64,000 nucleotides of DNA from Ramicandelaber brevisporus (taxonomy: Eukaryota > Kickxellomycota > Ramicandelaberales > Ramicandelaberaceae), in assembly GCA_025201865.1 (NCBI GenBank), contig MU602742.1, positions 1-64,000 on the forward strand, in the 5' to 3' direction. Under the pieces are notes generated by a model that saw nothing but the letters and a program-made list of their open reading frames with translations, made no database searches and was not told the DNA's origin. This document shows, piece by piece, positions 1 to 64,000 of this stretch; the stretch's first letter is position 1; each line of letters starts with the position of its first letter. The translations under genes and the position numbers were made by a program.

Positions 1-214
1 GTTGCATCGTGTTTTCCGCCCAGAAACGGCGTTCAAGGCCGGCTTTATAGTATGGCGAGTAAGGTGATATATAGGTATGTGTTGTGTGTGTAAAAGTTTG
101 AGGTTTTGTGGGAAAAATAAATACTGCAGCAGCCAAGATTAGAAGGTAAAGGTAAAAGTAAAAGTCAAGAAGAAAGAAAATTGTACATGGTGTGCTTCAT
201 ATTTAGGTGGTGGT
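1..214. other. Window edge, no gene seen
   Basis: No convincing coding region. On the minus strand this is the pyrimidine-rich sequence downstream of the 215-715 reading frame. If that frame is the first exon of a longer gene, further exons could lie here or left of the window. Confidence 0.4.
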
Positions 215-715
215 TCAGCTCGATAGACTTTGGCTTGCATTCTGAGTTTGTGTCAGAGGCAGCGGCAAAGGAATTGGCATCAAAGTTGGACGTGATGGAG
301 CTGATGCGACTGACATTGGCTGAATGGATGAGGCTGGAACGGAATCAGAATCGAGGCTGGAATTCTGCTGAACTGGTGCTGATGATACTGTTGATGCTGG
401 ATGCGGACGAGGAGCGTGAGCTTCCTGTATGACATTCGAAGTGCTAATGATCTGCAATGCTCCACTAGGCGTCGGATATGGCGCAGGACCCGGTGGAAGA
501 TGCCGATATTGTGCAGAGTTAGATTCCATGACAACAATTCTGGGGAGCATATAGCGTATGTGGTGTCTAATTGTGTCTCTGCTCTTCTTAACCGTGAAAC
601 CTGTGCCATCAGAACCACGGCAACACGGACATATACAACGATATCTGCCGTCCGACTGACGCTTGGCATAGCTCTTCATGAGGCTCTGGACCTTTTCCTT
701 CACCAGTTCCTTCAT
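215..715 (-). CDS. Hypothetical protein with Cys/His cluster
   Basis: An uninterrupted 166-residue frame starting at an ATG after an A/C-rich leader. The N-terminal 60 residues hold a cluster of the form CxCPxC, then a basic stretch, then RHH, which resembles a small zinc-binding module of the kind found at the start of some DNA-transposon proteins. The rest is Pro/Ser/Gln-rich low complexity with no recognisable domain. Family unknown. It could be a real small DNA-binding protein, the first exon of a transposase-like gene extending to the left, or a decayed fragment. The neighbouring 1.4 kb upstream has no clear gene, which fits an accessory or decayed region. Confidence 0.3.
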   Translation of the reverse strand: MKELVKEKVQSLMKSYAKRQSDGRYRCICPCCRGSDGTGFTVKKSRDTIRHHIRYMLPRIVVMESNSAQYRHLPPGPAPYPTPSGALQIISTSNVIQEAHAPRPHPASTVSSAPVQQNSSLDSDSVPASSIQPMSVASAPSRPTLMPIPLPLPLTQTQNASQSLSS

Positions 716-2096
716 TTCGTGCTATTGTTTTTTGTTTTGTTTTGTTTTGTTTTGTTTGGCTGCGTTAAGATTGGTAAGATTTCCAAACTGCCAAAAAAAC
801 AACAACAAATAAAGCTGCACGAAAAGACGAGACCAAGCGCATATATGGACACAGAGAGGACACAGCCACACCAGCAGCCGTACAGCTGGTTTCTCTAGTT
901 CTTGGGACAAACCCGAAGTTGGCCATCTCCGGTGTCGACGCTGATCTTCGTTGTACTTTTTTTTATAGCTTCGCTGTACTCGTGGTTGGTGTGCTGAGCA
1001 CTGCCGATGACACTGAAGTCGCGGACATATCGTGCGACGTCGATCGAGTCCTTCACGCAGGAAGAAGCTGAATCCGAGATTAGCGACTGGATCCGACGGG
1101 CTGTAGATGCCGACCAATGTGTGGAATGCTCACCGAATCCAGACATGGCTGCTGCGAGAATACGATGTTGGAAACAGTCTATTGTTGCCGAGTGTGCAAT
1201 ATCGAGACCGGATGAAGTGGTGCTGGCGAGATTAGGCGAAGCTGTAACCGCAGAACGTAGCACAGTTGTCGGATGTTCATGATCGAGTTGGCGCGGTCGA
1301 TGGTTCGGATGCGAGGTGACGATAAGTGGAAGAGATGAGCCAGCTGTATCGACGCCTTACTTGCTCGGCTCCGTCCACCAGCGGATAGATGTTTGTCTTG
1401 ATAATACAAGCTCGCTTGTGTTCAACATTCATTTCGGCCAGATCTAGTTTCATCAAAGTTGCTCTTTGATTTACGAATGCTATCGACGCGACGGACGAAC
1501 TATCTTTCGACTAACTGTATTTGAGGGCTGCTATCTGCCAAAAAGACCGTGAAGCTCAATTGTAAGCCTGGCATATCTGTTCATCGAAACAGTTAGCTTC
1601 AAACAATCACAGTTCCTACATTGCCATTTTCACAGAACTTTAACAGGCTATTCGAACGCGCCAAAAGTTTTCTGTATCCTTTCTGCAACTCTCCTTTGTT
1701 CCCCCCCCCACAACTTTTGAAGCAGAATCGATTTCTCTGTGCTTCCTATGGTGTTTGTCCATAGTTTTGTTCAGGAGGGCACATCAATCACCTTAGAAAT
1801 CAAAAATTCCAAAATATACACCCTATTCACCGACCTGTGTATCTATCTTTTGAATTCTACATATTGTTTACTGATTCTATTGACCGCCGTCGAAGCTCAT
1901 CAGCGGAACAACGGAAACAGAACCGATATGAGAGAACAACAAACAAAGTTGTGAACAATCAAGCTTAATAATAAAAGTGAGAGAGATGAGGAAAAGAGAG
2001 AAAGAATTAAAGCTTTGAACGACACTCGCAGCGGCGATTCTCAACACAATCGGCTCACCGCTATACACTGTCAATTAAAAAGTTGCCAGGGTAGAG
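716..2096. other. Gene-poor stretch with only unsupported ORFs
   Basis: Several overlapping frames of 60-130 codons exist on both strands (for example 895-1263 minus and 1007-1282 plus), but none shows a recognisable domain and they overlap each other. There is a short TTTTG run at about 727-760. The plus frame at 1007-1282 ends in TGA and stays open for about 54 further codons. I see no CxxU motif, family similarity or SECIS there, so I do not call it a selenoprotein. Confidence 0.4.
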
Positions 2097-2756
2097 TTAT
2101 ATCTTTTGAGCGATGGTTACATCTTGAATAATGACTTCCATCTTCGGTGCACCGTCGCCTTCGCCATTGGCATTGTCCGATCCGGCCTTTGCAACCTTCT
2201 CTAGGATATCCATGCCGCTTGTAATCTTACCGAAAATTGTATAGTTTGGAGGTAATTCGGAATCGCCATACACCAAAAAGAACTGGCTCCCGTTAGTGCC
2301 TGGACCGGCGTTAGCCATTGCAAGAGTGCCCTTGGGATAGGTAGCAGTCTCCTCACCAGAGGGAACGGTTGGAAGGTTCTCCTCTCCATACTCGTATCCA
2401 GGACCACCAGAACCCGATGCTGTAGGATCGCCACACTGCAACACCTTGAGGGCTCCAGTCGTGAGACGATGACACTTTGTCTTGTCAAAGAAGTGTTTTC
2501 CAGCCAGATATGTGAAGGAGTCAACCGTACATGGAGCCTTACGTCCATCCAGATCAAGCTCTATATCTCCCCGGTTAGTTTTGATTGTAGCCTTAACAGT
2601 TGAAGAGTATGGAGGCTTGTCAGGTGGAGTGCCGACATTCTTAGCACCCTGCCCAGTAGTGGGAAGAAACGCGCATTCTCCCGGTCGGCTCATTGCCGAA
2701 GGGGCAAGCGAGGATGCTACTGAAACAAAGAGCAATACAACCTTGACCGATATCAT
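2097..2756 (-). CDS. Secreted cyclophilin-type peptidyl-prolyl isomerase, actinobacterial type
   Basis: 219 residues: a signal peptide of about 22 residues (hydrophobic VVLLFVSVASSLA), a short linker, then a complete cyclophilin-like domain that would catalyse cis-trans isomerisation of peptidyl-proline. Family signatures are CHRLTT, VLQCGDPT, GGPGYEYG, NAGPGTNGSQFFLVY and PNYTIFG. The wording of these motifs and the C-terminal GDGAP segment match, from memory, the compact PpiB-like cyclophilins of actinobacteria rather than the usual eukaryotic CypA type. The gene has no intron. The signal peptide points to the secretory pathway or cell exterior. Bacterial origin by transfer followed by gain of a eukaryotic signal peptide is my inference. 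Confidence 0.85.
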   Translation of the reverse strand: MISVKVVLLFVSVASSLAPSAMSRPGECAFLPTTGQGAKNVGTPPDKPPYSSTVKATIKTNRGDIELDLDGRKAPCTVDSFTYLAGKHFFDKTKCHRLTTGALKVLQCGDPTASGSGGPGYEYGEENLPTVPSGEETATYPKGTLAMANAGPGTNGSQFFLVYGDSELPPNYTIFGKITSGMDILEKVAKAGSDNANGEGDGAPKMEVIIQDVTIAQKI

Positions 2757-3184
2757 ACTTTATAACAAGAATCGCTGCAGTGTTGCTGTTGTTTTGTATG
2801 TGTACGTATATGGTAGTATCAGGTAGTCGCGCGCGTGTGAGTGTATGTGTGCTTACAAGCGAGAAAGGAGAGGAAAGAGCGCGCCAGAGCAAAGGTGAAC
2901 AAACAAAACAAAACAAAACAAAACAAAAAAAAACGAGGAAACGAGACAACAGGACCTCGCTCAAGGAGGGTCAGGCTGGGCGTGTGCAAAGAGTAAAATA
3001 AAGGAGATAAAGCTCTTGTTTACCAGACAGAACGTGAGGTCAGGCAGTCGTGTGAATTTTAGTGTAAAATGACTTTGAACTTTGTCAATCGACAAATGTT
3101 TTATCATTATCGAGTGCTCTGCACAACTCGCTACTAATCAGAACGTCTTTAGTGTCTTTTAGTTTAAACAGCATGTGATTATGT
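2757..3184. other. Intergenic, promoter side of cyclophilin gene
   Basis: No gene seen. A pentanucleotide CAAAA run lies at about 2901-2935. The segment would hold the promoter of the cyclophilin gene (minus) and the 3' end of the small secreted-protein gene. Confidence 0.4.
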
Positions 3185-3469
3185 TTAGTTGATATTCTTG
3201 CATTCGTATTCGCTCTCGTCGAACTCATTGGTGCCTTGAGGGGCCATGGTGCAGATAGAAGCGTAGGTTGCCTCTCTGCCTGAGCCATTCCAGTTTCCAT
3301 CATGTGCTGTCATCCACGTAGTTACGAAGCCACTGGCACAAATGGTGGTCTTGTTGTCCTTGTTGCATTTGTTGTGGACGCAGATCTTGTAGCACTTCTG
3401 CTGCAAAGTGATATCAGCAGCATCAACAAGCGATAAGATGAGACACAAACAAGCAATGAGATAGCGCAT
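3185..3469 (-). CDS. Small secreted cysteine-rich protein
   Basis: 94 residues from the ATG at 3469. Residues 1-17 form a clear signal peptide (MRYLIACLCLILSLVDA), so the mature protein is about 77 residues. It carries six cysteines, with early spacing C-x3-C-x4-C, which suggests disulfide bonding outside the cell, plus N-glycosylation-type NKT and NGS sites. No family recognised. An in-frame extension upstream of 3469 has no ATG supporting a longer form and would bury the signal peptide. It could be a small effector-like or wall-associated protein, but nothing in the sequence settles this. Confidence 0.55.
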   Translation of the reverse strand: MRYLIACLCLILSLVDAADITLQQKCYKICVHNKCNKDNKTTICASGFVTTWMTAHDGNWNGSGREATYASICTMAPQGTNEFDESEYECKNIN

Positions 3470-3901
3470 TTTGAAGCGTAAAGTAAAAAAAAAAGAAGTA
3501 TTAAAAAAAGACGACGCGAGAAACTGGCACAAAATCAATTATCAGGAAAAGAGTGTCTTTGTAGTTGGAGCTGGAGATAGAAGCTGAAGCAACGAACGAA
3601 CGAATGAACGAACGAACAAACATTCTGCTGTAGCCATTTACTTCCAAATATATGCGAACTCGCCTCTTGGGCGTAAAATTCAAATCTCACGCCTGCATTC
3701 AAGCTCACTCCCACTCAAGCTCACGCCCACTCATACTCACGCCCACAGTAGACTACAACCGGCAATACTGGCAATATCGTCAACATTAACGGCGCTGGTG
3801 TTGGTGTTGGCGTGGGTGTGCGTGTGCGTACGGGTGTGCTTTTCTCATCGGACTCCAGCCCCCTACCTCCGATTACCCCTAACACATCGGCTCTTCCGCA
3901 C

Positions 3902-3945
<44 letters not shown>

Positions 3946-4116
3946 AACGCATCTCCAGCCCACCAACTTCGCACCCATTGCTCCAAACCGCACTGTCATC
4001 GCGCTTTAGAGAAAACAATTTTTTGGAGGTTCTATTAAAAGCATAGGGCAGAAGACTATGTCGGGGAGGGGGTTATGAGGTGGTGGTGGTTAATGGGTGA
4101 GGTGGAGAGACAGGAG
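3470..4116. other. Intergenic with short tandem repeats
   Basis: No supported gene. Contains an AACG/AATG tetranucleotide run at about 3593-3621, Pro/Thr-like low-complexity DNA, and a (CA)n microsatellite at 3905-3942. ORFs over the microsatellite are repeat translations, not genes. Confidence 0.5.
3905..3942. repeat. (CA)n microsatellite
   Basis: About 19 uninterrupted CA units, directly visible, between the small secreted-protein gene and the LINE-like remnant. Confidence 0.9.
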
Positions 4117-4978
4117 TTAGGGCGGGTGGGGAACTTCGCGTTCGCGAGTCCCCCAGACTTTGTATCGAGCAATCTTCTTCAGGAATCTGGCTAGCATGAC
4201 CTCCGAGGGGACAATGACTTTTGTGTCAGCGTAGACAGCTTCAGTGTGCGCATGGAAGATGACCGACAGAGCGATGATCAGGGTCGCATAGGGATTTGGA
4301 GGAGAGTGCGGCATGAAACCGTTGAGAATGTCGTAGAGGCCCATCCGGGTTTCGCGGCTTTTCGGGAAGGCCTTCAGCACGAGGCGCCAGTAATCAAAAA
4401 CGCGGGGGCAAGTGTATAGGTAATGGAACCAGGATTCTTGTCGATGTTGGCAGATGGGACAGTGTTGAGCATGCAGGCTGTGGCGACTGGCCCGGGCAAT
4501 ACGGATCTGTTCGAATGGGGCGAATGGGACTGGGCAGCTCTGCGCTTCCTCAGTCTTGGCGCCATCAGCAGCGCTGATGAGAGCATTGAGGCGGTCGACT
4601 CTATCGATTTCTTGTAAGTGGGCTGTTGGAGGTCGGATGGATCTGGCAGAGGTGGGGTTCCAGATTGGGTGGATCAGCTGTGGGGTCGGACGACCGGGGA
4701 AGAGGAGGCTGCCGACGCGAGTGCCAGCCTTGTATGGGTAAGCTGCGATGTCGAGAAAAGACCAGTCAGAATCGATGGACGAACAGGAGCCAAGCTTGTG
4801 ACATACAGTGAGCCAGAGGGATGGGAGACCAGAGACTCGACGTGCGTAATACTGAGCAGAATTGATGGTGCTGACTACAACATCACTGAAGTTGCAGTCA
4901 TACGGCCTGAGAGCCGCGTCCAGGAGGATTTGGGCTGGCTGGATCCAGCTGCGGCGTTCGGCTGGGTTTAGGAGAGTG
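4117..4978 (-). mobile_element. 3' remnant of a LINE-like retroelement
   Basis: Reading the minus strand from about 4978 to the stop at 4117 gives one open frame of about 287 codons without a credible start. It contains CPIC-x8-H-x4-C (around 4435-4470), followed by PRVFDYWR. This is the C2HC zinc-knuckle arrangement found at the C terminus of many non-LTR retrotransposon polymerases. No reverse-transcriptase core is present upstream, as expected for a 5'-truncated insertion. I see no target-site duplication or poly-A tail by eye. The frame is surprisingly intact for a dead copy, so insertion may be recent, or this may be the last exon of another gene. Confidence 0.5.
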
Positions 4979-5287
4979 GCCCTTTACTCTAGAAAGAAGT
5001 CGCTGGAATTGATTACTGTCGTTGGAGCAAACATCCAATATACCATTTAGCTTTGCATATGACGCCTACAGAAAACTTTATATGAACGCTGTCTCTTTAC
5101 TTCTCATAAGTTGTAATGCCCATGCACTTAGATAGCGAGTGAATCGTCTTTAAAGGTACTGATAATAAAAAAGAAGGAATGGGGAATGAACAAACTAGAA
5201 GCAGGTGGTGACAAACATAAACACAAAGAAAAAGAAAAAGAAAAGAAAACGAAGGAGTGAAATGATAAATTAAAGACAACCAAGTCT

Positions 5288-6829
5288 TCATTTGGAAGGC
5301 GGGTGTGGTGGTAGCTGCCCAAGCCAGGAAGACTCTGGTGTGGCAATACCGCTGTTTGCACCGGAGTTCATCGTCTGAGCTCCAAGTGCAGGCGGCGAAG
5401 GGATCTGCTGGCCACGGTCGGTTATAAGCGAGCGCAGCCAAGCGTTCTCGCGCTCCAGCTCACGAATTCGCTCCTCGTGTTCAATGAGCTGGGCAGACAT
5501 CTGCGTGTTGCGAGTCATCATCTCATGCTCGCGCTGCTTCTTGCGCTGACGGAAGCGAGCAGATGCAGCAGTGTTACGGCGACGCTTGTCGACTTCAGCG
5601 GCTGACTTGGCTTGCTGTGAGTCATATGCACCACCAATGCCACCATTCGAGTTATCATCAAGATCGTCAGAGCCAGCATCGGATGCACCGGGCGGTGGAG
5701 GCGGAGCATCATCGTTGGCAAGACTGGATCGACTGCGCTTGGCAACCGTGTAGTCTTCAAGATGGTGCGACTGGGTGTCAATTGTGGTGCGCTTGCGTGA
5801 CTCAATGCTTGCGGTAGCTGGAGCCAAGGGAACCAGGCCATTAGTTCCATTTGGTACTGGAGCAGCCAGTGGTGCCTCAGTGAGCGCATAGTTGGCGCGA
5901 TGGAGAGCCTGAGGCGGAGCAATTGTTGCTGGTGGCTGTGCAGCAGTCTGGGTAGCCTGTGCGGATTGGTTGGCCACTGCCCCAGCAATCATTTGGATCA
6001 AGGCCGTGGCGAGGGCAGTGGATGGATCGGCTGTAGCAGCTGGCGGCCCATTTGCGGCGCTAAGCATGCTTGCAGCAGCTGTGATTAGTGCGTTGGTGTT
6101 GGCTGCTGCATTGGTATTTGGCTCTACTGGTGCAGCTGGAGATGTCGGAGCAGTGCTGCGTGGCGAGATCGAGCGGCGATACCGAGCATACGTACTGGCC
6201 GACACGCCACCACCGGCAGGGGCCAGGACTTGACCGTGACCGAGATGGCCGCCCAGGCTGCCCAGAATGCCCGGCTGTTGCTGTGGCTGCTGTGGTTGCT
6301 GGTGAGTCTGAACAGAGCGATGGGAGTTCGCTTTGGAGTTGCTGCCACTGCTGCTGGTGCTTCCCAGAGTGCTGGTGGTTGGGAACGAGACGGCTGGATG
6401 CTGAGCAAGCAACGAGCGTGGGCCAGATGGCGGCGAGCCACCATTGTTATCGTTTATCGAGTCGAAGGCAAAGTCAGCGGCGGACCAGGCGGCCAGGTCG
6501 TCGTTGAGCTCCTGGGTAGTGAGGTTGCCAAATGGACCGTTATCGAGTCCCAGCGACAAGATGTCAAAGTCGGTCATGGTTGCTGAGCCAGCCACTTCGG
6601 CTGATAGCGTGCTTGCAACCAAAGGCGCAGAGACTGTGGTGGAAGCTGGCAGCAGGAAGCTGTTCACAGCGTCGTGCTGCGCCGTCGTGCGCAGAGCTGG
6701 ACGCTGGAGAGACGCTGTCGTCAAATTAGCAGCCGGAACGTTGTTGAACAGGCTGTCCAGACTGAACGGTGGGGGAATGTCGTTCTGCTGCTGGTTCGCA
6801 GACTGGGACGGACGTCGGCCAACCACCAT
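5288..6829 (-). CDS. bZIP transcription factor (Cys3/MetR/ATF4-like)
   Basis: 513 residues from the first ATG at 6829. A basic region KRRRNTAASARFRQRKKQRE begins near residue 415 and is followed by a leucine-zipper coiled coil to about residue 470. The NTAASARFR signature is that of the Neurospora cys-3 / MetR / ATF4 branch, regulators of sulfur or amino-acid metabolism. The N-terminal 400 residues are Ala/Ser/Gln/Pro-rich, typical of activation regions. The protein is expected to bind DNA as a dimer in the nucleus. The 570 bp upstream contain no ATG on the coding strand, so GCN4-style upstream ORFs are absent there. A pyrimidine/TACTAAT/CAACAG stretch just upstream (about 6860-6885) could be the 3' end of a leader intron. 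Confidence 0.85.
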   Translation of the reverse strand: MVVGRRPSQSANQQQNDIPPPFSLDSLFNNVPAANLTTASLQRPALRTTAQHDAVNSFLLPASTTVSAPLVASTLSAEVAGSATMTDFDILSLGLDNGPFGNLTTQELNDDLAAWSAADFAFDSINDNNGGSPPSGPRSLLAQHPAVSFPTTSTLGSTSSSGSNSKANSHRSVQTHQQPQQPQQQPGILGSLGGHLGHGQVLAPAGGGVSASTYARYRRSISPRSTAPTSPAAPVEPNTNAAANTNALITAAASMLSAANGPPAATADPSTALATALIQMIAGAVANQSAQATQTAAQPPATIAPPQALHRANYALTEAPLAAPVPNGTNGLVPLAPATASIESRKRTTIDTQSHHLEDYTVAKRSRSSLANDDAPPPPPGASDAGSDDLDDNSNGGIGGAYDSQQAKSAAEVDKRRRNTAASARFRQRKKQREHEMMTRNTQMSAQLIEHEERIRELERENAWLRSLITDRGQQIPSPPALGAQTMNSGANSGIATPESSWLGQLPPHPPSK

Positions 6830-7408
6830 TTGCAAGTTGTTCGTTTTGCGGTTCGTAGCTGCTGTTGATTAGTAAAGCAAAGAGCGAAGAGATGAGTCAG
6901 GATCAACAGCAACGGCAGCAACAACGACAGCAACTGTGGACTGCGATATCAGTGGCCACGAATGGATTTGTAATCGGTGTGGGCTGTGAAAAAAGAAAAC
7001 GAGAGGGAACAAAAACAAAAACTAACAGAGCTCGATGGCTATCGGTGGAGGCTGGTTGGATAGGCAAAACGAACGTGACCAAGCTAATGGCCCAATGGCT
7101 GCCGAGTAGATAAGTGAGTATATATGCACTAAAGAAGGTCGACAAACCAGGATACGACGGCGATGTATTAAAAAAAAAAAGGAGTCGCGAAGAGAGCAGG
7201 TAGATGACGGAAATAAAGAGAGACAAAAGTGTTCGCTAGCGCAGGCGAGCACAGGCGAGCACAGGTGAGCGCAGCAGGGTGGCCAGGCGTAGGTGTGGGT
7301 GTGTGAGTGTGTGGGTGTGTGAGTGTGTGTGAAGTACACAAGATTGCGGGCACGAGCGGGATGTGACACTATTGCGCAATTTGTGGCCTCGGTGGAATCT
7401 CAATACAC
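6830..7408. other. bZIP leader/promoter region with TG repeat
   Basis: No protein gene supported. Holds the bZIP upstream region, a poly-A run near 7169-7180, three near-perfect copies of GGCGAGCACA at 7246-7275, and a TG-rich microsatellite at about 7288-7332. Confidence 0.45.
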
Positions 7409-10400
7409 TCAAATGAGAGAACGAATTTTTCTTAAGCTGGCAACTACATGCTGCTTTGCAACGTGTGGATGCTGTGTATGTGTTTGGTGCTTGCGGTGGG
7501 TCGTGGAAGAGGATGCAGATAGTGTTGGCGACTGTCTGGCTGCAGTCAAGTGTTGGTTGATAAGCGAAGTTGGATGGGCTCCGAGCTGGGCTACCTTGAG
7601 TTCCATGCACTTTTGTTGAAGAGCAATGAGCATGGCCAGGATATGATCACCATTTCTTGCATCAATCTTACCGCTGGAGACGGATGAACACTTTTCGAGA
7701 GCGAGTCGAAGCTGCTGAGGTGAGCACACAGTCAGTAGTCCAGCCATGGCCATGGATGCAGCATCAATTACTGAGAAAGATACATCAGAGACAAGGACAT
7801 ATTCCAGCAACTTTCCAAGGAGAAGCTGGCATCTGTCAGCCAGTGACTCATTTATGGCTATGCTCTGCTTCTGGTGCTGAACAAATGCAATGCATGAAGC
7901 CAGCGTGTCGATTGCACGCAGAGCAGCAATTGATACAGAGGACACGCCATAATCAATGCACTCATGAAGCACGTTGAAGAGTGCCTCTGATGAGTTGACG
8001 TCCATTGTAAGTAGCAAATACCATCCAGCAGCATCATTTGTGGTGTGGGAGTGTCTCTTCCGAGAGGTAAACTTGGCTGAATGTGAAGATGGGATGGTGG
8101 AGCTCAGAGTATGAATAAGTTTACTCACAGCCAGAATGGCAGCAGATGCGGTCGCTGGGTTGCTCAGAGTGACTGGTGTAATGAGTTTATTCAATGTACC
8201 AATGAGAGCCAGACAAGCCTGCTCAATAACAAGAGACTGGCTGGAGTCGGTATCAGAGTAGCCCTCAGTTAGGGCAGTCGACAGCAATCTGGTAATCAAG
8301 CTACATGTAATACGGACAGCACGTCTGGTAGAGTCCAGCACAATATCATTCAGAGCGAAGCCAGTTGACGTAGAGCTGTTGAACGATAGCAACACTGCCG
8401 AGCATGAAGATGCAGCGGTAACAGCGCATTTGCAGCAGTACATGCGCGCTTCAAATGGCAATGAATCAAAGTCCAATGAACCAACAATCTGGGCGACACT
8501 CTGCATTAACGCCACAGATATATCGGGCTGAGACTCATATTGCGATATCAATGATACAATGCCATCTAACAGTGAGGATGAAGAGCTATTATTACCAGTA
8601 GCTATGCTGTTATAAATGGAGAGCGTTTCATTTGGATCAGCAAATGCCAACTGACCAGCACATGACACAAACGCACTCAGCATTTCAGTGCAAACGGCGA
8701 TTGACTGTGATTGGTATAATCGACGTCTAATAAATTCAATTATGTGGCACTTTAGTGAGTTACGGTCATTCTCTGAAGGAGCACCCATTGTAAAATATGT
8801 CAATGTGGACACTAGTTTGGAATGGACATTTGATGGAAATACATCCAATCTCTCCAAAATAACCTGCACCAATACATGTATAATATTTCCACAATTGTTA
8901 AATATAGTAGACCGGATGTAATAATTAGACGCCATTGTACGTAACAACTGGTTGATTTGAATAATAATGCCAGACTCGGCATTCCAAATAGCCAAATTGC
9001 GTATAGTTATATTAATTATATCATTTAGATACTTTAGTCCATTTGTACCAGTATTACTGTTGTTATTATTATTGATAATAGTGGGTATAGTTCTACCAAA
9101 GTTAATTGACAGATTTTGACACAAATCGGAATCGTATTCGTCATCATCAAACAGTAAATATGTTTTAGACCAGCGTTCAGTAAACCACATTAACGACTCG
9201 ACTACCAGTGGACTCAAATGTGGAGATGAGCATGACCAATACAATCCATTGGAATCACACTGTGACCCTGGAATACTCTCTGCATATTCAGTAATAAACA
9301 ATAATAGCTGAAATATAGCACGTGGTATATCAACTATAGCATCACCAGAGAAAGAAGCAGAAGTAGAAGCAGAAGAAGATGAAGAAGAGGAGTAGGAAGA
9401 GGAAGAAGAGTTGAATGACAGCTGTAAAATTGACTCGGGGATAGTGGGATGTTCGCCATCAGCTGCATCGGCCAAAAAGTGACCAGATATTAACAACAAC
9501 CAATGGATATTTTCATGCACCATTTCAAGATATGGTTCGTGGTAGATTGCTTGGTTCAAGTCAAATCCATCTTGAAGAGCTGCTGCGGTCAATTTGAGCT
9601 GTAACTCATGTAAACTAGTGTTTTTGGAATGATCGCCTCTCATACATATAAGCATAGTCTGCAATAGCTCGCATGTTCTAATCAATGAATTGTATAAACA
9701 ATCAAACGCAGCCTGACCACCTAGCCTTGCCAAAGTAGCAATGGACATTAATTGGTCACTGTACAGCTGTGCATCTGATGAGCCAGGCACATCAGCCACT
9801 CCAGTATTATCGACATTGTTATTGCTACTACCGGCATAGTTGGTTGAAGCAGACATTCCCATGTGTCTAAGCTGAGCCAGTGCTGAATGACGAGATCTCT
9901 CCAAGCGAGTGGTAATGTAGTTTGTTGCAACTTGAGATCCAATGTCGCGCAGTAGTTGCGAAAAATCCAGCGAATCGAGCTGCAATACATTTTCAGATTC
10001 AATCGATGATGTTGAAAATCTCTGATCTCTCTCAGTGTCATCCATCCATTCATCGCATTCATGTCTTAAATTCATCCACACTGACAGCATGGTATCAAAG
10101 GCTTCAAATGCAATTCCATCTCCTCCATTTAACACGTCATCATCGTCATCGTCATCATCGTCATCGTCGTCATTGTCATTGTCATTGTCATTGCCATTGT
10201 AACTTTCTGTATTAGTACCTCTGCCAATAGTACCTGATTGGCTGAGAGCTGGTGGGCCAAGACAGGTGGAGGTGAGAGAGAGTAGGGCAGTCATGTATGG
10301 GTGAATAGATGAGGATGTGCATAGCGTAGGCGGAGGCGTTGACGTAATGAAGCGAAGCACCATGTGAGCTGCACCGAGTAACTGTTTCCCAGCTGGCTTA

Positions 10401-12190
10401 GCGTGGCTATCAGGTGAAGGTCTTACAATATGCTCAATAATGTGCATGTGTAATGCCATGATTTTATTGATATAGTCACGCTGTTCATCGAGAGAGTTGA
10501 CAAAGAGTGAGCTGGGCAGTCCTGACAGCTGAACTAGGCATGTTCTCAACAAGTGAGCCACTGTATATCTAGTATTATTGTCATCGTCAGAGTTTAGGCG
10601 CTGCTTACGTGATACTGATGCCATGTATAAAGGTAGTAAAATGTCATACACATTGCTTTCAAACAAGGTGGAGCGCCAGTCCTCGGGGAAAGCCGGAGTT
10701 GATGCAAACACTTGAGGCACACTTGAGTTAATGTTTAAATTGATTCCATCATTGTCCATGTCATCTCGTGTCGATATATGATTATTTCGATAGTTATAAT
10801 TGCTATATAATTTGTGATTGTCTAGTAAATCCTGACTGTCACTAATATCACCATTCACTGCGCCAAAGTCACTTTCCATATCCCCAGCATCACTATCAAT
10901 ATCAATATCCCATTCTTGGCTTGCATTCAATAAAGGAATGTTCAGCCCACTATTAATATTACCGCCGCCATTGCCGTTGCCATTGCCATTGTTGCCATTA
11001 CCATTGTTGTTGTTGTTGTTATTCCCATCATCCATATGGTTATTATCATAGCTGTTATTATTAATACCAGTGACAGCAGTGCTAGTGCCATGGCCCATGA
11101 TTCCGCTAACTAGGCTCTCCGATGGAAGAAATGCATTTGAGTTATTGTCCTGACCATTTCTACTTGAGTTATTGCTATTGCTATTACCAAAAGCAGCTGC
11201 AAACATCATTTCGTCCAACGTCATAAATGTCCAGGAAAGGATTGATTCTAGTAATCTCAGCGGCTTCTCCACCGATGCCATTAGTAGACCACTATGATTA
11301 GTATTAGTACTGTTGTTAGCATTGATACTAACGGTAATATCCGATGATGAGCTTATATATAGCTGATACTTCTGGTTTATGGCCATAATTGATAGTGTGA
11401 ATAAGCCCTTAAGATATCTTTGCTCAAATATAGCTTTGCATCTAACAGAGGTGTCATTGTCCATATTAATATCCGATGCTTTGCTCTTTGATGAAATCAC
11501 ACTAAACACTTCAGTCAGCGATATAGCCAGTGAGAATCCAAGCTCAGATTGTGACGGGGTTGTTCCATGTAGACATAGCTCAGTCACTTGGTTCATAAAC
11601 ACATCTCTCTCATTTTCTGACTCGTCCAGCCAAGTGCGTTTAGTGATATACACTGCAGTTTGGACCACAGTTTCTCGTACAAATGGCTTCAATCGATCAC
11701 TCTGCTGCAATACAAACGTCAGCAAGCCATTGCGCAGCTCTCTAAACTCACCAACCTGGATACATGCTGGCTTATCGATTGCAGTTTGTGACATTTCCAA
11801 TCTCTTTGAGTATTCTCTCAATGCATCTTCCCTAATTGCATGAGTGGCCTGATGCTGTGCCAACGGAGTCAATGATGTGAACAGCACATGTCTGGCCAAC
11901 GGAAGTATCCCGTGCTGATGTCGGAATCGCTGTAGCACTTGCTCTGCTGCCACTCGGCTTGCTGGTACTGTGCAATCACTGCACGCCTTCTCGATCTCAG
12001 CGAGAACCGCCTCTGGCGTCAAGCTAGCCGCGTGGCTTAGATCGCCATGTTCTCTACCACTGCCACCGCCACCGCCACTGTTGCTATTGCTGGACGTGAT
12101 CGCTGGTGGCTGCGCTGCAAATGACGAAGGCATTTCTTGTGTAGTTGCTGCTGTTTTTTTTTGTGCTGGTGTTGCTGGTGTTGTTGCCAT
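7409..12190 (-). CDS. XPO4: Exportin-4-like nuclear transport receptor
   Basis: 1593 residues from the ATG at 12190, an all-helical HEAT-repeat protein. The segment around residues 130-200, with LTFVLQQSDRLKPFVRE and AVYITKRTWLD, matches the N-terminal importin-beta-like region of exportin-4 (human LLTYVLQRPNLQKYVREQ, KRGWLD). LLESILSWTF about 150 residues later matches LANQVLSWNF. Exportin-4 carries cargo such as eIF5A out of the nucleus with RanGTP. The protein is longer than the roughly 1150 residues of animal XPO4 because of Asn/Gly, Asp and Ser inserts, including 11 consecutive Asp near residue 690. It is divergent from the Tom37-like gene with 89 bp between start codons. Assignment rests on remembered family sequence; the C-terminal half is less distinctive. 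Confidence 0.75.
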   Translation of the reverse strand: MATTPATPAQKKTAATTQEMPSSFAAQPPAITSSNSNSGGGGGSGREHGDLSHAASLTPEAVLAEIEKACSDCTVPASRVAAEQVLQRFRHQHGILPLARHVLFTSLTPLAQHQATHAIREDALREYSKRLEMSQTAIDKPACIQVGEFRELRNGLLTFVLQQSDRLKPFVRETVVQTAVYITKRTWLDESENERDVFMNQVTELCLHGTTPSQSELGFSLAISLTEVFSVISSKSKASDINMDNDTSVRCKAIFEQRYLKGLFTLSIMAINQKYQLYISSSSDITVSINANNSTNTNHSGLLMASVEKPLRLLESILSWTFMTLDEMMFAAAFGNSNSNNSSRNGQDNNSNAFLPSESLVSGIMGHGTSTAVTGINNNSYDNNHMDDGNNNNNNNGNGNNGNGNGNGGGNINSGLNIPLLNASQEWDIDIDSDAGDMESDFGAVNGDISDSQDLLDNHKLYSNYNYRNNHISTRDDMDNDGINLNINSSVPQVFASTPAFPEDWRSTLFESNVYDILLPLYMASVSRKQRLNSDDDNNTRYTVAHLLRTCLVQLSGLPSSLFVNSLDEQRDYINKIMALHMHIIEHIVRPSPDSHAKPAGKQLLGAAHMVLRFITSTPPPTLCTSSSIHPYMTALLSLTSTCLGPPALSQSGTIGRGTNTESYNGNDNDNDNDDDDDDDDDDDDVLNGGDGIAFEAFDTMLSVWMNLRHECDEWMDDTERDQRFSTSSIESENVLQLDSLDFSQLLRDIGSQVATNYITTRLERSRHSALAQLRHMGMSASTNYAGSSNNNVDNTGVADVPGSSDAQLYSDQLMSIATLARLGGQAAFDCLYNSLIRTCELLQTMLICMRGDHSKNTSLHELQLKLTAAALQDGFDLNQAIYHEPYLEMVHENIHWLLLISGHFLADAADGEHPTIPESILQLSFNSSSSSYSSSSSSSASTSASFSGDAIVDIPRAIFQLLLFITEYAESIPGSQCDSNGLYWSCSSPHLSPLVVESLMWFTERWSKTYLLFDDDEYDSDLCQNLSINFGRTIPTIINNNNNSNTGTNGLKYLNDIINITIRNLAIWNAESGIIIQINQLLRTMASNYYIRSTIFNNCGNIIHVLVQVILERLDVFPSNVHSKLVSTLTYFTMGAPSENDRNSLKCHIIEFIRRRLYQSQSIAVCTEMLSAFVSCAGQLAFADPNETLSIYNSIATGNNSSSSSLLDGIVSLISQYESQPDISVALMQSVAQIVGSLDFDSLPFEARMYCCKCAVTAASSCSAVLLSFNSSTSTGFALNDIVLDSTRRAVRITCSLITRLLSTALTEGYSDTDSSQSLVIEQACLALIGTLNKLITPVTLSNPATASAAILAVSKLIHTLSSTIPSSHSAKFTSRKRHSHTTNDAAGWYLLLTMDVNSSEALFNVLHECIDYGVSSVSIAALRAIDTLASCIAFVQHQKQSIAINESLADRCQLLLGKLLEYVLVSDVSFSVIDAASMAMAGLLTVCSPQQLRLALEKCSSVSSGKIDARNGDHILAMLIALQQKCMELKVAQLGAHPTSLINQHLTAARQSPTLSASSSTTHRKHQTHTQHPHVAKQHVVASLRKIRSLI

Positions 12191-12279
12191 TGTTAATTTG
12201 CTGGGTGGATTGCAAACACGAACACAGCAAACTGGCCTACAAAAAAAAACACTCCACAAGCGCACAACTTACAAAAGAA
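12191..12279. promoter_or_regulatory. Divergent promoter, XPO4 / Tom37-like
   Basis: Only 89 bp separate the two start codons, so the genes must share or overlap promoter elements. An A-rich block precedes the plus-strand start. Confidence 0.5.
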
Positions 12280-13698
12280 ATGAAACAACAGCAACAGCAA
12301 CAACAACAGCAGCAACAACAACTCGAGGTGTATGGCTGGGGTAATCCTTGGCTAGACGAGGCTCACCTGCCGTCTATGGATGCTGGCTGTGTGTCCGTGT
12401 ACGCATACTTGTCCTTGTTTGGTGATTCCGTCGACTGGGTTTACTGCCCCGTTAACAACGCCTCACTTTCGCCCAGTGGTGTTCTGCCGATGCTCCGTCA
12501 CGGCCAGGTGATTGTAGTGGGTGTTGAACGCATTCTATCGTACTTGAAGCTTCGCCTTGGATTGGATCTCGATAAGCATTCCGTTTCAGAGGATGGATTG
12601 AGTCCAGTTGATCACGCGGATTCAGTGGCGTTTACAGCAATGCTGGACGACCGCTTAACAGACGTTAGATTGCACCAGTGGTTCTTGGTCCCACAGAACT
12701 ATGTAAACTCCATTCGGCCAGCACTGAAACAGATTCTGCCGTTCCCTTACAACCTCATCACTCCCGCAAGAATGCGCGATGACGCTCGAGCGCGGCTGGA
12801 GAGATATGGCGTTGAAGAGGCGGATGCTGTGCAGGAGGCGGCTGAAATCGACCGCCAGAGCAAGCAGAGTGAGATGGTGCGAGTACTAGGATGGAGATTT
12901 AGAACAACTCATAAAGACCAGGCACAGCTGGAGGACTCGGCAGGTGCTCGATGCATGCTGAATGTAGCCAGAGAGTGCTATGCTGCGCTTGATGAGAAGC
13001 TCGGCGATAAACCCCTCTTCTTTGCCAGTCAGTCTAGCGCGGATGAAGGCAATGAAGGTGATGAAGGTGATGAAAGTGGCCTGATTCCATCGACTCTCGA
13101 TGTGATTGCCTATGGTCAGCTCAGTGTACAACTCTACACCCCACTGGCATGTCCTCGTCTCTCTCAGATCATGACCCTGGAGTATCCGCGACTTGCTCGG
13201 TTCTGTGACAGAATGCGCAATCAGATCATGCCACGATACCGCGGTCCAACTGCTTCACTGGAGCCCCCGCCACAGAGTCTTCGTGCATTGTTCGATTTTG
13301 CTCACACGTCGATTTCAGATTGGTGGTCCAATCGTGCTCAGCACCAGGATGGGGTCGACTACAATGAGGCAATCACCAGTGACTACGGCATTGGCTCTGA
13401 TGAATATAACCAGGCCAAGCGTGCTCCACTATCTGAAGACGAACGCGCCATGGCAACAAACCGGATCTGGTCATTTGCAGCCGGCGCTCTTGCACTTGCA
13501 TTGTACATTGTCAAAACTTCAGCCACATCCATCACGGTGAACGGCAACGATGACACTGTTGAACCAGCTGATTCAGATGACGCACCGTCAGCTGCTGATC
13601 GAGATGATGGCGAGGAAGATAAAAAGGAGAGACAGCCAATTGACGAGGACATGTTGGATGAATACGAGGCTGCCGAGGACGGATTTGACGAAATGTAA
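12280..13698 (+). CDS. Metaxin/Tom37-like outer mitochondrial membrane protein
   Basis: 472 residues. After an N-terminal poly-Gln run (residues 3-14) comes LEVYGWGNPWLDEAHLPSMD, a thioredoxin/GST-like N-terminal fold of the metaxin/Sam37 family, and a GST-C-like helical region with the STLDVIAYGQLSVQLY segment typical of metaxins near residue 275. A hydrophobic segment near residues 400-415 (FAAGALALALYIV) is a likely C-terminal membrane anchor, followed by an acidic tail. Sam37/metaxins work with Sam50 in assembling beta-barrel proteins into the mitochondrial outer membrane. The first ATG of the frame after an A/C-rich leader is used. Confidence 0.8.
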   Translation: MKQQQQQQQQQQQQLEVYGWGNPWLDEAHLPSMDAGCVSVYAYLSLFGDSVDWVYCPVNNASLSPSGVLPMLRHGQVIVVGVERILSYLKLRLGLDLDKHSVSEDGLSPVDHADSVAFTAMLDDRLTDVRLHQWFLVPQNYVNSIRPALKQILPFPYNLITPARMRDDARARLERYGVEEADAVQEAAEIDRQSKQSEMVRVLGWRFRTTHKDQAQLEDSAGARCMLNVARECYAALDEKLGDKPLFFASQSSADEGNEGDEGDESGLIPSTLDVIAYGQLSVQLYTPLACPRLSQIMTLEYPRLARFCDRMRNQIMPRYRGPTASLEPPPQSLRALFDFAHTSISDWWSNRAQHQDGVDYNEAITSDYGIGSDEYNQAKRAPLSEDERAMATNRIWSFAAGALALALYIVKTSATSITVNGNDDTVEPADSDDAPSAADRDDGEEDKKERQPIDEDMLDEYEAAEDGFDEM

Positions 13699-13750
13699 AA
13701 GAAGAAAACAAAAAGAAAACAAGAATCTATTGCTTAATCATACTTAATAT

Positions 13751-14023
13751 CTAATACTTTAAGTTAGAATTCATCCCATTAAATGGCCTGGCTGAATGCC
13801 ATTGAGCAATGCTTGCGAGACTTGCGTTGAATGCAGCTTCTTCTTCGGCGAGCTGTTTTGCCGCGTCCTTGCCGAAAAGTGCCGACTCCACTTTAGCACT
13901 AGCGATAGATCTACTGCCGCTGCTTAAGCCTGAAGAGGCAGACAGGCGATAGTACAGCGGCGGAGTCGACGTTGCTGCAGCTGCAGGATAGTAGGCAGCT
14001 CGTGACGCTCCGCTTTCGTTCAT
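13751..14023 (-). CDS. Small hypothetical protein
   Basis: A 90-residue frame from an ATG in good context, ending in TAG. The first half is Ala/Ser/Tyr-rich; the second half (FGKDAAKQLAEEEAAFNASLASIAQWHSA) is a likely amphipathic helix. No signal peptide or membrane segment and no family recognised. It sits convergent to the Tom37-like gene and divergent from the serine hydrolase, filling an otherwise normal gene slot, which supports its being real. It could be a small subunit of a larger complex, but I have no evidence for any function. Confidence 0.5.
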   Translation of the reverse strand: MNESGASRAAYYPAAAATSTPPLYYRLSASSGLSSGSRSIASAKVESALFGKDAAKQLAEEEAAFNASLASIAQWHSARPFNGMNSNLKY

Positions 14024-14288
14024 CTTTATGTTTTGCTAATAGGCGAGTTATTTGTTTACTTTTGGAGCTGGTTACCCAGCCAGCGGAGCCAGCCGCAGCG
14101 CGCAGCGCGCAGCTCAAATGCCAAGAATCTCATCCAATACTCTCGGTACAAATAGCACTTTCCCCCGCAAGCACTCTCACACATACACCCCACACACGGC
14201 CATCACAATCGTCCGTCCTCGTGCTCTTTCTTCCTCCTCTCCACTTGATACATATCATTGCTTCTATATATTTTTTTATTTCCTCGAG

Positions 14289-15890
14289 ATGCGTGTCCTC
14301 GCCGTTGCCACTCTGGCTCTTGCAGTTGCGAGCACAGGCTATGCTGCTCATCTTCCGCGAAACAACCGCCGCTTCGCCACTTCAAGCGAGTCTTCTGATA
14401 TCAGCGCCAAGCTCGATGCCTTTGAGGCCAAGTACGCGGCCCATATGCGCGAACGCGGTGTGCCAGGCATGTTCTTTGGGCTTGCCACTGCTGACAACAT
14501 AATCCGCACTGGTGGTATTGGTGTTCTCGATGTCACCAAGCCGAATGTCAAGGTCAATGGCGACACGCTGTTCGGCATCGGCTCAACCACCAAGGCTATG
14601 ACGGCGGCTCTTCTCGGTACGCTGATTGCTGATGGCAAAGTTGGCTCCGTTTATGATCCCATTCGCAAGTACTATCCATTCTTTGAGCTCAAGGATTCGT
14701 ATGCTTCTGAGCATTGTGCGTTTGAGGATGCAATGTCGCACCGCACCGGCTTGCCTCGCTACGACATACTTGAGTATGTGGACCGGTACGGCGATCCAGA
14801 CAACATTGCCAAGCGTCTCAAGTATCTTGAACCGACCAATGCGTTCCGAACCAAGTATGAATACAATAACCTGATGTGGGATGTGATTGGCCATGCTTCG
14901 GTGCACGTCATCAACTCACACAGCGGCAGTCATCGGAATGCGACGTACGAGTCGGCCATGCAGGAGCGCGTGTTCAAGCCAATTGGAATGAATCGCACAA
15001 CCACGCTGACGGATACGGCTCTCAAGAATGGTAACCTCGCGGCGCCACACTATCGTGCATCTCCAGGCGTTGCCAAAGTCGTGCAGCATGAAGACATTGG
15101 CATTGGCGGTCCTTCTGGCTCAGTGTACACCAGCGCCAATGATGCCACTCGCTACCTCCAAACTCTGTTGCACCACGGTGTGTCTCCAGCTGGCAAGCGT
15201 GTTTTGGCATCCGACTTTGTCGATGAGCTGATCAAGCCCCGAATGGTTGTCAAGGCATCTACCGGTGGAAAAATGGCTGACAGTGACAAGGAGTTTAACA
15301 TTGAGATGTATGCGCTTGGTTGGAGAGTTGAGAACTTCCGTGGACGCCGTCTCGTTAGTCACGGTGGTGCTGTTGTCGGCTTCAGCACTTACTTTGCATG
15401 GCTGCCTGAGCATGGCGTTGCAGCGGTTGCCTCCGTCAATTCAGAGCTTGATTTCACTGGAGAGGCTGCAGTGTACGACTTGTTGGACATCTTCTTTGGC
15501 GAGGACAACCGTGGCAAAGATTGGCTCAAGTTGACAAATCGCGACATGCCGCCGTATCAGCTTCCACACCCTGTTCCGAACACACAGCCATCTCATTCAA
15601 ACTATGGCGACTATGCCGGCGTCTACGTGCATCCGGCGTTTGGTGAGGCTCGCATCACATTTAACAAGTCAAGCAAGTCTCTCAACCTTAGCACATTCGG
15701 CCGCCAAGTGACCTGCACCCTTGCGCATTATCACTATGACACATTCTCGTGCCGCTACAATGCATTGCCCAGCATGGCCGTCGACTTTATGGTTTCTTTC
15801 CACACCGATACTCACACTGGCAAGGTCAATAAAGTCAGCGTCCCGCTTGAATCGTCTGCTCCGGAGGTTGTGTTCATTCGGACTAACTAG
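14289..15890 (+). CDS. Secreted beta-lactamase-family serine hydrolase
   Basis: 533 residues. Residues 1-20 form a signal peptide (MRVLAVATLALAVASTGYA). The class C beta-lactamase / peptidase S12 fold is shown by the SxxK motif STTK (Ser99, Lys102), a YxN motif in YEYNN, and SHGG with downstream GF near residue 360. The serine would attack an ester or amide; in fungi such proteins are esterases, transesterases or peptidases and substrate cannot be read from sequence. The C-terminal 120 residues form an extra domain common in the family. I use the ATG at 14289 because it begins the signal peptide; the longer upstream frame lacks one. Confidence 0.85.
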   Translation: MRVLAVATLALAVASTGYAAHLPRNNRRFATSSESSDISAKLDAFEAKYAAHMRERGVPGMFFGLATADNIIRTGGIGVLDVTKPNVKVNGDTLFGIGSTTKAMTAALLGTLIADGKVGSVYDPIRKYYPFFELKDSYASEHCAFEDAMSHRTGLPRYDILEYVDRYGDPDNIAKRLKYLEPTNAFRTKYEYNNLMWDVIGHASVHVINSHSGSHRNATYESAMQERVFKPIGMNRTTTLTDTALKNGNLAAPHYRASPGVAKVVQHEDIGIGGPSGSVYTSANDATRYLQTLLHHGVSPAGKRVLASDFVDELIKPRMVVKASTGGKMADSDKEFNIEMYALGWRVENFRGRRLVSHGGAVVGFSTYFAWLPEHGVAAVASVNSELDFTGEAAVYDLLDIFFGEDNRGKDWLKLTNRDMPPYQLPHPVPNTQPSHSNYGDYAGVYVHPAFGEARITFNKSSKSLNLSTFGRQVTCTLAHYHYDTFSCRYNALPSMAVDFMVSFHTDTHTGKVNKVSVPLESSAPEVVFIRTN

Positions 15891-15949
15891 TTAAATTACT
15901 TAGTAAAACATGTTAAAGACAGCAATATATCACGCGATTACAGCTGGGC

Positions 15950-16156
15950 TTAGAGCAAGGAGGCGTACTCGGCAGCCTTGGCGAGAGCCCAGGACGAGTA
16001 TTCAGGCAGATACGAATACGCGCCATAGCAAGTGATGGATACAAAGCCGGCAAGGACGCTGTTGAACAGAGACTTCTCCCAGGGCTCGAGCATGTACAGT
16101 CCAGTGACCAGCTCGTAGCGCAGCTTCTGCAGCTTCACGTAGTCGACAACGCTCAT
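15950..16156 (-). CDS. Serine palmitoyltransferase small subunit
   Basis: 68 residues. The segment YELVTGLYMLEPWEKSLFNS matches the highly conserved core of the small activating subunits of serine palmitoyltransferase (human ssSPTa/b: YLLVTALYMLEPWE), followed by one membrane helix (VLAGFVSITCYGAYSYLP). These small ER-membrane proteins bind the LCB1/LCB2 heterodimer and raise its activity in the first step of sphingolipid synthesis. I start at the second in-frame ATG (16156), which gives the usual family length; an upstream frame to 16213 may be leader sequence. It shares a 152 bp divergent promoter with ELP2. Confidence 0.85.
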   Translation of the reverse strand: MSVVDYVKLQKLRYELVTGLYMLEPWEKSLFNSVLAGFVSITCYGAYSYLPEYSSWALAKAAEYASLL

Positions 16157-16308
16157 AGCAGTGATTGTGAAAGAGTTGATTTGTTGCAGGTTGGCTGATA
16201 GCAGAGAAAGCAAGAGAGAAACGGGCTAGCAGTTACGAGGGAATCCGAGCCGCTTACTTTTTAGCCGCCTCCCAAAAGCAGATCAAATAGATCGAAAAAT
16301 AGAACAAC

Positions 16309-17098
16309 ATGCAAACCGAATTGGCACACCTGAGCGTAGCCTGCAACCGCGTCGCCGGGCAAGGCGCCGACTGGAGTCCTGAGGATGGCAAGGTTGCGTT
16401 CGCTGCCGGCAACTTTGTTGCGCTCTGCGATCCACCGTCGAAGATCACAGCGACTCTGAAGGGACACACTGCACGCGTCAACTGCGCGCAGTACATACAG
16501 ACGTGGCATGGACTGAAGTGCCAAACGCCATTCATTGTATCTGGCGCAGCTGATAACACTGTTCGCATCTGGAAGCGTACAGGTGACTTATGGACATGCT
16601 CACAAACACTCAGCGGCCACTCTGCCCCGGTGGTTGCCCTAGCGTGCATTCGAACGCTGCCGCATCTTGCCAGCCCAAGCGATTCGATCGTCTTTGCATC
16701 AGCATCAACCGATGATAGCGTCCGCATCTGGCGCAAAAAGACAGACAGCGACGAGTTTGAATTGTCGCAGGTCATCAGCCTACCACGAAACAGCGCAGTA
16801 TCCGCTGCCATGGCGGTACTTCCATCATCTGACTCTGATTCATCCACTCTGATTCTTGCACTCGGTAACACTGACAACCGAGTCCACATCTATGTTGAGA
16901 AGGCAGATGGATTTGAACATGTAGCGGCTCTCGACGGCCACACTGGCTGGATTCGCTCTCTCTCATTTGTTACCATCACCGAAGGCTCATCTGGTGATCA
17001 TTTTGTTTCTGGTGATTTAGTACTTGCCTCGGCATCTCAGGATAAGTACATTCGACTGTGGCGCTTGACATCATCCACTCCACACAAACAGCAGCAGC

Positions 17099-17147
<49 letters not shown>

Positions 17148-19161
17148 GCAACAACAGCAACAACAACAATCTCAGGACAAGCAGCAATTCTCCGACCTGC
17201 TCAAGGAATTCCGTGATTCCCTCCAACTCGATGAGCGCAACAATAGTTCAGGTGCTAAGGGTGTTGATTCATCTGATCCGCCACAGAGTCGTCTTGCTAC
17301 TCGGGTTCATTCATTTACGACCACAGGTGACTCGTCATATGCCATGTCGTTTGATGCACTCCTTCTGGGCCACGATGACTGGGTCTTTAGTGCATCTTGG
17401 GAGCCTCCAGTGATCAACGCCGTCTCTGGCACTGTATCTCAGCGCCTCCGACTAGTGTCCGCGTCAGCCGATAAGACTATTGTTATCTGGCAGCCTGATT
17501 CTGATTCTGGAGTATGGATTCCAAGTGCTCGCCTTGGTGAAGTCGGTGGACGTACATTGGGTTTCTACGGCGCAATGCTGAGCCCCTCTTCCTCAGTGTC
17601 TGACACCATGCTTATTGCTCATGGCTATCACGGTGCTCTTCATGCATGGAAGTGCGCTTCTAATGAAGACGATGACATGTCACGATGGACTGCTCTTGTT
17701 GGCTGCAGTGGCCATTTTGCTCCGGTTCGCGGCGTATCTTGGGCTCCATCTGGCCGCTACTTTATCACAACCAGTCTCGATCAAACCACCCGCATGTTTG
17801 CCCCATGGATATCGGAAGGCAGTGATGGTGAATGGCATGAGATCTCGCGTCCTCAAATCCATGGCTATGATTTGTTGTCATCTGCGTTTATTTCCGAGTG
17901 GCGCATTGCATCTGCGGCTGAGGAAAAGGTTGTCCGAATCTTTGATGCACCAATTCCAGTACGCAAAGCACTGAACGCACTCTCTGGCACATCTGATGAT
18001 TCAGCTCTTGCGCAGTCCGACTACGCTGACCCATCTGGTGCGGGACAGCTCACTCTTGGTGCCGGTTTACCTGCTCTGGGACTTTCAAACAAGCCGATCG
18101 GCTATGGTGAGAATGCTGCTGGAGCCGGTGCCGTTGCTACCGGTTCACCTGCAGCCATGTATGACAATGATGAGGATGATGAGGAAGAAGGCGGCTCTGC
18201 ACAACGCTCAAAGGCTGATCATTCTAATGTTCGGGACACTTCTGCTGGTGGATATGCCTCACATATTGGACCATCCTCCGCTGCCGAAGCTCTGAGCACG
18301 CTGACATCCAGCTCTGGTGTTATCCAGCCGCCGTTTGAAGAACACCTTCTCAGCAACACTCTTTGGCCAGAACTGGACAAATTGTATGGACATGGCTATG
18401 AAATATATGCAGTGGCAGCAACGCACGATGGCAAATATGTATTGAGCAGTGCTAGAGCCTCCAAACAGGAGCACGCTGGTATCAGAGTCTTCTGCGCAAA
18501 CACTGCCCCAGTAGCCGATGATACCAGCAAAGTGTACGCGACTGGCACATTCACTGAGATTGTCAATGCAAACAAGACTATGGCTTCGCACAAGTTAACC
18601 GTCACTAAGATCCGTGTATCTCACAACGATCGCTTCGTAGTGACTGTGTCTCGTGATCGCACCTGGGCTGTGTATGTGCGCACAGCAACTGACTCGGATT
18701 CTGGATGTCCATACAAGCTGGCGAAGCACCACAGCAAACCACATGCTCGTATCATTTGGGACGCTGCTTGGTCTCACGATGACTCGCTTTTTGCAACTGC
18801 CTCGCGTGATGGCACCGTTAAACTCTGGCAGCTGTCCAACCCTGAAGATGCGGGCTCATGGGCTGAAATTGCCAGTATCAAGACACCAGGAGCCGCAGCC
18901 ACCTCGGTTGCCTTTGCACCCGTCCACGCTCTGGGTGGAGCCGAGTACCTGCTGGCCATTGGTTTGGAGTCTGGCGCCATCCTGTTTGCCCAAGGCAGTG
19001 GCAAGACTTGGAGCATTGCTCATGAGATTCCATCAAGCAAGTCACACTCTCTTGCCGTCCATGAAATGGCATGGCGTCCACAGAGCAATCACACCCTTTT
19101 GCAGCTTGCCACGGTATCTGAAGACCATTCAGTTCGTCTCTTTAGTATTAATGAGGCTTAA
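16309..19161 (+). CDS. ELP2: Elongator complex subunit 2 (WD40)
   Basis: 950 residues of WD40 repeats arranged as two propellers, with typical blade ends such as VRIWKRTG, VRIWRKK, IRLWRL, IVIWQPD and VKLWQL. The N-terminal AHLSVACNRVAGQGADWS and the central ISRPQIHGYDLLS / RIASAAEEKVVRIFDAP segments are Elp2 signatures. Elongator modifies wobble uridines in tRNA, with Elp2 as scaffold in the Elp123 subcomplex in the cytoplasm. A 27-residue poly-Gln run at 17089-17169 lies between blades of the first propeller, presumably in a surface loop. Length is somewhat above the usual 790-830 because of this and a Gly/Ala-rich insert near residue 600. Confidence 0.92.
17089..17169 (+). repeat. In-frame CAG/CAA repeat (27 Gln) in ELP2
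   Basis: 27 consecutive Gln codons, mostly CAA with CAG at both ends. The longest uninterrupted poly-Gln run in the window. Confidence 0.95.
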
Positions 19162-19225
19162 CCTAATATGCCTGTGCTTTTTTAAAAAGACAAAACGACT
19201 TTTTAAAAAAAATCTCTATATCATG

Positions 19226-20701
19226 TCATGTATTAGTATAAACAGTAACGTGCTTACCTTGCATATAAGCTTGCGAGAATGCACTTCCCTTCATTGTTAG
19301 TTGTGAAAAGGCCAGTTGATCTCGCTGGAGTGTCATTCCATAAACAAAATGTCGCAGAATGTTATCCACCATCAAAGTAGCCAGTTTGCATCTTCTAACT
19401 TGGCCAGCGACCCAAATTCGAGCGATGCCACACACTGGAAACGGTGTTGACGGCCCGACTGTCGTCGTTGCAGCTGGACATGGCGAAGAGTTACTAGACA
19501 TGGTTTCAGAGATTGAATGGGTCGCACGATCCAGTCTCTCAACCAAAACACAGCCGACAGCCTTTCTCGTTGTCTTTGTGAGTGCCAAGTACAGCTTCAT
19601 GTCGCCTGTGAGTTCGCGTGTGACATCAAATACCACTGAGCCAAGTTCTGCGTTGGCCATGTCCAAAACTTCTCCAGCCTTTCTCAGAATACGCAGTGGT
19701 GTTCTATTATTGACCGCAATCATCACGATATCGACCGTAGATATTGGTGACGAAGTCGATACTGATCGGCCACGGCCATGGCCATTACTCGCTATAGGTT
19801 TACCAAACAATGTCAACTGTGTTGATGTCGATGCTGTAGATGTTATATGCGACGACACTGGCCGCGTGATAGTGAGTGATCCAACTGTAACCTGCTGTTC
19901 GGTGTGTACAGGGATTCGAACAAGCTCAGCAGCGTTGTCCTGGTCAGGCTCACTCAGTGTGCCAACAGTTTTGCCGTCATCTCCAGAGCTTAATCGAGAC
20001 TTTACTTGCCAGCTACGATGAAATTTAGTGTGTAAGGACTCGTCACTTGGAACACCACGCTGATATGTCATCCCACATCCTTCACAGGTACTCGGATATC
20101 CAGAACGTCTGCCGTTCGATGATAGAGAGTGCACATCGAGATATAGCTGCTCGAGAGTCGCCGGCTTGATCGAATCATCAGCTGAGCGTTTCGATACAAT
20201 GCTGAATTCAGAAATGTCATTGTCATTGTCATTGTCATTGTCACTATTATCACCACCGGCAGCATCGTTGCTGTCGTAACATCTCATGAGCGGCGATGAT
20301 GCTGCAATCGGCCGTCTCTTCACGGGTGTGCTGAATGATGTGCTTCGCTGATCAGTATCATCCTCTGTTGACCCGAATGCTGTCGCAGAGTCTCGCTTTG
20401 AGGAGGCTATAGTTTTTGCACTGAACGAGAGCTTAGCTTGCTTCTTCTTGCCCGTGGATGGCGCGGCTGTAGCTGTAGCTGTAGCTGTAGTTGATGCTGC
20501 AGTAGAACGGTTGGCTGTCAAGCCTTGGTCGGAATCACTGTCGCTGTCAAGAAGTAAAGCCGGTCGAGTCTTGGGTTCGGCTAGAGTAAACGGCGGAGGC
20601 TGCATAGAGACCCCAGATCGGCCACTGCCGACAGTAGCGCTCACTCTTTGGGCAGATCGAGGCGTTCCATAAGCAATGATCGGCGGTCGCTTTGAAGTCA
20701 T
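19226..20701 (-). CDS. ECO1: Cohesin N-acetyltransferase Eco1/ESCO family
   Basis: 491 residues: a Ser/Thr-rich N-terminal region, a C2H2 zinc finger near residue 205 (CEGCGMTYQ...H-x3-H), and a C-terminal GNAT acetyltransferase domain with CGIARIWVAGQVRRCKLA (acetyl-CoA binding) and YGMTLQRDQLAFSQ. Eco1 acetylates Smc3 during S phase to lock sister-chromatid cohesion. The end, AFSQ...VYTNT, fits the family's final strand, so the protein looks complete. A GTAAGC at about 19247 with a TACTAATAC downstream could be a last intron that would replace the final few residues; I consider the unspliced end better because it ends in the expected VY motif. Confidence 0.88.
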   Translation of the reverse strand: MTSKRPPIIAYGTPRSAQRVSATVGSGRSGVSMQPPPFTLAEPKTRPALLLDSDSDSDQGLTANRSTAASTTATATATAAPSTGKKKQAKLSFSAKTIASSKRDSATAFGSTEDDTDQRSTSFSTPVKRRPIAASSPLMRCYDSNDAAGGDNSDNDNDNDNDISEFSIVSKRSADDSIKPATLEQLYLDVHSLSSNGRRSGYPSTCEGCGMTYQRGVPSDESLHTKFHRSWQVKSRLSSGDDGKTVGTLSEPDQDNAAELVRIPVHTEQQVTVGSLTITRPVSSHITSTASTSTQLTLFGKPIASNGHGRGRSVSTSSPISTVDIVMIAVNNRTPLRILRKAGEVLDMANAELGSVVFDVTRELTGDMKLYLALTKTTRKAVGCVLVERLDRATHSISETMSSNSSPCPAATTTVGPSTPFPVCGIARIWVAGQVRRCKLATLMVDNILRHFVYGMTLQRDQLAFSQLTMKGSAFSQAYMQGKHVTVYTNT

Positions 20702-20893
20702 ATCTTTCCCTTTTTGTTTGTTTACTGTTTATCCGATTTGGAGCACAAAAAAAAGACATCGAGAGTTGCAGGGCATTCAAGAGTAAAAGCGAAAGTGAAA
20801 GAGAGACTACAACAACAAAAGACGACATCAAACTAACGATAGAGTGGGTGAGTGTTAGAGAGAGGGGGTGGAATGGTACTTGAATGTAAGCAA

Positions 20894-24787
<3,894 letters not shown>

Positions 24788-25987
24788 ATGATATCACGGC
24801 GTCGATTACCAATCCAACTACTTTGCAAAAGCTTCATGTCTTCCCCAGCTGCATCTCTCGAGCCAAGCTGGCGCATAGCCTCCAGAGCATGGCTACAGCA
24901 CGGAGCCACCGCCCCGCTGTTTGAGGCCCCGGTTCAGCATTATGCCGGCGGTCATCTTGACCGGTGTGGTCCACTTCGCACCAACAAGGCGTTCTTGGAC
25001 GAGGCTTTCATTGCTGCACGCCTGGCCGTCCACCACAGCCGCAACATACTGTACACTGTATCAGAGAACGAGACAACAAAGAAGAAGCAGACGAAACTGG
25101 CCCTTCTTGACCATTCACAGCTGCAGCAACTGGTCGGCAAGAAGGTCGACAGAGAGGACAAGGATGTACTCACCGTTCTGCTGGGCCGGGACGATAGCCA
25201 GCAGACATATTGGGCAGTCGATGTCACCAACATTGTATCGACCGAGCAGTTTGAGGCGACTGCTTCGACGCTTGGATACACTCCGCTGCCACTTCGCCCA
25301 GCCTCCTTCTTGGTTCCGTCGCAGGAGGCTGCCATCGTAGCCCAGGCATCCGCTCTCATTGACTGGAATCGGCGCTACAAGCACTGTCCCGGCTGCGGGA
25401 AAGAAATGGTGGCAGATGAAGCCGGCTACAAGCGCATTTGCTCGGCCGAGTCATCAAAGTGCAGTGCTCATTCTGGGGTGCAGAACTTTTGCTATCCACG
25501 GACCGATGTTGCTGTCATCTTCGGCATCATATCGCGCGACGGCAAGCATCTCCTCCTGGGCCGCAAGGAAAACTTCCCGTGGTTCAGCACTTTGGCAGGA
25601 TTCCTGGAGCCTGGAGAATCGCTCGAAGAGGCGGTGCGTCGCGAGGCGCTGGAAGAAGCCGGCGTCCAGGTCGGCGAGGTGCATTACATTGCTAGCCAGC
25701 CATGGCCGTATCCTGGCTCCATCATGGTTGGATTCCTTGCGCATGCCCTTACCGACGACATTGTGCTCAATGACAAGGAGCTGGAGAGTGCGCATTGGTT
25801 CAGTGTCGACGAAGTTGGCGCTGCCCTAGATCCATCCCAGCAACAAGACCCAGCACCAGAATCAGAATCAGAGTCTGGCGTTAAATCGGAAAGGCCGGTG
25901 CTCAAAGTGCCCATCGGCAAGAGCATCGCCTATACCATTATCAAGGGCTGGCACGAGTCGGCCAACAGCGCCAGAGCCAACCTTTGA
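24788..25987 (+). CDS. NPY1: NAD(H) pyrophosphatase, Nudix (Npy1/NUDT12-like)
   Basis: 399 residues from the ATG at 24788. A zinc-ribbon-like region at about 200-240 (CPGCGKEM ... CSAESSKC) is followed by a Nudix domain with GFLEPGESLEEAVRREALEEAG, a complete GX5EX7REUXEEXGU box, and the SQPWPYPGSIM motif that marks NADH diphosphatases. The enzyme splits NADH into NMNH and AMP and also acts in NAD-cap removal in relatives. The protein ends in ANL, similar to the weak peroxisomal signal PNL of NUDT12, so a peroxisomal location is possible. The stop is TGA, immediately followed by a TAA three bases on, showing that UGA is used here for ordinary termination. Confidence 0.9.
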   Translation: MISRRRLPIQLLCKSFMSSPAASLEPSWRIASRAWLQHGATAPLFEAPVQHYAGGHLDRCGPLRTNKAFLDEAFIAARLAVHHSRNILYTVSENETTKKKQTKLALLDHSQLQQLVGKKVDREDKDVLTVLLGRDDSQQTYWAVDVTNIVSTEQFEATASTLGYTPLPLRPASFLVPSQEAAIVAQASALIDWNRRYKHCPGCGKEMVADEAGYKRICSAESSKCSAHSGVQNFCYPRTDVAVIFGIISRDGKHLLLGRKENFPWFSTLAGFLEPGESLEEAVRREALEEAGVQVGEVHYIASQPWPYPGSIMVGFLAHALTDDIVLNDKELESAHWFSVDEVGAALDPSQQQDPAPESESESGVKSERPVLKVPIGKSIAYTIIKGWHESANSARANL

Positions 25988-26076
25988 ATAAGCATAATGA
26001 CAATAAAGCACACAGTGAGTCTTTGTTTGTTTTGATCGACACAACAACGCTTTCTTTGAAATTTCTACAACAGAAG

Positions 26077-26901
26077 ATGCAATCAACACGCACGCGCGGT
26101 GCTACCAGCGCTACCGCTGCCTCGGCCGATACAGCGGCGCCGGATTCGAGCAAGAAGAACACCGGTGCTGTCGACAAGGAGAACATAGCTCCAGCACAGC
26201 CAGATCGCAGACCACTCGGCATCAAAGTGCCTAACGCATCGCCCAAGCGACGCGGCACTGCTACGGAAGCTACCGTCCGGCGGCGATCTTCGCTTCGGCG
26301 GTCAGTAGGACCAACAGCAACAGCTTCATCGACAGCAGCTGCCAGTGACGGTGGAAGCGGATTTGTGTCAATGTACGGGCCACACCGCTCGGCAAAGGGC
26401 AAACCCTCGCTTCGATTGAAGCGAGTTGCATCCAGCAGTCCATCAGACTCTGCAGTTACTGATGAATCCGAACTGACTGCTTTGCGTGAACAGATTAGAG
26501 AGTTGCGCGACGCTAACAGCAAGCTAGAAGAAGACAAACGCAAGCTAGCATCAGAACTCGACACGCTACGCCATGAGTCAGAGCCCATGGTGCCACTGGC
26601 AGACCTCGAAGATATCGCTGCACATGCTGAATCCCTGCGCACAGAACTCAGTGAGTGCAAAAAGGAACTGGCTGAGCATGTCGAGCTACTCAGCGAGAGC
26701 CGCAGCATGATTGAGGAACTCCTTGCTTCTAACCCGTCAGCAGAAGCCACAGTTACTGGCAACGAGGTTGTGGAATCATTGCAGGAACAGATCCGGACGC
26801 TTGAGAACACTGTATTACAACTTGAGAATGAACTTGCCATTGCTTCATTCAATGCACAGGATGAGCAATCGCCATTTGCAGGTAATCATAATACTCTTTA
26901 A
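26077..26901 (+). CDS. KEN-box coiled-coil protein
   Basis: 274 residues if unspliced. The N-terminal 130 residues are basic and disordered, with DKENIAP (a KEN-box degron recognised by APC/C), ASPKRRG (a CDK-type site) and RRRSSLRRS. Residues from about 130 to 260 form a long coiled coil (ELTALREQIRELRDANSKLEEDKRKL and onward). No named family recognised; the combination suggests a cell-cycle or cytoskeletal protein, which is inference. A possible intron at 26882-26937 (CAG|GTAATC ... TTTGTTTTAG) would swap the last seven residues for a different short tail (AVIVYSRHCFP), so the C terminus is uncertain. Confidence 0.6.
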   Translation: MQSTRTRGATSATAASADTAAPDSSKKNTGAVDKENIAPAQPDRRPLGIKVPNASPKRRGTATEATVRRRSSLRRSVGPTATASSTAAASDGGSGFVSMYGPHRSAKGKPSLRLKRVASSSPSDSAVTDESELTALREQIRELRDANSKLEEDKRKLASELDTLRHESEPMVPLADLEDIAAHAESLRTELSECKKELAEHVELLSESRSMIEELLASNPSAEATVTGNEVVESLQEQIRTLENTVLQLENELAIASFNAQDEQSPFAGNHNTL

Positions 26902-27297
26902 AAATACTCTACTCTTTTGTCTTTGTCTTTGTTTTAGTTATAGTTTATTCGAGACATTGCTTCCCCTAGCCGATGCGCGGGTCTGTTTTGTTTTTCTGAA
27001 GGAAGGAAGAATAGGGGGAATGAGTACCCAGATTTGTTTACACCTTCAACTTCTCTCGTAGTTCCGGGGGCTTGTTCCTCTTTTTCTTGCACATACATCA
27101 CCACCACAGATTTGTTTACACCTTCAACTTCTCTCGTAGTTCCGGGGGCTTGTTCCTCTTTTTCTTGCACATACATCACCACCACTTCAGACACACACAC
27201 AAGCATACACAAGCATACGCACATACACACTTTATTTTTTTCCCTATTGCATTTCTGCACTCTGCATCTTCGCATTTCTGCACGTTAAAGTCTGGCA
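26902..27297. other. Intergenic with 78-bp tandem duplication
   Basis: No gene. Apart from the duplication it carries a pyrimidine- and CA-rich leader in front of the polylysine-protein gene. Confidence 0.5.
27030..27185. repeat. Exact 78-bp tandem duplication
   Basis: 27030-27107 and 27108-27185 are identical by eye, each beginning AGATTTGTTTACACC and ending CATCACCACCAC. Lies 110-270 bp upstream of the polylysine-protein start, so it may double promoter or leader elements. Confidence 0.9.
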
Positions 27298-29271
27298 ATG
27301 AGTCGCTACAGCAGTCGGCTGTGGTCGCAGTGCCTTACTGCTTCATCTGCAGCGATAGTGATATTGCTGTTGCTGCTGTGCACTTTGACCTCAGCAGCCC
27401 CCGTTCCTGAACCAAAGCATGTAACGAAGCCAAAAGCACGACGTGGAATGAAACCAACGCTGCATCCATCAATGCAGGCATACGGTCGATCAACCCCAGG
27501 CTCCAGCAGTGGTTCAGACTTTGTTAGCTCTCGGCCCGTCACCTCTCAGCAGGAAGTTGCACAGCCATTCCAGCTTCTAATTAACAATCGTAACAAATAT
27601 GAGAAGAATGCCGGCTTGAAGTCGAAAGCCGCAGCCGCCAAGAAGGACGACGACGACAGCGATGACGATGAAAAGAAGAAGAAGAAGAAAGCGGCTGCGC
27701 CAACCACCAACGTCACTCTTCAGAGTCTGCGCAAGCGTAGTCTCGAGTCAGAAATGATGGCATTGGCATCGAATAATGATCCATCTCAACTCGCACAGCT
27801 TGCTCAGGCTTCAGTTCAGACTGAACTTGGTTTGGCATCTGCTCCTTCTGCGCCTCTTCCTCAGCAACAACAGCAACCACAGCAACCACAGCAACCGCAA
27901 CAGACTGCATTCTCAGCGGCAACTGCACCAGTTCCTCATGTGGAAGCTGCTTCTGCTGCTGCCGTTCCACAGGCTTCACACGCGCCACAGGCTGCTCCAG
28001 AGGCCCGTCCATCCGACGAGGTCATCGCAGAGCGGTTCCAGAAGCATCTTGGCAATGTGTTTGAGTTCCGCAAGCACCTTGCTCAAACCGGTGCTGCAGT
28101 TCCACCAGCTGACCCAAGCCTGGCTAAAGCTGCGCTTGATCTTGGCGTTCCATCCAATGTTGTCGACCAGACTGCTCCTCCTGTTGCTGACCCCTCTGTG
28201 GCCACTTCGGCTCTCCCACCTGCCGATGCCCACGCTGCACCTCCAATGCCTGGTGCCCAGCCTGCCATGATGCCAGCGATGCCAGCGATGCCCGCAATGG
28301 CTGCTGCTGCTCATCCAGGCCAAGCCGGTGCTATGCCCATGATTGGTGGCGGTGGTCCTGTTGCTGCTGCTGCTGTTGCTCCACCTCACGCACCGGGCCA
28401 GCCAGCCTCGCTACCAGCCATGGCTGCCGCTGCAGCTGCACACCCCGCTGTCATGCCCGCGATGACCGCTGCCGCCGCCGCCGCCCCTGCTGCTGCTGCT
28501 GCTGCGCCAAAGGCTGCCAAGGCACCAAAGGCAGGTAAGGCCACTCGTTCAATTGGGCAGAAGAAGGGTAAAGCTCCATCTCCAACTAAGGCCGCCAAGT
28601 CCAAGAAGGGTGCCAAGAAGGGTGCCAAGAAGGGTGCCAAGAAGGGTGGTAAGAAGAAGAAGAAGCCAGGAAAGAAGAGCAAGAAGAAGGGTGGCAAAAA
28701 GAAGAACAAGAAGAAGGGTGGCAAAAAGAAGAAGAGTGTCAAGAAGAACAAGAAGAACAAGAAGAAGAAGTCAAAGGCTGTTAAGAAGTCCAAGTCACGC
28801 AAGGTGAATAAGAAGGCAAAGAATTCCAAGAAGGCAGCAAAGAAGTCTAAGAAGAAGTCTAAGAAGTCTAAGGCTGCCAAGAAGAATAAGAAGAATAAGG
28901 CAGCCAAGAAGAATAAGAAGAGCAAGAAGAGCAAGAAGAAGTCAGTCAAGAAGAATAAGAAGAAGAAATCAGCCAAGAAGAAGAAGAATAAGAAGAACAA
29001 GTCAGCCAAGAAGAAGTCAAAGGGTGCTGCTAAAAAGAAGAACAAGAAGAACAAGAAGAAGAAGGCAGCCAAGAAGAAGAAGTCAAAGAAGGCTAAGAAG
29101 GCTAAGAAGGCTAAGAAGGACAAGAAGGGCAAGAAGCCAAAGAAGAAGCACAATAAGAAGAAGGGCAAAGGCAAAGGCAAAGGCAAAGGTAAGAAGAAGA
29201 AGAGCAAGAAGAACAAGAAAGGTGGTAAAAAGAAGAAGAACAAGAACAAGAAGAACAAGAAGAAGAAATAA
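27298..29271 (+). CDS. Predicted secreted, extremely lysine-rich protein
   Basis: 657 residues. Residues 1-33 hold a strong signal sequence (AAIVILLLLLCTLTSA, likely cut before APVPEPK). A DDDDSDDDEKKKKKK switch lies near residue 120, then an Ala/Pro/Gln/Met-rich region to about 410 with MPAMPAMPAM repeats, then about 245 residues built almost only of Lys with Ala, Asn, Ser and Gly (KKGAKKG, AAKKNKK, KSKKSKK). No known domain. A secreted polycation could bind acidic wall polymers or minerals; alternatively, if the leader fails, it would behave as a histone-H1-like nuclear protein. The antisense Phe/Leu frame is a by-product of AAG codons. Confidence 0.6.
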   Translation: MSRYSSRLWSQCLTASSAAIVILLLLLCTLTSAAPVPEPKHVTKPKARRGMKPTLHPSMQAYGRSTPGSSSGSDFVSSRPVTSQQEVAQPFQLLINNRNKYEKNAGLKSKAAAAKKDDDDSDDDEKKKKKKAAAPTTNVTLQSLRKRSLESEMMALASNNDPSQLAQLAQASVQTELGLASAPSAPLPQQQQQPQQPQQPQQTAFSAATAPVPHVEAASAAAVPQASHAPQAAPEARPSDEVIAERFQKHLGNVFEFRKHLAQTGAAVPPADPSLAKAALDLGVPSNVVDQTAPPVADPSVATSALPPADAHAAPPMPGAQPAMMPAMPAMPAMAAAAHPGQAGAMPMIGGGGPVAAAAVAPPHAPGQPASLPAMAAAAAAHPAVMPAMTAAAAAAPAAAAAAPKAAKAPKAGKATRSIGQKKGKAPSPTKAAKSKKGAKKGAKKGAKKGGKKKKKPGKKSKKKGGKKKNKKKGGKKKKSVKKNKKNKKKKSKAVKKSKSRKVNKKAKNSKKAAKKSKKKSKKSKAAKKNKKNKAAKKNKKSKKSKKKSVKKNKKKKSAKKKKNKKNKSAKKKSKGAAKKKNKKNKKKKAAKKKKSKKAKKAKKAKKDKKGKKPKKKHNKKKGKGKGKGKGKKKKSKKNKKGGKKKKNKNKKNKKKK

Positions 29272-29464
29272 ATAACACCATCGCCTCGCCCTGTCCTCTA
29301 ATATCAACACCTGCATATTTCACATCATCTGCATTTGCATAATTATTTCATTTTCTCCATTTCATTTTCTCCATTTCTCACTGCATCTTTATTTTTTCAC
29401 ACTTTCACTTTGGTCAGCATTTTTTGTTTTAATACTTTCATCTACTAATTTATACTTAAGTAGG

Positions 29465-30967
29465 TCAATATAAAGCGTGGTTATCAATGCCGAGCCATGT
29501 GCAAAACCGTGCCGTTTGCGGGTGTGGAGCTCGCACATTGGTTAGAGTACCAGCGGTAGCGGTGCTAGAGATCACTGGGATCTTCATGGATGATTTCGAG
29601 CCAAGCTCGGTTTGCACAAATGCCAATTGATGAGCAACTTTAGCGACAAGTTCCGCATACTGCTGCGACGATGTAATTGGGAGACACACGTTTGCATCGC
29701 CATGTGTTCGTGGCATGGATGAGTTTGTCGCTCGAATCACAGCCAACCAATGCGGATCATACTCGAGATACACACCTTTACCGTCGCCTTCGCCTTCACC
29801 GTCGCCTTGGACTTGCTCACCCGTCTCCTTTGAGTTTCCAGCAAGCATCTCAATCTCTGCCATGTCCAGGTTATCCAGTCGACGCTCTGTGCACTTGTCA
29901 AGCGCTAGGAACCGTGTCGTTGCTGTACCAGGCCGTTTTGCCAGTGTGCCGCATGTGCGCTGCTTTGTCTGAACTGGAACAGGGTGGGAGTCCGTCGATG
30001 TTGAGAGTGAGCCAGTTCTAACACGCTTCTCTGTCTGCACAGCTGGGGCAGATTCCCTATTACTATCATCATCATCATCATCACCCATGTCAAGAGATAT
30101 CTCGTCTGGATTAAAGCTGCGCTTGGGCTGCTGTTGAACCATAGACCGTGGAATGTATTGGCGCTCGTCATAATGCAATGGCCGGGTGTCCGACGCCAAT
30201 GTCGCATGGCTGACATCTGCCTCAAATTTGACGTGCATGTGCGCAGCAAACCAATGTCTCGGACGCAGTACTCTCAGTAGATCAGTGTGGCCAGGACTAC
30301 CCAGTTGCCCTTTCTGAACATCAGCACGGAAGTGCGGTTTGATTTGGAGCAGCTTCTTCTCATTTCCAAACGATGTGACGCCAACTGGCCAATCATGGGA
30401 CATGACAACATCAAAGACGGCATTGGTGTTTGCTGAGTAAACGCTCTCTCCAAGCAGGAGCATTCGGAGTGTATCGAAACGCCGGGTGTGGTAGATGCTG
30501 CGCTGTGTCTTCTCGCTCAGCGGCAGCCGCTCAGCACGCGGCTTGTCATAATCATGGTCCTTGAAGATGCCTGATACACCAGTGATTCGGAGACTTTCTG
30601 CGCATCCATGCTTGCGTAGAATGACAGATCCGGCTGCTCCAAGGTAGTAAATGTTTGGTGCAACCCATCCACCATAAAAGAGTTCAGCAAAGTGACCTGA
30701 TGCCTCATGATTCCCACCGATGATGATGGTCAGAATAGGTGCTTCAGCCTCCCCAGTGTAGTACTTTTGGAAGTCACCCATGTGCTTGTACTTGGCTGGA
30801 ACCGCCATGTCGTCGAGGTCGCGCTGATGCCGAATAGCCTGGAAGTCGCCGCAAATCAGCAAGACGTCAGGCAACTTTGCATAGCGTGTCTGGAGCTGAG
30901 AGTAGATGCGGTCGAGCATTCCATGACCGCAGCCTTGGACGGCCACACGAAGGACTGATGGGTTCAT
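29465..30967 (-). CDS. DBR1: RNA lariat debranching enzyme
   Basis: 500 residues. N-terminal metallophosphoesterase domain with VAVQGCGHG, CGDFQAIRH, IIGGNHEASGHF, YGGWVAPNIYYLG, GVSGIFKDHDY, MSHDWP and AAHMHVKF, all Dbr1 signatures, followed by a low-complexity region and a C-terminal Dbr1 domain (RFLALDKC near residue 345, then LEYDPHWLAVIRAT). The enzyme cuts the 2'-5' bond of intron lariats in the nucleus. Compared with human (GCCHG) the first motif reads GCGHG, a change at a metal-site neighbour. It shares a 149 bp divergent promoter with the DONSON-like gene. Confidence 0.93.
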   Translation of the reverse strand: MNPSVLRVAVQGCGHGMLDRIYSQLQTRYAKLPDVLLICGDFQAIRHQRDLDDMAVPAKYKHMGDFQKYYTGEAEAPILTIIIGGNHEASGHFAELFYGGWVAPNIYYLGAAGSVILRKHGCAESLRITGVSGIFKDHDYDKPRAERLPLSEKTQRSIYHTRRFDTLRMLLLGESVYSANTNAVFDVVMSHDWPVGVTSFGNEKKLLQIKPHFRADVQKGQLGSPGHTDLLRVLRPRHWFAAHMHVKFEADVSHATLASDTRPLHYDERQYIPRSMVQQQPKRSFNPDEISLDMGDDDDDDSNRESAPAVQTEKRVRTGSLSTSTDSHPVPVQTKQRTCGTLAKRPGTATTRFLALDKCTERRLDNLDMAEIEMLAGNSKETGEQVQGDGEGEGDGKGVYLEYDPHWLAVIRATNSSMPRTHGDANVCLPITSSQQYAELVAKVAHQLAFVQTELGSKSSMKIPVISSTATAGTLTNVRAPHPQTARFCTWLGIDNHALY

Positions 30968-31116
30968 CTTGTAGCCGGCTGTGTCTTATTGTCTTACGCT
31001 GATCAACAGGACAAGGGAGAAAGGGAATAGGGAAAGGACAAACAAAGGCAAACAAAAGCAAATCAGCCAAAAAGAAAAGCAAAGAGAAAACAGCAAAGAG
31101 CGAAGAGCGAAGAGCG
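30968..31116. promoter_or_regulatory. Divergent promoter, DBR1 / DONSON-like
   Basis: 149 bp between the two start codons, purine-rich on the plus strand (AAAGGCAAACAAAAGC-type repeats), no TATA box visible. Confidence 0.5.
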
Positions 31117-33492
31117 ATGTCAGGACTTGAGCAACTGCGACAGCGACAGCGCTTAAGACGGGCAGCAGGTGCTTTGAGTGGCTCGGTGACCGCAAACACT
31201 AGTGCTAGTGTGAGTGCTGGTGCTGGTGCTGGTGCTAGTACAAGCGCGTCTTCCGCAGCTAGGGCCACGGCTGACTCTGTATCACGGCAGTCTACACAGA
31301 CTATTCGAAGCGCACCCGCAGCCGTGCCACCACTGCAGCAACATCGACAGAAGGAACATGCAGTTTCACAAGCTTCGCCTGTAGATACAACACAGGCAGC
31401 AGTCAATGTGAACCGCAATCCATTTAGTGCCCATTCGGATATTAGTGGTCCATCTGAGAATCCGTTTGCTTTTGCCAGCCTCTTTACATCTACAGCACCA
31501 ACAACATCAGCGACAGCTGCAGTTTCGGCAGGCGATAAAAGAAAGGCTGACTCTAGCGACAGTGAGTATAGTGATGGGGATGGGGATGGAGATGGCGATG
31601 TGGTTGAATTAGACACACGGCCAGCATTTGTATTGCCCAGTACAACAACCTCCAATATTGTATCAATGATGCCGATTGATTCTGCGCCAGTTGTACCTAA
31701 TCATCTAGTGCAATTTAACATTGGGCAGACAACAACCACCAGCATTATTCCTGAATTGCGCCGCCAGCACAATGTATCAATGGCATATGGAAGTGAATAC
31801 TCATCGATCGAATCGGACGATGAGGATGAAGTGGATGCAGGTGATTGTTCAGATGTTGAGGATCAATACAGGGCTGAACTGGACAATATGGATATCATTC
31901 ATTCAACCGACGAGTCTAATTCTTTAGTGGAAGCATCATACAGCGAGATGAATATTGATGAATTTGAACAGATGGATATCGATCCGAGTTTATATAGAAT
32001 CATATCAAATGATAAACGAAGTGCATTAAATGAAAAGAAGAACAAGAAGAATGATACTAATGATAGTAGCAGTAGTAATGGCAATAAATATAACAACAGT
32101 AACAACAGTAACGGTGGCACTAATTACAGTGATGGTGATGGCGATGGTTATGGATCAGGTAAGATTGAAGATAATATGGCCAAACCAGCATTGTTATCCA
32201 AACTCACTCGAAAGTCTAATTCATATTCTAGCAATTTTTCAAGTGGACAGCGTCTTCTCACGTTACTGGGTGCAACTGACAAGAGTAATAGTATTAATCT
32301 TAATAATGACATTGTTAACGACAATAGACGTGCCAGTGAGTTTCAGTTTAGTACCGGTCGTAGATCCATTGCGCGTGCTGTATCCATCGCATCTTCCTCT
32401 TCTTCAGCATCAGCATCGTCAGCATTAGCATCTAGCCGTACAACAAGCACTGTGCCCACTTCAACGACGCGTACTCAAACATCCAAAGTAGCAACGACTC
32501 AGAAACAGAGAACACTCAAAGATCTTCCCCAGCCTTCATTCGAATGGCTGCTTTGTAGACAGATAACTATAACCAGTTCCAAGAGCATCTCTTCACTGTT
32601 TGAGGATACATCACTTCCGCAGTCTACGTATTTTGGTGATGATTTGAAAGTGTCAAACAGTATTGGACAATTGACATGTAGCTGGCAGCATCCAAGCAAT
32701 CCACACTCGCCTGCTCAATCTGAGAATCTGACTAGAATTATTAGAACTGGCAGATTAAATGAAGCCGATAAAATTGAATATGAGTATCTATTGAATCGTG
32801 AAAAACAATGGACTGATTCTCTTCAATCAGTATTCGATTCTGTTTATAACAACAACAATAATAATAACAATGGAATCGATCAGCATTTACCATCATATTT
32901 TTACATTATTGCAAATGACTTTGTTATTCTATTTCATGGAAAGTTAGCCGAGTTTGGACAGTGTGCTTGGATATCTCAATCAACTCGCGGCTTTAGACGT
33001 GTTCTTCGTACTAATGGCGTTCGTTTTACTCTCCCATTTGCCTCAGATGCTATTCAAGATACAAGCACAGATGCAGATGATGATGATGTCATTGCCGATA
33101 ATTCTCCTCATTCTGCTCTTAGTGTACAAGGAATGGATGCTATAGAGTGTTTATTGCAGTTTATGTTGAAATGGACAGATCCTGATCCGCTAAAGCGAGC
33201 CTGGTCTCCTCCATTGTTACTATCTCCGTGTCCCTTTACTGGTGCTGTGTTGCGGCGTGTTTCAGTTGAACACTCTGTGTCCAACCAGCAAACAGATGCT
33301 GGCATGAATGTGGTTTATAGAACAAACATCAATTGCAACGCTATATTGCCCCATGTTGTGCCCTCCTTGCTACGTGGACTCTCTAGCCTGTTCGATACTG
33401 CTACTGATTACACCATGTCAATGCCTGCGACTGTCGATCAGGCGAGCGGCCTGGGGTACCTGTCCTCCGCAGCAACTCGAACTATGAGCCAG
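31117..33492 (+). CDS. DONSON-like replication protein
   Basis: 792 residues, stop TGA at 33493-33495. A disordered, acidic N-terminal half includes NPFSAHSD and NPFAFASLF, the NPF motifs seen in DONSON. The C-terminal 300 residues hold the conserved core: QPSFEWLLCRQITITSS, CSWQHPSNP, YFYIIANDFVILF, STRGFRRVLRTNGVRFTLPF, LLLSPCPFTGAVLRR and ILPHVVPSLL, aligning well from memory with human DONSON ([33 protein letters not shown]). DONSON delivers GINS during assembly of the CMG helicase in animals. It is absent from budding and fission yeast, so a fungal copy is notable. Assignment is by remembered sequence, not by search. Confidence 0.8.
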
Positions 33493-33495
33493 TGA

Positions 33496-33855
33496 CAATG
33501 ACAACGCAATTACTGCACAACGACGTTGTTAAATACCCACCAATAGTAGATTACATTACACACTATAAAAAAAACGAATGCCTGATATAGTGAATTAGTA
33601 GTACATCTTTTCAAAGTAAAAAATAATAATAACTTGAATTGTTGTTGCGTGAACAAAGTGAGCCAATCGTTACAGAGTCAAGGAGGCTTGGTTTGCGGCC
33701 ATTGACAAACTTTTTCTCTCCCACACCTCTCTCACCCTATTTACTCCCGTGGACTTGTGAAACACAGCTTACCAGCTAATCAGCTACAGTTTAGAACAGA
33801 ACAGAGCAGAACAGAACAGAGCAGAACAAAGTGGAGAGCTACACAGAGGATCGCG
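33496..33855. other. Intergenic before the F-box gene
   Basis: No gene. Includes a GAACAGAACAGAGC repeat at about 33794-33832 that makes an upstream in-frame extension of the next ORF look coding (RTEQSRTEQSRT), which I judge to be leader. Confidence 0.5.
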
Positions 33856-35442
33856 ATGATAAACGAGAAGAAGTGTGGCAATGAAGCCGACAATACCAGC
33901 AGCGGCAACAACAACAACAACAAAAGCACAAGTGGCGGCGAAAGCAGTGATGACGTTGTTCCGCTCTCGTTCCGTTTTCTGGATCTCCCAGGTGATCTGG
34001 TTGGCTACATCCTGGCGTTTCTATCAGTTGCGAGCTCGGCGCGCCTTATGCCCGTCAACAGGGCTCTGCATGATTACTTGGCTGCTCGTGTTTGGCGCAC
34101 ATTGCCCGATTATCTTGCAGATGCCGAGAGTGGGCGTAAAGATGTGTTGGACAAGTATGGAAAGCATGTCCGAGTGATTAATCTGCTATACTCGTATTCC
34201 AATTCAGAATTCAAGGCTAGTGAATCATGGGTTGACCAATGTCCCAATGTTACTCATTATATATTTAATCCAAGCAAAGAGACTTTGGATACCCATTTGA
34301 CTGTTATAAAAGGTCTCAAAAATCTACGCAAACTGGAATTTGAGCTTCCTCAAACTGATTCTGCTGCTATATTGACTAGCATCCAAAAGGCCATTGGTAG
34401 CCATCCTTCTATTGAGCATGTATCTCTGGTTGGAAAAACCACTAGGCAGGTTGATTGGGCCAGTTGTGTTTCATTTTTTAATGGATTATCTGGTAATATC
34501 AAACGCACTGCATTTGACATTTCACTCAGTCTGGAGTCTATTAGCCAAGCCCCGCTTCCAGCTGCCATCGCTCCATATATGACGTCTATTAACTTCTTTG
34601 GTGGGCTTGGTGGAAGTTGTAACTCGTCTGTTCTGGAGTCTACATTTACTCCATCAGCCTCTCCTACCCTCGTGTTCCCAAAACTTGAAGAGCTCGCTAC
34701 CTCAATTTGCGATTGTACCAAAACTGGCGATGTTCTCTCCAAGCTGACTCAGAAGAAATTCCCTGCTCTGCGCCGTCTTCACATCACGGATTGCTCTCCT
34801 ACGTGCAGCCAAGCTCAAGACGCACGAACTGAATACGGATGCGGTCTTCTCAGGACTCTGTTCTCTAGTCCATGGCCCAACCTGACCGAGATCATCGTGG
34901 GGAGCCAAATCGCTCTCAGGACGTTCAGTCAGATTGTTGATAATTCTCCAAATATCGAGACGCTTGAGCTGGAAGTGGTTGTACCATCCTATCTGGCATC
35001 GACGCGTGGTGATGGTAGTGGCCCAAGTGTCATTTACTTTGATGAAATGGCCGCCAAGCTACCTCGCCTGGCCAATGCCACATTAATACTCAATGATATC
35101 CGTGTTGACGTGGATAATCCCGACTCTCTGTGGACTGCTCGTCGCGAGCTTGCATTCCCTGCCCTTGCCAAACTCTACCTCGACCAACCATCCCACATCT
35201 CCGGTGGTGCTATGGCTCTGCTGCTGCGTTCTCATGCTCTCACAGATTTGACTATCTGTGGCTATAACTATGCCAACCACAAGGATATCTCAGCCGCTGT
35301 AAAGGGCATCACTAGCTCTGTGCATCGTCTTGGCCTCGTCTGTGATTTTTGCGACGCTCCAAAGTCATTCGTTGATGGCATAATTGAGGATAACTTTACT
35401 CGCTGCATCAAGTCTGTCTTGCCACGCAAATACTCTAAATAG
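33856..35442 (+). CDS. F-box / leucine-rich-repeat-like protein
   Basis: 528 residues from the ATG at 33856. An F-box-like segment lies near residues 38-78 (FRFLDLPGDLVGYILAFLSVASSARLMPVNRALHDYLA), followed by irregular leucine-rich repeats (LRKLEFELP, IEHVSLVG, IETLELEVVVPS, LTDLTICGYN). F-box proteins link substrates to SCF ubiquitin ligases through Skp1; substrate unknown. Codon use and gene structure resemble neighbours. No closer family recognised. Confidence 0.7.
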   Translation: MINEKKCGNEADNTSSGNNNNNKSTSGGESSDDVVPLSFRFLDLPGDLVGYILAFLSVASSARLMPVNRALHDYLAARVWRTLPDYLADAESGRKDVLDKYGKHVRVINLLYSYSNSEFKASESWVDQCPNVTHYIFNPSKETLDTHLTVIKGLKNLRKLEFELPQTDSAAILTSIQKAIGSHPSIEHVSLVGKTTRQVDWASCVSFFNGLSGNIKRTAFDISLSLESISQAPLPAAIAPYMTSINFFGGLGGSCNSSVLESTFTPSASPTLVFPKLEELATSICDCTKTGDVLSKLTQKKFPALRRLHITDCSPTCSQAQDARTEYGCGLLRTLFSSPWPNLTEIIVGSQIALRTFSQIVDNSPNIETLELEVVVPSYLASTRGDGSGPSVIYFDEMAAKLPRLANATLILNDIRVDVDNPDSLWTARRELAFPALAKLYLDQPSHISGGAMALLLRSHALTDLTICGYNYANHKDISAAVKGITSSVHRLGLVCDFCDAPKSFVDGIIEDNFTRCIKSVLPRKYSK

Positions 35443-35463
35443 ATCACTCAACTAATTACCCTA

Positions 35464-35690
35464 TTAAATGGAAACAATTAGTATATTCAGCAGCATCAAG
35501 GCGCTAAATGTACTCAAACCAACGACAGCAACCCATACCATGTTTATAAAAGTATCTCGAATAACATGGACAGCAAGGATCGCCTCCCTCACAGCCGATA
35601 CAGGATTTGACTCAACCACAATGAACAGTGTTGCGCCAAGTAAACCAGCATAGCGAAGGAACGTACACGAACTGTTGAGGTAAAGATGTT
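35464..35690 (-). CDS. Possible last exon of a small membrane protein
   Basis: The minus strand from about 35690 to the TAA at 35464 reads LRYAGLLGATLFIVVES followed by a second hydrophobic segment (NMVWVAVVGLSTFSALMLLNILIVSI), i.e. two likely membrane helices separated by AVREAILAVHVIRDT. That middle part faintly recalls DUF599 proteins. No ATG opens the frame, so an upstream exon would be required, with acceptor candidates near TTAATAAG or CTCAACAG at 35670-35692. It would overlap the 5' end of the SelenoH gene on the other strand. Weak call. Confidence 0.25.
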
Positions 35691-35774
35691 CTTATTAATG
35701 AGAAGGAGGTAGAACATCCACAATTGTTACTAACCAATGATGAGAGCCCCCTTTGCTTTGTATTCGCAATCAAC

Positions 35775-36497
35775 ATGCCAAAATCAAAACGAAAAGAACT
35801 GGACGACGGCGATGGCGATCGCGGCTCTGGAGCTGGTGCTAAAGCTGCAGAGCCACCGCGTGCTCGTCGCTCCGCACGACTGCAGAATTCAGCTGCTGCC
35901 AATACCTCTGCAGCTGCTGCCGCGGCTCCTGATCAAGCATTAGCATCAGCACCACCAGCACCAGCACAGGCACAAGCACCGAAGCGCCGCAAGGTGACCA
36001 AGACGACTGCGTCTGTCACCAAGAAGCCCCTAGAAGAGAAGGTCATCGTGGCTACTACTACAGGCCACAATGACGATGATGTTGTTAAGGATGTTGCTAC
36101 TGCTGCTGCTACTGCTGATGATGATGATACCGAATCCAAGACACAGCCCAATGCATCTCCAGCTGCCACATCGAGTGCATCGGTTCGGATGACAGTTCTG
36201 CATTGCACCAGCTGACGAGTGTTTGGGAACCAGGCACGCTCGCTGCATTCAAGCGTCCAAGAAGCACTAGCGCCAGTTCCCGTTACACTGTCACTTAACC
36301 CATCCTCTGAGCCCAAGCCCGCCCGTGGCTCATTCGAGGTTTACCTGGCCATCAGCTCCAGCAAGGATGATAGCTCAGTATCATCAGCACTGGGCTCTTT
36401 GGTCTGGAGTGGCCACAAGCTTGGACCTCCTCGCAGGCTCAAGTTCCCTGATCACAGCGTTGTGATTGAAGCTGGTCAGGCGGCCTTGCAAAAATAA
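35775..36497 (+). CDS. SELENOH: Selenoprotein H with in-frame UGA (Sec147)
   Basis: 240 residues if TGA at 36213-36215 is read as selenocysteine. The N-terminal 135 residues are basic/Ala-rich with nuclear-localisation-type patches (PKSKRK, RARRSARL, APKRRKVTK) and an acidic run. The Rdx/thioredoxin-like domain begins MTVLHCTSU (Cys144, Sec147), then RVFGNQARSL, ARGSFEVYLA, LVWSGHKLGPPRRLKFPD and ends at TAA 36495-36497. Human SelenoH has the same HCTSURVYG, RRGSFEV and GPPRKLKFPE elements, with UGA at the identical place. SelenoH is a nuclear redox protein. A SECIS-like element lies 27 nt past the stop, and eEFSec is encoded in the same window. Standard gene finders would stop at residue 146 or split the gene. 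An out-of-frame ATG at 35737 precedes the start if the transcript begins that far upstream. Confidence 0.93.
36213..36215 (+). other. Selenocysteine-encoding TGA codon
   Basis: TGA in frame between TCA/AGC-type codons of CTS and CGA GTG TTT (RVF). It sits at the Sec position of the CxxU motif and homology continues on both sides. Confidence 0.9.
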
Positions 36498-36523
36498 CTG
36501 ACGGTTGTTGGATCATTTACTGT

Positions 36524-36594
36524 GTGATGGCGGTAATGATGAAAGCTAATGGCATTATAATAAACAAATGCCACATTATTATCCCTAGCCTGAT
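36524..36594 (+). promoter_or_regulatory. SECIS element candidate (form 2)
   Basis: By-eye fold: GTGA (36524-36527) faces TGAT (36591-36594) as the non-Watson-Crick quartet. GGC (36529-36531) pairs with GCC (36588-36590). GGTAATGATG (36532-36541) pairs with CATTATTATC (36574-36583), ten pairs including two G-U, leaving CCTA bulged on the 3' side. The 5' apical loop AAAGCTAAT starts with the required unpaired As. A ministem GGCATT/AATGCC (36551-36556 with 36567-36572) closes a 10-nt AU-rich loop. This order, quartet, about 13-bp helix, AA, ministem, is the form-2 eukaryotic SECIS. The helix is at the long end and the bulge is a blemish. Such elements recruit SBP2 and eEFSec to recode UGA. Confidence 0.75.
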
Positions 36595-36755
36595 AAAAAA
36601 AATGAGTAAGTTTTAATAACAACTTTAAAAGCACATATGGCTGGATAGAATGGTAACTTAGTATTTTGTGAAAAGATGAGGAGATAAAAAGATAAAAAGA
36701 TAAAAAAGATGAATATGTAAATAGGTGAATAGCTTGGGGGTGGTGGTTGCAACGA

Positions 36756-37937
36756 TTAATCGACACGTTGCTTCTTTGGCTTGATAGAGAGACACCAAAT
36801 GTCGAGGTATGCACAGATCTGGTTGATCACAGTGATGGCAAAGTGGCCATAGAGCGAGCCGGAGTAGACGAAGCATGCCCAAAGATAGTACGCCTCAAGC
36901 TTCTCGTCCATGAAGCGCTGCATGCGTCCATTCGTCAGCGCGGGAAGAGACGCATTGGCAGCACCAATCAGGAGTGGCCACAGCGCGGCATTGAAGAGCG
37001 GGAACGGTGCCTTCGAAACGTGGGCGACAATGATCTGGCCGACAGTGTATCCAAAGTTCGGGCAGACAGTCAGCAGGAACAGAATCAGGTTTTCGCTGAT
37101 CATCTTGGGGCTGTGCTCGAGCCAGACGTATCCAGCAGCAGTGAAGATGGCAAACGGCGTAAAGTTTAAGGCAACGCGGGCAACGCTAGCACCCTTGGCA
37201 CGGAAAGCGCTTGCCTGGTTGATGACGCTCCAGTAGATGGTCGGCAGCAGTAGGATCCAGGTGGTCACCACAAAGAGGTGGTTGAACTGCATCTGGCCAA
37301 GTGCTGGTGGCAGGAACGGAAGGAGGTTGGAGGCTGGGGCGAGCCAGTACTCTGGACCGTAAACGCCAGTCAAAATGTGAGTCGCCATGCTGAGGTGGAC
37401 ACCCTCAACGGCGCCGCTCAGATGGCCCAAGAACAGCACTCCAGTGGCGTGTTCTTCAGCAGTGGAGATGTAGAAATTCAGCAAGCCAGTGTACACAAAT
37501 GCAACTGTCCACCAGCTCAGGCCGAGATGCATTGTGGACGCCATTGTCATGAAGCCCAGCGTCGTGTTGAGCGAGTCGCAGCCATGGTCGAACAGCTCTC
37601 CAAGCGGGCCGGACGCACCGACGCGACGAGCCTGCTTGCCATCAACCGCATCGAAGGAGACGTAGGTAAACAAACCGATGCCGTACGCGAAATACATCCA
37701 GCGCGGCAGGTCACTGTTGAGCGTCTGGTCGTACCACAGCAATGTGCCCATGTTGACGACGACGCACATGAAGCCCAGCAGGGTAATCATATTGGGTGCA
37801 ATCCATAGCGGGAAGATGTTGATGAGCTGATTCCAGTAGTAGCCGAGCACATACCGTGACAGCAGACTGTGGTCAATGCCCTTGTAGGCATACAGCTTCA
37901 GGTTTGGCACGTACTCCTCTGGGATATATGCCGACAT
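36756..37937 (-). CDS. Choline/ethanolamine phosphotransferase
   Basis: 393 residues from the ATG at 37937. Multi-pass membrane protein with the CDP-alcohol phosphotransferase motif DG-x2-AR-x8-G-x3-D-x3-D in DAVDGKQARRVGASGPLGELFDHGCD (about residues 96-121). It transfers phosphocholine or phosphoethanolamine to diacylglycerol in the ER (final Kennedy-pathway step). CPT1 and EPT1 specificity cannot be separated by eye. Vertebrate EPT1 (SelenoI) is itself a selenoprotein with a C-terminal Sec extension; here the frame ends at TAA after KPKKQRVD, so this copy is not one. Convergent with SelenoH, with about 160 bp between the SECIS candidate and its stop codon. Confidence 0.92.
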   Translation of the reverse strand: MSAYIPEEYVPNLKLYAYKGIDHSLLSRYVLGYYWNQLINIFPLWIAPNMITLLGFMCVVVNMGTLLWYDQTLNSDLPRWMYFAYGIGLFTYVSFDAVDGKQARRVGASGPLGELFDHGCDSLNTTLGFMTMASTMHLGLSWWTVAFVYTGLLNFYISTAEEHATGVLFLGHLSGAVEGVHLSMATHILTGVYGPEYWLAPASNLLPFLPPALGQMQFNHLFVVTTWILLLPTIYWSVINQASAFRAKGASVARVALNFTPFAIFTAAGYVWLEHSPKMISENLILFLLTVCPNFGYTVGQIIVAHVSKAPFPLFNAALWPLLIGAANASLPALTNGRMQRFMDEKLEAYYLWACFVYSGSLYGHFAITVINQICAYLDIWCLSIKPKKQRVD

Positions 37938-38271
37938 GGTCAAACTGCAGTCGTTCTAGCGATCAGGAACGAGATGTGTATATCTGGCGTGGTGGTTGTC
38001 TTTTTTCTTCTTATTCGAAAGTCAGCTGTGCGCGCAGGTCAACAGCGACGGGGTGGTCAGACGAGACGACTGGCACAAGAAAAAAAACACCACCGCCTAC
38101 CACCACCCAACCTCCCCCTTATTTTTTTATTGTGAAAGTTCCATTCGGTGGTTGAACGCAATCGCGTGTATGCGCTCGTACGCGCGCGAGCACAGTTTGT
38201 GACACGTGGCTCAAAGTGAGGCTGATTCAAACCGAATTAAAGACATTTATGGTTTGGTCGATAGAATAGGT
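37938..38271. other. Intergenic, promoter of phosphotransferase gene
   Basis: No gene seen. Contains an A/C-rich block at about 38080-38130 and ACGCGCGCGAGC-type sequence near 38180. The RIB3 gene ends at its right edge. Confidence 0.45.
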
Positions 38272-39120
38272 TTAGGCGTATGACAGGGCAGGCTCTTCGC
38301 TGCCGTGGTTCTCGGTGAGCAGTCTGTATCTCACGAGGTCGGCAATTGTGATCATTTTCAGGCCGTGCTCACGAGCAAACTCGAGACAGTCGTCGCGGCG
38401 CTTCATGGTGCCGTCGTCGTTGACCAGCTCGCACAGCACAGCCGCTTCGGAGCGACCAGCAATACGGCAGAGATCAGTGCCACATTCGGTATGGCCGACA
38501 CGAGCGAGAACACCGCCAGGCTGAGAGCGCAGGGGCAGCATGTGGCCAGGCTGGCTAAACACAGAGCCGTCCGTGATGGTTGGATCGGCCAGCGCACGAA
38601 CAGTGGCGCAGCGGTCGGCAGCAGAGATGCCGGTGGTGGTGCCAATGCGGTAATCAATGCTGATTCCGTAGGCCGTGCGCATCATCTCGGTGTTGTTCTG
38701 GACCATGAGGGGGATGCCGAGCTGCTCCATTCTTTCGCCCTGGACTGCACAGCAAATGTAGCCGCTGGTGTGGCGGATCATGAAGGCGAATTTCTCCGGA
38801 GTGGCCAAATCGGCTGCAAAAATCAGATCACCTTCATTCTCACGGTCCTCGTTGTCGACAACTATAACCATCTCGCCACGGCCATATGCCTCGAGGGCCT
38901 CCTCGATGGGATCAAATGTGCACGCAATACTAGCCTTGCCGTTGCCATTTGCACTGCCGTTTGCTTGTGGGCTGTTGCTGCTGCTGTTGTTGCTGCTGTT
39001 GCTGCTGCTGCTGGTGGGCTTTTGGCTGAGGGCAAGTTGTCTCGTTTGCAGAGCTGTGCTGGCCTCGTCCCGACTTGGAGTGTATCCCTCTGGCTGAGGA
39101 CTTGCTTGTGTTGTAGTCAT
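38272..39120 (-). CDS. RIB3: 3,4-dihydroxy-2-butanone-4-phosphate synthase
   Basis: 282 residues; after a 65-residue Ser/Asn/Gln-rich N-terminal extension the whole RibB domain is present. Key motifs: DNEDRENEGDLIFAAD (residues 89-104, Mg-binding acidic loop), FMIRHTSGYICCA, TGISAADRCATVRALAD, FSQPGHMLPLRSQPGGVLARVGHTECGTDLC and LCELVNDDGTM. It converts ribulose 5-phosphate to the four-carbon precursor of riboflavin plus formate. It is a stand-alone enzyme, as in fungi, not fused to GTP cyclohydrolase II. The N-terminal extension is unusual in length for the family and comes with CAG/CTG repeats. Confidence 0.94.
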   Translation of the reverse strand: MTTTQASPQPEGYTPSRDEASTALQTRQLALSQKPTSSSSNSSNNSSSNSPQANGSANGNGKASIACTFDPIEEALEAYGRGEMVIVVDNEDRENEGDLIFAADLATPEKFAFMIRHTSGYICCAVQGERMEQLGIPLMVQNNTEMMRTAYGISIDYRIGTTTGISAADRCATVRALADPTITDGSVFSQPGHMLPLRSQPGGVLARVGHTECGTDLCRIAGRSEAAVLCELVNDDGTMKRRDDCLEFAREHGLKMITIADLVRYRLLTENHGSEEPALSYA

Positions 39121-39610
39121 CTTGATCAGCTGTATGGTTTAATCTTGTTGTTGTTGTAGTAGTAGTAGTAGTAGTAGTAGTAGCAGTAGTAGGTGGAGAG
39201 TAGGAGGTGAGGAGGGTAGGAAGCAAGAAGCTTTGAAGGAGTAATGTGGGGAGAAAAAAATATGAGGCAAAGTTTGCAGCGGCAATGGTTGAAAAACGAT
39301 GTTGCGGCGCTTGAAATGCGACGCCGCTGCAGCTGTGTGTTTTTTAAAATGAGCCAACTCGGCTTATAGCCACTCCGATTTGCTTATTCAGCAATAGATT
39401 GTTGATTACAGGAGTAACAAATGCACAGCCGAGACGCTGGGAAGTAGTAGGATTATACTGGTATTAAAAATAGGAGGGAGGGAAGACGATAGTGTGATTT
39501 CAAATCATGAAGCTGTGTCACTCGCCGGAACGCAACGCCCGCCATCAACTCCCACATTCTTCACACACACACACGCATCCACAGCCGAGCTCAACATTAC
39601 CAATAGCACG
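39121..39610. other. Divergent intergenic region, RIB3 / chitinase
   Basis: No gene. A TAG/GTA trinucleotide run occupies about 39156-39191 in the RIB3 leader. The rest holds both promoters. Confidence 0.5.
39156..39191. repeat. (GTA)n trinucleotide repeat
   Basis: About ten GTA units followed by GCAGTAGTAG, immediately upstream of RIB3 on its minus strand. Confidence 0.85.
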
Positions 39611-41710
39611 ATGTTGCTTGTATGGCTACTGGGACTGTTCATTTGTCATGCGCTCGGTCAGGCAATACCATCTTCATCTTCATCTTCACCCTCACCCTCA
39701 CCACCAACAGCAGCAGCAGCAAAAGTTGTTGTTGTATATGGACCATCGTGGAAGAAGCAATGGCAACAGGCCGAGCTTGGTGTGATCACTCATCTCAATT
39801 TGGCGTTCGCAGTGCCACAGACGGATGGCTCATTCACTTTTGATGCCGAAGACAGCATTCCGGCCATCATTGAGCGCGCCCATGCAAAGAATATCAAAGT
39901 TCTGCAGTCGTTTGGTGGATACACTGGCAGCTCGGCATTCTCACCCATGATGAAGTCGCCGGCTGCCAGAGCCAAGTTCAGCTCCAACATTGTTTCCTTC
40001 ATTCAAAAGTACAATATGGACGGCGTTGATCTCGATATTGAACACATTGGATACCAAGGCGCTCCATGCACTCCATTTGATGCCTCAGTTGATGCTGCCA
40101 ATTTTTTGCTATTGCTCCAAGAATTGCGCACTGCTTTGGATGCCACTTTTGGCAATTCTTCAAATCGCAAGACTCTGTCGCTCGCCGTGCGTGTTCAGCC
40201 CTTCCATGGCCCCAATGGCCCACTCAAAGATGTGTCTGAACATGCCAAATTCGTGGATTTTGCAAGCATTATGGCATTTGATATCTACGGCAGCTGGTCA
40301 TCAACGACTGGACCAAATGCACCGTTGGAAGCAGCCGGCAAAAGTGAGCCATATTCAGCTGCCCAGTCTGTCACAGATTGGCTGTCTGCAGGCTGGCCAG
40401 CTGATAAACTGGTGCTTGGAACGGGATTCTATGGGAGAGCCATCACGGCTGCAGTTGATATGAGTCAGGACTCAAAGAATCAGTATCAAGCCAAACAGGG
40501 TGGTCCAATTCCAAAGGGCGATGACGATGACGAACTTTGGTCCTCGACTTGTACCGCCAACTCTACTTTACTGGCTGCGGAATCCTCGTATTCGGGTGTG
40601 TGGAGTTGGCGCAATCTGCGGTCCCAGGGTATACTAGCTGCACCAACTGCAGCAGGTGGTGGCTGGAACCGCTATTGGGATGACACAGCCAAGACACCGT
40701 GGCTCTTCAACAGCCAATCAAAGATGTTCATCAGCTACGATGACACTGTAAGTCTTGGACACAAGGTTGACTATGCAATAAGCAAAGGATTACGGGGAAT
40801 GATGGCGTGGTCACTAGACGGTGATAACGGTGAATTGCTACCAGTGCTTGCGCGTATTCAAGCCAATTCGGCTCCATCGGCTACCACTCCAAGTGATGCT
40901 TCAGTCAGTACTTCGGCAAGTAGTTCTAGTACACAGACGGCAACAGAATCTAGTCCACAAGCAACATCAACTGAACCAGCTACATCAACAACATCAGTCA
41001 CATCAGTCACACTGGAGCCAATTGTCCCAACAAGCTCAATGGACGCATCTGCAACCATCTCACCTTCACCTACAACGACTCTGCCCGTATCCACTTCAAT
41101 TGATGCTCCGGTGTCAAATGTTCCGACATCGACATTGCCACCACCACCTCCACCTCAAACAGCAACACCAGTACCAGATTCACCTACACTTACAACTGCC
41201 GCAGTATCGTCAACCGTCGTGGATGCAACTCCAGCAAGTATACCGACATCCACACTTGCTGCCTCTACTCATGAACCAGAAGCGACCCCTCCGCCTTCTT
41301 CCGTCTCTCCGTTACCGCAACCGCAACCACAGCCACAGCCTCCTCCTCCTCCTCCACCGCCGCCGCCGCCGCCGCCGCCGCCACCGCCATCATCAACCAT
41401 CGAAGAACCTCAGTCTATAATCCCTCCAATGCAGACGGTTCCTGTGAGCATACCAGCATCGACCACAACAGTGGTTGACAGTACACCAACAGCAGCCAGC
41501 ATTGTGTCGCTTCCTCCAGTGTCGTCTCTGGCGCCGTCGGCTGATGGTGGTGGTGCATGCATCAACGGACTATATCAATGCACATCCAGCGGCTCAGCAC
41601 CTCAATTCATGATATGCTCCAACGGCGTATGGCTGCAACAGACCTGTCCTCAGGGCACAGTGTGTAAACAACAAGGCACCTCCCTTCTGTGCGACTTTGC
41701 CTCCCTGTGA
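39611..41710 (+). CDS. Secreted GH18 chitinase with CBM19
   Basis: 699 residues from the ATG at 39611, with a signal peptide at 1-18 (MLLVWLLGLFICHALGQA). A glycoside-hydrolase-18 barrel spans about 38-420, with LQSFGGYTGSS and the catalytic DGVDLDIE (acid Glu144), then GMMAWSLDGDNG near 400. A 220-residue Ser/Thr/Pro linker includes a run of 14 Pro. The last 50 residues (ACINGLYQCTSSG...CSNGVWLQQTCPQGTVC) are a CBM19-type chitin-binding module. It cleaves beta-1,4 chitin links in walls, for cell separation or remodelling. Stop codon TGA. The catalytic barrel is closer to the short bacterial/fungal type than to Cts1 by impression only. Confidence 0.9.
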   Translation: MLLVWLLGLFICHALGQAIPSSSSSSPSPSPPTAAAAKVVVVYGPSWKKQWQQAELGVITHLNLAFAVPQTDGSFTFDAEDSIPAIIERAHAKNIKVLQSFGGYTGSSAFSPMMKSPAARAKFSSNIVSFIQKYNMDGVDLDIEHIGYQGAPCTPFDASVDAANFLLLLQELRTALDATFGNSSNRKTLSLAVRVQPFHGPNGPLKDVSEHAKFVDFASIMAFDIYGSWSSTTGPNAPLEAAGKSEPYSAAQSVTDWLSAGWPADKLVLGTGFYGRAITAAVDMSQDSKNQYQAKQGGPIPKGDDDDELWSSTCTANSTLLAAESSYSGVWSWRNLRSQGILAAPTAAGGGWNRYWDDTAKTPWLFNSQSKMFISYDDTVSLGHKVDYAISKGLRGMMAWSLDGDNGELLPVLARIQANSAPSATTPSDASVSTSASSSSTQTATESSPQATSTEPATSTTSVTSVTLEPIVPTSSMDASATISPSPTTTLPVSTSIDAPVSNVPTSTLPPPPPPQTATPVPDSPTLTTAAVSSTVVDATPASIPTSTLAASTHEPEATPPPSSVSPLPQPQPQPQPPPPPPPPPPPPPPPPPSSTIEEPQSIIPPMQTVPVSIPASTTTVVDSTPTAASIVSLPPVSSLAPSADGGGACINGLYQCTSSGSAPQFMICSNGVWLQQTCPQGTVCKQQGTSLLCDFASL

Positions 41711-41801
41711 GACTCGAAGCACGATTAAATTTTTTTTATTCTCTCTTTTTGAACGAGTCGTTCGTTGTGTTGTTTACATTGCCTGCGTTGTTTACACAGC
41801 G

Positions 41802-43481
41802 ATGCAGTCGCCTCAGCAAGCTCAATTAGCTCAGCAACAGCAGCAGCAGCAACAGCAGCAGCAGGCCCAACAGCAGCAGCATGTAGTTCCTACTGCCAAG
41901 CGCCGCCGTGCAGTAGATCGCACGCTTCCGAGCCACATTGGCAGCTACATTCCAGAGTCTCGCTTGTATGGAGAGTTGCAGGCTTTTGAGAAGCGTCTTG
42001 ATGGACTGATTCAGCGCAAGCGCTTGGACTTTATGACTGCAATGGGCGAGTCTCGCACTGGCAAACGAGTCCTTCGGCTGTTCATATCCAACCTTGCTCA
42101 AGAAGCCGTCTACACTCAAACTCAAACCGAAGCTGAAGATGGATCTTCATCAACGGTGTCTACCTTGGCTCAGCCGGCCAGCTGGACATTGCGCATCGAG
42201 GGCCGGTTGCTCGATCCGCCAAATGTGAGAGTGAACCGAGTTCCACAGCCAGTTCCATGCTCTCGTTTCATTCATACCTTGGTTGTAGAGTCTAATAAGC
42301 AGCAGCAGCAACAGCAGCAACAACAGCAGCAGCCAGAGCAGCAACAACAGCAACAACAACAGCAGCAAGATGGACCAGATGGGCCAGAATCCGAGTCTAA
42401 AATACTGGCAGAATGGAGCATTAATAAACAGCCAGATGGAGCTGGTGATGTTCATGGATTTGAGATTAAGCGCACCGTTTCTGAGAACGATATTAACGCT
42501 AATAATAAAGTTATTCCAGTTCGCATTATTATCCGACTGACCGGAGCAGTTGAACGCTATAAACTCTCGCCAAAGTTAGCAGAGTTGCTCGGAGTTGAAC
42601 TAATGTACATGGCTGGAACTGGCACCAATGTCAATAATGCCAACATTGGCAATATTGCTGCAGGCGATGACAGTGGTGATGAGAATGTAATGAATATAAA
42701 CACTGGTGATAGTGTAAACACGACTGAAAGCATAACCAAACCGGAGCTCATTCAGAAGCTGAAGGGATATGGAGGCACAATGACACTGCCCGAGATTATT
42801 AATAATGTGGTTGAGTATATTAAATTCAAAAGATTGCTGGATCCAGATGACGCGTCGTATGTAATTCCCGATGAGAAGCTAGGCGAATTATTTGGTGGAG
42901 TGCGTCGCATTGCACTGCTAGACATCCATGAATCAATTCGCAAACATCTACTGCCGCCTGATCCAATAGTTATAGATTATAATATCCACATGGACCGAGA
43001 ATACACAATGAGTAGATTTGCCTATGATATCCAGGTGGATGTTGCCGATTTCCAATCAGTGCAAGAGATGAATTTACATATGCAAAAGGGCCTCGGCTCT
43101 CCAGATGTTTTGCGTGAGATTCAAAAGGCTGATGATCAGCTCGGCGATATCGTTGGTGATATTCACGAGCGTAGAATCCGTAGAGATTTTATGCAGCGCT
43201 TTTCTACTCAGCCTGCTTTGTTCATTAGAGAATGGCTGGAGCATCAGAGCCGCGATTTGGAAGTCATTGTAGGCGACAATCGTGTGAACTGGATGCAACT
43301 TCGCGATTCCACCTTCTATCGCAAAAATTGGACTCGCGAGGCCACCTCTTTATACCTGGCTGCTCTCGATGCAAATGCCATCTCAAATGCTGTCAACTCG
43401 GCTACATCCGCTGCGGTCAATGAGAACCGCGCACACGCTCAAATGATGCAGCAGCAGCAACAGCAACAAATTAAGAAATAA
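41802..43481 (+). CDS. SWI/SNF-type complex subunit with SWIB domain (Snf12/Rsc6/SMARCD)
   Basis: 559 residues. An N-terminal poly-Gln tract is followed by AKRRRAVDRTLPSHIGSYIPESRLYGELQAFEKRLDGLIQRKRLDF, the SMARCD N-terminal signature. The SWIB domain lies at about 251-392 (YKLSPKLAELLGVE ... VEYIKFKRLLDPDDASYVIPDEKLGELFGGVRRI ... LLPPDPIVIDYNI) with an Asn/Asp-rich insert splitting it. A C-terminal coiled region ends in another poly-Gln stretch. This is a core subunit of SWI/SNF or RSC-type chromatin remodellers; which of the two cannot be told here. The start is the ATG at 41802; the upstream frame overlaps the chitinase end. Confidence 0.92.
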   Translation: MQSPQQAQLAQQQQQQQQQQQAQQQQHVVPTAKRRRAVDRTLPSHIGSYIPESRLYGELQAFEKRLDGLIQRKRLDFMTAMGESRTGKRVLRLFISNLAQEAVYTQTQTEAEDGSSSTVSTLAQPASWTLRIEGRLLDPPNVRVNRVPQPVPCSRFIHTLVVESNKQQQQQQQQQQQPEQQQQQQQQQQDGPDGPESESKILAEWSINKQPDGAGDVHGFEIKRTVSENDINANNKVIPVRIIIRLTGAVERYKLSPKLAELLGVELMYMAGTGTNVNNANIGNIAAGDDSGDENVMNINTGDSVNTTESITKPELIQKLKGYGGTMTLPEIINNVVEYIKFKRLLDPDDASYVIPDEKLGELFGGVRRIALLDIHESIRKHLLPPDPIVIDYNIHMDREYTMSRFAYDIQVDVADFQSVQEMNLHMQKGLGSPDVLREIQKADDQLGDIVGDIHERRIRRDFMQRFSTQPALFIREWLEHQSRDLEVIVGDNRVNWMQLRDSTFYRKNWTREATSLYLAALDANAISNAVNSATSAAVNENRAHAQMMQQQQQQQIKK

Positions 43482-43556
43482 GTACAATTTAAAGTCATCA
43501 AATCATTTGTATCCTTGCATGTTGATATCAATCAATCAGAGTGTTTATTTACTGTT

Positions 43557-45779
43557 TTAAAGCTTAGAGCTACCCATTCCCGGATGGTCGCGCCACTTGC
43601 CCTCGCTGCGCATGACGCGGCGAATCTCGTCGTCGAGCATCATCTCGCGGCCCAGCCGGCCGTTGTCGCGGTTGAGCGGCTCGCGTCCCGCCATCTCGGT
43701 CATGCGCTCGTACACGCGGCCGTCGTACGCGCCAAGCGCTGAGTTGAGCTTGAAGTCCGGCAGCGCAAACGAATCGACCAGCGCAACTGCATTCGGACGC
43801 ACCAGCTCGAGCTGTTCGCGCAGCGCCGTCCGCACCCACTCGGCGTGCTCGGCCGTGAATCCCGCCGCTGGCACCTCAAACAGGTCGGCCAGCGAGTCCT
43901 CCAGCACGCGGAGCGCATGCAGGTCGCTCAGCTGCTTGAGCACGGCGCGCAGCGAGTCTGGCACTGGACGCAGCGGCCGCGAGAACTCGAATCCGGAGTG
44001 GCGGCTCAGCCCAACCTCGTCGTCGGTCAGCGGCTGTGGCAGTGCGCCGATGGCCTTGATGAAGTTGAACACCATCGCGAAGTGGCCGTGGGCATTGGAG
44101 GCTCGCGCAACGTCAATCAGCGCATCGTTCCAGCGCGCTCCAGGCTGCGACACGCGCTGAGCGAGTCGGTCGACCAGGTGAGCAGAGCGCAGCCCGAGCA
44201 GATGCAGCTGGACCCGCGGATCGAGCAGGTCGGCCTTGGACCGCACAATTGGCGCGCTCGCAGCTGCAGCGCGGCTCTTGCCGGCCAGATACAGCCGCAG
44301 ATACCAGGTCGGCAGGTTGCGGTAGTCGTTGTCGCTCTTTGGCGGCGGCAGGCCGGGACTTGCCTTGCGCAGCTCGGCCAGCGTCTTGACGAGGAAGCGC
44401 GCCGTCTGCTGCGTGAGAATCCAGTTGTCGCCTTCCCACGTGGCGTTTGGCAGCACGTTGGCGTAGAACTCGGCCAGCCCGCTGAACGCCGAGTAGCCGT
44501 GGCCGCCCATTGCGCGGCGGCACACCTCGATGGTCTCCATGGTCAGCGTGGTGGTCAGGCTCTTGAGCCCGCTGCTGGTGGCGTGCGTCTCGGCGAGCAG
44601 GCGGAACTCGCCGGTCTGCAGCTCGGCCATGAACTGCTCGTACGTGCGCACCATGGCGTCGCCGGTGAACGACAGCGCATACGCGAGCGCGATGGCCGGC
44701 AGGATGCGGTACTGCACGGACTGGTAGTCGAGCACCTGGATCTCGTCGGCCGGCCCGGCTGCGGCTGTGCCCTTGGCGCCGCTGGCGTCCTTCTCGGCAA
44801 ACTGGCGGCGCACGGCGCAGTAGCGCGTGGCGATGGTGGCGGCCTTGGCGACATTGGCAGCCATCAGCGCGACAATGTTTGTGCGCACAAACATCATCGT
44901 GCCGTAGTTGAGCTTGGTGGCGTGCGCGTTGGCCGGCTTGTACTTGCCGTCGCGCGAGACTCCGGCATTGCGCGCCAGCATGTCCGAGCGGGGGATGCGG
45001 ACGCGGTCAAACAGCACAAAGCCGTTGTCGACGGCATTGAAGCCAAACTTCGGGCCGACGTCGCCAACAGTGATGCCCGGCATCCACTTGTGCGTGGTCT
45101 GGTCGCGGATGCGCACAACGAACGGATGCGGGCCGTAGTCCTTGCCGCCAGGCAGAACCAGGCGTGCCATGACCACAGCGTGAGTGCAAGCCACACCCAA
45201 GCCGCCGATCCACCATTTGGCAGCGGTCAGCGTTGGCGAGTGGATCTCAAACTCGTCGGACTCTGGAATGAATGTCGCGGTCGTCTCCAGTCCCTGCACA
45301 TTTGAGCCGTGCTTGAGCTCGGTCTGTGCAAAGCAGCCGATGATCTCAAAGTTGCGCGCTGCACGCAGGTACTTGGCCTTCTGCTCTTCAGTGCCGAGGT
45401 TCTCAATGGCTGGCGCAAACATGGCAGTGTTCAGAGTCAACGGACTGCTCGATTCAATCAATGTATCGATGGCACTGTGATCGAGATAATCCAGATTGTG
45501 TTCGCGAATGAGCCGCGCCTTCTCGAACGACTCGTGTAATGCTTTGCGCATCTTATCCTCGCGGCTCAGAAAGTACACATCGCTCTTGTCGAACACAGCA
45601 TTGTTCTCAATCAATGACAGCGCTTTGACGCGGGTGGCAAGAGCCTTCTCGCCGTACAGCAGCACAGACATATCGTCCGGCTTGAACGTTCCGCGTGCGC
45701 GCTCACCCTCCAGCAGCTCGCTCGTTGTTGGCGAAGACAGTGGCAGAGCCGGAAACTTGAGTGGCTGGGATGTAGACAT
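43557..45779 (-). CDS. Peroxisomal acyl-CoA oxidase
   Basis: 740 residues from the ATG at 45779, ending GMGSSKL, a canonical peroxisomal targeting signal type 1. N-terminal acyl-CoA oxidase region (ERARGTFKPDDMSVLLYG), middle FAD-binding beta domain with GCFAQTELKHGSNVQGLETTA and KWWIGGLG, and C-terminal helical domains with catalytic-Glu segment MGGHGYSAFSGLAEFY / ATWEGDNWIL. It performs the first, FAD-dependent, H2O2-producing step of beta-oxidation. The gene is GC-rich with strong codon bias, which explains long antisense open frames (for example 43845-45305 plus). Confidence 0.95.
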   Translation of the reverse strand: MSTSQPLKFPALPLSSPTTSELLEGERARGTFKPDDMSVLLYGEKALATRVKALSLIENNAVFDKSDVYFLSREDKMRKALHESFEKARLIREHNLDYLDHSAIDTLIESSSPLTLNTAMFAPAIENLGTEEQKAKYLRAARNFEIIGCFAQTELKHGSNVQGLETTATFIPESDEFEIHSPTLTAAKWWIGGLGVACTHAVVMARLVLPGGKDYGPHPFVVRIRDQTTHKWMPGITVGDVGPKFGFNAVDNGFVLFDRVRIPRSDMLARNAGVSRDGKYKPANAHATKLNYGTMMFVRTNIVALMAANVAKAATIATRYCAVRRQFAEKDASGAKGTAAAGPADEIQVLDYQSVQYRILPAIALAYALSFTGDAMVRTYEQFMAELQTGEFRLLAETHATSSGLKSLTTTLTMETIEVCRRAMGGHGYSAFSGLAEFYANVLPNATWEGDNWILTQQTARFLVKTLAELRKASPGLPPPKSDNDYRNLPTWYLRLYLAGKSRAAAASAPIVRSKADLLDPRVQLHLLGLRSAHLVDRLAQRVSQPGARWNDALIDVARASNAHGHFAMVFNFIKAIGALPQPLTDDEVGLSRHSGFEFSRPLRPVPDSLRAVLKQLSDLHALRVLEDSLADLFEVPAAGFTAEHAEWVRTALREQLELVRPNAVALVDSFALPDFKLNSALGAYDGRVYERMTEMAGREPLNRDNGRLGREMMLDDEIRRVMRSEGKWRDHPGMGSSKL

Positions 45780-46611
45780 GGCAATGAACAATATAGTAGA
45801 CAATGGTGTGTATCGATTCAATGAGAAGGAAAGGAAAGGAAAGGAAAGGAAAGGAAAGAAATAAAAAAAACAATGGATAGTGGCTATGGTGGAGGACACG
45901 GCGGAGGAGGAGTCGGCGAGCGAAGGGCCGGAGGGGTTCTTTGAAGTGGTTTGGAAAGTCAAATAGTGGCGACGGTAACTGTGGCTTGTGGACCTTGTTT
46001 TCGTAGCTTTTGAAATAAAAAAAATTCACGCAACATTATTTGTCCGTGCCTCGTGTGCCGATTGGCTGTTCGCATTTCAAAAGCTTCACATGTGTACAAA
46101 CAACCACCGGAAAATCAGCCCATGCCGGCTCATTGCGTCGATTTGCTCAGTGTGTAAACCACGGCTGTTAACGGTACAGCTCACCCATGACTAAGTTCTT
46201 CTAGCTGCGTCGAGTCGGCATGCGTTCATTGAAAGTGAGTCGGTCGTTTAAAACGAGTATTAGCTGTGCCAAGCATGATAAATTTACATGCTTAGTTTCA
46301 AATGTCGATGATCGCGATTGAATCAAACAGGTATTTTTTTTGATGCCATGGAATGGGAGGACAAGGTGCTCTGAAGAAGTGAGTCGCTTCAAAGTTGAGT
46401 GGCTATGATTCCCAAATACCACAGCTGTGCGAGCAATCAATCGGGGAAGTGCACTCATGCAGAATTGCAGAAGTCAGCAGCAGAAGTCAGCAGCAGCAGT
46501 AGATAGGTCAGGAGCTGCAATGAATCGACGCTTAGTCAAAAGGCGTGTTGTTCTCATGGGAATCATATAATCCAGGTGATATGCATGCTTATCACCAAAC
46601 AGACATATATA

Positions 46612-46651
46612 CAAACAAACAAACAAACAAACAAACAAACAAACAAACAAG
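46612..46651. repeat. (CAAA)n tetranucleotide repeat
   Basis: About ten uninterrupted ACAA/CAAA units. Confidence 0.9.
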
Positions 46652-47330
46652 CAAGCATACGAAGCTGATCTGTTCAGGCAGATGACGGCCAGCCAGCCAC
46701 CCACTTGTTTAAAGCCCGTCCATATTAAAATGGTGCTGTGCTTGCACCCAACGAAGCTGCAATGACCTGCCACTTGGTTCGTTCGAAGCAGCGACGAATC
46801 CACTCCGTGCAGCACAAAAAGGAACAGAATCAATTATTCTAATGGAAAGTCCGCTCCAACCCCCTCCCGCCACGCTGAATCAGGGTCACCACTGAATGGT
46901 CCGAAATGGAGTGCTTTGTAATACAGGGACTGGCGGCAGATGTGCATTGTGCAGGGCGGGTTCACTTCTCGTTCAATGATAGTTGTTGCTTTTGGTAGTA
47001 GGATCATCCAGGCACGTATTAGGCTCGCTCGGTCGCGGTAGTGTTGCAGAATTGGTGTTGGACTACAGCAGCACAAGCATTGGTCTGGCTGAAAAAAAAT
47101 GATCGATTGCGACTTTGTAGCCTTTGTAACCTTTTTCGCTGACTGTTCTTGATTGGGGATGACGAAACTCCGCTCTCAAATGAAGCCCCGCCCCCAATCG
47201 AGACGGACGGTCGGTGTAGTGTTCAGTAAGCGGCTTTCAGATTCGCTCGCTTTCTGCTCACTCAGGAACAAGTCCTCTCTTTCTTTCGCTGTATTGCGTG
47301 CTCTTTCCGCTCCGCTCTTTCTTCGAAGGG

Positions 47331-47338
47331 ATAAAAAG
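47331..47338 (+). promoter_or_regulatory. TATA-like box of wall-protein gene
   Basis: ATAAAAAG, 160 bp upstream of the ATG at 47498, followed by an extended C/T-rich stretch (about 47345-47480). This layout is common for highly expressed fungal genes. Confidence 0.5.
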
Positions 47339-47497
47339 GGAGCGGCAAACCCGCTCATTCCTTCCTTGTCGTCTTGCTTGCACCTTCTACATCATTATCC
47401 TCACCTCTCGCAACCTTCTCTGCCGCTCTCCGCCTTCCCTCACCTTTTAACGTCTCCGAACTCCCTCTCTCCAAAAGCCAACCTCCTAAAACTCAAC

Positions 47498-48793
47498 ATG
47501 CGTTCCTTCATTGCCGTCGCTGCCCTCGCCGCCGTCGCCGCTGCCGCCCCAGGTGCCTCCTATGGCTCCCCAGCTCCAGCCCCAGCCCCAGCTCCAGGCT
47601 ACGTTGCCCCAGCCCCAGCTCCAGCTCCAGTTTACAACGCTCCAGCTCCAGCTCCAGCTCCAGCTTACCCAACTGTCGCCCCAGGCAACAATGGCACCTA
47701 CACCCCATCCACCCCAGCTGGCAACGGCACCTACACCCCATCTACCCCAGCTGGCAACGGTACCTACACCCCATCCACCCCAGCCAACAACGGCTCCTAC
47801 GTCCCAGAGACCCCAGCTGGCAACAAGACCGCCGAGTGCCCAACCGTCGCCCCAGTGACCGTCACCGTCCCAATCACCAAGATTGAGACCGTTACTGCCA
47901 CCCAGACCGCCGTCCAGACCCAGGTTGTCACCGCCACCCAGACTGTCACCCCAGCCCCAGTCACCGCCACCCAGACCCAGGTCATCACCGCCACCCCATC
48001 CCAGGTCTACGTCACCTCCGTCGTCACCTCCACCGTCCAGGTCTGCGCCCCAACCGCCACCGTCATCTACACCAAGACTGCCTGCGGTGTCACCTACCCA
48101 AACAGCACCATCGCTCCAACCTACACCCCACTCCCAACCTCCAACGGCACCTACCCAACTGAGGTCCCAACCTACACCCCAATCCCAACCAACGGCACCT
48201 ACGTCCCAACCACCCCAGTCTACACCCCAGAGGTCCCAGCTCCAGTCTACACCCCATCCACCCCAGTGTACACCCCAGAGGTTCCAGCTCCAGTTTACTC
48301 TCCATCCGTCCCAGTTTACACCCCAGAGGTCCCAGTTTACACCCCATCCAGCGCTGCCTCCAGCACCCCATGCACCACTGATGTGACCTACGTCCCATCC
48401 TCTGCTGCCTCCAGCGTCTACACTGCCTCCTCTGCCCCAGTGTACACCCCATCTAGCGCCGCCTCCAGCGTCTACACCGCTTCCTCGGCTCCAGTCTACA
48501 CCCCATCCTCTGCTGCCTCCAGCGTGTACACTGCTTCCTCTGCCCCAAGCTACCCAGTCACCAAGCCATCCAAGAGCAAGAGCCACAGCCACAGCAAGCC
48601 AACCTACGTCCCATCCTCTGCTGCCTCTAGCGTCTACACTGCCTCCTCTGCTCCAGTCTACACTGCTTCCCCAGTCCCAAGCAAGAGCTCCGCCCCAGTC
48701 TACACTGCCTCCTCTGTCCCAGCTCCAAGCTCTGCCCCAGTGTACTCTGCTTCCGCTGCCCCAGTGTACTCTGCCGTCAAGCCAACCTACTAA
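47498..48793 (+). CDS. Secreted Pro/Ala/Ser/Thr-rich cell-surface protein
   Basis: 431 residues. Signal peptide 1-18 (MRSFIAVAALAAVAAAAP). The rest is repeats: PAPAPAP blocks, then GNGTYTPSTPA units, a middle segment with four Cys, VTVTVPITKIETVTATQT, then VPVYTPEVPAPVYTPS units and finally SSAASSVYTASSAPVYT repeats. Many NGT/NGS sites suggest N-glycosylation and Ser/Thr richness heavy O-mannosylation. No GPI signal at the end (SAVKPTY), so wall attachment would be by other means. Codon choice is extreme: GCC/GCT for Ala, CCA for nearly all Pro, ACC for Thr, TAC for Tyr, as in the most highly expressed genes. Exact function unknown; structural wall or adhesin role is inferred. Confidence 0.8.
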   Translation: MRSFIAVAALAAVAAAAPGASYGSPAPAPAPAPGYVAPAPAPAPVYNAPAPAPAPAYPTVAPGNNGTYTPSTPAGNGTYTPSTPAGNGTYTPSTPANNGSYVPETPAGNKTAECPTVAPVTVTVPITKIETVTATQTAVQTQVVTATQTVTPAPVTATQTQVITATPSQVYVTSVVTSTVQVCAPTATVIYTKTACGVTYPNSTIAPTYTPLPTSNGTYPTEVPTYTPIPTNGTYVPTTPVYTPEVPAPVYTPSTPVYTPEVPAPVYSPSVPVYTPEVPVYTPSSAASSTPCTTDVTYVPSSAASSVYTASSAPVYTPSSAASSVYTASSAPVYTPSSAASSVYTASSAPSYPVTKPSKSKSHSHSKPTYVPSSAASSVYTASSAPVYTASPVPSKSSAPVYTASSVPAPSSAPVYSASAAPVYSAVKPTY

Positions 48794-49057
48794 ACAATCT
48801 TAGTTAAGAATTATTTTAATTAATTCATTGTTACTTCTCAAAATTCGCTCACTAGAGAAACGATAGGATTAGCTGCTTTGAATCAATCCACTACGCTCTT
48901 TGTCAGCAGGTATATATGAGTTACTATCTGAGCACCTTCTGTATGAGTTCCCTTGCCATAGGATGTATAATTCTTAGTACGCTTAAAAAGACTTAAATGA
49001 GAGAAAAGAAAGTGTATAGTTGTTTTTTTTTGGTTCAATGGTTAATACTTTTAATGT

Positions 49058-52000
49058 CTATTTTCTTGTTCGCAATCGGCCCGCAATCGGAGTGTGTACA
49101 CCGCCATCTGCTGTGTCACCATTATAATCAATGTCAAGATTGCCCTTACGCTTGGGCAGCAGTCGCTTCTTGCCACCACCATCGGTCTTTTGAGCAGTTC
49201 GTCTTACAGTGCCTGTGTCAATCTCGTTATCCAATGCTGACGGCTGATGTGGAGTTGGTTCATAAGCTTCGCCATCGTCATCATCATCACCAGTGCCAGA
49301 TTCTTTATCCGAAATGACAACCAATCCAGCTGTTGCCTTCTCAGCAACGTCATCCGGTGTGTTGAACAGTGGTGACACTGGTTGACGTGCAGCATTCCAA
49401 GCAGGAGGCGGTGCTGGGGTGTGCGTTGGTGTTGGCTTGGCCGAGGCAAGCGTGCGAGATGCTGAGCGCAACGCGCTAGTTACCATTCGTTTGGCTGAAG
49501 AAGCCATGTTGGATAGCACACTGCGAGTTGATGTGTTCGACGAGTTTGACCGAACTGTGCCATTTCCATCGCTGCTTGGGGTTGGCTGCGTAATGGACAC
49601 ACTGGAGTTGCCGTATCCACGAGTCAAAGACGGACTGCCGTAGCCAACATAAGGCAGAGGACGGCTGGAGATGCTGTTCATCATTGCAGGGCGAGAGATG
49701 CGACGATGAGAGCTTCCCATAATCTCAATACTTGGATCATCATCATCATCATCAGCAGTATAAGAGACAACCGACACTCTGCTAGGGATAATCAGCTGCT
49801 GTTGCTGTGGTGTGCCGCCAAATACAAATCGCTGTTCCTGGTGGGCACTCTGCGTGGGTTGGCTATTCAATGGAGTTGATGAAGACAGCACTGGAACATG
49901 AATCTCACGGCGCTGCCAAGCAGGAGTGGATGAGATAACCTCCATTGGCTGATTGTGATAATTCTGCTGCTGACTGTTTGGCGGAATTGGAGACATTGTC
50001 ATATCAAAATTGGTTAGTCGAATGTTGCGGGAATGAGCCACGACTGGTGATTGACCCTCATCAACGCTAGCATCGTCATTGCCACCATATTCGTCTTCAT
50101 CCTCATCTTCGTAATCAGAATCATCCATGTACATCATTTCACTACGACGTTTCTTGCCACGTGTCATCATCTCACTGCTCTTAGTCTGAATCTGTGGCTG
50201 TGGCGAAGTTGCAGATTCGCTGCCATCATCATCATCATCACCATCATCGTTGTCATCATCATCATAATCGTTATTAGACTGCGGCTCACAATCCACGCTG
50301 ACATCTACAGAGGATGAATCGCTGATGGAGTCATCATTCTCATTTTGGGCCACTTGTGATTGTAGACGTTCAATCTCAGCGCGTAGCTGCTGTTCAATGT
50401 CCGCATGTTGATCGCGTTCAGTCTGCAGAGTGTCGTTCAACTGCTCAATTTGTAATTCATACTGTTCAGCCATTGCAATCTTGTGGGTTTCTGCAGTCTC
50501 ACGTAAACCTGCAGCTCTACGTAAATCATTCTCAAGAGCCAAAACTTGTGCTTCCAATTGTGCAATGCGATTCTTTAATGCATATTCATTTGACTCTGCT
50601 TGTTGCTGCTGCTGCTGTTTCTTTTTATCTTTAGGAGAAGGCGCGAATACATCATCAGAATCATTTTCATCAATCGATTGCTGCTGCTTTAACTTTGCCT
50701 GCAACATATTCTCTTCATTTTGAGCTGCAGTTAAAATATCAATTTTTCTTTCAATTAAACCATCCTGCATCTCTTGTTCTTGTCTTAATCTTTCTTGATA
50801 GATTAACTCCACACTCTTTAATTGTTCCTGGAATTCACGTGCCATTTCTTCTCTTAACAATTGTTCTCTTTCGAATGAATTCACTCTTTCTGTACGAATA
50901 GTATCTTGCAATCCATAGCACATAGTCTTTAACTGATCAATGTATGCAAACAACGCACGTACAGTCTCTCCAGAAGTACTGTCACTGTCATTGAAGAAGC
51001 TCGCTTCACCTGCATCCTCGCTCTCTCTATTGACATTTCCACTAATCGATGCACGAGCTGCTGTAATAATAGCAGATTCTCTACGTCCAATCATGCTAGT
51101 AGCACTTGTAGGCATCAATATAGTCTGTCTAACTGTCTTACGTCGAGCTCCACCATTGGGCATTGCTGTGGTTGCTGTAGCTCGTCTATTACTATCCGCG
51201 AGTGATAAAGCAGCCATTGCCTCTGCTGCAGAAACAGTACCACTGTCACTGTTAATACGAGGAGATACAAAGTCAAATTTGATTTGTGGCTTCTGTACTG
51301 ACGCTGATGATGACATTGATGGTGCTGCTACTTTGGGTGAATGCTGTTGGATGAGCTCCGCGGGCAGCACCTTCTCCAGCCCATCCATGAGCGGAATTGG
51401 GCGAGATCCATGCTGAGGTCGAGATAGTTTGATGACGTTACGAGAGGAAACTGTGGCTGCTGCGGCAGCGAATGGAGACATCATAATGGGCGATGGTGGT
51501 GGCTGACCAGCCGGAATTGGAGGAGGAGTGCCAGGCATTCTTCCAAAGAATCGTTCATAATGAGTCTCTCCAGGTGCAAGTTGCTGTTGCTGTTGCTGTT
51601 GTTGCTGTTGCTGATTTAGTGACAATGAAGCCATCGATGGAATCACAATAGACATTGCTGGTGGCGGAGCATCATTTGACATCGCAGTGTCTTTAATTAC
51701 TGAAGCAGTGCTAGGACCGCCTAATAAAACAGTATTTGGCGTTGAAAACTCTCCACAATCCTCATCATCACTCTCAGTAGCTGCAGGCTTATCAACAGCG
51801 GATGTTTGACTTGGTCCAAGATTAGACTCAGTCATAGCAACAGCGGAGGATTGCTTGGGCTCAGATGATGGGATCTCAGTTGTAGGATCAGAAGCAGACT
51901 CAGATACTTGCTCAGGCTCGGGCTGTGTGTCAAGTGAAGGTGCAGATGCAGATACAGATTCAGGTGTACATGTACCTGCTGGTGGTGCATCCATAGTAAG

Positions 52001-54574
52001 AGACTGTGGTGGCTGCTCAGCAATGGAGGCTGGTTCATCATCAACAACTATAGATGACTGAATAATGCTCATGGGCTCTGAGGTTTGGTCAATCTCATTT
52101 TCGGGCTCAAGAGTTGGACGAGCCTTCTTGCGTGGTCGAAACGACGACGGACGCACTTTGGGAGCCTCGGGTGCAGCGGGTGGAGGCATGTTTGATACAC
52201 GAGAAACACGGTGGCGCTCAATAATAGTACCCCGAGAGGATGATGCTGCGGACGTTGAAGGCTTGCGTACAGATGGGCGATGGCCAAATACACTTCGTTT
52301 CGAGGAAGCCCGTCTACGCTCTAATATTGACGAGGCCACGCCGTTGCTGGTGCTGATGTTGCTAGCGTTGATGGATGGATTACGTCTGCTATTGTTGCCC
52401 AGAGTAGATGATGAAGAAGAGGATGATGCTGATGGATGCGTGCGTTGATTCTGAATTTGACGAGTGATCACAATCGACGATGAGGCACTTCTGGCTGTTG
52501 CTGTTGCTGTAGTGGCATTATATGCATCAATGTGTTGCTGGAAGTGGCGTCTCTTCACATTAACTGGCACAAGGGGAGGTACTAATGCTGCTGCTGCCTT
52601 TGCGGCGGCTGTCATTCCACCAATTGAGCCTAAAGTCGAAGGAGGCTCATTCTCATCGTTAGAGATTGCATCAGGCTGAGGTTTGTTTACTATAGTGAAC
52701 ACAGAGCTAGCCACGGCAGAGAAATCCAGCACCTTTCTAGTTTCATTACGAGATGAATCATAAGGGTTAACAGTGACTAGCATTACTACGCCAGCTTTCC
52801 CACCAGTTAGAGGAGATTTAAATAGCTTGGTCAATTCTGAGTTTCTGAATGGAATTAGCTTGTGCTTTCTTTTATCACTTTCATATTGATTGTCTCTAAG
52901 AGCCTGCAATACACTTCCTAAATCCAACAACGACTGGTTAATCTTACCAGCCTCTCTTAATCTGTTTCCACTAGCCTGCGTCTTGTCTGGCCTCTCTGAG
53001 CCTGCCAAGTCCACCAAAGTCAACTGAGATATTCTGCATGATGCATTTTGTTCATAGCTTGATTTAATTTGCTTACCAGGCTCCAATATAGCATCTTTAT
53101 GTAGCCTAATCAATTTAATATTAAACAGAGCATGTGATCTAGAGCTATCGCTATTTAACTGAGTTGAATAGACTGCTCTATTACGCTGTCCGCTCTCAAA
53201 TACTGCCATGGCTTCATCAATTGTTCTGACTCTAACTTCTGTGACTCCTTCTAAATAATGATCTTCATTGTTTACTCCTCCACGAACACGCACTATTCTT
53301 TCATTGGCCGTAATCATTGCATTGCTATTACCAGCGTTATTACCATTCATTCCACTTCCGGTTGATATTCCAGGAATAGTAACTAATCCGCGAGCTACAG
53401 CAGATGGTGCGAGTAAATTCTGACCTCGTCCACGTGATAAGATTCCACTACCATTCCCTCCTCCTCCTCCTCCACTAATAAACGAACCGGTTCCAATCAT
53501 GCTACCACTCTGGCTGCTTGACTGGCTGCCCATTGTTGATGTACTATTAGTATTGTTGTTGTTGCTGTTGTTGTTGTTGTTGTTGTTGTTATGGTTGCTG
53601 CTACTATTTGCCTGTGTAGCCAACTGCTCGATATCCAATAGATCATAAACACGATCGTTATAAACCTCAGTGTACGAAACCATAACTGCATATTCGTGCT
53701 CTCCATTATCAATGTCATTGGTGTTATCATCGCCATCGGTGCTTAACATATCAAGAGTCACACTCTCCATGTTATATACATCTGAACCAATGCGGCGTAG
53801 AACCGGAGCATGAAGCTTATCCTTGTCGCAGTAAACAACACTGCGTGCGCCATGGATCATAACTCTCTGCTGCGAATGTCTACTGCCATCTTTATCATTT
53901 AGCCAGGATGTAATCAACTTGAGAGTGCGTGGCAACAAACCAGGTTGAGAGGGAGTGCCTTGAATACTGTGGCTCTTTCCAGATGAGGTGATTCCATACG
54001 CAAACAACAATCCATCTCGCATGCCCAGTATTAAATCACGCACTAATGGCAGAGTAGTGGCTTCAAAGACGGCTTCTTGAGATGCACTCGATGAAAATCC
54101 ATCAGATTCAACCGGAACATCTCCATCAGCAGAAGCCATCCGAGCGGCAGCAGAAGTGGGCAGCGGATCAAAGACGCCGTTGAACAGATACCGATGAGCA
54201 GATGATGCGGTGCTGAATTCATCTTCCAACACTACCTGCGTTAGACCTGAGCTCGATAGAAACGATGGCTGAATGGACGGCTGTTGCACAATAGGGGGTG
54301 GTCGCAGTCTAAGATACACTTTGATTGGTTCCTTCTCAAAGTCCACCTCTTCCACCTGGCGTCCTGTTATTGCTGTTGAAACTGTTACTGCTGGTGGAAG
54401 ACGCGATTGCCTTGAAGAAATCGCAGCCCTGGAGCGAGTGTTTCCACTGACAATAGCAGTGGCTGATGACGCTGACGCTGATGTTGTCGAGTGGTGTGAC
54501 AAGGATGATCCAGGACGCGAAACAGTACCGGCTCTGGAAGGAGCCCGCTGTCGTAGCGAGCCTTGCTGTGACAT
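49058..54574 (-). CDS. Kinesin-6-like motor protein
   Basis: 1838 residues. Motor domain in the N-terminal third: VYLRLRP near 86, P-loop FAYGITSSGKSHSIQG near 190-205, NSDSSRSHALFNIKL near 470, LVDLAGSERPDKTQ near 516-530 and AGKINQSLLDLGSVLQALRDN. The P-loop wording (AYG-x-T-x-SGK-x-xxIQG) and a long insert between motor elements (Asn, Gly and Ser runs, residues 325-420) resemble kinesin-6 (KIF20/KIF23, Klp9), motors of the anaphase spindle midzone. A central coiled coil lies at about 1210-1410 and basic C-terminal tail repeats follow. The C-terminal half has several acidic and Gln runs. Subfamily is inferred from motif wording only. Confidence 0.85.
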   Translation of the reverse strand: MSQQGSLRQRAPSRAGTVSRPGSSLSHHSTTSASASSATAIVSGNTRSRAAISSRQSRLPPAVTVSTAITGRQVEEVDFEKEPIKVYLRLRPPPIVQQPSIQPSFLSSSGLTQVVLEDEFSTASSAHRYLFNGVFDPLPTSAAARMASADGDVPVESDGFSSSASQEAVFEATTLPLVRDLILGMRDGLLFAYGITSSGKSHSIQGTPSQPGLLPRTLKLITSWLNDKDGSRHSQQRVMIHGARSVVYCDKDKLHAPVLRRIGSDVYNMESVTLDMLSTDGDDNTNDIDNGEHEYAVMVSYTEVYNDRVYDLLDIEQLATQANSSSNHNNNNNNNNSNNNNTNSTSTMGSQSSSQSGSMIGTGSFISGGGGGGNGSGILSRGRGQNLLAPSAVARGLVTIPGISTGSGMNGNNAGNSNAMITANERIVRVRGGVNNEDHYLEGVTEVRVRTIDEAMAVFESGQRNRAVYSTQLNSDSSRSHALFNIKLIRLHKDAILEPGKQIKSSYEQNASCRISQLTLVDLAGSERPDKTQASGNRLREAGKINQSLLDLGSVLQALRDNQYESDKRKHKLIPFRNSELTKLFKSPLTGGKAGVVMLVTVNPYDSSRNETRKVLDFSAVASSVFTIVNKPQPDAISNDENEPPSTLGSIGGMTAAAKAAAALVPPLVPVNVKRRHFQQHIDAYNATTATATARSASSSIVITRQIQNQRTHPSASSSSSSSTLGNNSRRNPSINASNISTSNGVASSILERRRASSKRSVFGHRPSVRKPSTSAASSSRGTIIERHRVSRVSNMPPPAAPEAPKVRPSSFRPRKKARPTLEPENEIDQTSEPMSIIQSSIVVDDEPASIAEQPPQSLTMDAPPAGTCTPESVSASAPSLDTQPEPEQVSESASDPTTEIPSSEPKQSSAVAMTESNLGPSQTSAVDKPAATESDDEDCGEFSTPNTVLLGGPSTASVIKDTAMSNDAPPPAMSIVIPSMASLSLNQQQQQQQQQQQLAPGETHYERFFGRMPGTPPPIPAGQPPPSPIMMSPFAAAAATVSSRNVIKLSRPQHGSRPIPLMDGLEKVLPAELIQQHSPKVAAPSMSSSASVQKPQIKFDFVSPRINSDSGTVSAAEAMAALSLADSNRRATATTAMPNGGARRKTVRQTILMPTSATSMIGRRESAIITAARASISGNVNRESEDAGEASFFNDSDSTSGETVRALFAYIDQLKTMCYGLQDTIRTERVNSFEREQLLREEMAREFQEQLKSVELIYQERLRQEQEMQDGLIERKIDILTAAQNEENMLQAKLKQQQSIDENDSDDVFAPSPKDKKKQQQQQQAESNEYALKNRIAQLEAQVLALENDLRRAAGLRETAETHKIAMAEQYELQIEQLNDTLQTERDQHADIEQQLRAEIERLQSQVAQNENDDSISDSSSVDVSVDCEPQSNNDYDDDDNDDGDDDDDGSESATSPQPQIQTKSSEMMTRGKKRRSEMMYMDDSDYEDEDEDEYGGNDDASVDEGQSPVVAHSRNIRLTNFDMTMSPIPPNSQQQNYHNQPMEVISSTPAWQRREIHVPVLSSSTPLNSQPTQSAHQEQRFVFGGTPQQQQLIIPSRVSVVSYTADDDDDDPSIEIMGSSHRRISRPAMMNSISSRPLPYVGYGSPSLTRGYGNSSVSITQPTPSSDGNGTVRSNSSNTSTRSVLSNMASSAKRMVTSALRSASRTLASAKPTPTHTPAPPPAWNAARQPVSPLFNTPDDVAEKATAGLVVISDKESGTGDDDDDGEAYEPTPHQPSALDNEIDTGTVRRTAQKTDGGGKKRLLPKRKGNLDIDYNGDTADGGVHTPIAGRLRTRK

Positions 54575-54792
54575 TGTGCTGTTTGCAATAGGACAGTAGC
54601 AATATGACGACTATTACAGCGATTGAGAAGAACTGTTTTCAGAGAAGCAGAGAAACAGAGAAACAGAAGGAAAGTGAGAGTGAGATAGGGAAAGCAAGAA
54701 AGGGTGTTCAAAAAAAAACAAAAAAGAATGTCTGTTTGTTTGTTGACATTTTTGTTCAATTGGGCTGCTTTGTTTGTTTGTTTGTTTGCTTT

Positions 54793-55893
54793 TTAAAAGA
54801 GGGCAAAGGCAGCGGCCACCAGTGCCAACGGCGTCATGACCATTGAAGAGACAGCAGACGAGCCAGGCGACTTGGCATCAGTGCTCGCACTGGTGTTGAC
54901 AGTAAGGCTGATCATCGACAGACCAGTCGTCTTTGTGATCCAGTCTGAATAGTAGCCAATGCGAGTGAAGAATGCAACTGAGTTTGGTCCCATGCAGAAT
55001 GTAGTGTTCGAGTTAGTCGGCTGGGAAGCATTCAAGCCAGGCAGCAGCGTGCCAAACGAAGTGAGGCCAACAAGTAAATTCTCGCCTGTAGTTGGAACCT
55101 TCATGTAAACACCACTGCCAGAGTCGCCCTTGCACACTCCGCTTGTGGTCGCAGTGGAGCAAATGGTTGGGCCTTGACCATCCTGCTGATAGTTGGTACG
55201 GACCTGAGTGCAGATGCTGGCAGGCGCAACCGTCATTTCAGTCTTTTGGAGCACAGTGGAGATGGTCGCCCTGTCGGTCTCATTCATCAGACCCCATCCA
55301 ACCGGCGTGATCGAACCACCCGTCTGTGGTGCATTTGACGCAATTCGAGCCCTAGTGATATAAGCCGCGCTGCTGTTGGTGTTGCTGCTGCTGCCACTCG
55401 CGACATCGGTTGAGGAAAGCTTGAGAGGCGTCGCAAGCTGGAACAGTGCGATATCGTCGGACAATGGGCCTTGCACAAGATCAAAGGCAAAGTTCGGATG
55501 TCTAACAATCTTGGACACTTTGGCGGTAACGATCGATGCGCCTTTGCCCTCGGCCACAGCAGTTCCGTTGTAGATTGAACCAGCATACACCGTAATGTCA
55601 TCAGGATTGAGCTTCTCAGCAGTACGCGGGTCAACCGTGCAATGGCCGGCAGTAACAATCCAGCTCTCGCCAATCAGAGTTCCACCGCACATCGAAGTGC
55701 CATTGTTGGAAATACGGCTGGTCAGATGCACAGCACTACCAAATTCGCCCTGCGAAGCCGAAGAGCCAGCAATGATGCGTGGAGTAATGAGTGTCCCAGT
55801 CTCAGCCTGCTGTGGCATACCGAATGCCGTCGACGATGTCGATGCCAGCAAAGCTGCTGCAGTTGTAGCTATAGTGACGGAATTGACGTGCAT
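54793..55893 (-). CDS. Secreted trypsin-like serine protease, probably GPI-anchored
   Basis: 366 residues from the ATG at 55893. A signal peptide at about 1-25 is followed by the activation-type RIIAGSSAS, then the S1 fold with catalytic His84 (VTAGHC), Asp147 (SDDIALFQL) and Ser258 (CKGDSGSGVYM). The C terminus has a Ser-rich spacer then a hydrophobic end (VMTPLALVAAAFALF) without charged residues, typical of a GPI-anchor signal. The protease would act at the plasma membrane or wall. The upstream in-frame extension to 55965 adds another hydrophobic stretch and is less likely. Confidence 0.88.
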   Translation of the reverse strand: MHVNSVTIATTAAALLASTSSTAFGMPQQAETGTLITPRIIAGSSASQGEFGSAVHLTSRISNNGTSMCGGTLIGESWIVTAGHCTVDPRTAEKLNPDDITVYAGSIYNGTAVAEGKGASIVTAKVSKIVRHPNFAFDLVQGPLSDDIALFQLATPLKLSSTDVASGSSSNTNSSAAYITRARIASNAPQTGGSITPVGWGLMNETDRATISTVLQKTEMTVAPASICTQVRTNYQQDGQGPTICSTATTSGVCKGDSGSGVYMKVPTTGENLLVGLTSFGTLLPGLNASQPTNSNTTFCMGPNSVAFFTRIGYYSDWITKTTGLSMISLTVNTSASTDAKSPGSSAVSSMVMTPLALVAAAFALF

Positions 55894-56307
55894 GACAATC
55901 AACGATACCGCTAAAGAGAGAGAGGGAAGGAAGGTGAGAGGGGGAGAGAGAAGGTGGAGTAACACTGATAGAGGCTAGAGGAGAGAGGTATAGGACGGAA
56001 GGGAGAGAAAAAGACAAGCAACGACAACAACGACGACGCAACGCAGTGCAAAAAGACTAAGGAATGAGGCAAAGCAGCAGCAGAAGACGAAGACGAAGAA
56101 GAAGAAAGGAACAGAGAAGACACCAGGAGAAGGTGCACTACCAAAGTCGGAGTCCCCGACTTGGAGAGCTGAAAGTTGGTTGGTTTGTGTGTGTTGGGCT
56201 CATTTCCTCGATACACACCAAAAATATCAACAACGACAACAACCGCATTTTTTTTGCAGAAAAATATAACAAGTGAGCAAACAAGGCAAACAAGGCAAAC
56301 AAGCAAA
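55894..56307. other. Divergent promoter region, protease / Sfc4
   Basis: No gene. Purine-rich GAAGA and AGAG runs at about 55910-56110; the CAAGGCAAA motif is repeated three times just before the Sfc4 start. Confidence 0.5.
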
Positions 56308-59300
56308 ATGCCTCGGCCAAAACGCAGTCCAGCCAAGGTTGGCACTGGTGCTGGTGCTGCTGGTAATATGTCGCCGGCGCCAACAAGGACGAGATCCGGC
56401 CGTGTAGCGACTCCAACAAAGACAAGCACACCGTCAAAATCTGTTTCAGCAGGGCCAGCTTCAACTCCACAGTCATCTCGAGCTGGACTGCGACCTCGAG
56501 CAGCCAAAGCCAAAGAGCATCAACGGCAACGGCAACGGCAACAGCAACTGGAATCCGACGACGACGAAGACGATAGTGATGACGACGACGACGGTAATGA
56601 TGATGATGATGATGATGATGCAGCTGCTGCAGATGGAAGCAGTGTAGACGAGTCCAGTGAATCCTCGCTTGATCTCGATGAATCCGACAGTACAGGCGAC
56701 GAATTCAGCGACTATGAAGATATCAATGAGATCCGCATGGTCACGAAACGATCGCCATCATCAGCCCGAGGACGTGGCTCTGCACGGGGCGGCCGTGGGT
56801 CGGCGAGAGGGCGTGGCAGAGCACAAAGCGGGCGTACTGGAGGGTCTCACAGCGCCGCAGCCGCAGCATCCGGTGCATTGAGCCCGACATCAAGGGTTAG
56901 GCGAGGCTCACGGCGAGTCACATTTGCAGATGCCATGCGACTGAGTGATGATGAGGCTGGCAGTGATGACGGTGCAGCGCTGGATTCCATTTACGAGCAG
57001 TACGGTTCATTACATGCTTCTGATAACGATAATGATGGTGATGACCATGACGACTATGATGATAATGATGATAATGAGCCAAATGATATGGACAATGAGA
57101 ATGACGATGGCGTTGATCTGAGTAGACGAGCACGCATTGCTGAACAAGTCTACCAGCAAGTCCGTCGCATGGCTGGCGATGTGGATGTTGACAATGCAGA
57201 TATGGATACACATGGAGATGATGACTATGAGCCACTCATGGATCCGGAAGAGGCACGACGTCTGCTTGAAGAGGACACTGGTTTTGATGACTACGATCTG
57301 CGTGATGAAGACTATGAATACAGCGATGATGGCAATGATATTAGTGAGGATGATGATGGTGATGGCGATCTGCTTCGGTCTGATGATGAAAACGATGCAG
57401 CAGAGGTGGCGCTATTTGAGAAGACACTTCGGCGCTCAGCCCAGATTGGCCGATTTAGATTCCTGATGAATCCAACTCGCAATGTCAACTCCGGCATGCG
57501 TCGCTCTGATCCTGAAGTTCTCTGGCACATTGGACGTGGTAACGAGTTGTACATTGCTGGTGAATATGATGAAGCCGTGGCTGAGATGCAGCAAGTTATT
57601 CGACGCGTGCCCAATCACTATGTTGCGTGGCACACTCTCGCACTGATATCTGAGATTCGTGGTGAAAAGGAGCAATCTGCTGCTCTGTTTACAGTGGCTG
57701 GTATGCTGCAAACTCCCGTCCAACAGAATGGCCCTGAGTTACTGAAGAAGGCTGTGGCACTGTCTCTCGAAGTTGGTGAACCGCAGCAGGCGCTCATGTC
57801 TCTTAAACGGCTCTGTGATATGGTTCCTGACGACCACGATCTGCTTCGATTGCGAGCTGATTTGTATTCTGCACATCGCCTGGATCGATCTGGATTGGCT
57901 GCCAAGGATTATCGCAAGCTGATTGATGCCCATCCACTCGATTTGCCATTATTGATGACATATGCTGGCCATTGTGTGCGACACGCATCAGAAACTAAAG
58001 ATGCTGCAAAGCGTATCAAGCAGGCATTTGATGCACTTGCACAGCAGAGCATGGCAGAGGGTCGACAGCAGCAGAAAACAGTTTTGAACGCCAATGACAA
58101 TCAAAAGCAACAGCAACAGCAGCAAGATTCATGCGTTGGATTCGATTACAGCGATGTTAACCAGTACATTGAGTTGCTCATGTTTTGCGAGGATTACTCC
58201 ACAGCTGCTCGTGAACTCAAGCTACACTGTCGTGCCATTCAGGGCCGCCTTGGTGAGTCTGAGCGATGGGACAGCTCCACATTCGAGAGCTCTGAGCCAT
58301 CGGTAGCCCTTAAAGTTGATGCAGAGTATGATATCTCCACCCGAAATGGATTCCATCTGCCTATTGACTTGCGTGTTCGACTTGGTGTTTGTCGGCTGCG
58401 TCTTGGCCAGAGCACAGCTGCTACCAACACTCACTTCCGTGTGCTTCGCGACTACTATGACCCAAGTGAGTATCTTGACTTGTATTTGGAGGCTGCCATG
58501 GCGTATGCTGATAGCGAGCTGTTCAACGAGTCGCTGCTGCTCTCTGACCGTATTGTGGATGTCATGGACCAGCTCTGTGAGTATTACTGCCATCCAGAGC
58601 AGCATGGACAAGAGCCGCGACCAGACCAGCCATCACATCTTGCCGTGTACACGTACTATTCTCAGCGTGCTGAATGTTTCCGTTCGGCCGGCCGACACAC
58701 TGCTGCCGTCGATGCGTACGCCAGAGCCATTGAGCTTGACCCAGTTGACTGGACCAGTATGATCACAATGGCCAACTCGCTGGCTCTTATTGGTCAATCG
58801 GAGAAGGCATTGGCTGCTATTCAGGAAAGCGAGAAGGCACGAGTTGAAGCTGAGAATATTGAGAACGAGTTGCTTGAAAACACTCCAGCTTCGGCTGCAG
58901 AGGCAGAGGCAGAGGCAGAGGCAGAAGAAGAAGAAGAAGAAGAAGAAGAAGAAGAAGAAGAAGCACATGACGATGGAGATTCAAGTTCTGATTCAGATGG
59001 TAGTGATCATGAGGCCGCCGGCACAGCATCCAAGTCATCTGAAAAGCCACGCAGACAGCGAGGATTGCGACTCACTGCAGCCATGCTTCCCCCACATCTT
59101 GCCATTCGAGTTGGTGTTCGGACTGTGCACGGTGATACAGCGTATCTCACATCAAAGCAGCGACGTCGACTGCTCTACACTCACAACATGGCCAGGCATC
59201 ACAATGTTCGACGTCCTCGCGGTATCCACAGCACTCGACAGTATGCACTTGAGCGCGAGAATCAGACAACCGGCCAGTTTGAACAGCTGCGTCAGTTGTA

Positions 59301-60996
59301 TCCATTAATCGACACCGACAAAGCAGCTCGCGCCGAATATAGCGCAATTGCCACAGTTCTGTACGATGATTTCTCGCATTTCAAGTCATTCTATTTGACA
59401 CAGACATTTTATGGTGTGGCAAAGCTTCCATATACGAGACATGGAATGACTACAATAGCCAGTCATCGTCGTACTGAACGAGCGAGACAACAGCAGCGTG
59501 CATATGAACAAACTATCGAAGTACTGGAGATGATTGGTAGACAAGATGCTGTGGATTTGACATCAGCAGCCGAAGCTGTGGCCAATCTCAATCAAATGTC
59601 AGATAGTGATACTGAAGATGATGAACAGCATATTGATGCCATTATCGATGAGACTCAGATATACACGCAGCAACGGCGGCAACAACAACAGCAACAACAA
59701 CAGCAGCAGCAGCAACAGCAGCAGCAACAGCAGCAAGATGCGAAGAGCGCAGCAAACCCGCCAGCTCAACAGGATGAACGTCGCCAGCTTACTACAGCCG
59801 AGGCTCTTGTCACTTTATTCCGCGGCGTTCCACTTGGCGAATGGCTTCAAATGTTGACCCAATACATCATTGTGTTAATAAACGATGCATGCAGTGAAAA
59901 TGAGCTTGAAACTGCAGTTGGGAAAGCCATGGAAACTCGAACCAAGTTGATGCGCATTCGAGCTGCCAACTTTTGCATCAGCGACAGTCGCATCTACACA
60001 GAATTGACTGTTCTTCTTCTGCTTTCCTCGCTCGCAGTTGATGGTCCATCCAGCCCTCATTTTGTTAGCTGTGTCAATGGTCACATTCGTGAGCTGCTGA
60101 GCATTCTTCAGGATGCATGTGACCCAGCCAACGCCGACACTGCTGGTGTTGAGTGTGTTCCACGCGTATTCCTTGCTGGCATGATACTATTGCTGCAAAA
60201 GTCTAATTCAACGTGGTTTGAGTCACGCGCTATCGACCGTCGATTCTTAACTCGCCAGCTCTCTCGCTTACCAGCAACAATTCTGGCCACATCCGGCAGT
60301 GAATCATCCAAGTCGCTGTTTATGCCAAATGTCTCTTGTGCTCGTCGAGGCAATGACTTTGTGGTCAGTGTCGACAAGCTGCGCACACTTCCCTTGGCCA
60401 TCAGGCGATGCCTGTCCAATGCATTACTTCTCGTGGTACAAGGCCATGTCAACTCGAGTCGTATGGATGTTGGTATTGGCGTTCTTGCGTCAGCGCTGGC
60501 CATTGATGAAACAAATCGCGTTGCAAGACTTGCAATGGCTGTCAGCTATCTACGCCGTGCAATGCAGAGCAAGAGCGAGAATCGTCACATTCTCATTCTG
60601 ACTGGATTAACTCATGTTCTCAGGTATTACAAGGAAACTCTTCCAGCGGCCAACAACAATGCCAAAATACAGGCCGGTGGTAATGCTGCTGAAGATGTTG
60701 ATGAAGATGTTGATGCTGCTACTGGTACTGGTACTGGTGATGAAGATGCTGCTACTCGAGCAATGCTGCTACAAGAAGCTGAATACAACACTGCACGCGC
60801 ATATCACCAGATTGATCACAAGACACCTGCACTGTATCATTATCTGCGCGTTCTCAATAGTGACCCGGATGGTACACTTGATCCTAACAGTACAAGTCTG
60901 AAACGTGAGGCTGCTTACAACTTGTCGCGTCTTTACCTGTCCCATGGTCACACGAAAGCGGCTGCAGATGTCCTTCGCCAATACTGTACAGTCTAA
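56308..60996 (+). CDS. TFIIIC subunit with TPRs (Sfc4/Tfc4/GTF3C3)
   Basis: 1562 residues. Very acidic N-terminal 380 residues with Asp runs and an RGRGSARGGRG patch, then tetratricopeptide repeats. The block NVNSGMRRSDPEVLWHIGRGNELYIAGEYDEAVAEMQQVIRRVPNHYVAWHTLALISE is the typical first TPR array of Tfc4/GTF3C3, and AADVLRQYCTV ends the last repeat. A Glu run (14 residues) is encoded by GAA repeats near 58924-58965 and a poly-Gln run lies near 59677-59736. TFIIIC binds A/B boxes and recruits TFIIIB for tRNA transcription; this subunit is the assembly scaffold. The next gene, eEFSec, starts only 51-90 bp downstream on the same strand. Confidence 0.88.
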   Translation: MPRPKRSPAKVGTGAGAAGNMSPAPTRTRSGRVATPTKTSTPSKSVSAGPASTPQSSRAGLRPRAAKAKEHQRQRQRQQQLESDDDEDDSDDDDDGNDDDDDDDAAAADGSSVDESSESSLDLDESDSTGDEFSDYEDINEIRMVTKRSPSSARGRGSARGGRGSARGRGRAQSGRTGGSHSAAAAASGALSPTSRVRRGSRRVTFADAMRLSDDEAGSDDGAALDSIYEQYGSLHASDNDNDGDDHDDYDDNDDNEPNDMDNENDDGVDLSRRARIAEQVYQQVRRMAGDVDVDNADMDTHGDDDYEPLMDPEEARRLLEEDTGFDDYDLRDEDYEYSDDGNDISEDDDGDGDLLRSDDENDAAEVALFEKTLRRSAQIGRFRFLMNPTRNVNSGMRRSDPEVLWHIGRGNELYIAGEYDEAVAEMQQVIRRVPNHYVAWHTLALISEIRGEKEQSAALFTVAGMLQTPVQQNGPELLKKAVALSLEVGEPQQALMSLKRLCDMVPDDHDLLRLRADLYSAHRLDRSGLAAKDYRKLIDAHPLDLPLLMTYAGHCVRHASETKDAAKRIKQAFDALAQQSMAEGRQQQKTVLNANDNQKQQQQQQDSCVGFDYSDVNQYIELLMFCEDYSTAARELKLHCRAIQGRLGESERWDSSTFESSEPSVALKVDAEYDISTRNGFHLPIDLRVRLGVCRLRLGQSTAATNTHFRVLRDYYDPSEYLDLYLEAAMAYADSELFNESLLLSDRIVDVMDQLCEYYCHPEQHGQEPRPDQPSHLAVYTYYSQRAECFRSAGRHTAAVDAYARAIELDPVDWTSMITMANSLALIGQSEKALAAIQESEKARVEAENIENELLENTPASAAEAEAEAEAEEEEEEEEEEEEEAHDDGDSSSDSDGSDHEAAGTASKSSEKPRRQRGLRLTAAMLPPHLAIRVGVRTVHGDTAYLTSKQRRRLLYTHNMARHHNVRRPRGIHSTRQYALERENQTTGQFEQLRQLYPLIDTDKAARAEYSAIATVLYDDFSHFKSFYLTQTFYGVAKLPYTRHGMTTIASHRRTERARQQQRAYEQTIEVLEMIGRQDAVDLTSAAEAVANLNQMSDSDTEDDEQHIDAIIDETQIYTQQRRQQQQQQQQQQQQQQQQQQQDAKSAANPPAQQDERRQLTTAEALVTLFRGVPLGEWLQMLTQYIIVLINDACSENELETAVGKAMETRTKLMRIRAANFCISDSRIYTELTVLLLLSSLAVDGPSSPHFVSCVNGHIRELLSILQDACDPANADTAGVECVPRVFLAGMILLLQKSNSTWFESRAIDRRFLTRQLSRLPATILATSGSESSKSLFMPNVSCARRGNDFVVSVDKLRTLPLAIRRCLSNALLLVVQGHVNSSRMDVGIGVLASALAIDETNRVARLAMAVSYLRRAMQSKSENRHILILTGLTHVLRYYKETLPAANNNAKIQAGGNAAEDVDEDVDAATGTGTGDEDAATRAMLLQEAEYNTARAYHQIDHKTPALYHYLRVLNSDPDGTLDPNSTSLKREAAYNLSRLYLSHGHTKAAADVLRQYCTV

Positions 60997-61047
60997 TAAG
61001 CAAACAAACATAACAAAAATCCTTTTTTTTTTTAAAATCGACGGTTT

Positions 61048-62934
61048 ATGCACAAACAGCAACAGCACCAGCAACAGCACCAGCAGATGACGGTGAACGT
61101 TGGTCTGCTGGGCCACGTTGATTCAGGCAAGACGCATCTAGCGCGTGCATTGAGTGCCACAGCATCTACTGCTGCGTTCGATAAGAATCCACAGAGCAAA
61201 CAGCGCGGAATCACACTTGATCTCGGCTTCTCCGCCTTCACTCTGCCACCACCACCACCATCACCGTCTGCTCTCACTGAACAAGCATCAGTTGGTGAGA
61301 TTCAAATTGCATTGGTCGATTGTCCAGGTCACGCGTCACTTATCCGAACGGTGGTGGGCGGAATCCAAATCATTGATGTTATAATTCTCGTCATAGATGC
61401 AACCAAAGGTATCCAGGTTCAAACAGCGGAATGCATCGTCCTGGCAGAAATCATGAAGCGACCAGTCATTATAGCATTGAACAAGATTGACCTTATTCCA
61501 GCAGAGCAGCGCACGTCTCAAGTTGCAAAGTTGACAAAGGGATTGGGCAAAGCATTGGCATCAACAAGGCTAAGGGACTCACAAATTGTGCCGATTGCAG
61601 CAAATGTTGGTGCGGTGGATATTGATTCAAACGGAGGGATGTGTGAGCGGTATGGAATTGAGGAGTTTATGAGCAAACTGCAGGAAACAATCTGGAAGGC
61701 TATGCGAGAAATGCCTCGATACTCAACCATATTCAACACCAGCAGCAGTAGTAGCAGCAGCAGTAGCAGCAACAGCAATAACAACGGTGACGAGGAATCA
61801 CCATCAAGTACGGCAATCAAAGACGACGCTGAACAAACTCAATTCCTCTTCAGCATCGACCATTGTTTTGCAATTCGTGGTCAAGGCACCATTCTCACTG
61901 GCACAGTCTTGAGCGGTTCAACACGTGTTGGCAGTGCAGTTGAACTCGCCAATGACCCAATTCCATCTGGCATCACTGGATCGGCAGCACTCAGCTCGCA
62001 TGCCAATGCTCGAAAAATCAAGTCAATCCAGCGATTTAAACGGTCAGTTACCTCGATATCCGCTGGCGATCGTGCTGGAATCTGTGTTACTGGTTTGGAT
62101 CCGTCAACTGTGGAGCGTGGTTTGGCATGCTGGCCGCCTGGTATCGCGCCGAGAGTGTACGGCGTGATTGCAACTGCGCAAAAGGTGAGATTCTTTAAAC
62201 ACGATGTGGAATCTGGATCAAAAGTGCACATCTCTATCGGACATGAGACGGTTGTAGCCACAGTGACATTCATTCAGCCTCATCAATCGACTCTGTCTGC
62301 AGATTGTGACACCGTCGACAGTCTTGACTACACATCTGATTACACAATGCTCGAGAAGCTACCGTCTTCACCACCAGCCACACAACAACCTGACAGCCAG
62401 CAAGCAAATGATGCATGGTGCTTTGTGCTTCTCGAGTTTGAGCATCCAGTTGTCTGTCCACCGCAGCCCACTTATGTTGCATCTCGACTCGACTTTGACT
62501 ATGGTCCCACGTCAACACACAAATCATCCTCTTCATCAGCATGTAGATTTGCATTTAGCGGCCGCGTTCTCGATCGCTTCACAGCCGCTGACTACCGAAC
62601 ATCCATTCTTCCTTCTAAGCTTCGAATCATCCGCGTCTTTGAACGCCAGTGCACTGTTAACAGAATTGTGGATCCACGACAAGTTATTTGCAATAAGTTG
62701 TTCACAAATATTAACCCGATGATTGGAATGAAAGTGGAGCTGAGCCTTCCTGATGGGAATGTAATCTACGGCCATATTTCAGCGGCGTTTGGAAAGAATG
62801 GAATGTTTAGAGTTGATTTAAGTAGTGGCAATATTCCTCAAGAGTTTACGACGGCATCAGCCAAAAATTCGTTTAGAATTACTATTCGGTGGAAACGGCT
62901 AACTTTTGATAAGACCAAGTCTATGATTCAGTAA
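61048..62934 (+). CDS. EEFSEC: Selenocysteine-specific elongation factor eEFSec
   Basis: 628 residues from the first ATG (61048), or 615 from 61087, which matches the family start; numbering below is from 61087. GTPase motifs: GHVDSGKT (9-16), RGITLDLGF (40-48), DCPGH (78-82), NKID (132-135). TASTAAFDKNPQS and the 'RGITLDLGFSAF' block are specific to eEFSec rather than eIF2-gamma or EF-Tu. Domains 2-3 include DHCFAIRGQGTILTGTVLSG and ISIGHETVVATV; the eukaryotic domain 4 runs from about 480 (FAFSGRVLDRFTAADY, VDPRQVICNKLF, GHISAAFGKNGMFRVDL, ending WKRLTFDKTKSMIQ). It binds Sec-tRNA and SBP2 at SECIS-bearing mRNAs. A Ser/Asn run (near 223-240) is a fungal-style insert. Apparently complete and undamaged. 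Confidence 0.96.
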   Translation: MHKQQQHQQQHQQMTVNVGLLGHVDSGKTHLARALSATASTAAFDKNPQSKQRGITLDLGFSAFTLPPPPPSPSALTEQASVGEIQIALVDCPGHASLIRTVVGGIQIIDVIILVIDATKGIQVQTAECIVLAEIMKRPVIIALNKIDLIPAEQRTSQVAKLTKGLGKALASTRLRDSQIVPIAANVGAVDIDSNGGMCERYGIEEFMSKLQETIWKAMREMPRYSTIFNTSSSSSSSSSSNSNNNGDEESPSSTAIKDDAEQTQFLFSIDHCFAIRGQGTILTGTVLSGSTRVGSAVELANDPIPSGITGSAALSSHANARKIKSIQRFKRSVTSISAGDRAGICVTGLDPSTVERGLACWPPGIAPRVYGVIATAQKVRFFKHDVESGSKVHISIGHETVVATVTFIQPHQSTLSADCDTVDSLDYTSDYTMLEKLPSSPPATQQPDSQQANDAWCFVLLEFEHPVVCPPQPTYVASRLDFDYGPTSTHKSSSSSACRFAFSGRVLDRFTAADYRTSILPSKLRIIRVFERQCTVNRIVDPRQVICNKLFTNINPMIGMKVELSLPDGNVIYGHISAAFGKNGMFRVDLSSGNIPQEFTTASAKNSFRITIRWKRLTFDKTKSMIQ

Positions 62935-63027
62935 CTGTGTTTGTGTGTGTTTGTGTGTTTGTGTTTTAAAAAAAAAGATTATAAGGTGATAAAGTACATC
63001 TAACGTGGAAAGTAAAGAGATGATAAT

Positions 63028-64000
63028 TTACTTTCTTGATAGCGTGGAGATTGGCCCCGGAGCAACTGCGGTGGCAGCTGTTGAGGATAATCTCGGTGAG
63101 TTAAAGTTTGCAAGAGAAGCTGTTGCTGACTTACCATAGACACGACGAGCCTGTGTAACGGCAGCAACTCGATCAGAATGTAATTTCGGAACTGCAACCT
63201 TACGCAACGAGCGCGTAGTGCCTCCGCCTCCAGCACCACTGCTATCATCACCAACTGTGGCGTCAAATCCAGGGACGCGGATGTTCCAATTGCGCTCCAG
63301 GTGTAGTTTCAAGTCGCACGCTTCTAATCGGTCCGAACCGCGGTGCTTGGCCAACTCACATGCAAACCCGGCAACGCTTTCAATGAACTCATCGGCAATA
63401 CTACACAGCAATTCCTCAACTTCTGGTTCAACGCGTTCGAGCGGATCAATGGCGGATACTAGATCTTGAATCCGTCGTCGCTTAAGTAAATGTTGGCCGC
63501 CTTGGAAATCTGAGCAAACCGCATCAATCAATGCTGAGCTCACAGCATTTCGAGACTCGAGAAGCTGGCGAGTTCCGTTCGAATTGAGTTGATTACGCTG
63601 CGTTGTTGTTGTTGCTGTTACTACTACTGCTGCTGCTGATGCTTCTGTTGCTGCACCACCTGGATTGGCAATTGGTCGTGAAGTGATGCTGGGAAATGCG
63701 GGTGGATGGTCAGTTGCTGTGCCAGGTTCATCGTGTGGCTGCTGTAGAGGTGTGCCGCGGTCTGCTGGCGTCTTGCGCTTCTCGCCTTTGCGCTTCGACA
63801 CAGCAGCAGTCGGGTTCAAATTTGGAGTTTCCGGTTGGGTCACTGCTACAGTGGCTGAAGCAGGTTGGGTCTGTGTAGCCGCTGGAGCGGGAGCAGAAGC
63901 TGGCATGGCAGCAGCCGAGGAAACGGGAGCAGCTGGTCCATGAGCATTTGACTGGGCCGCCGCCGCCGCAGCTGCAGCTGCAGTAGCAGCAGCAACAGCA
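63028..64000 (-). CDS. TAF12: TFIID/SAGA subunit TAF12 (start beyond window)
   Basis: The reading frame is open to the right edge, so only the C-terminal part is seen. After an Ala/Gln/Pro-rich region comes a histone-fold domain: LLKRRRIQDLVSAIDPLERVEPEVEELLCSIADEFIESVAGFACELAKHR, then LEACDLKLHLERNWNIRVPGF, clear TAF12 signatures. TAF12 pairs with TAF4 (TFIID) or Ada1 (SAGA). The in-frame ATG at 63906 is possible as a start, but upstream codons continue in the same Ala-rich style. A candidate 57-nt intron lies at 63078-63134 near the end; its removal keeps the frame and yields a tail closer in length to other TAF12 proteins. Confidence 0.88.
   Translation of the reverse strand, partial: AVAAATAAAAAAAAAQSNAHGPAAPVSSAAAMPASAPAPAATQTQPASATVAVTQPETPNLNPTAAVSKRKGEKRKTPADRGTPLQQPHDEPGTATDHPPAFPSITSRPIANPGGAATEASAAAVVVTATTTTQRNQLNSNGTRQLLESRNAVSSALIDAVCSDFQGGQHLLKRRRIQDLVSAIDPLERVEPEVEELLCSIADEFIESVAGFACELAKHRGSDRLEACDLKLHLERNWNIRVPGFDATVGDDSSGAGGGGTTRSLRKVAVPKLHSDRVAAVTQARRVYGKSATASLANFNSPRLSSTAATAVAPGPISTLSRK
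63078..63134 (-). other. Candidate 57-nt intron in TAF12
   Basis: Minus strand reads G|GTAAGT at 63134 and TCCTCAACAG| at 63078, with TTTAACTCAC as a possible branch site. Length is a multiple of three and contains no stop, so both spliced and unspliced forms encode the same C-terminal residues. Confidence 0.5.

Follow-up and report, generated by a model that had tools for sequence, protein, structure and literature searches.

A predicted selenoprotein H gene with an in-frame UGA at the selenocysteine position, and a family of SECIS-like elements, in the fungus Ramicandelaber brevisporus

The gene at 35775–36497 of the window, by which we mean the whole 64-kb stretch of R. brevisporus DNA that was analysed, is with high confidence a selenoprotein H (SelenoH) gene whose UGA at 36213 would be decoded as selenocysteine (Sec) by means of a type II SECIS element and the genome's own machinery. 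That a fungus carries SelenoH with a UGA-encoded Sec had been proposed in a sequence-only reading of the window. The proposal is supported by the reading frame, its homology, a SECIS-like element that is shared with other genes and displays paired changes, and the genes of the Sec machinery, all of them features of the DNA itself. The positions of the features are given in Table 1.

Table 1. Selenium-related features of R. brevisporus; positions are those of the window unless another locus is named
Feature	Position	Strand	Remarks
SelenoH CDS	35775..36497	+	single frame, 240 aa, predicted Sec at residue 147
In-frame TGA, putative Sec codon	36213..36215	+	within CTSU; translation and coordinates checked
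SECIS including helix I	36513..36605	+	SelenoH 3' UTR, minimum-energy fold; helix I is 36513-36517 with 36601-36605
SECIS core	36524..36594	+	GUGA 36524-36527, helix II, start of AAAGCUA bulge 36542-36548, helix III hairpin, 3' GA 36592-36593
eEFSec	61048..62934	+	628 aa, one frame, ~24.5 kb 3' of SelenoH
GPx	L022:1483-2031	+	TGA at residue 38 in NVASKUGLT; SECIS core 2142-2208
SBP2-like	L071:706-2628, contig C121	-	640 aa, L7Ae domain split, ankyrin repeats

Translation of the SelenoH frame gives 240 residues closed by a TAA (36495–36497), with the TGA at residue 147 as the sole interruption, as the sequence-only reading had described. Residues 1 to about 137 form a basic, low-complexity N-terminal extension, and the domain occupies residues 138 to 240, approximately. 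The TGA falls at the end of a CxxU redox motif, HCTSU (residues 143–147), in the context VLHCTS-U-RVFGNQ, and is followed further on by ARGSFEVYL and GPPRRLKFPD. The 93 codons 3' of it, which had been claimed to complete the domain, indeed do so: RVFGNQ, ARGSFEV and GPPRRLKFPD are all present. This tail has no in-frame stop, against two and six in the other two frames, and its codon usage, referred to seven neighbouring frames of the window, scores +0.055 per codon in frame against -0.280 and -0.290 in the others. Judged from the stop frequency of the window, an open run of 93 codons has a probability of ~0.029 by chance, which taken alone is weak evidence.

Residues 136–240 were compared with human SELENOH by BLASTP, in a single comparison in which the human sequence had C in place of U; 39 of 94 positions are identical (41%, E=2e-20), and both RGSFEV and GPPRxLKFP are aligned. 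The general profiles gave lower scores. The NCBIfam SelT/SelW/SelH model (TIGR02174) matched the domain at 3.3e-6 and 27.3 bits, under its curated cut-off of 34.2, and Pfam Rdx matched the whole protein at 6.2e-4 and 20.4 bits, under its cut-off of 22.6. Thus the family comparison that had been suggested for the joined protein succeeds with SELENOH and falls short with the two profiles. We read the near-misses as divergence, both models being general ones for SelW, SelT and SelH; the name SelenoH is given on account of the direct SELENOH comparison. Run against the whole genome, Pfam Rdx returned no candidates, the search missing the SelenoH gene itself.

Searched against deposited proteins, full-length SelenoH drew 2520 candidates, not one of which reached E≤0.001, and the domain drew four, not one of which reached E≤0.01; no fungal SelenoH was returned. 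Since no deposited protein matches it, the gene is probably missed by the public annotation of R. brevisporus. The domain likewise matched none of the PDB sequences at E≤1.

Lack of a SECIS had been named as a finding that would count against selenoprotein status; the opposite was seen, a type II SECIS-like element lying 3' of the SelenoH stop codon. Its GUGA starts 26 nt past the stop, while the corresponding distance in the selenophosphate synthetase (SPS) gene is 41 nt, and its helix I (Table 1) has a counterpart of 9 bp in SPS. Folding of 36510–36608 (99 nt) yields the SECIS shape as the minimum-energy structure (z -2.72), 2 of 200 shuffled sequences folding equally well, and the 78-nt core alone has a z of -2.69. 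In the whole 263-nt UTR the minimum-energy structure retains helix III and loses helix II (z -1.10). A type II SECIS grammar, which omits AAAGCUA and whose limits were chosen after the elements were known, found a single site on the two strands of the window, namely the SelenoH element, and gave seven hits in 60 shuffled windows. Among 75 sequences it also picked out SPS, a glutathione peroxidase (GPx) gene and one unrelated chance site (locus L002).

SPS (E=3.7e-69, above cut-off) contains one in-frame TGA, in ELKGUGCKV. The TGA of GPx aligns with the position at which GPX4-type proteins have their catalytic Cys or Sec; the protein matched 41 PDB sequences, the best two being GPX4-derived designs and the next GPX4. 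With SelenoH, there are therefore at least three genes in this genome with a TGA at a known Sec position. The terminal codon of GPx is also a TGA, situated 110 nt 5' of its SECIS core. The thioredoxin reductase model TIGR01438 gave two hits, both under cut-off, in frames that were read as glutathione-reductase-like and lipoamide-dehydrogenase-like and have no Sec tail.

The 3'-UTR hairpins of these three genes have, as judged from their sequences and predicted folds, the anatomy of type II eukaryotic SECIS elements. Their common fold comprises [A/G]UGA, a helix II of 13 pairs, a bulge opening with AAAGCUA 14 nt after the UGA, a helix III of 6–7 pairs with a loop of 9–10 nt, and GA. The cores read GUGA...UGAU in SelenoH, GUGA...CGAU in SPS and AUGA...CGAC in GPx. 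Helix II, the bulge adenines and the upper helix are found in all three, for GPx in a 72-nt context and for SelenoH in folds other than the minimum-energy fold of the whole UTR. Helix II is not perfectly regular: SPS has two mismatched pairs, SPS and GPx each have a single bulged base at one shared position, and SelenoH has extra bases elsewhere. The SPS element is the minimum-energy fold in 100 nt (z -2.26; -1.18 for its 72-nt core), and the SECIS-like hairpin is retained in a 284-nt stretch (z -1.34). The GPx element is the minimum-energy fold in its 72-nt context (z -0.63) and is replaced by a different fold in 93 nt (z -0.72).

Comparison by eye of the SelenoH and SPS 3' UTRs revealed TGTGTGA-N14-AAAGCTA in both. 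A 21-letter pattern made from the two, with up to three mismatches allowed, occurs at two places in the 17.9-Mb genome, which are those two genes, and the reversed-pattern control occurs at none. The GPx 3' UTR, examined after the other two, contains ATGA-N14-AAAGCTA and is able to adopt the same fold. In a three-row alignment, 55 of 57 cells pair (96.5%), a value reached by none of 500 shuffles and comparing with 29–44% for slid structures, and across the three copies both partners vary in 17 of the 19 pairs; this alignment was fitted to the structure by hand, with five letters trimmed from the SelenoH element and N padding. In the untrimmed model alignment SelenoH has four bases inserted and a single pair flagged as non-standard. 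MAFFT failed to bring the elements into register, and its alignments were left out of the pair counts. A covariance model built from SelenoH and SPS only scored the held-out GPx element at 30.3 bits (E=7.8e-6), the runner-up reaching 9.5 bits, in a search of 11,337 bases with filters off; with default filters over 46 sources the same model missed the GPx element, and a chance site there reached 14.8 bits.

Other searches located no further elements. Rfam at curated cut-offs gave no match over the whole window, and its SECIS families gave none to the SelenoH, SPS and GPx 3'-UTR stretches even at E≤10. The bare TGA-N14-AAAGCTA motif is uninformative, because its count in the genome is no higher than that of its reversed control (19 places against 20), and a 25-place pattern with one mismatch matched at 25 places, its control at 33. 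A model of all three elements, scanned over chosen loci (38 sources, four duplicate or overlapping loci being left out, and then 30), placed only the three known elements above 13 bits. A diverged fourth SECIS may exist elsewhere in the genome, beyond the loci scanned with this model.

The genome contains the set of genes that marks a Sec-decoding organism: tRNA-Sec(UCA), SepSecS, a PSTK-like kinase, SPS, eEFSec and an SBP2-like protein, the identification by sequence being weaker for PSTK and SBP2 than for the others. The tRNA-Sec gene (89 nt) scores 55.4 bits against the Rfam cut-off of 47, a cut-off of RF01852 that was also passed in 5 of 14 control genomes. We read its anticodon as TCA, and its minimum-energy fold resembles a cloverleaf; ARAGORN reported no tRNA at this locus. 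The other two hits of the tRNA-Sec model in the genome were identified by ARAGORN as tRNA-Arg. SepSecS is recognized at E=6.8e-108 and by TIGR03531 at 494.4 bits, above cut-off. The PSTK-like protein (338 aa; E=6.1e-13) reaches 51.1 bits, far under the TIGR03575 cut-off of 382, and it also matches Pfam AAA_33 and KTI12, the latter a related family; in our reading some of its residues resemble those of PSTK.

The eEFSec protein found best among 210 PDB sequences the eEFSec entry 7zjw_E (E=1.1e-109), and its Pfam euk_SelB_III and eEFSec_4th domains (III and IV) are above cut-off, the frame being under the cut-off of the bacterial selB model. The presence of SelenoH and eEFSec on one contig is probably a coincidence. 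For the SBP2-like protein the best PDB sequence was SECISBP2 (E=1.8e-13; best stretch 4e-10). Its L7Ae domain is interrupted by a Thr/Ala-rich insert, and ankyrin repeats (PF12796, 1.8e-11) make up the C-terminal part; no literature combining SBP2, ankyrin repeat and SECIS was found.

The TGA might be a nonsense mutation or an assembly error in a Cys-form SelenoH, and hence the mark of a decayed or disabled gene. It is a single base away from the Cys codons TGT and TGC, and the assembly is a draft (510 contigs, 17.9 Mb) in which, on the assembly alone, a sequencing error is possible. Such a history is nevertheless very improbable when set against a TGA at the known Sec position, 93 open codons after it that keep the domain residues, and an organism possessing tRNA-Sec, SepSecS and eEFSec; nor would a sequencing error account for a SECIS-like element of the SPS/GPx type 3' of the gene. 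We give equally little credence to removal of the TGA by splicing, or to its being a true stop that gives a 146-aa protein. Six GT and eleven AG dinucleotides do lie within ~150 nt either side of the TGA, but any listed GT-AG pair, the one class of intron covered by the test, would delete at least residues 141–148 and with them all of HCTSU, a motif that is aligned to SELENOH without gaps. The intron that the sequence-only reading had considered as a way of excising the TGA is thus implausible. Moreover, seven selenium-related genes (SelenoH, SPS, GPx, SepSecS, eEFSec, PSTK-like and SBP2-like) are single open frames.

Animals and many protists typically possess SelenoH and the Sec machinery, and a contig contaminating the assembly from such a source would explain their presence here. 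We regard this as the most improbable of the explanations. One of the neighbouring genes on the contig encodes DHBP synthase (266.9 bits), an enzyme of the riboflavin pathway that is not known from animals, and the SepSecS is 100% identical to a protein deposited under R. brevisporus. In a SepSecS tree of 20 rows, the five fungal rows lie on one side in 100% of the bootstrap trees; one slime-mould row that was uncounted may sit among the fungi, two long branches meet, and 9 of the 17 inner branches are open. This grouping is compatible with vertical inheritance and is no proof of it. The SepSecS proteins of Paraphysoderma, Hyaloraphidium, Polychytrium and Entophlyctis were among the best 120 of 2467 matches.

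Assignment of the gene as a Sec-containing SelenoH of R. brevisporus itself allows its working to be sketched. Once the gene is transcribed, translation would start at the AUG at 35775 and the ribosome would insert selenocysteine on reaching the UGA, because the type II SECIS is expected to recruit the SBP2-like protein, eEFSec and Sec-tRNA. The element is predicted to form a kink-turn (GUGA/UGAU, with sheared G.A pairs), which may bind the SBP2-like protein and so bring in eEFSec with the Sec-tRNA(UCA). Sec would be made on its tRNA by the PSTK-like kinase and SepSecS, with selenophosphate from SPS, itself a predicted selenoprotein. The product is likely to be a CxxU redox protein of the thioredoxin fold, extended at its N-terminus by a basic segment. 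Vertebrate SelenoH is a nuclear or nucleolar DNA-binding redox protein, and by analogy, and in view of the basic N-terminus, the fungal protein is probably also nuclear.

R. brevisporus belongs to the Ramicandelaberales in the Kickxellomycotina, a subphylum of which the Harpellales are another order (NCBI taxonomy). In a 2019 study of fungal selenoproteins, consensus SECIS elements were reportedly missing from most of them, and the two species outside the Harpellales are said to be Gonapodya and Bifiguratus. The SelenoH of Zancudomyces culisetae and other Harpellales is credited to Mariotti et al. 2019 in a portion of PMC12611240, where SelenoH and the Sec machinery are described as common to Harpellales fungi and expression in Zancudomyces is reported by RNA-seq. 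Seven of the nine reported Sec fungi are Harpellales according to a passage of PMC10386755; as only two of the nine lie outside that order, at least two of the four fungi with SepSecS named above are further candidates for selenium use. In a 2021 survey (PMC8559351), none of 134 fungal proteins annotated 'selenocysteine', which came from 112 species, contained a U, and fungi were held to lack Sec. That null result would be expected if the annotated proteins were truncated at the TGA.

No report of Sec in Ramicandelaber was found in the literature searched, whose scope lay outside preprints and most subscription journals. Judged from its genes, selenium use appears to extend to a fungal order that is unnamed in the reports found, and an order of Kickxellomycotina outside the Harpellales joins the fungi with selenoprotein genes. 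The novelty that had been claimed for a fungal SelenoH holds for the lineage and is otherwise smaller than stated, SelenoH with Sec machinery being known in Harpellales from the portion of PMC12611240 mentioned. What is new is the lineage, the predicted Sec-GPx in R. brevisporus and the uniform SECIS family. One small fungal genome thus holds at least three selenoprotein genes and matching machinery, and since three SECIS-like elements with clear paired changes occur in one fungus, UGA recoding in fungi becomes directly testable.

In comparison with vertebrate SELENOH, the R. brevisporus protein has the same CTS-Sec-RV motif, RGSFEV and GPPRkLKFP (within the 41% identity to the human sequence), but adds the low-complexity N-terminal extension of ~137 residues and, within the domain, a serine-rich insertion. 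To the Harpellales it is likened by description, in what PMC12611240 says of SelenoH as a selenoprotein accompanied by Sec machinery in Kickxellomycotina, rather than by sequence or SECIS, and it differs in belonging to the Ramicandelaberales.

In vertebrate SECIS elements the spacing from UGA to the adenines is slightly shorter than the 14 nt of R. brevisporus. AAAGCUA is identical in all three of its elements, and unlike known SECIS they match no Rfam SECIS family. We suggest tentatively, as a possibility somewhat short of even, that they form a lineage-specific family (14-nt spacing, AAAGCUA, mostly GUGA) that is missed by general models and co-evolved with the unusual SBP2, which is fused to ankyrin repeats and has its L7Ae domain split by an insert. 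If so, the reported shortage of consensus SECIS in fungi may mean diverged but genuine SECIS families and not a different mechanism. The sequence features set out for eukaryotic type II SECIS in sections of PMC8704476 and PMC11227280 are present in the R. brevisporus elements, two of the three differing from the known ones in their use of a GUGA core, which is called rare in a section of PMC11227280.
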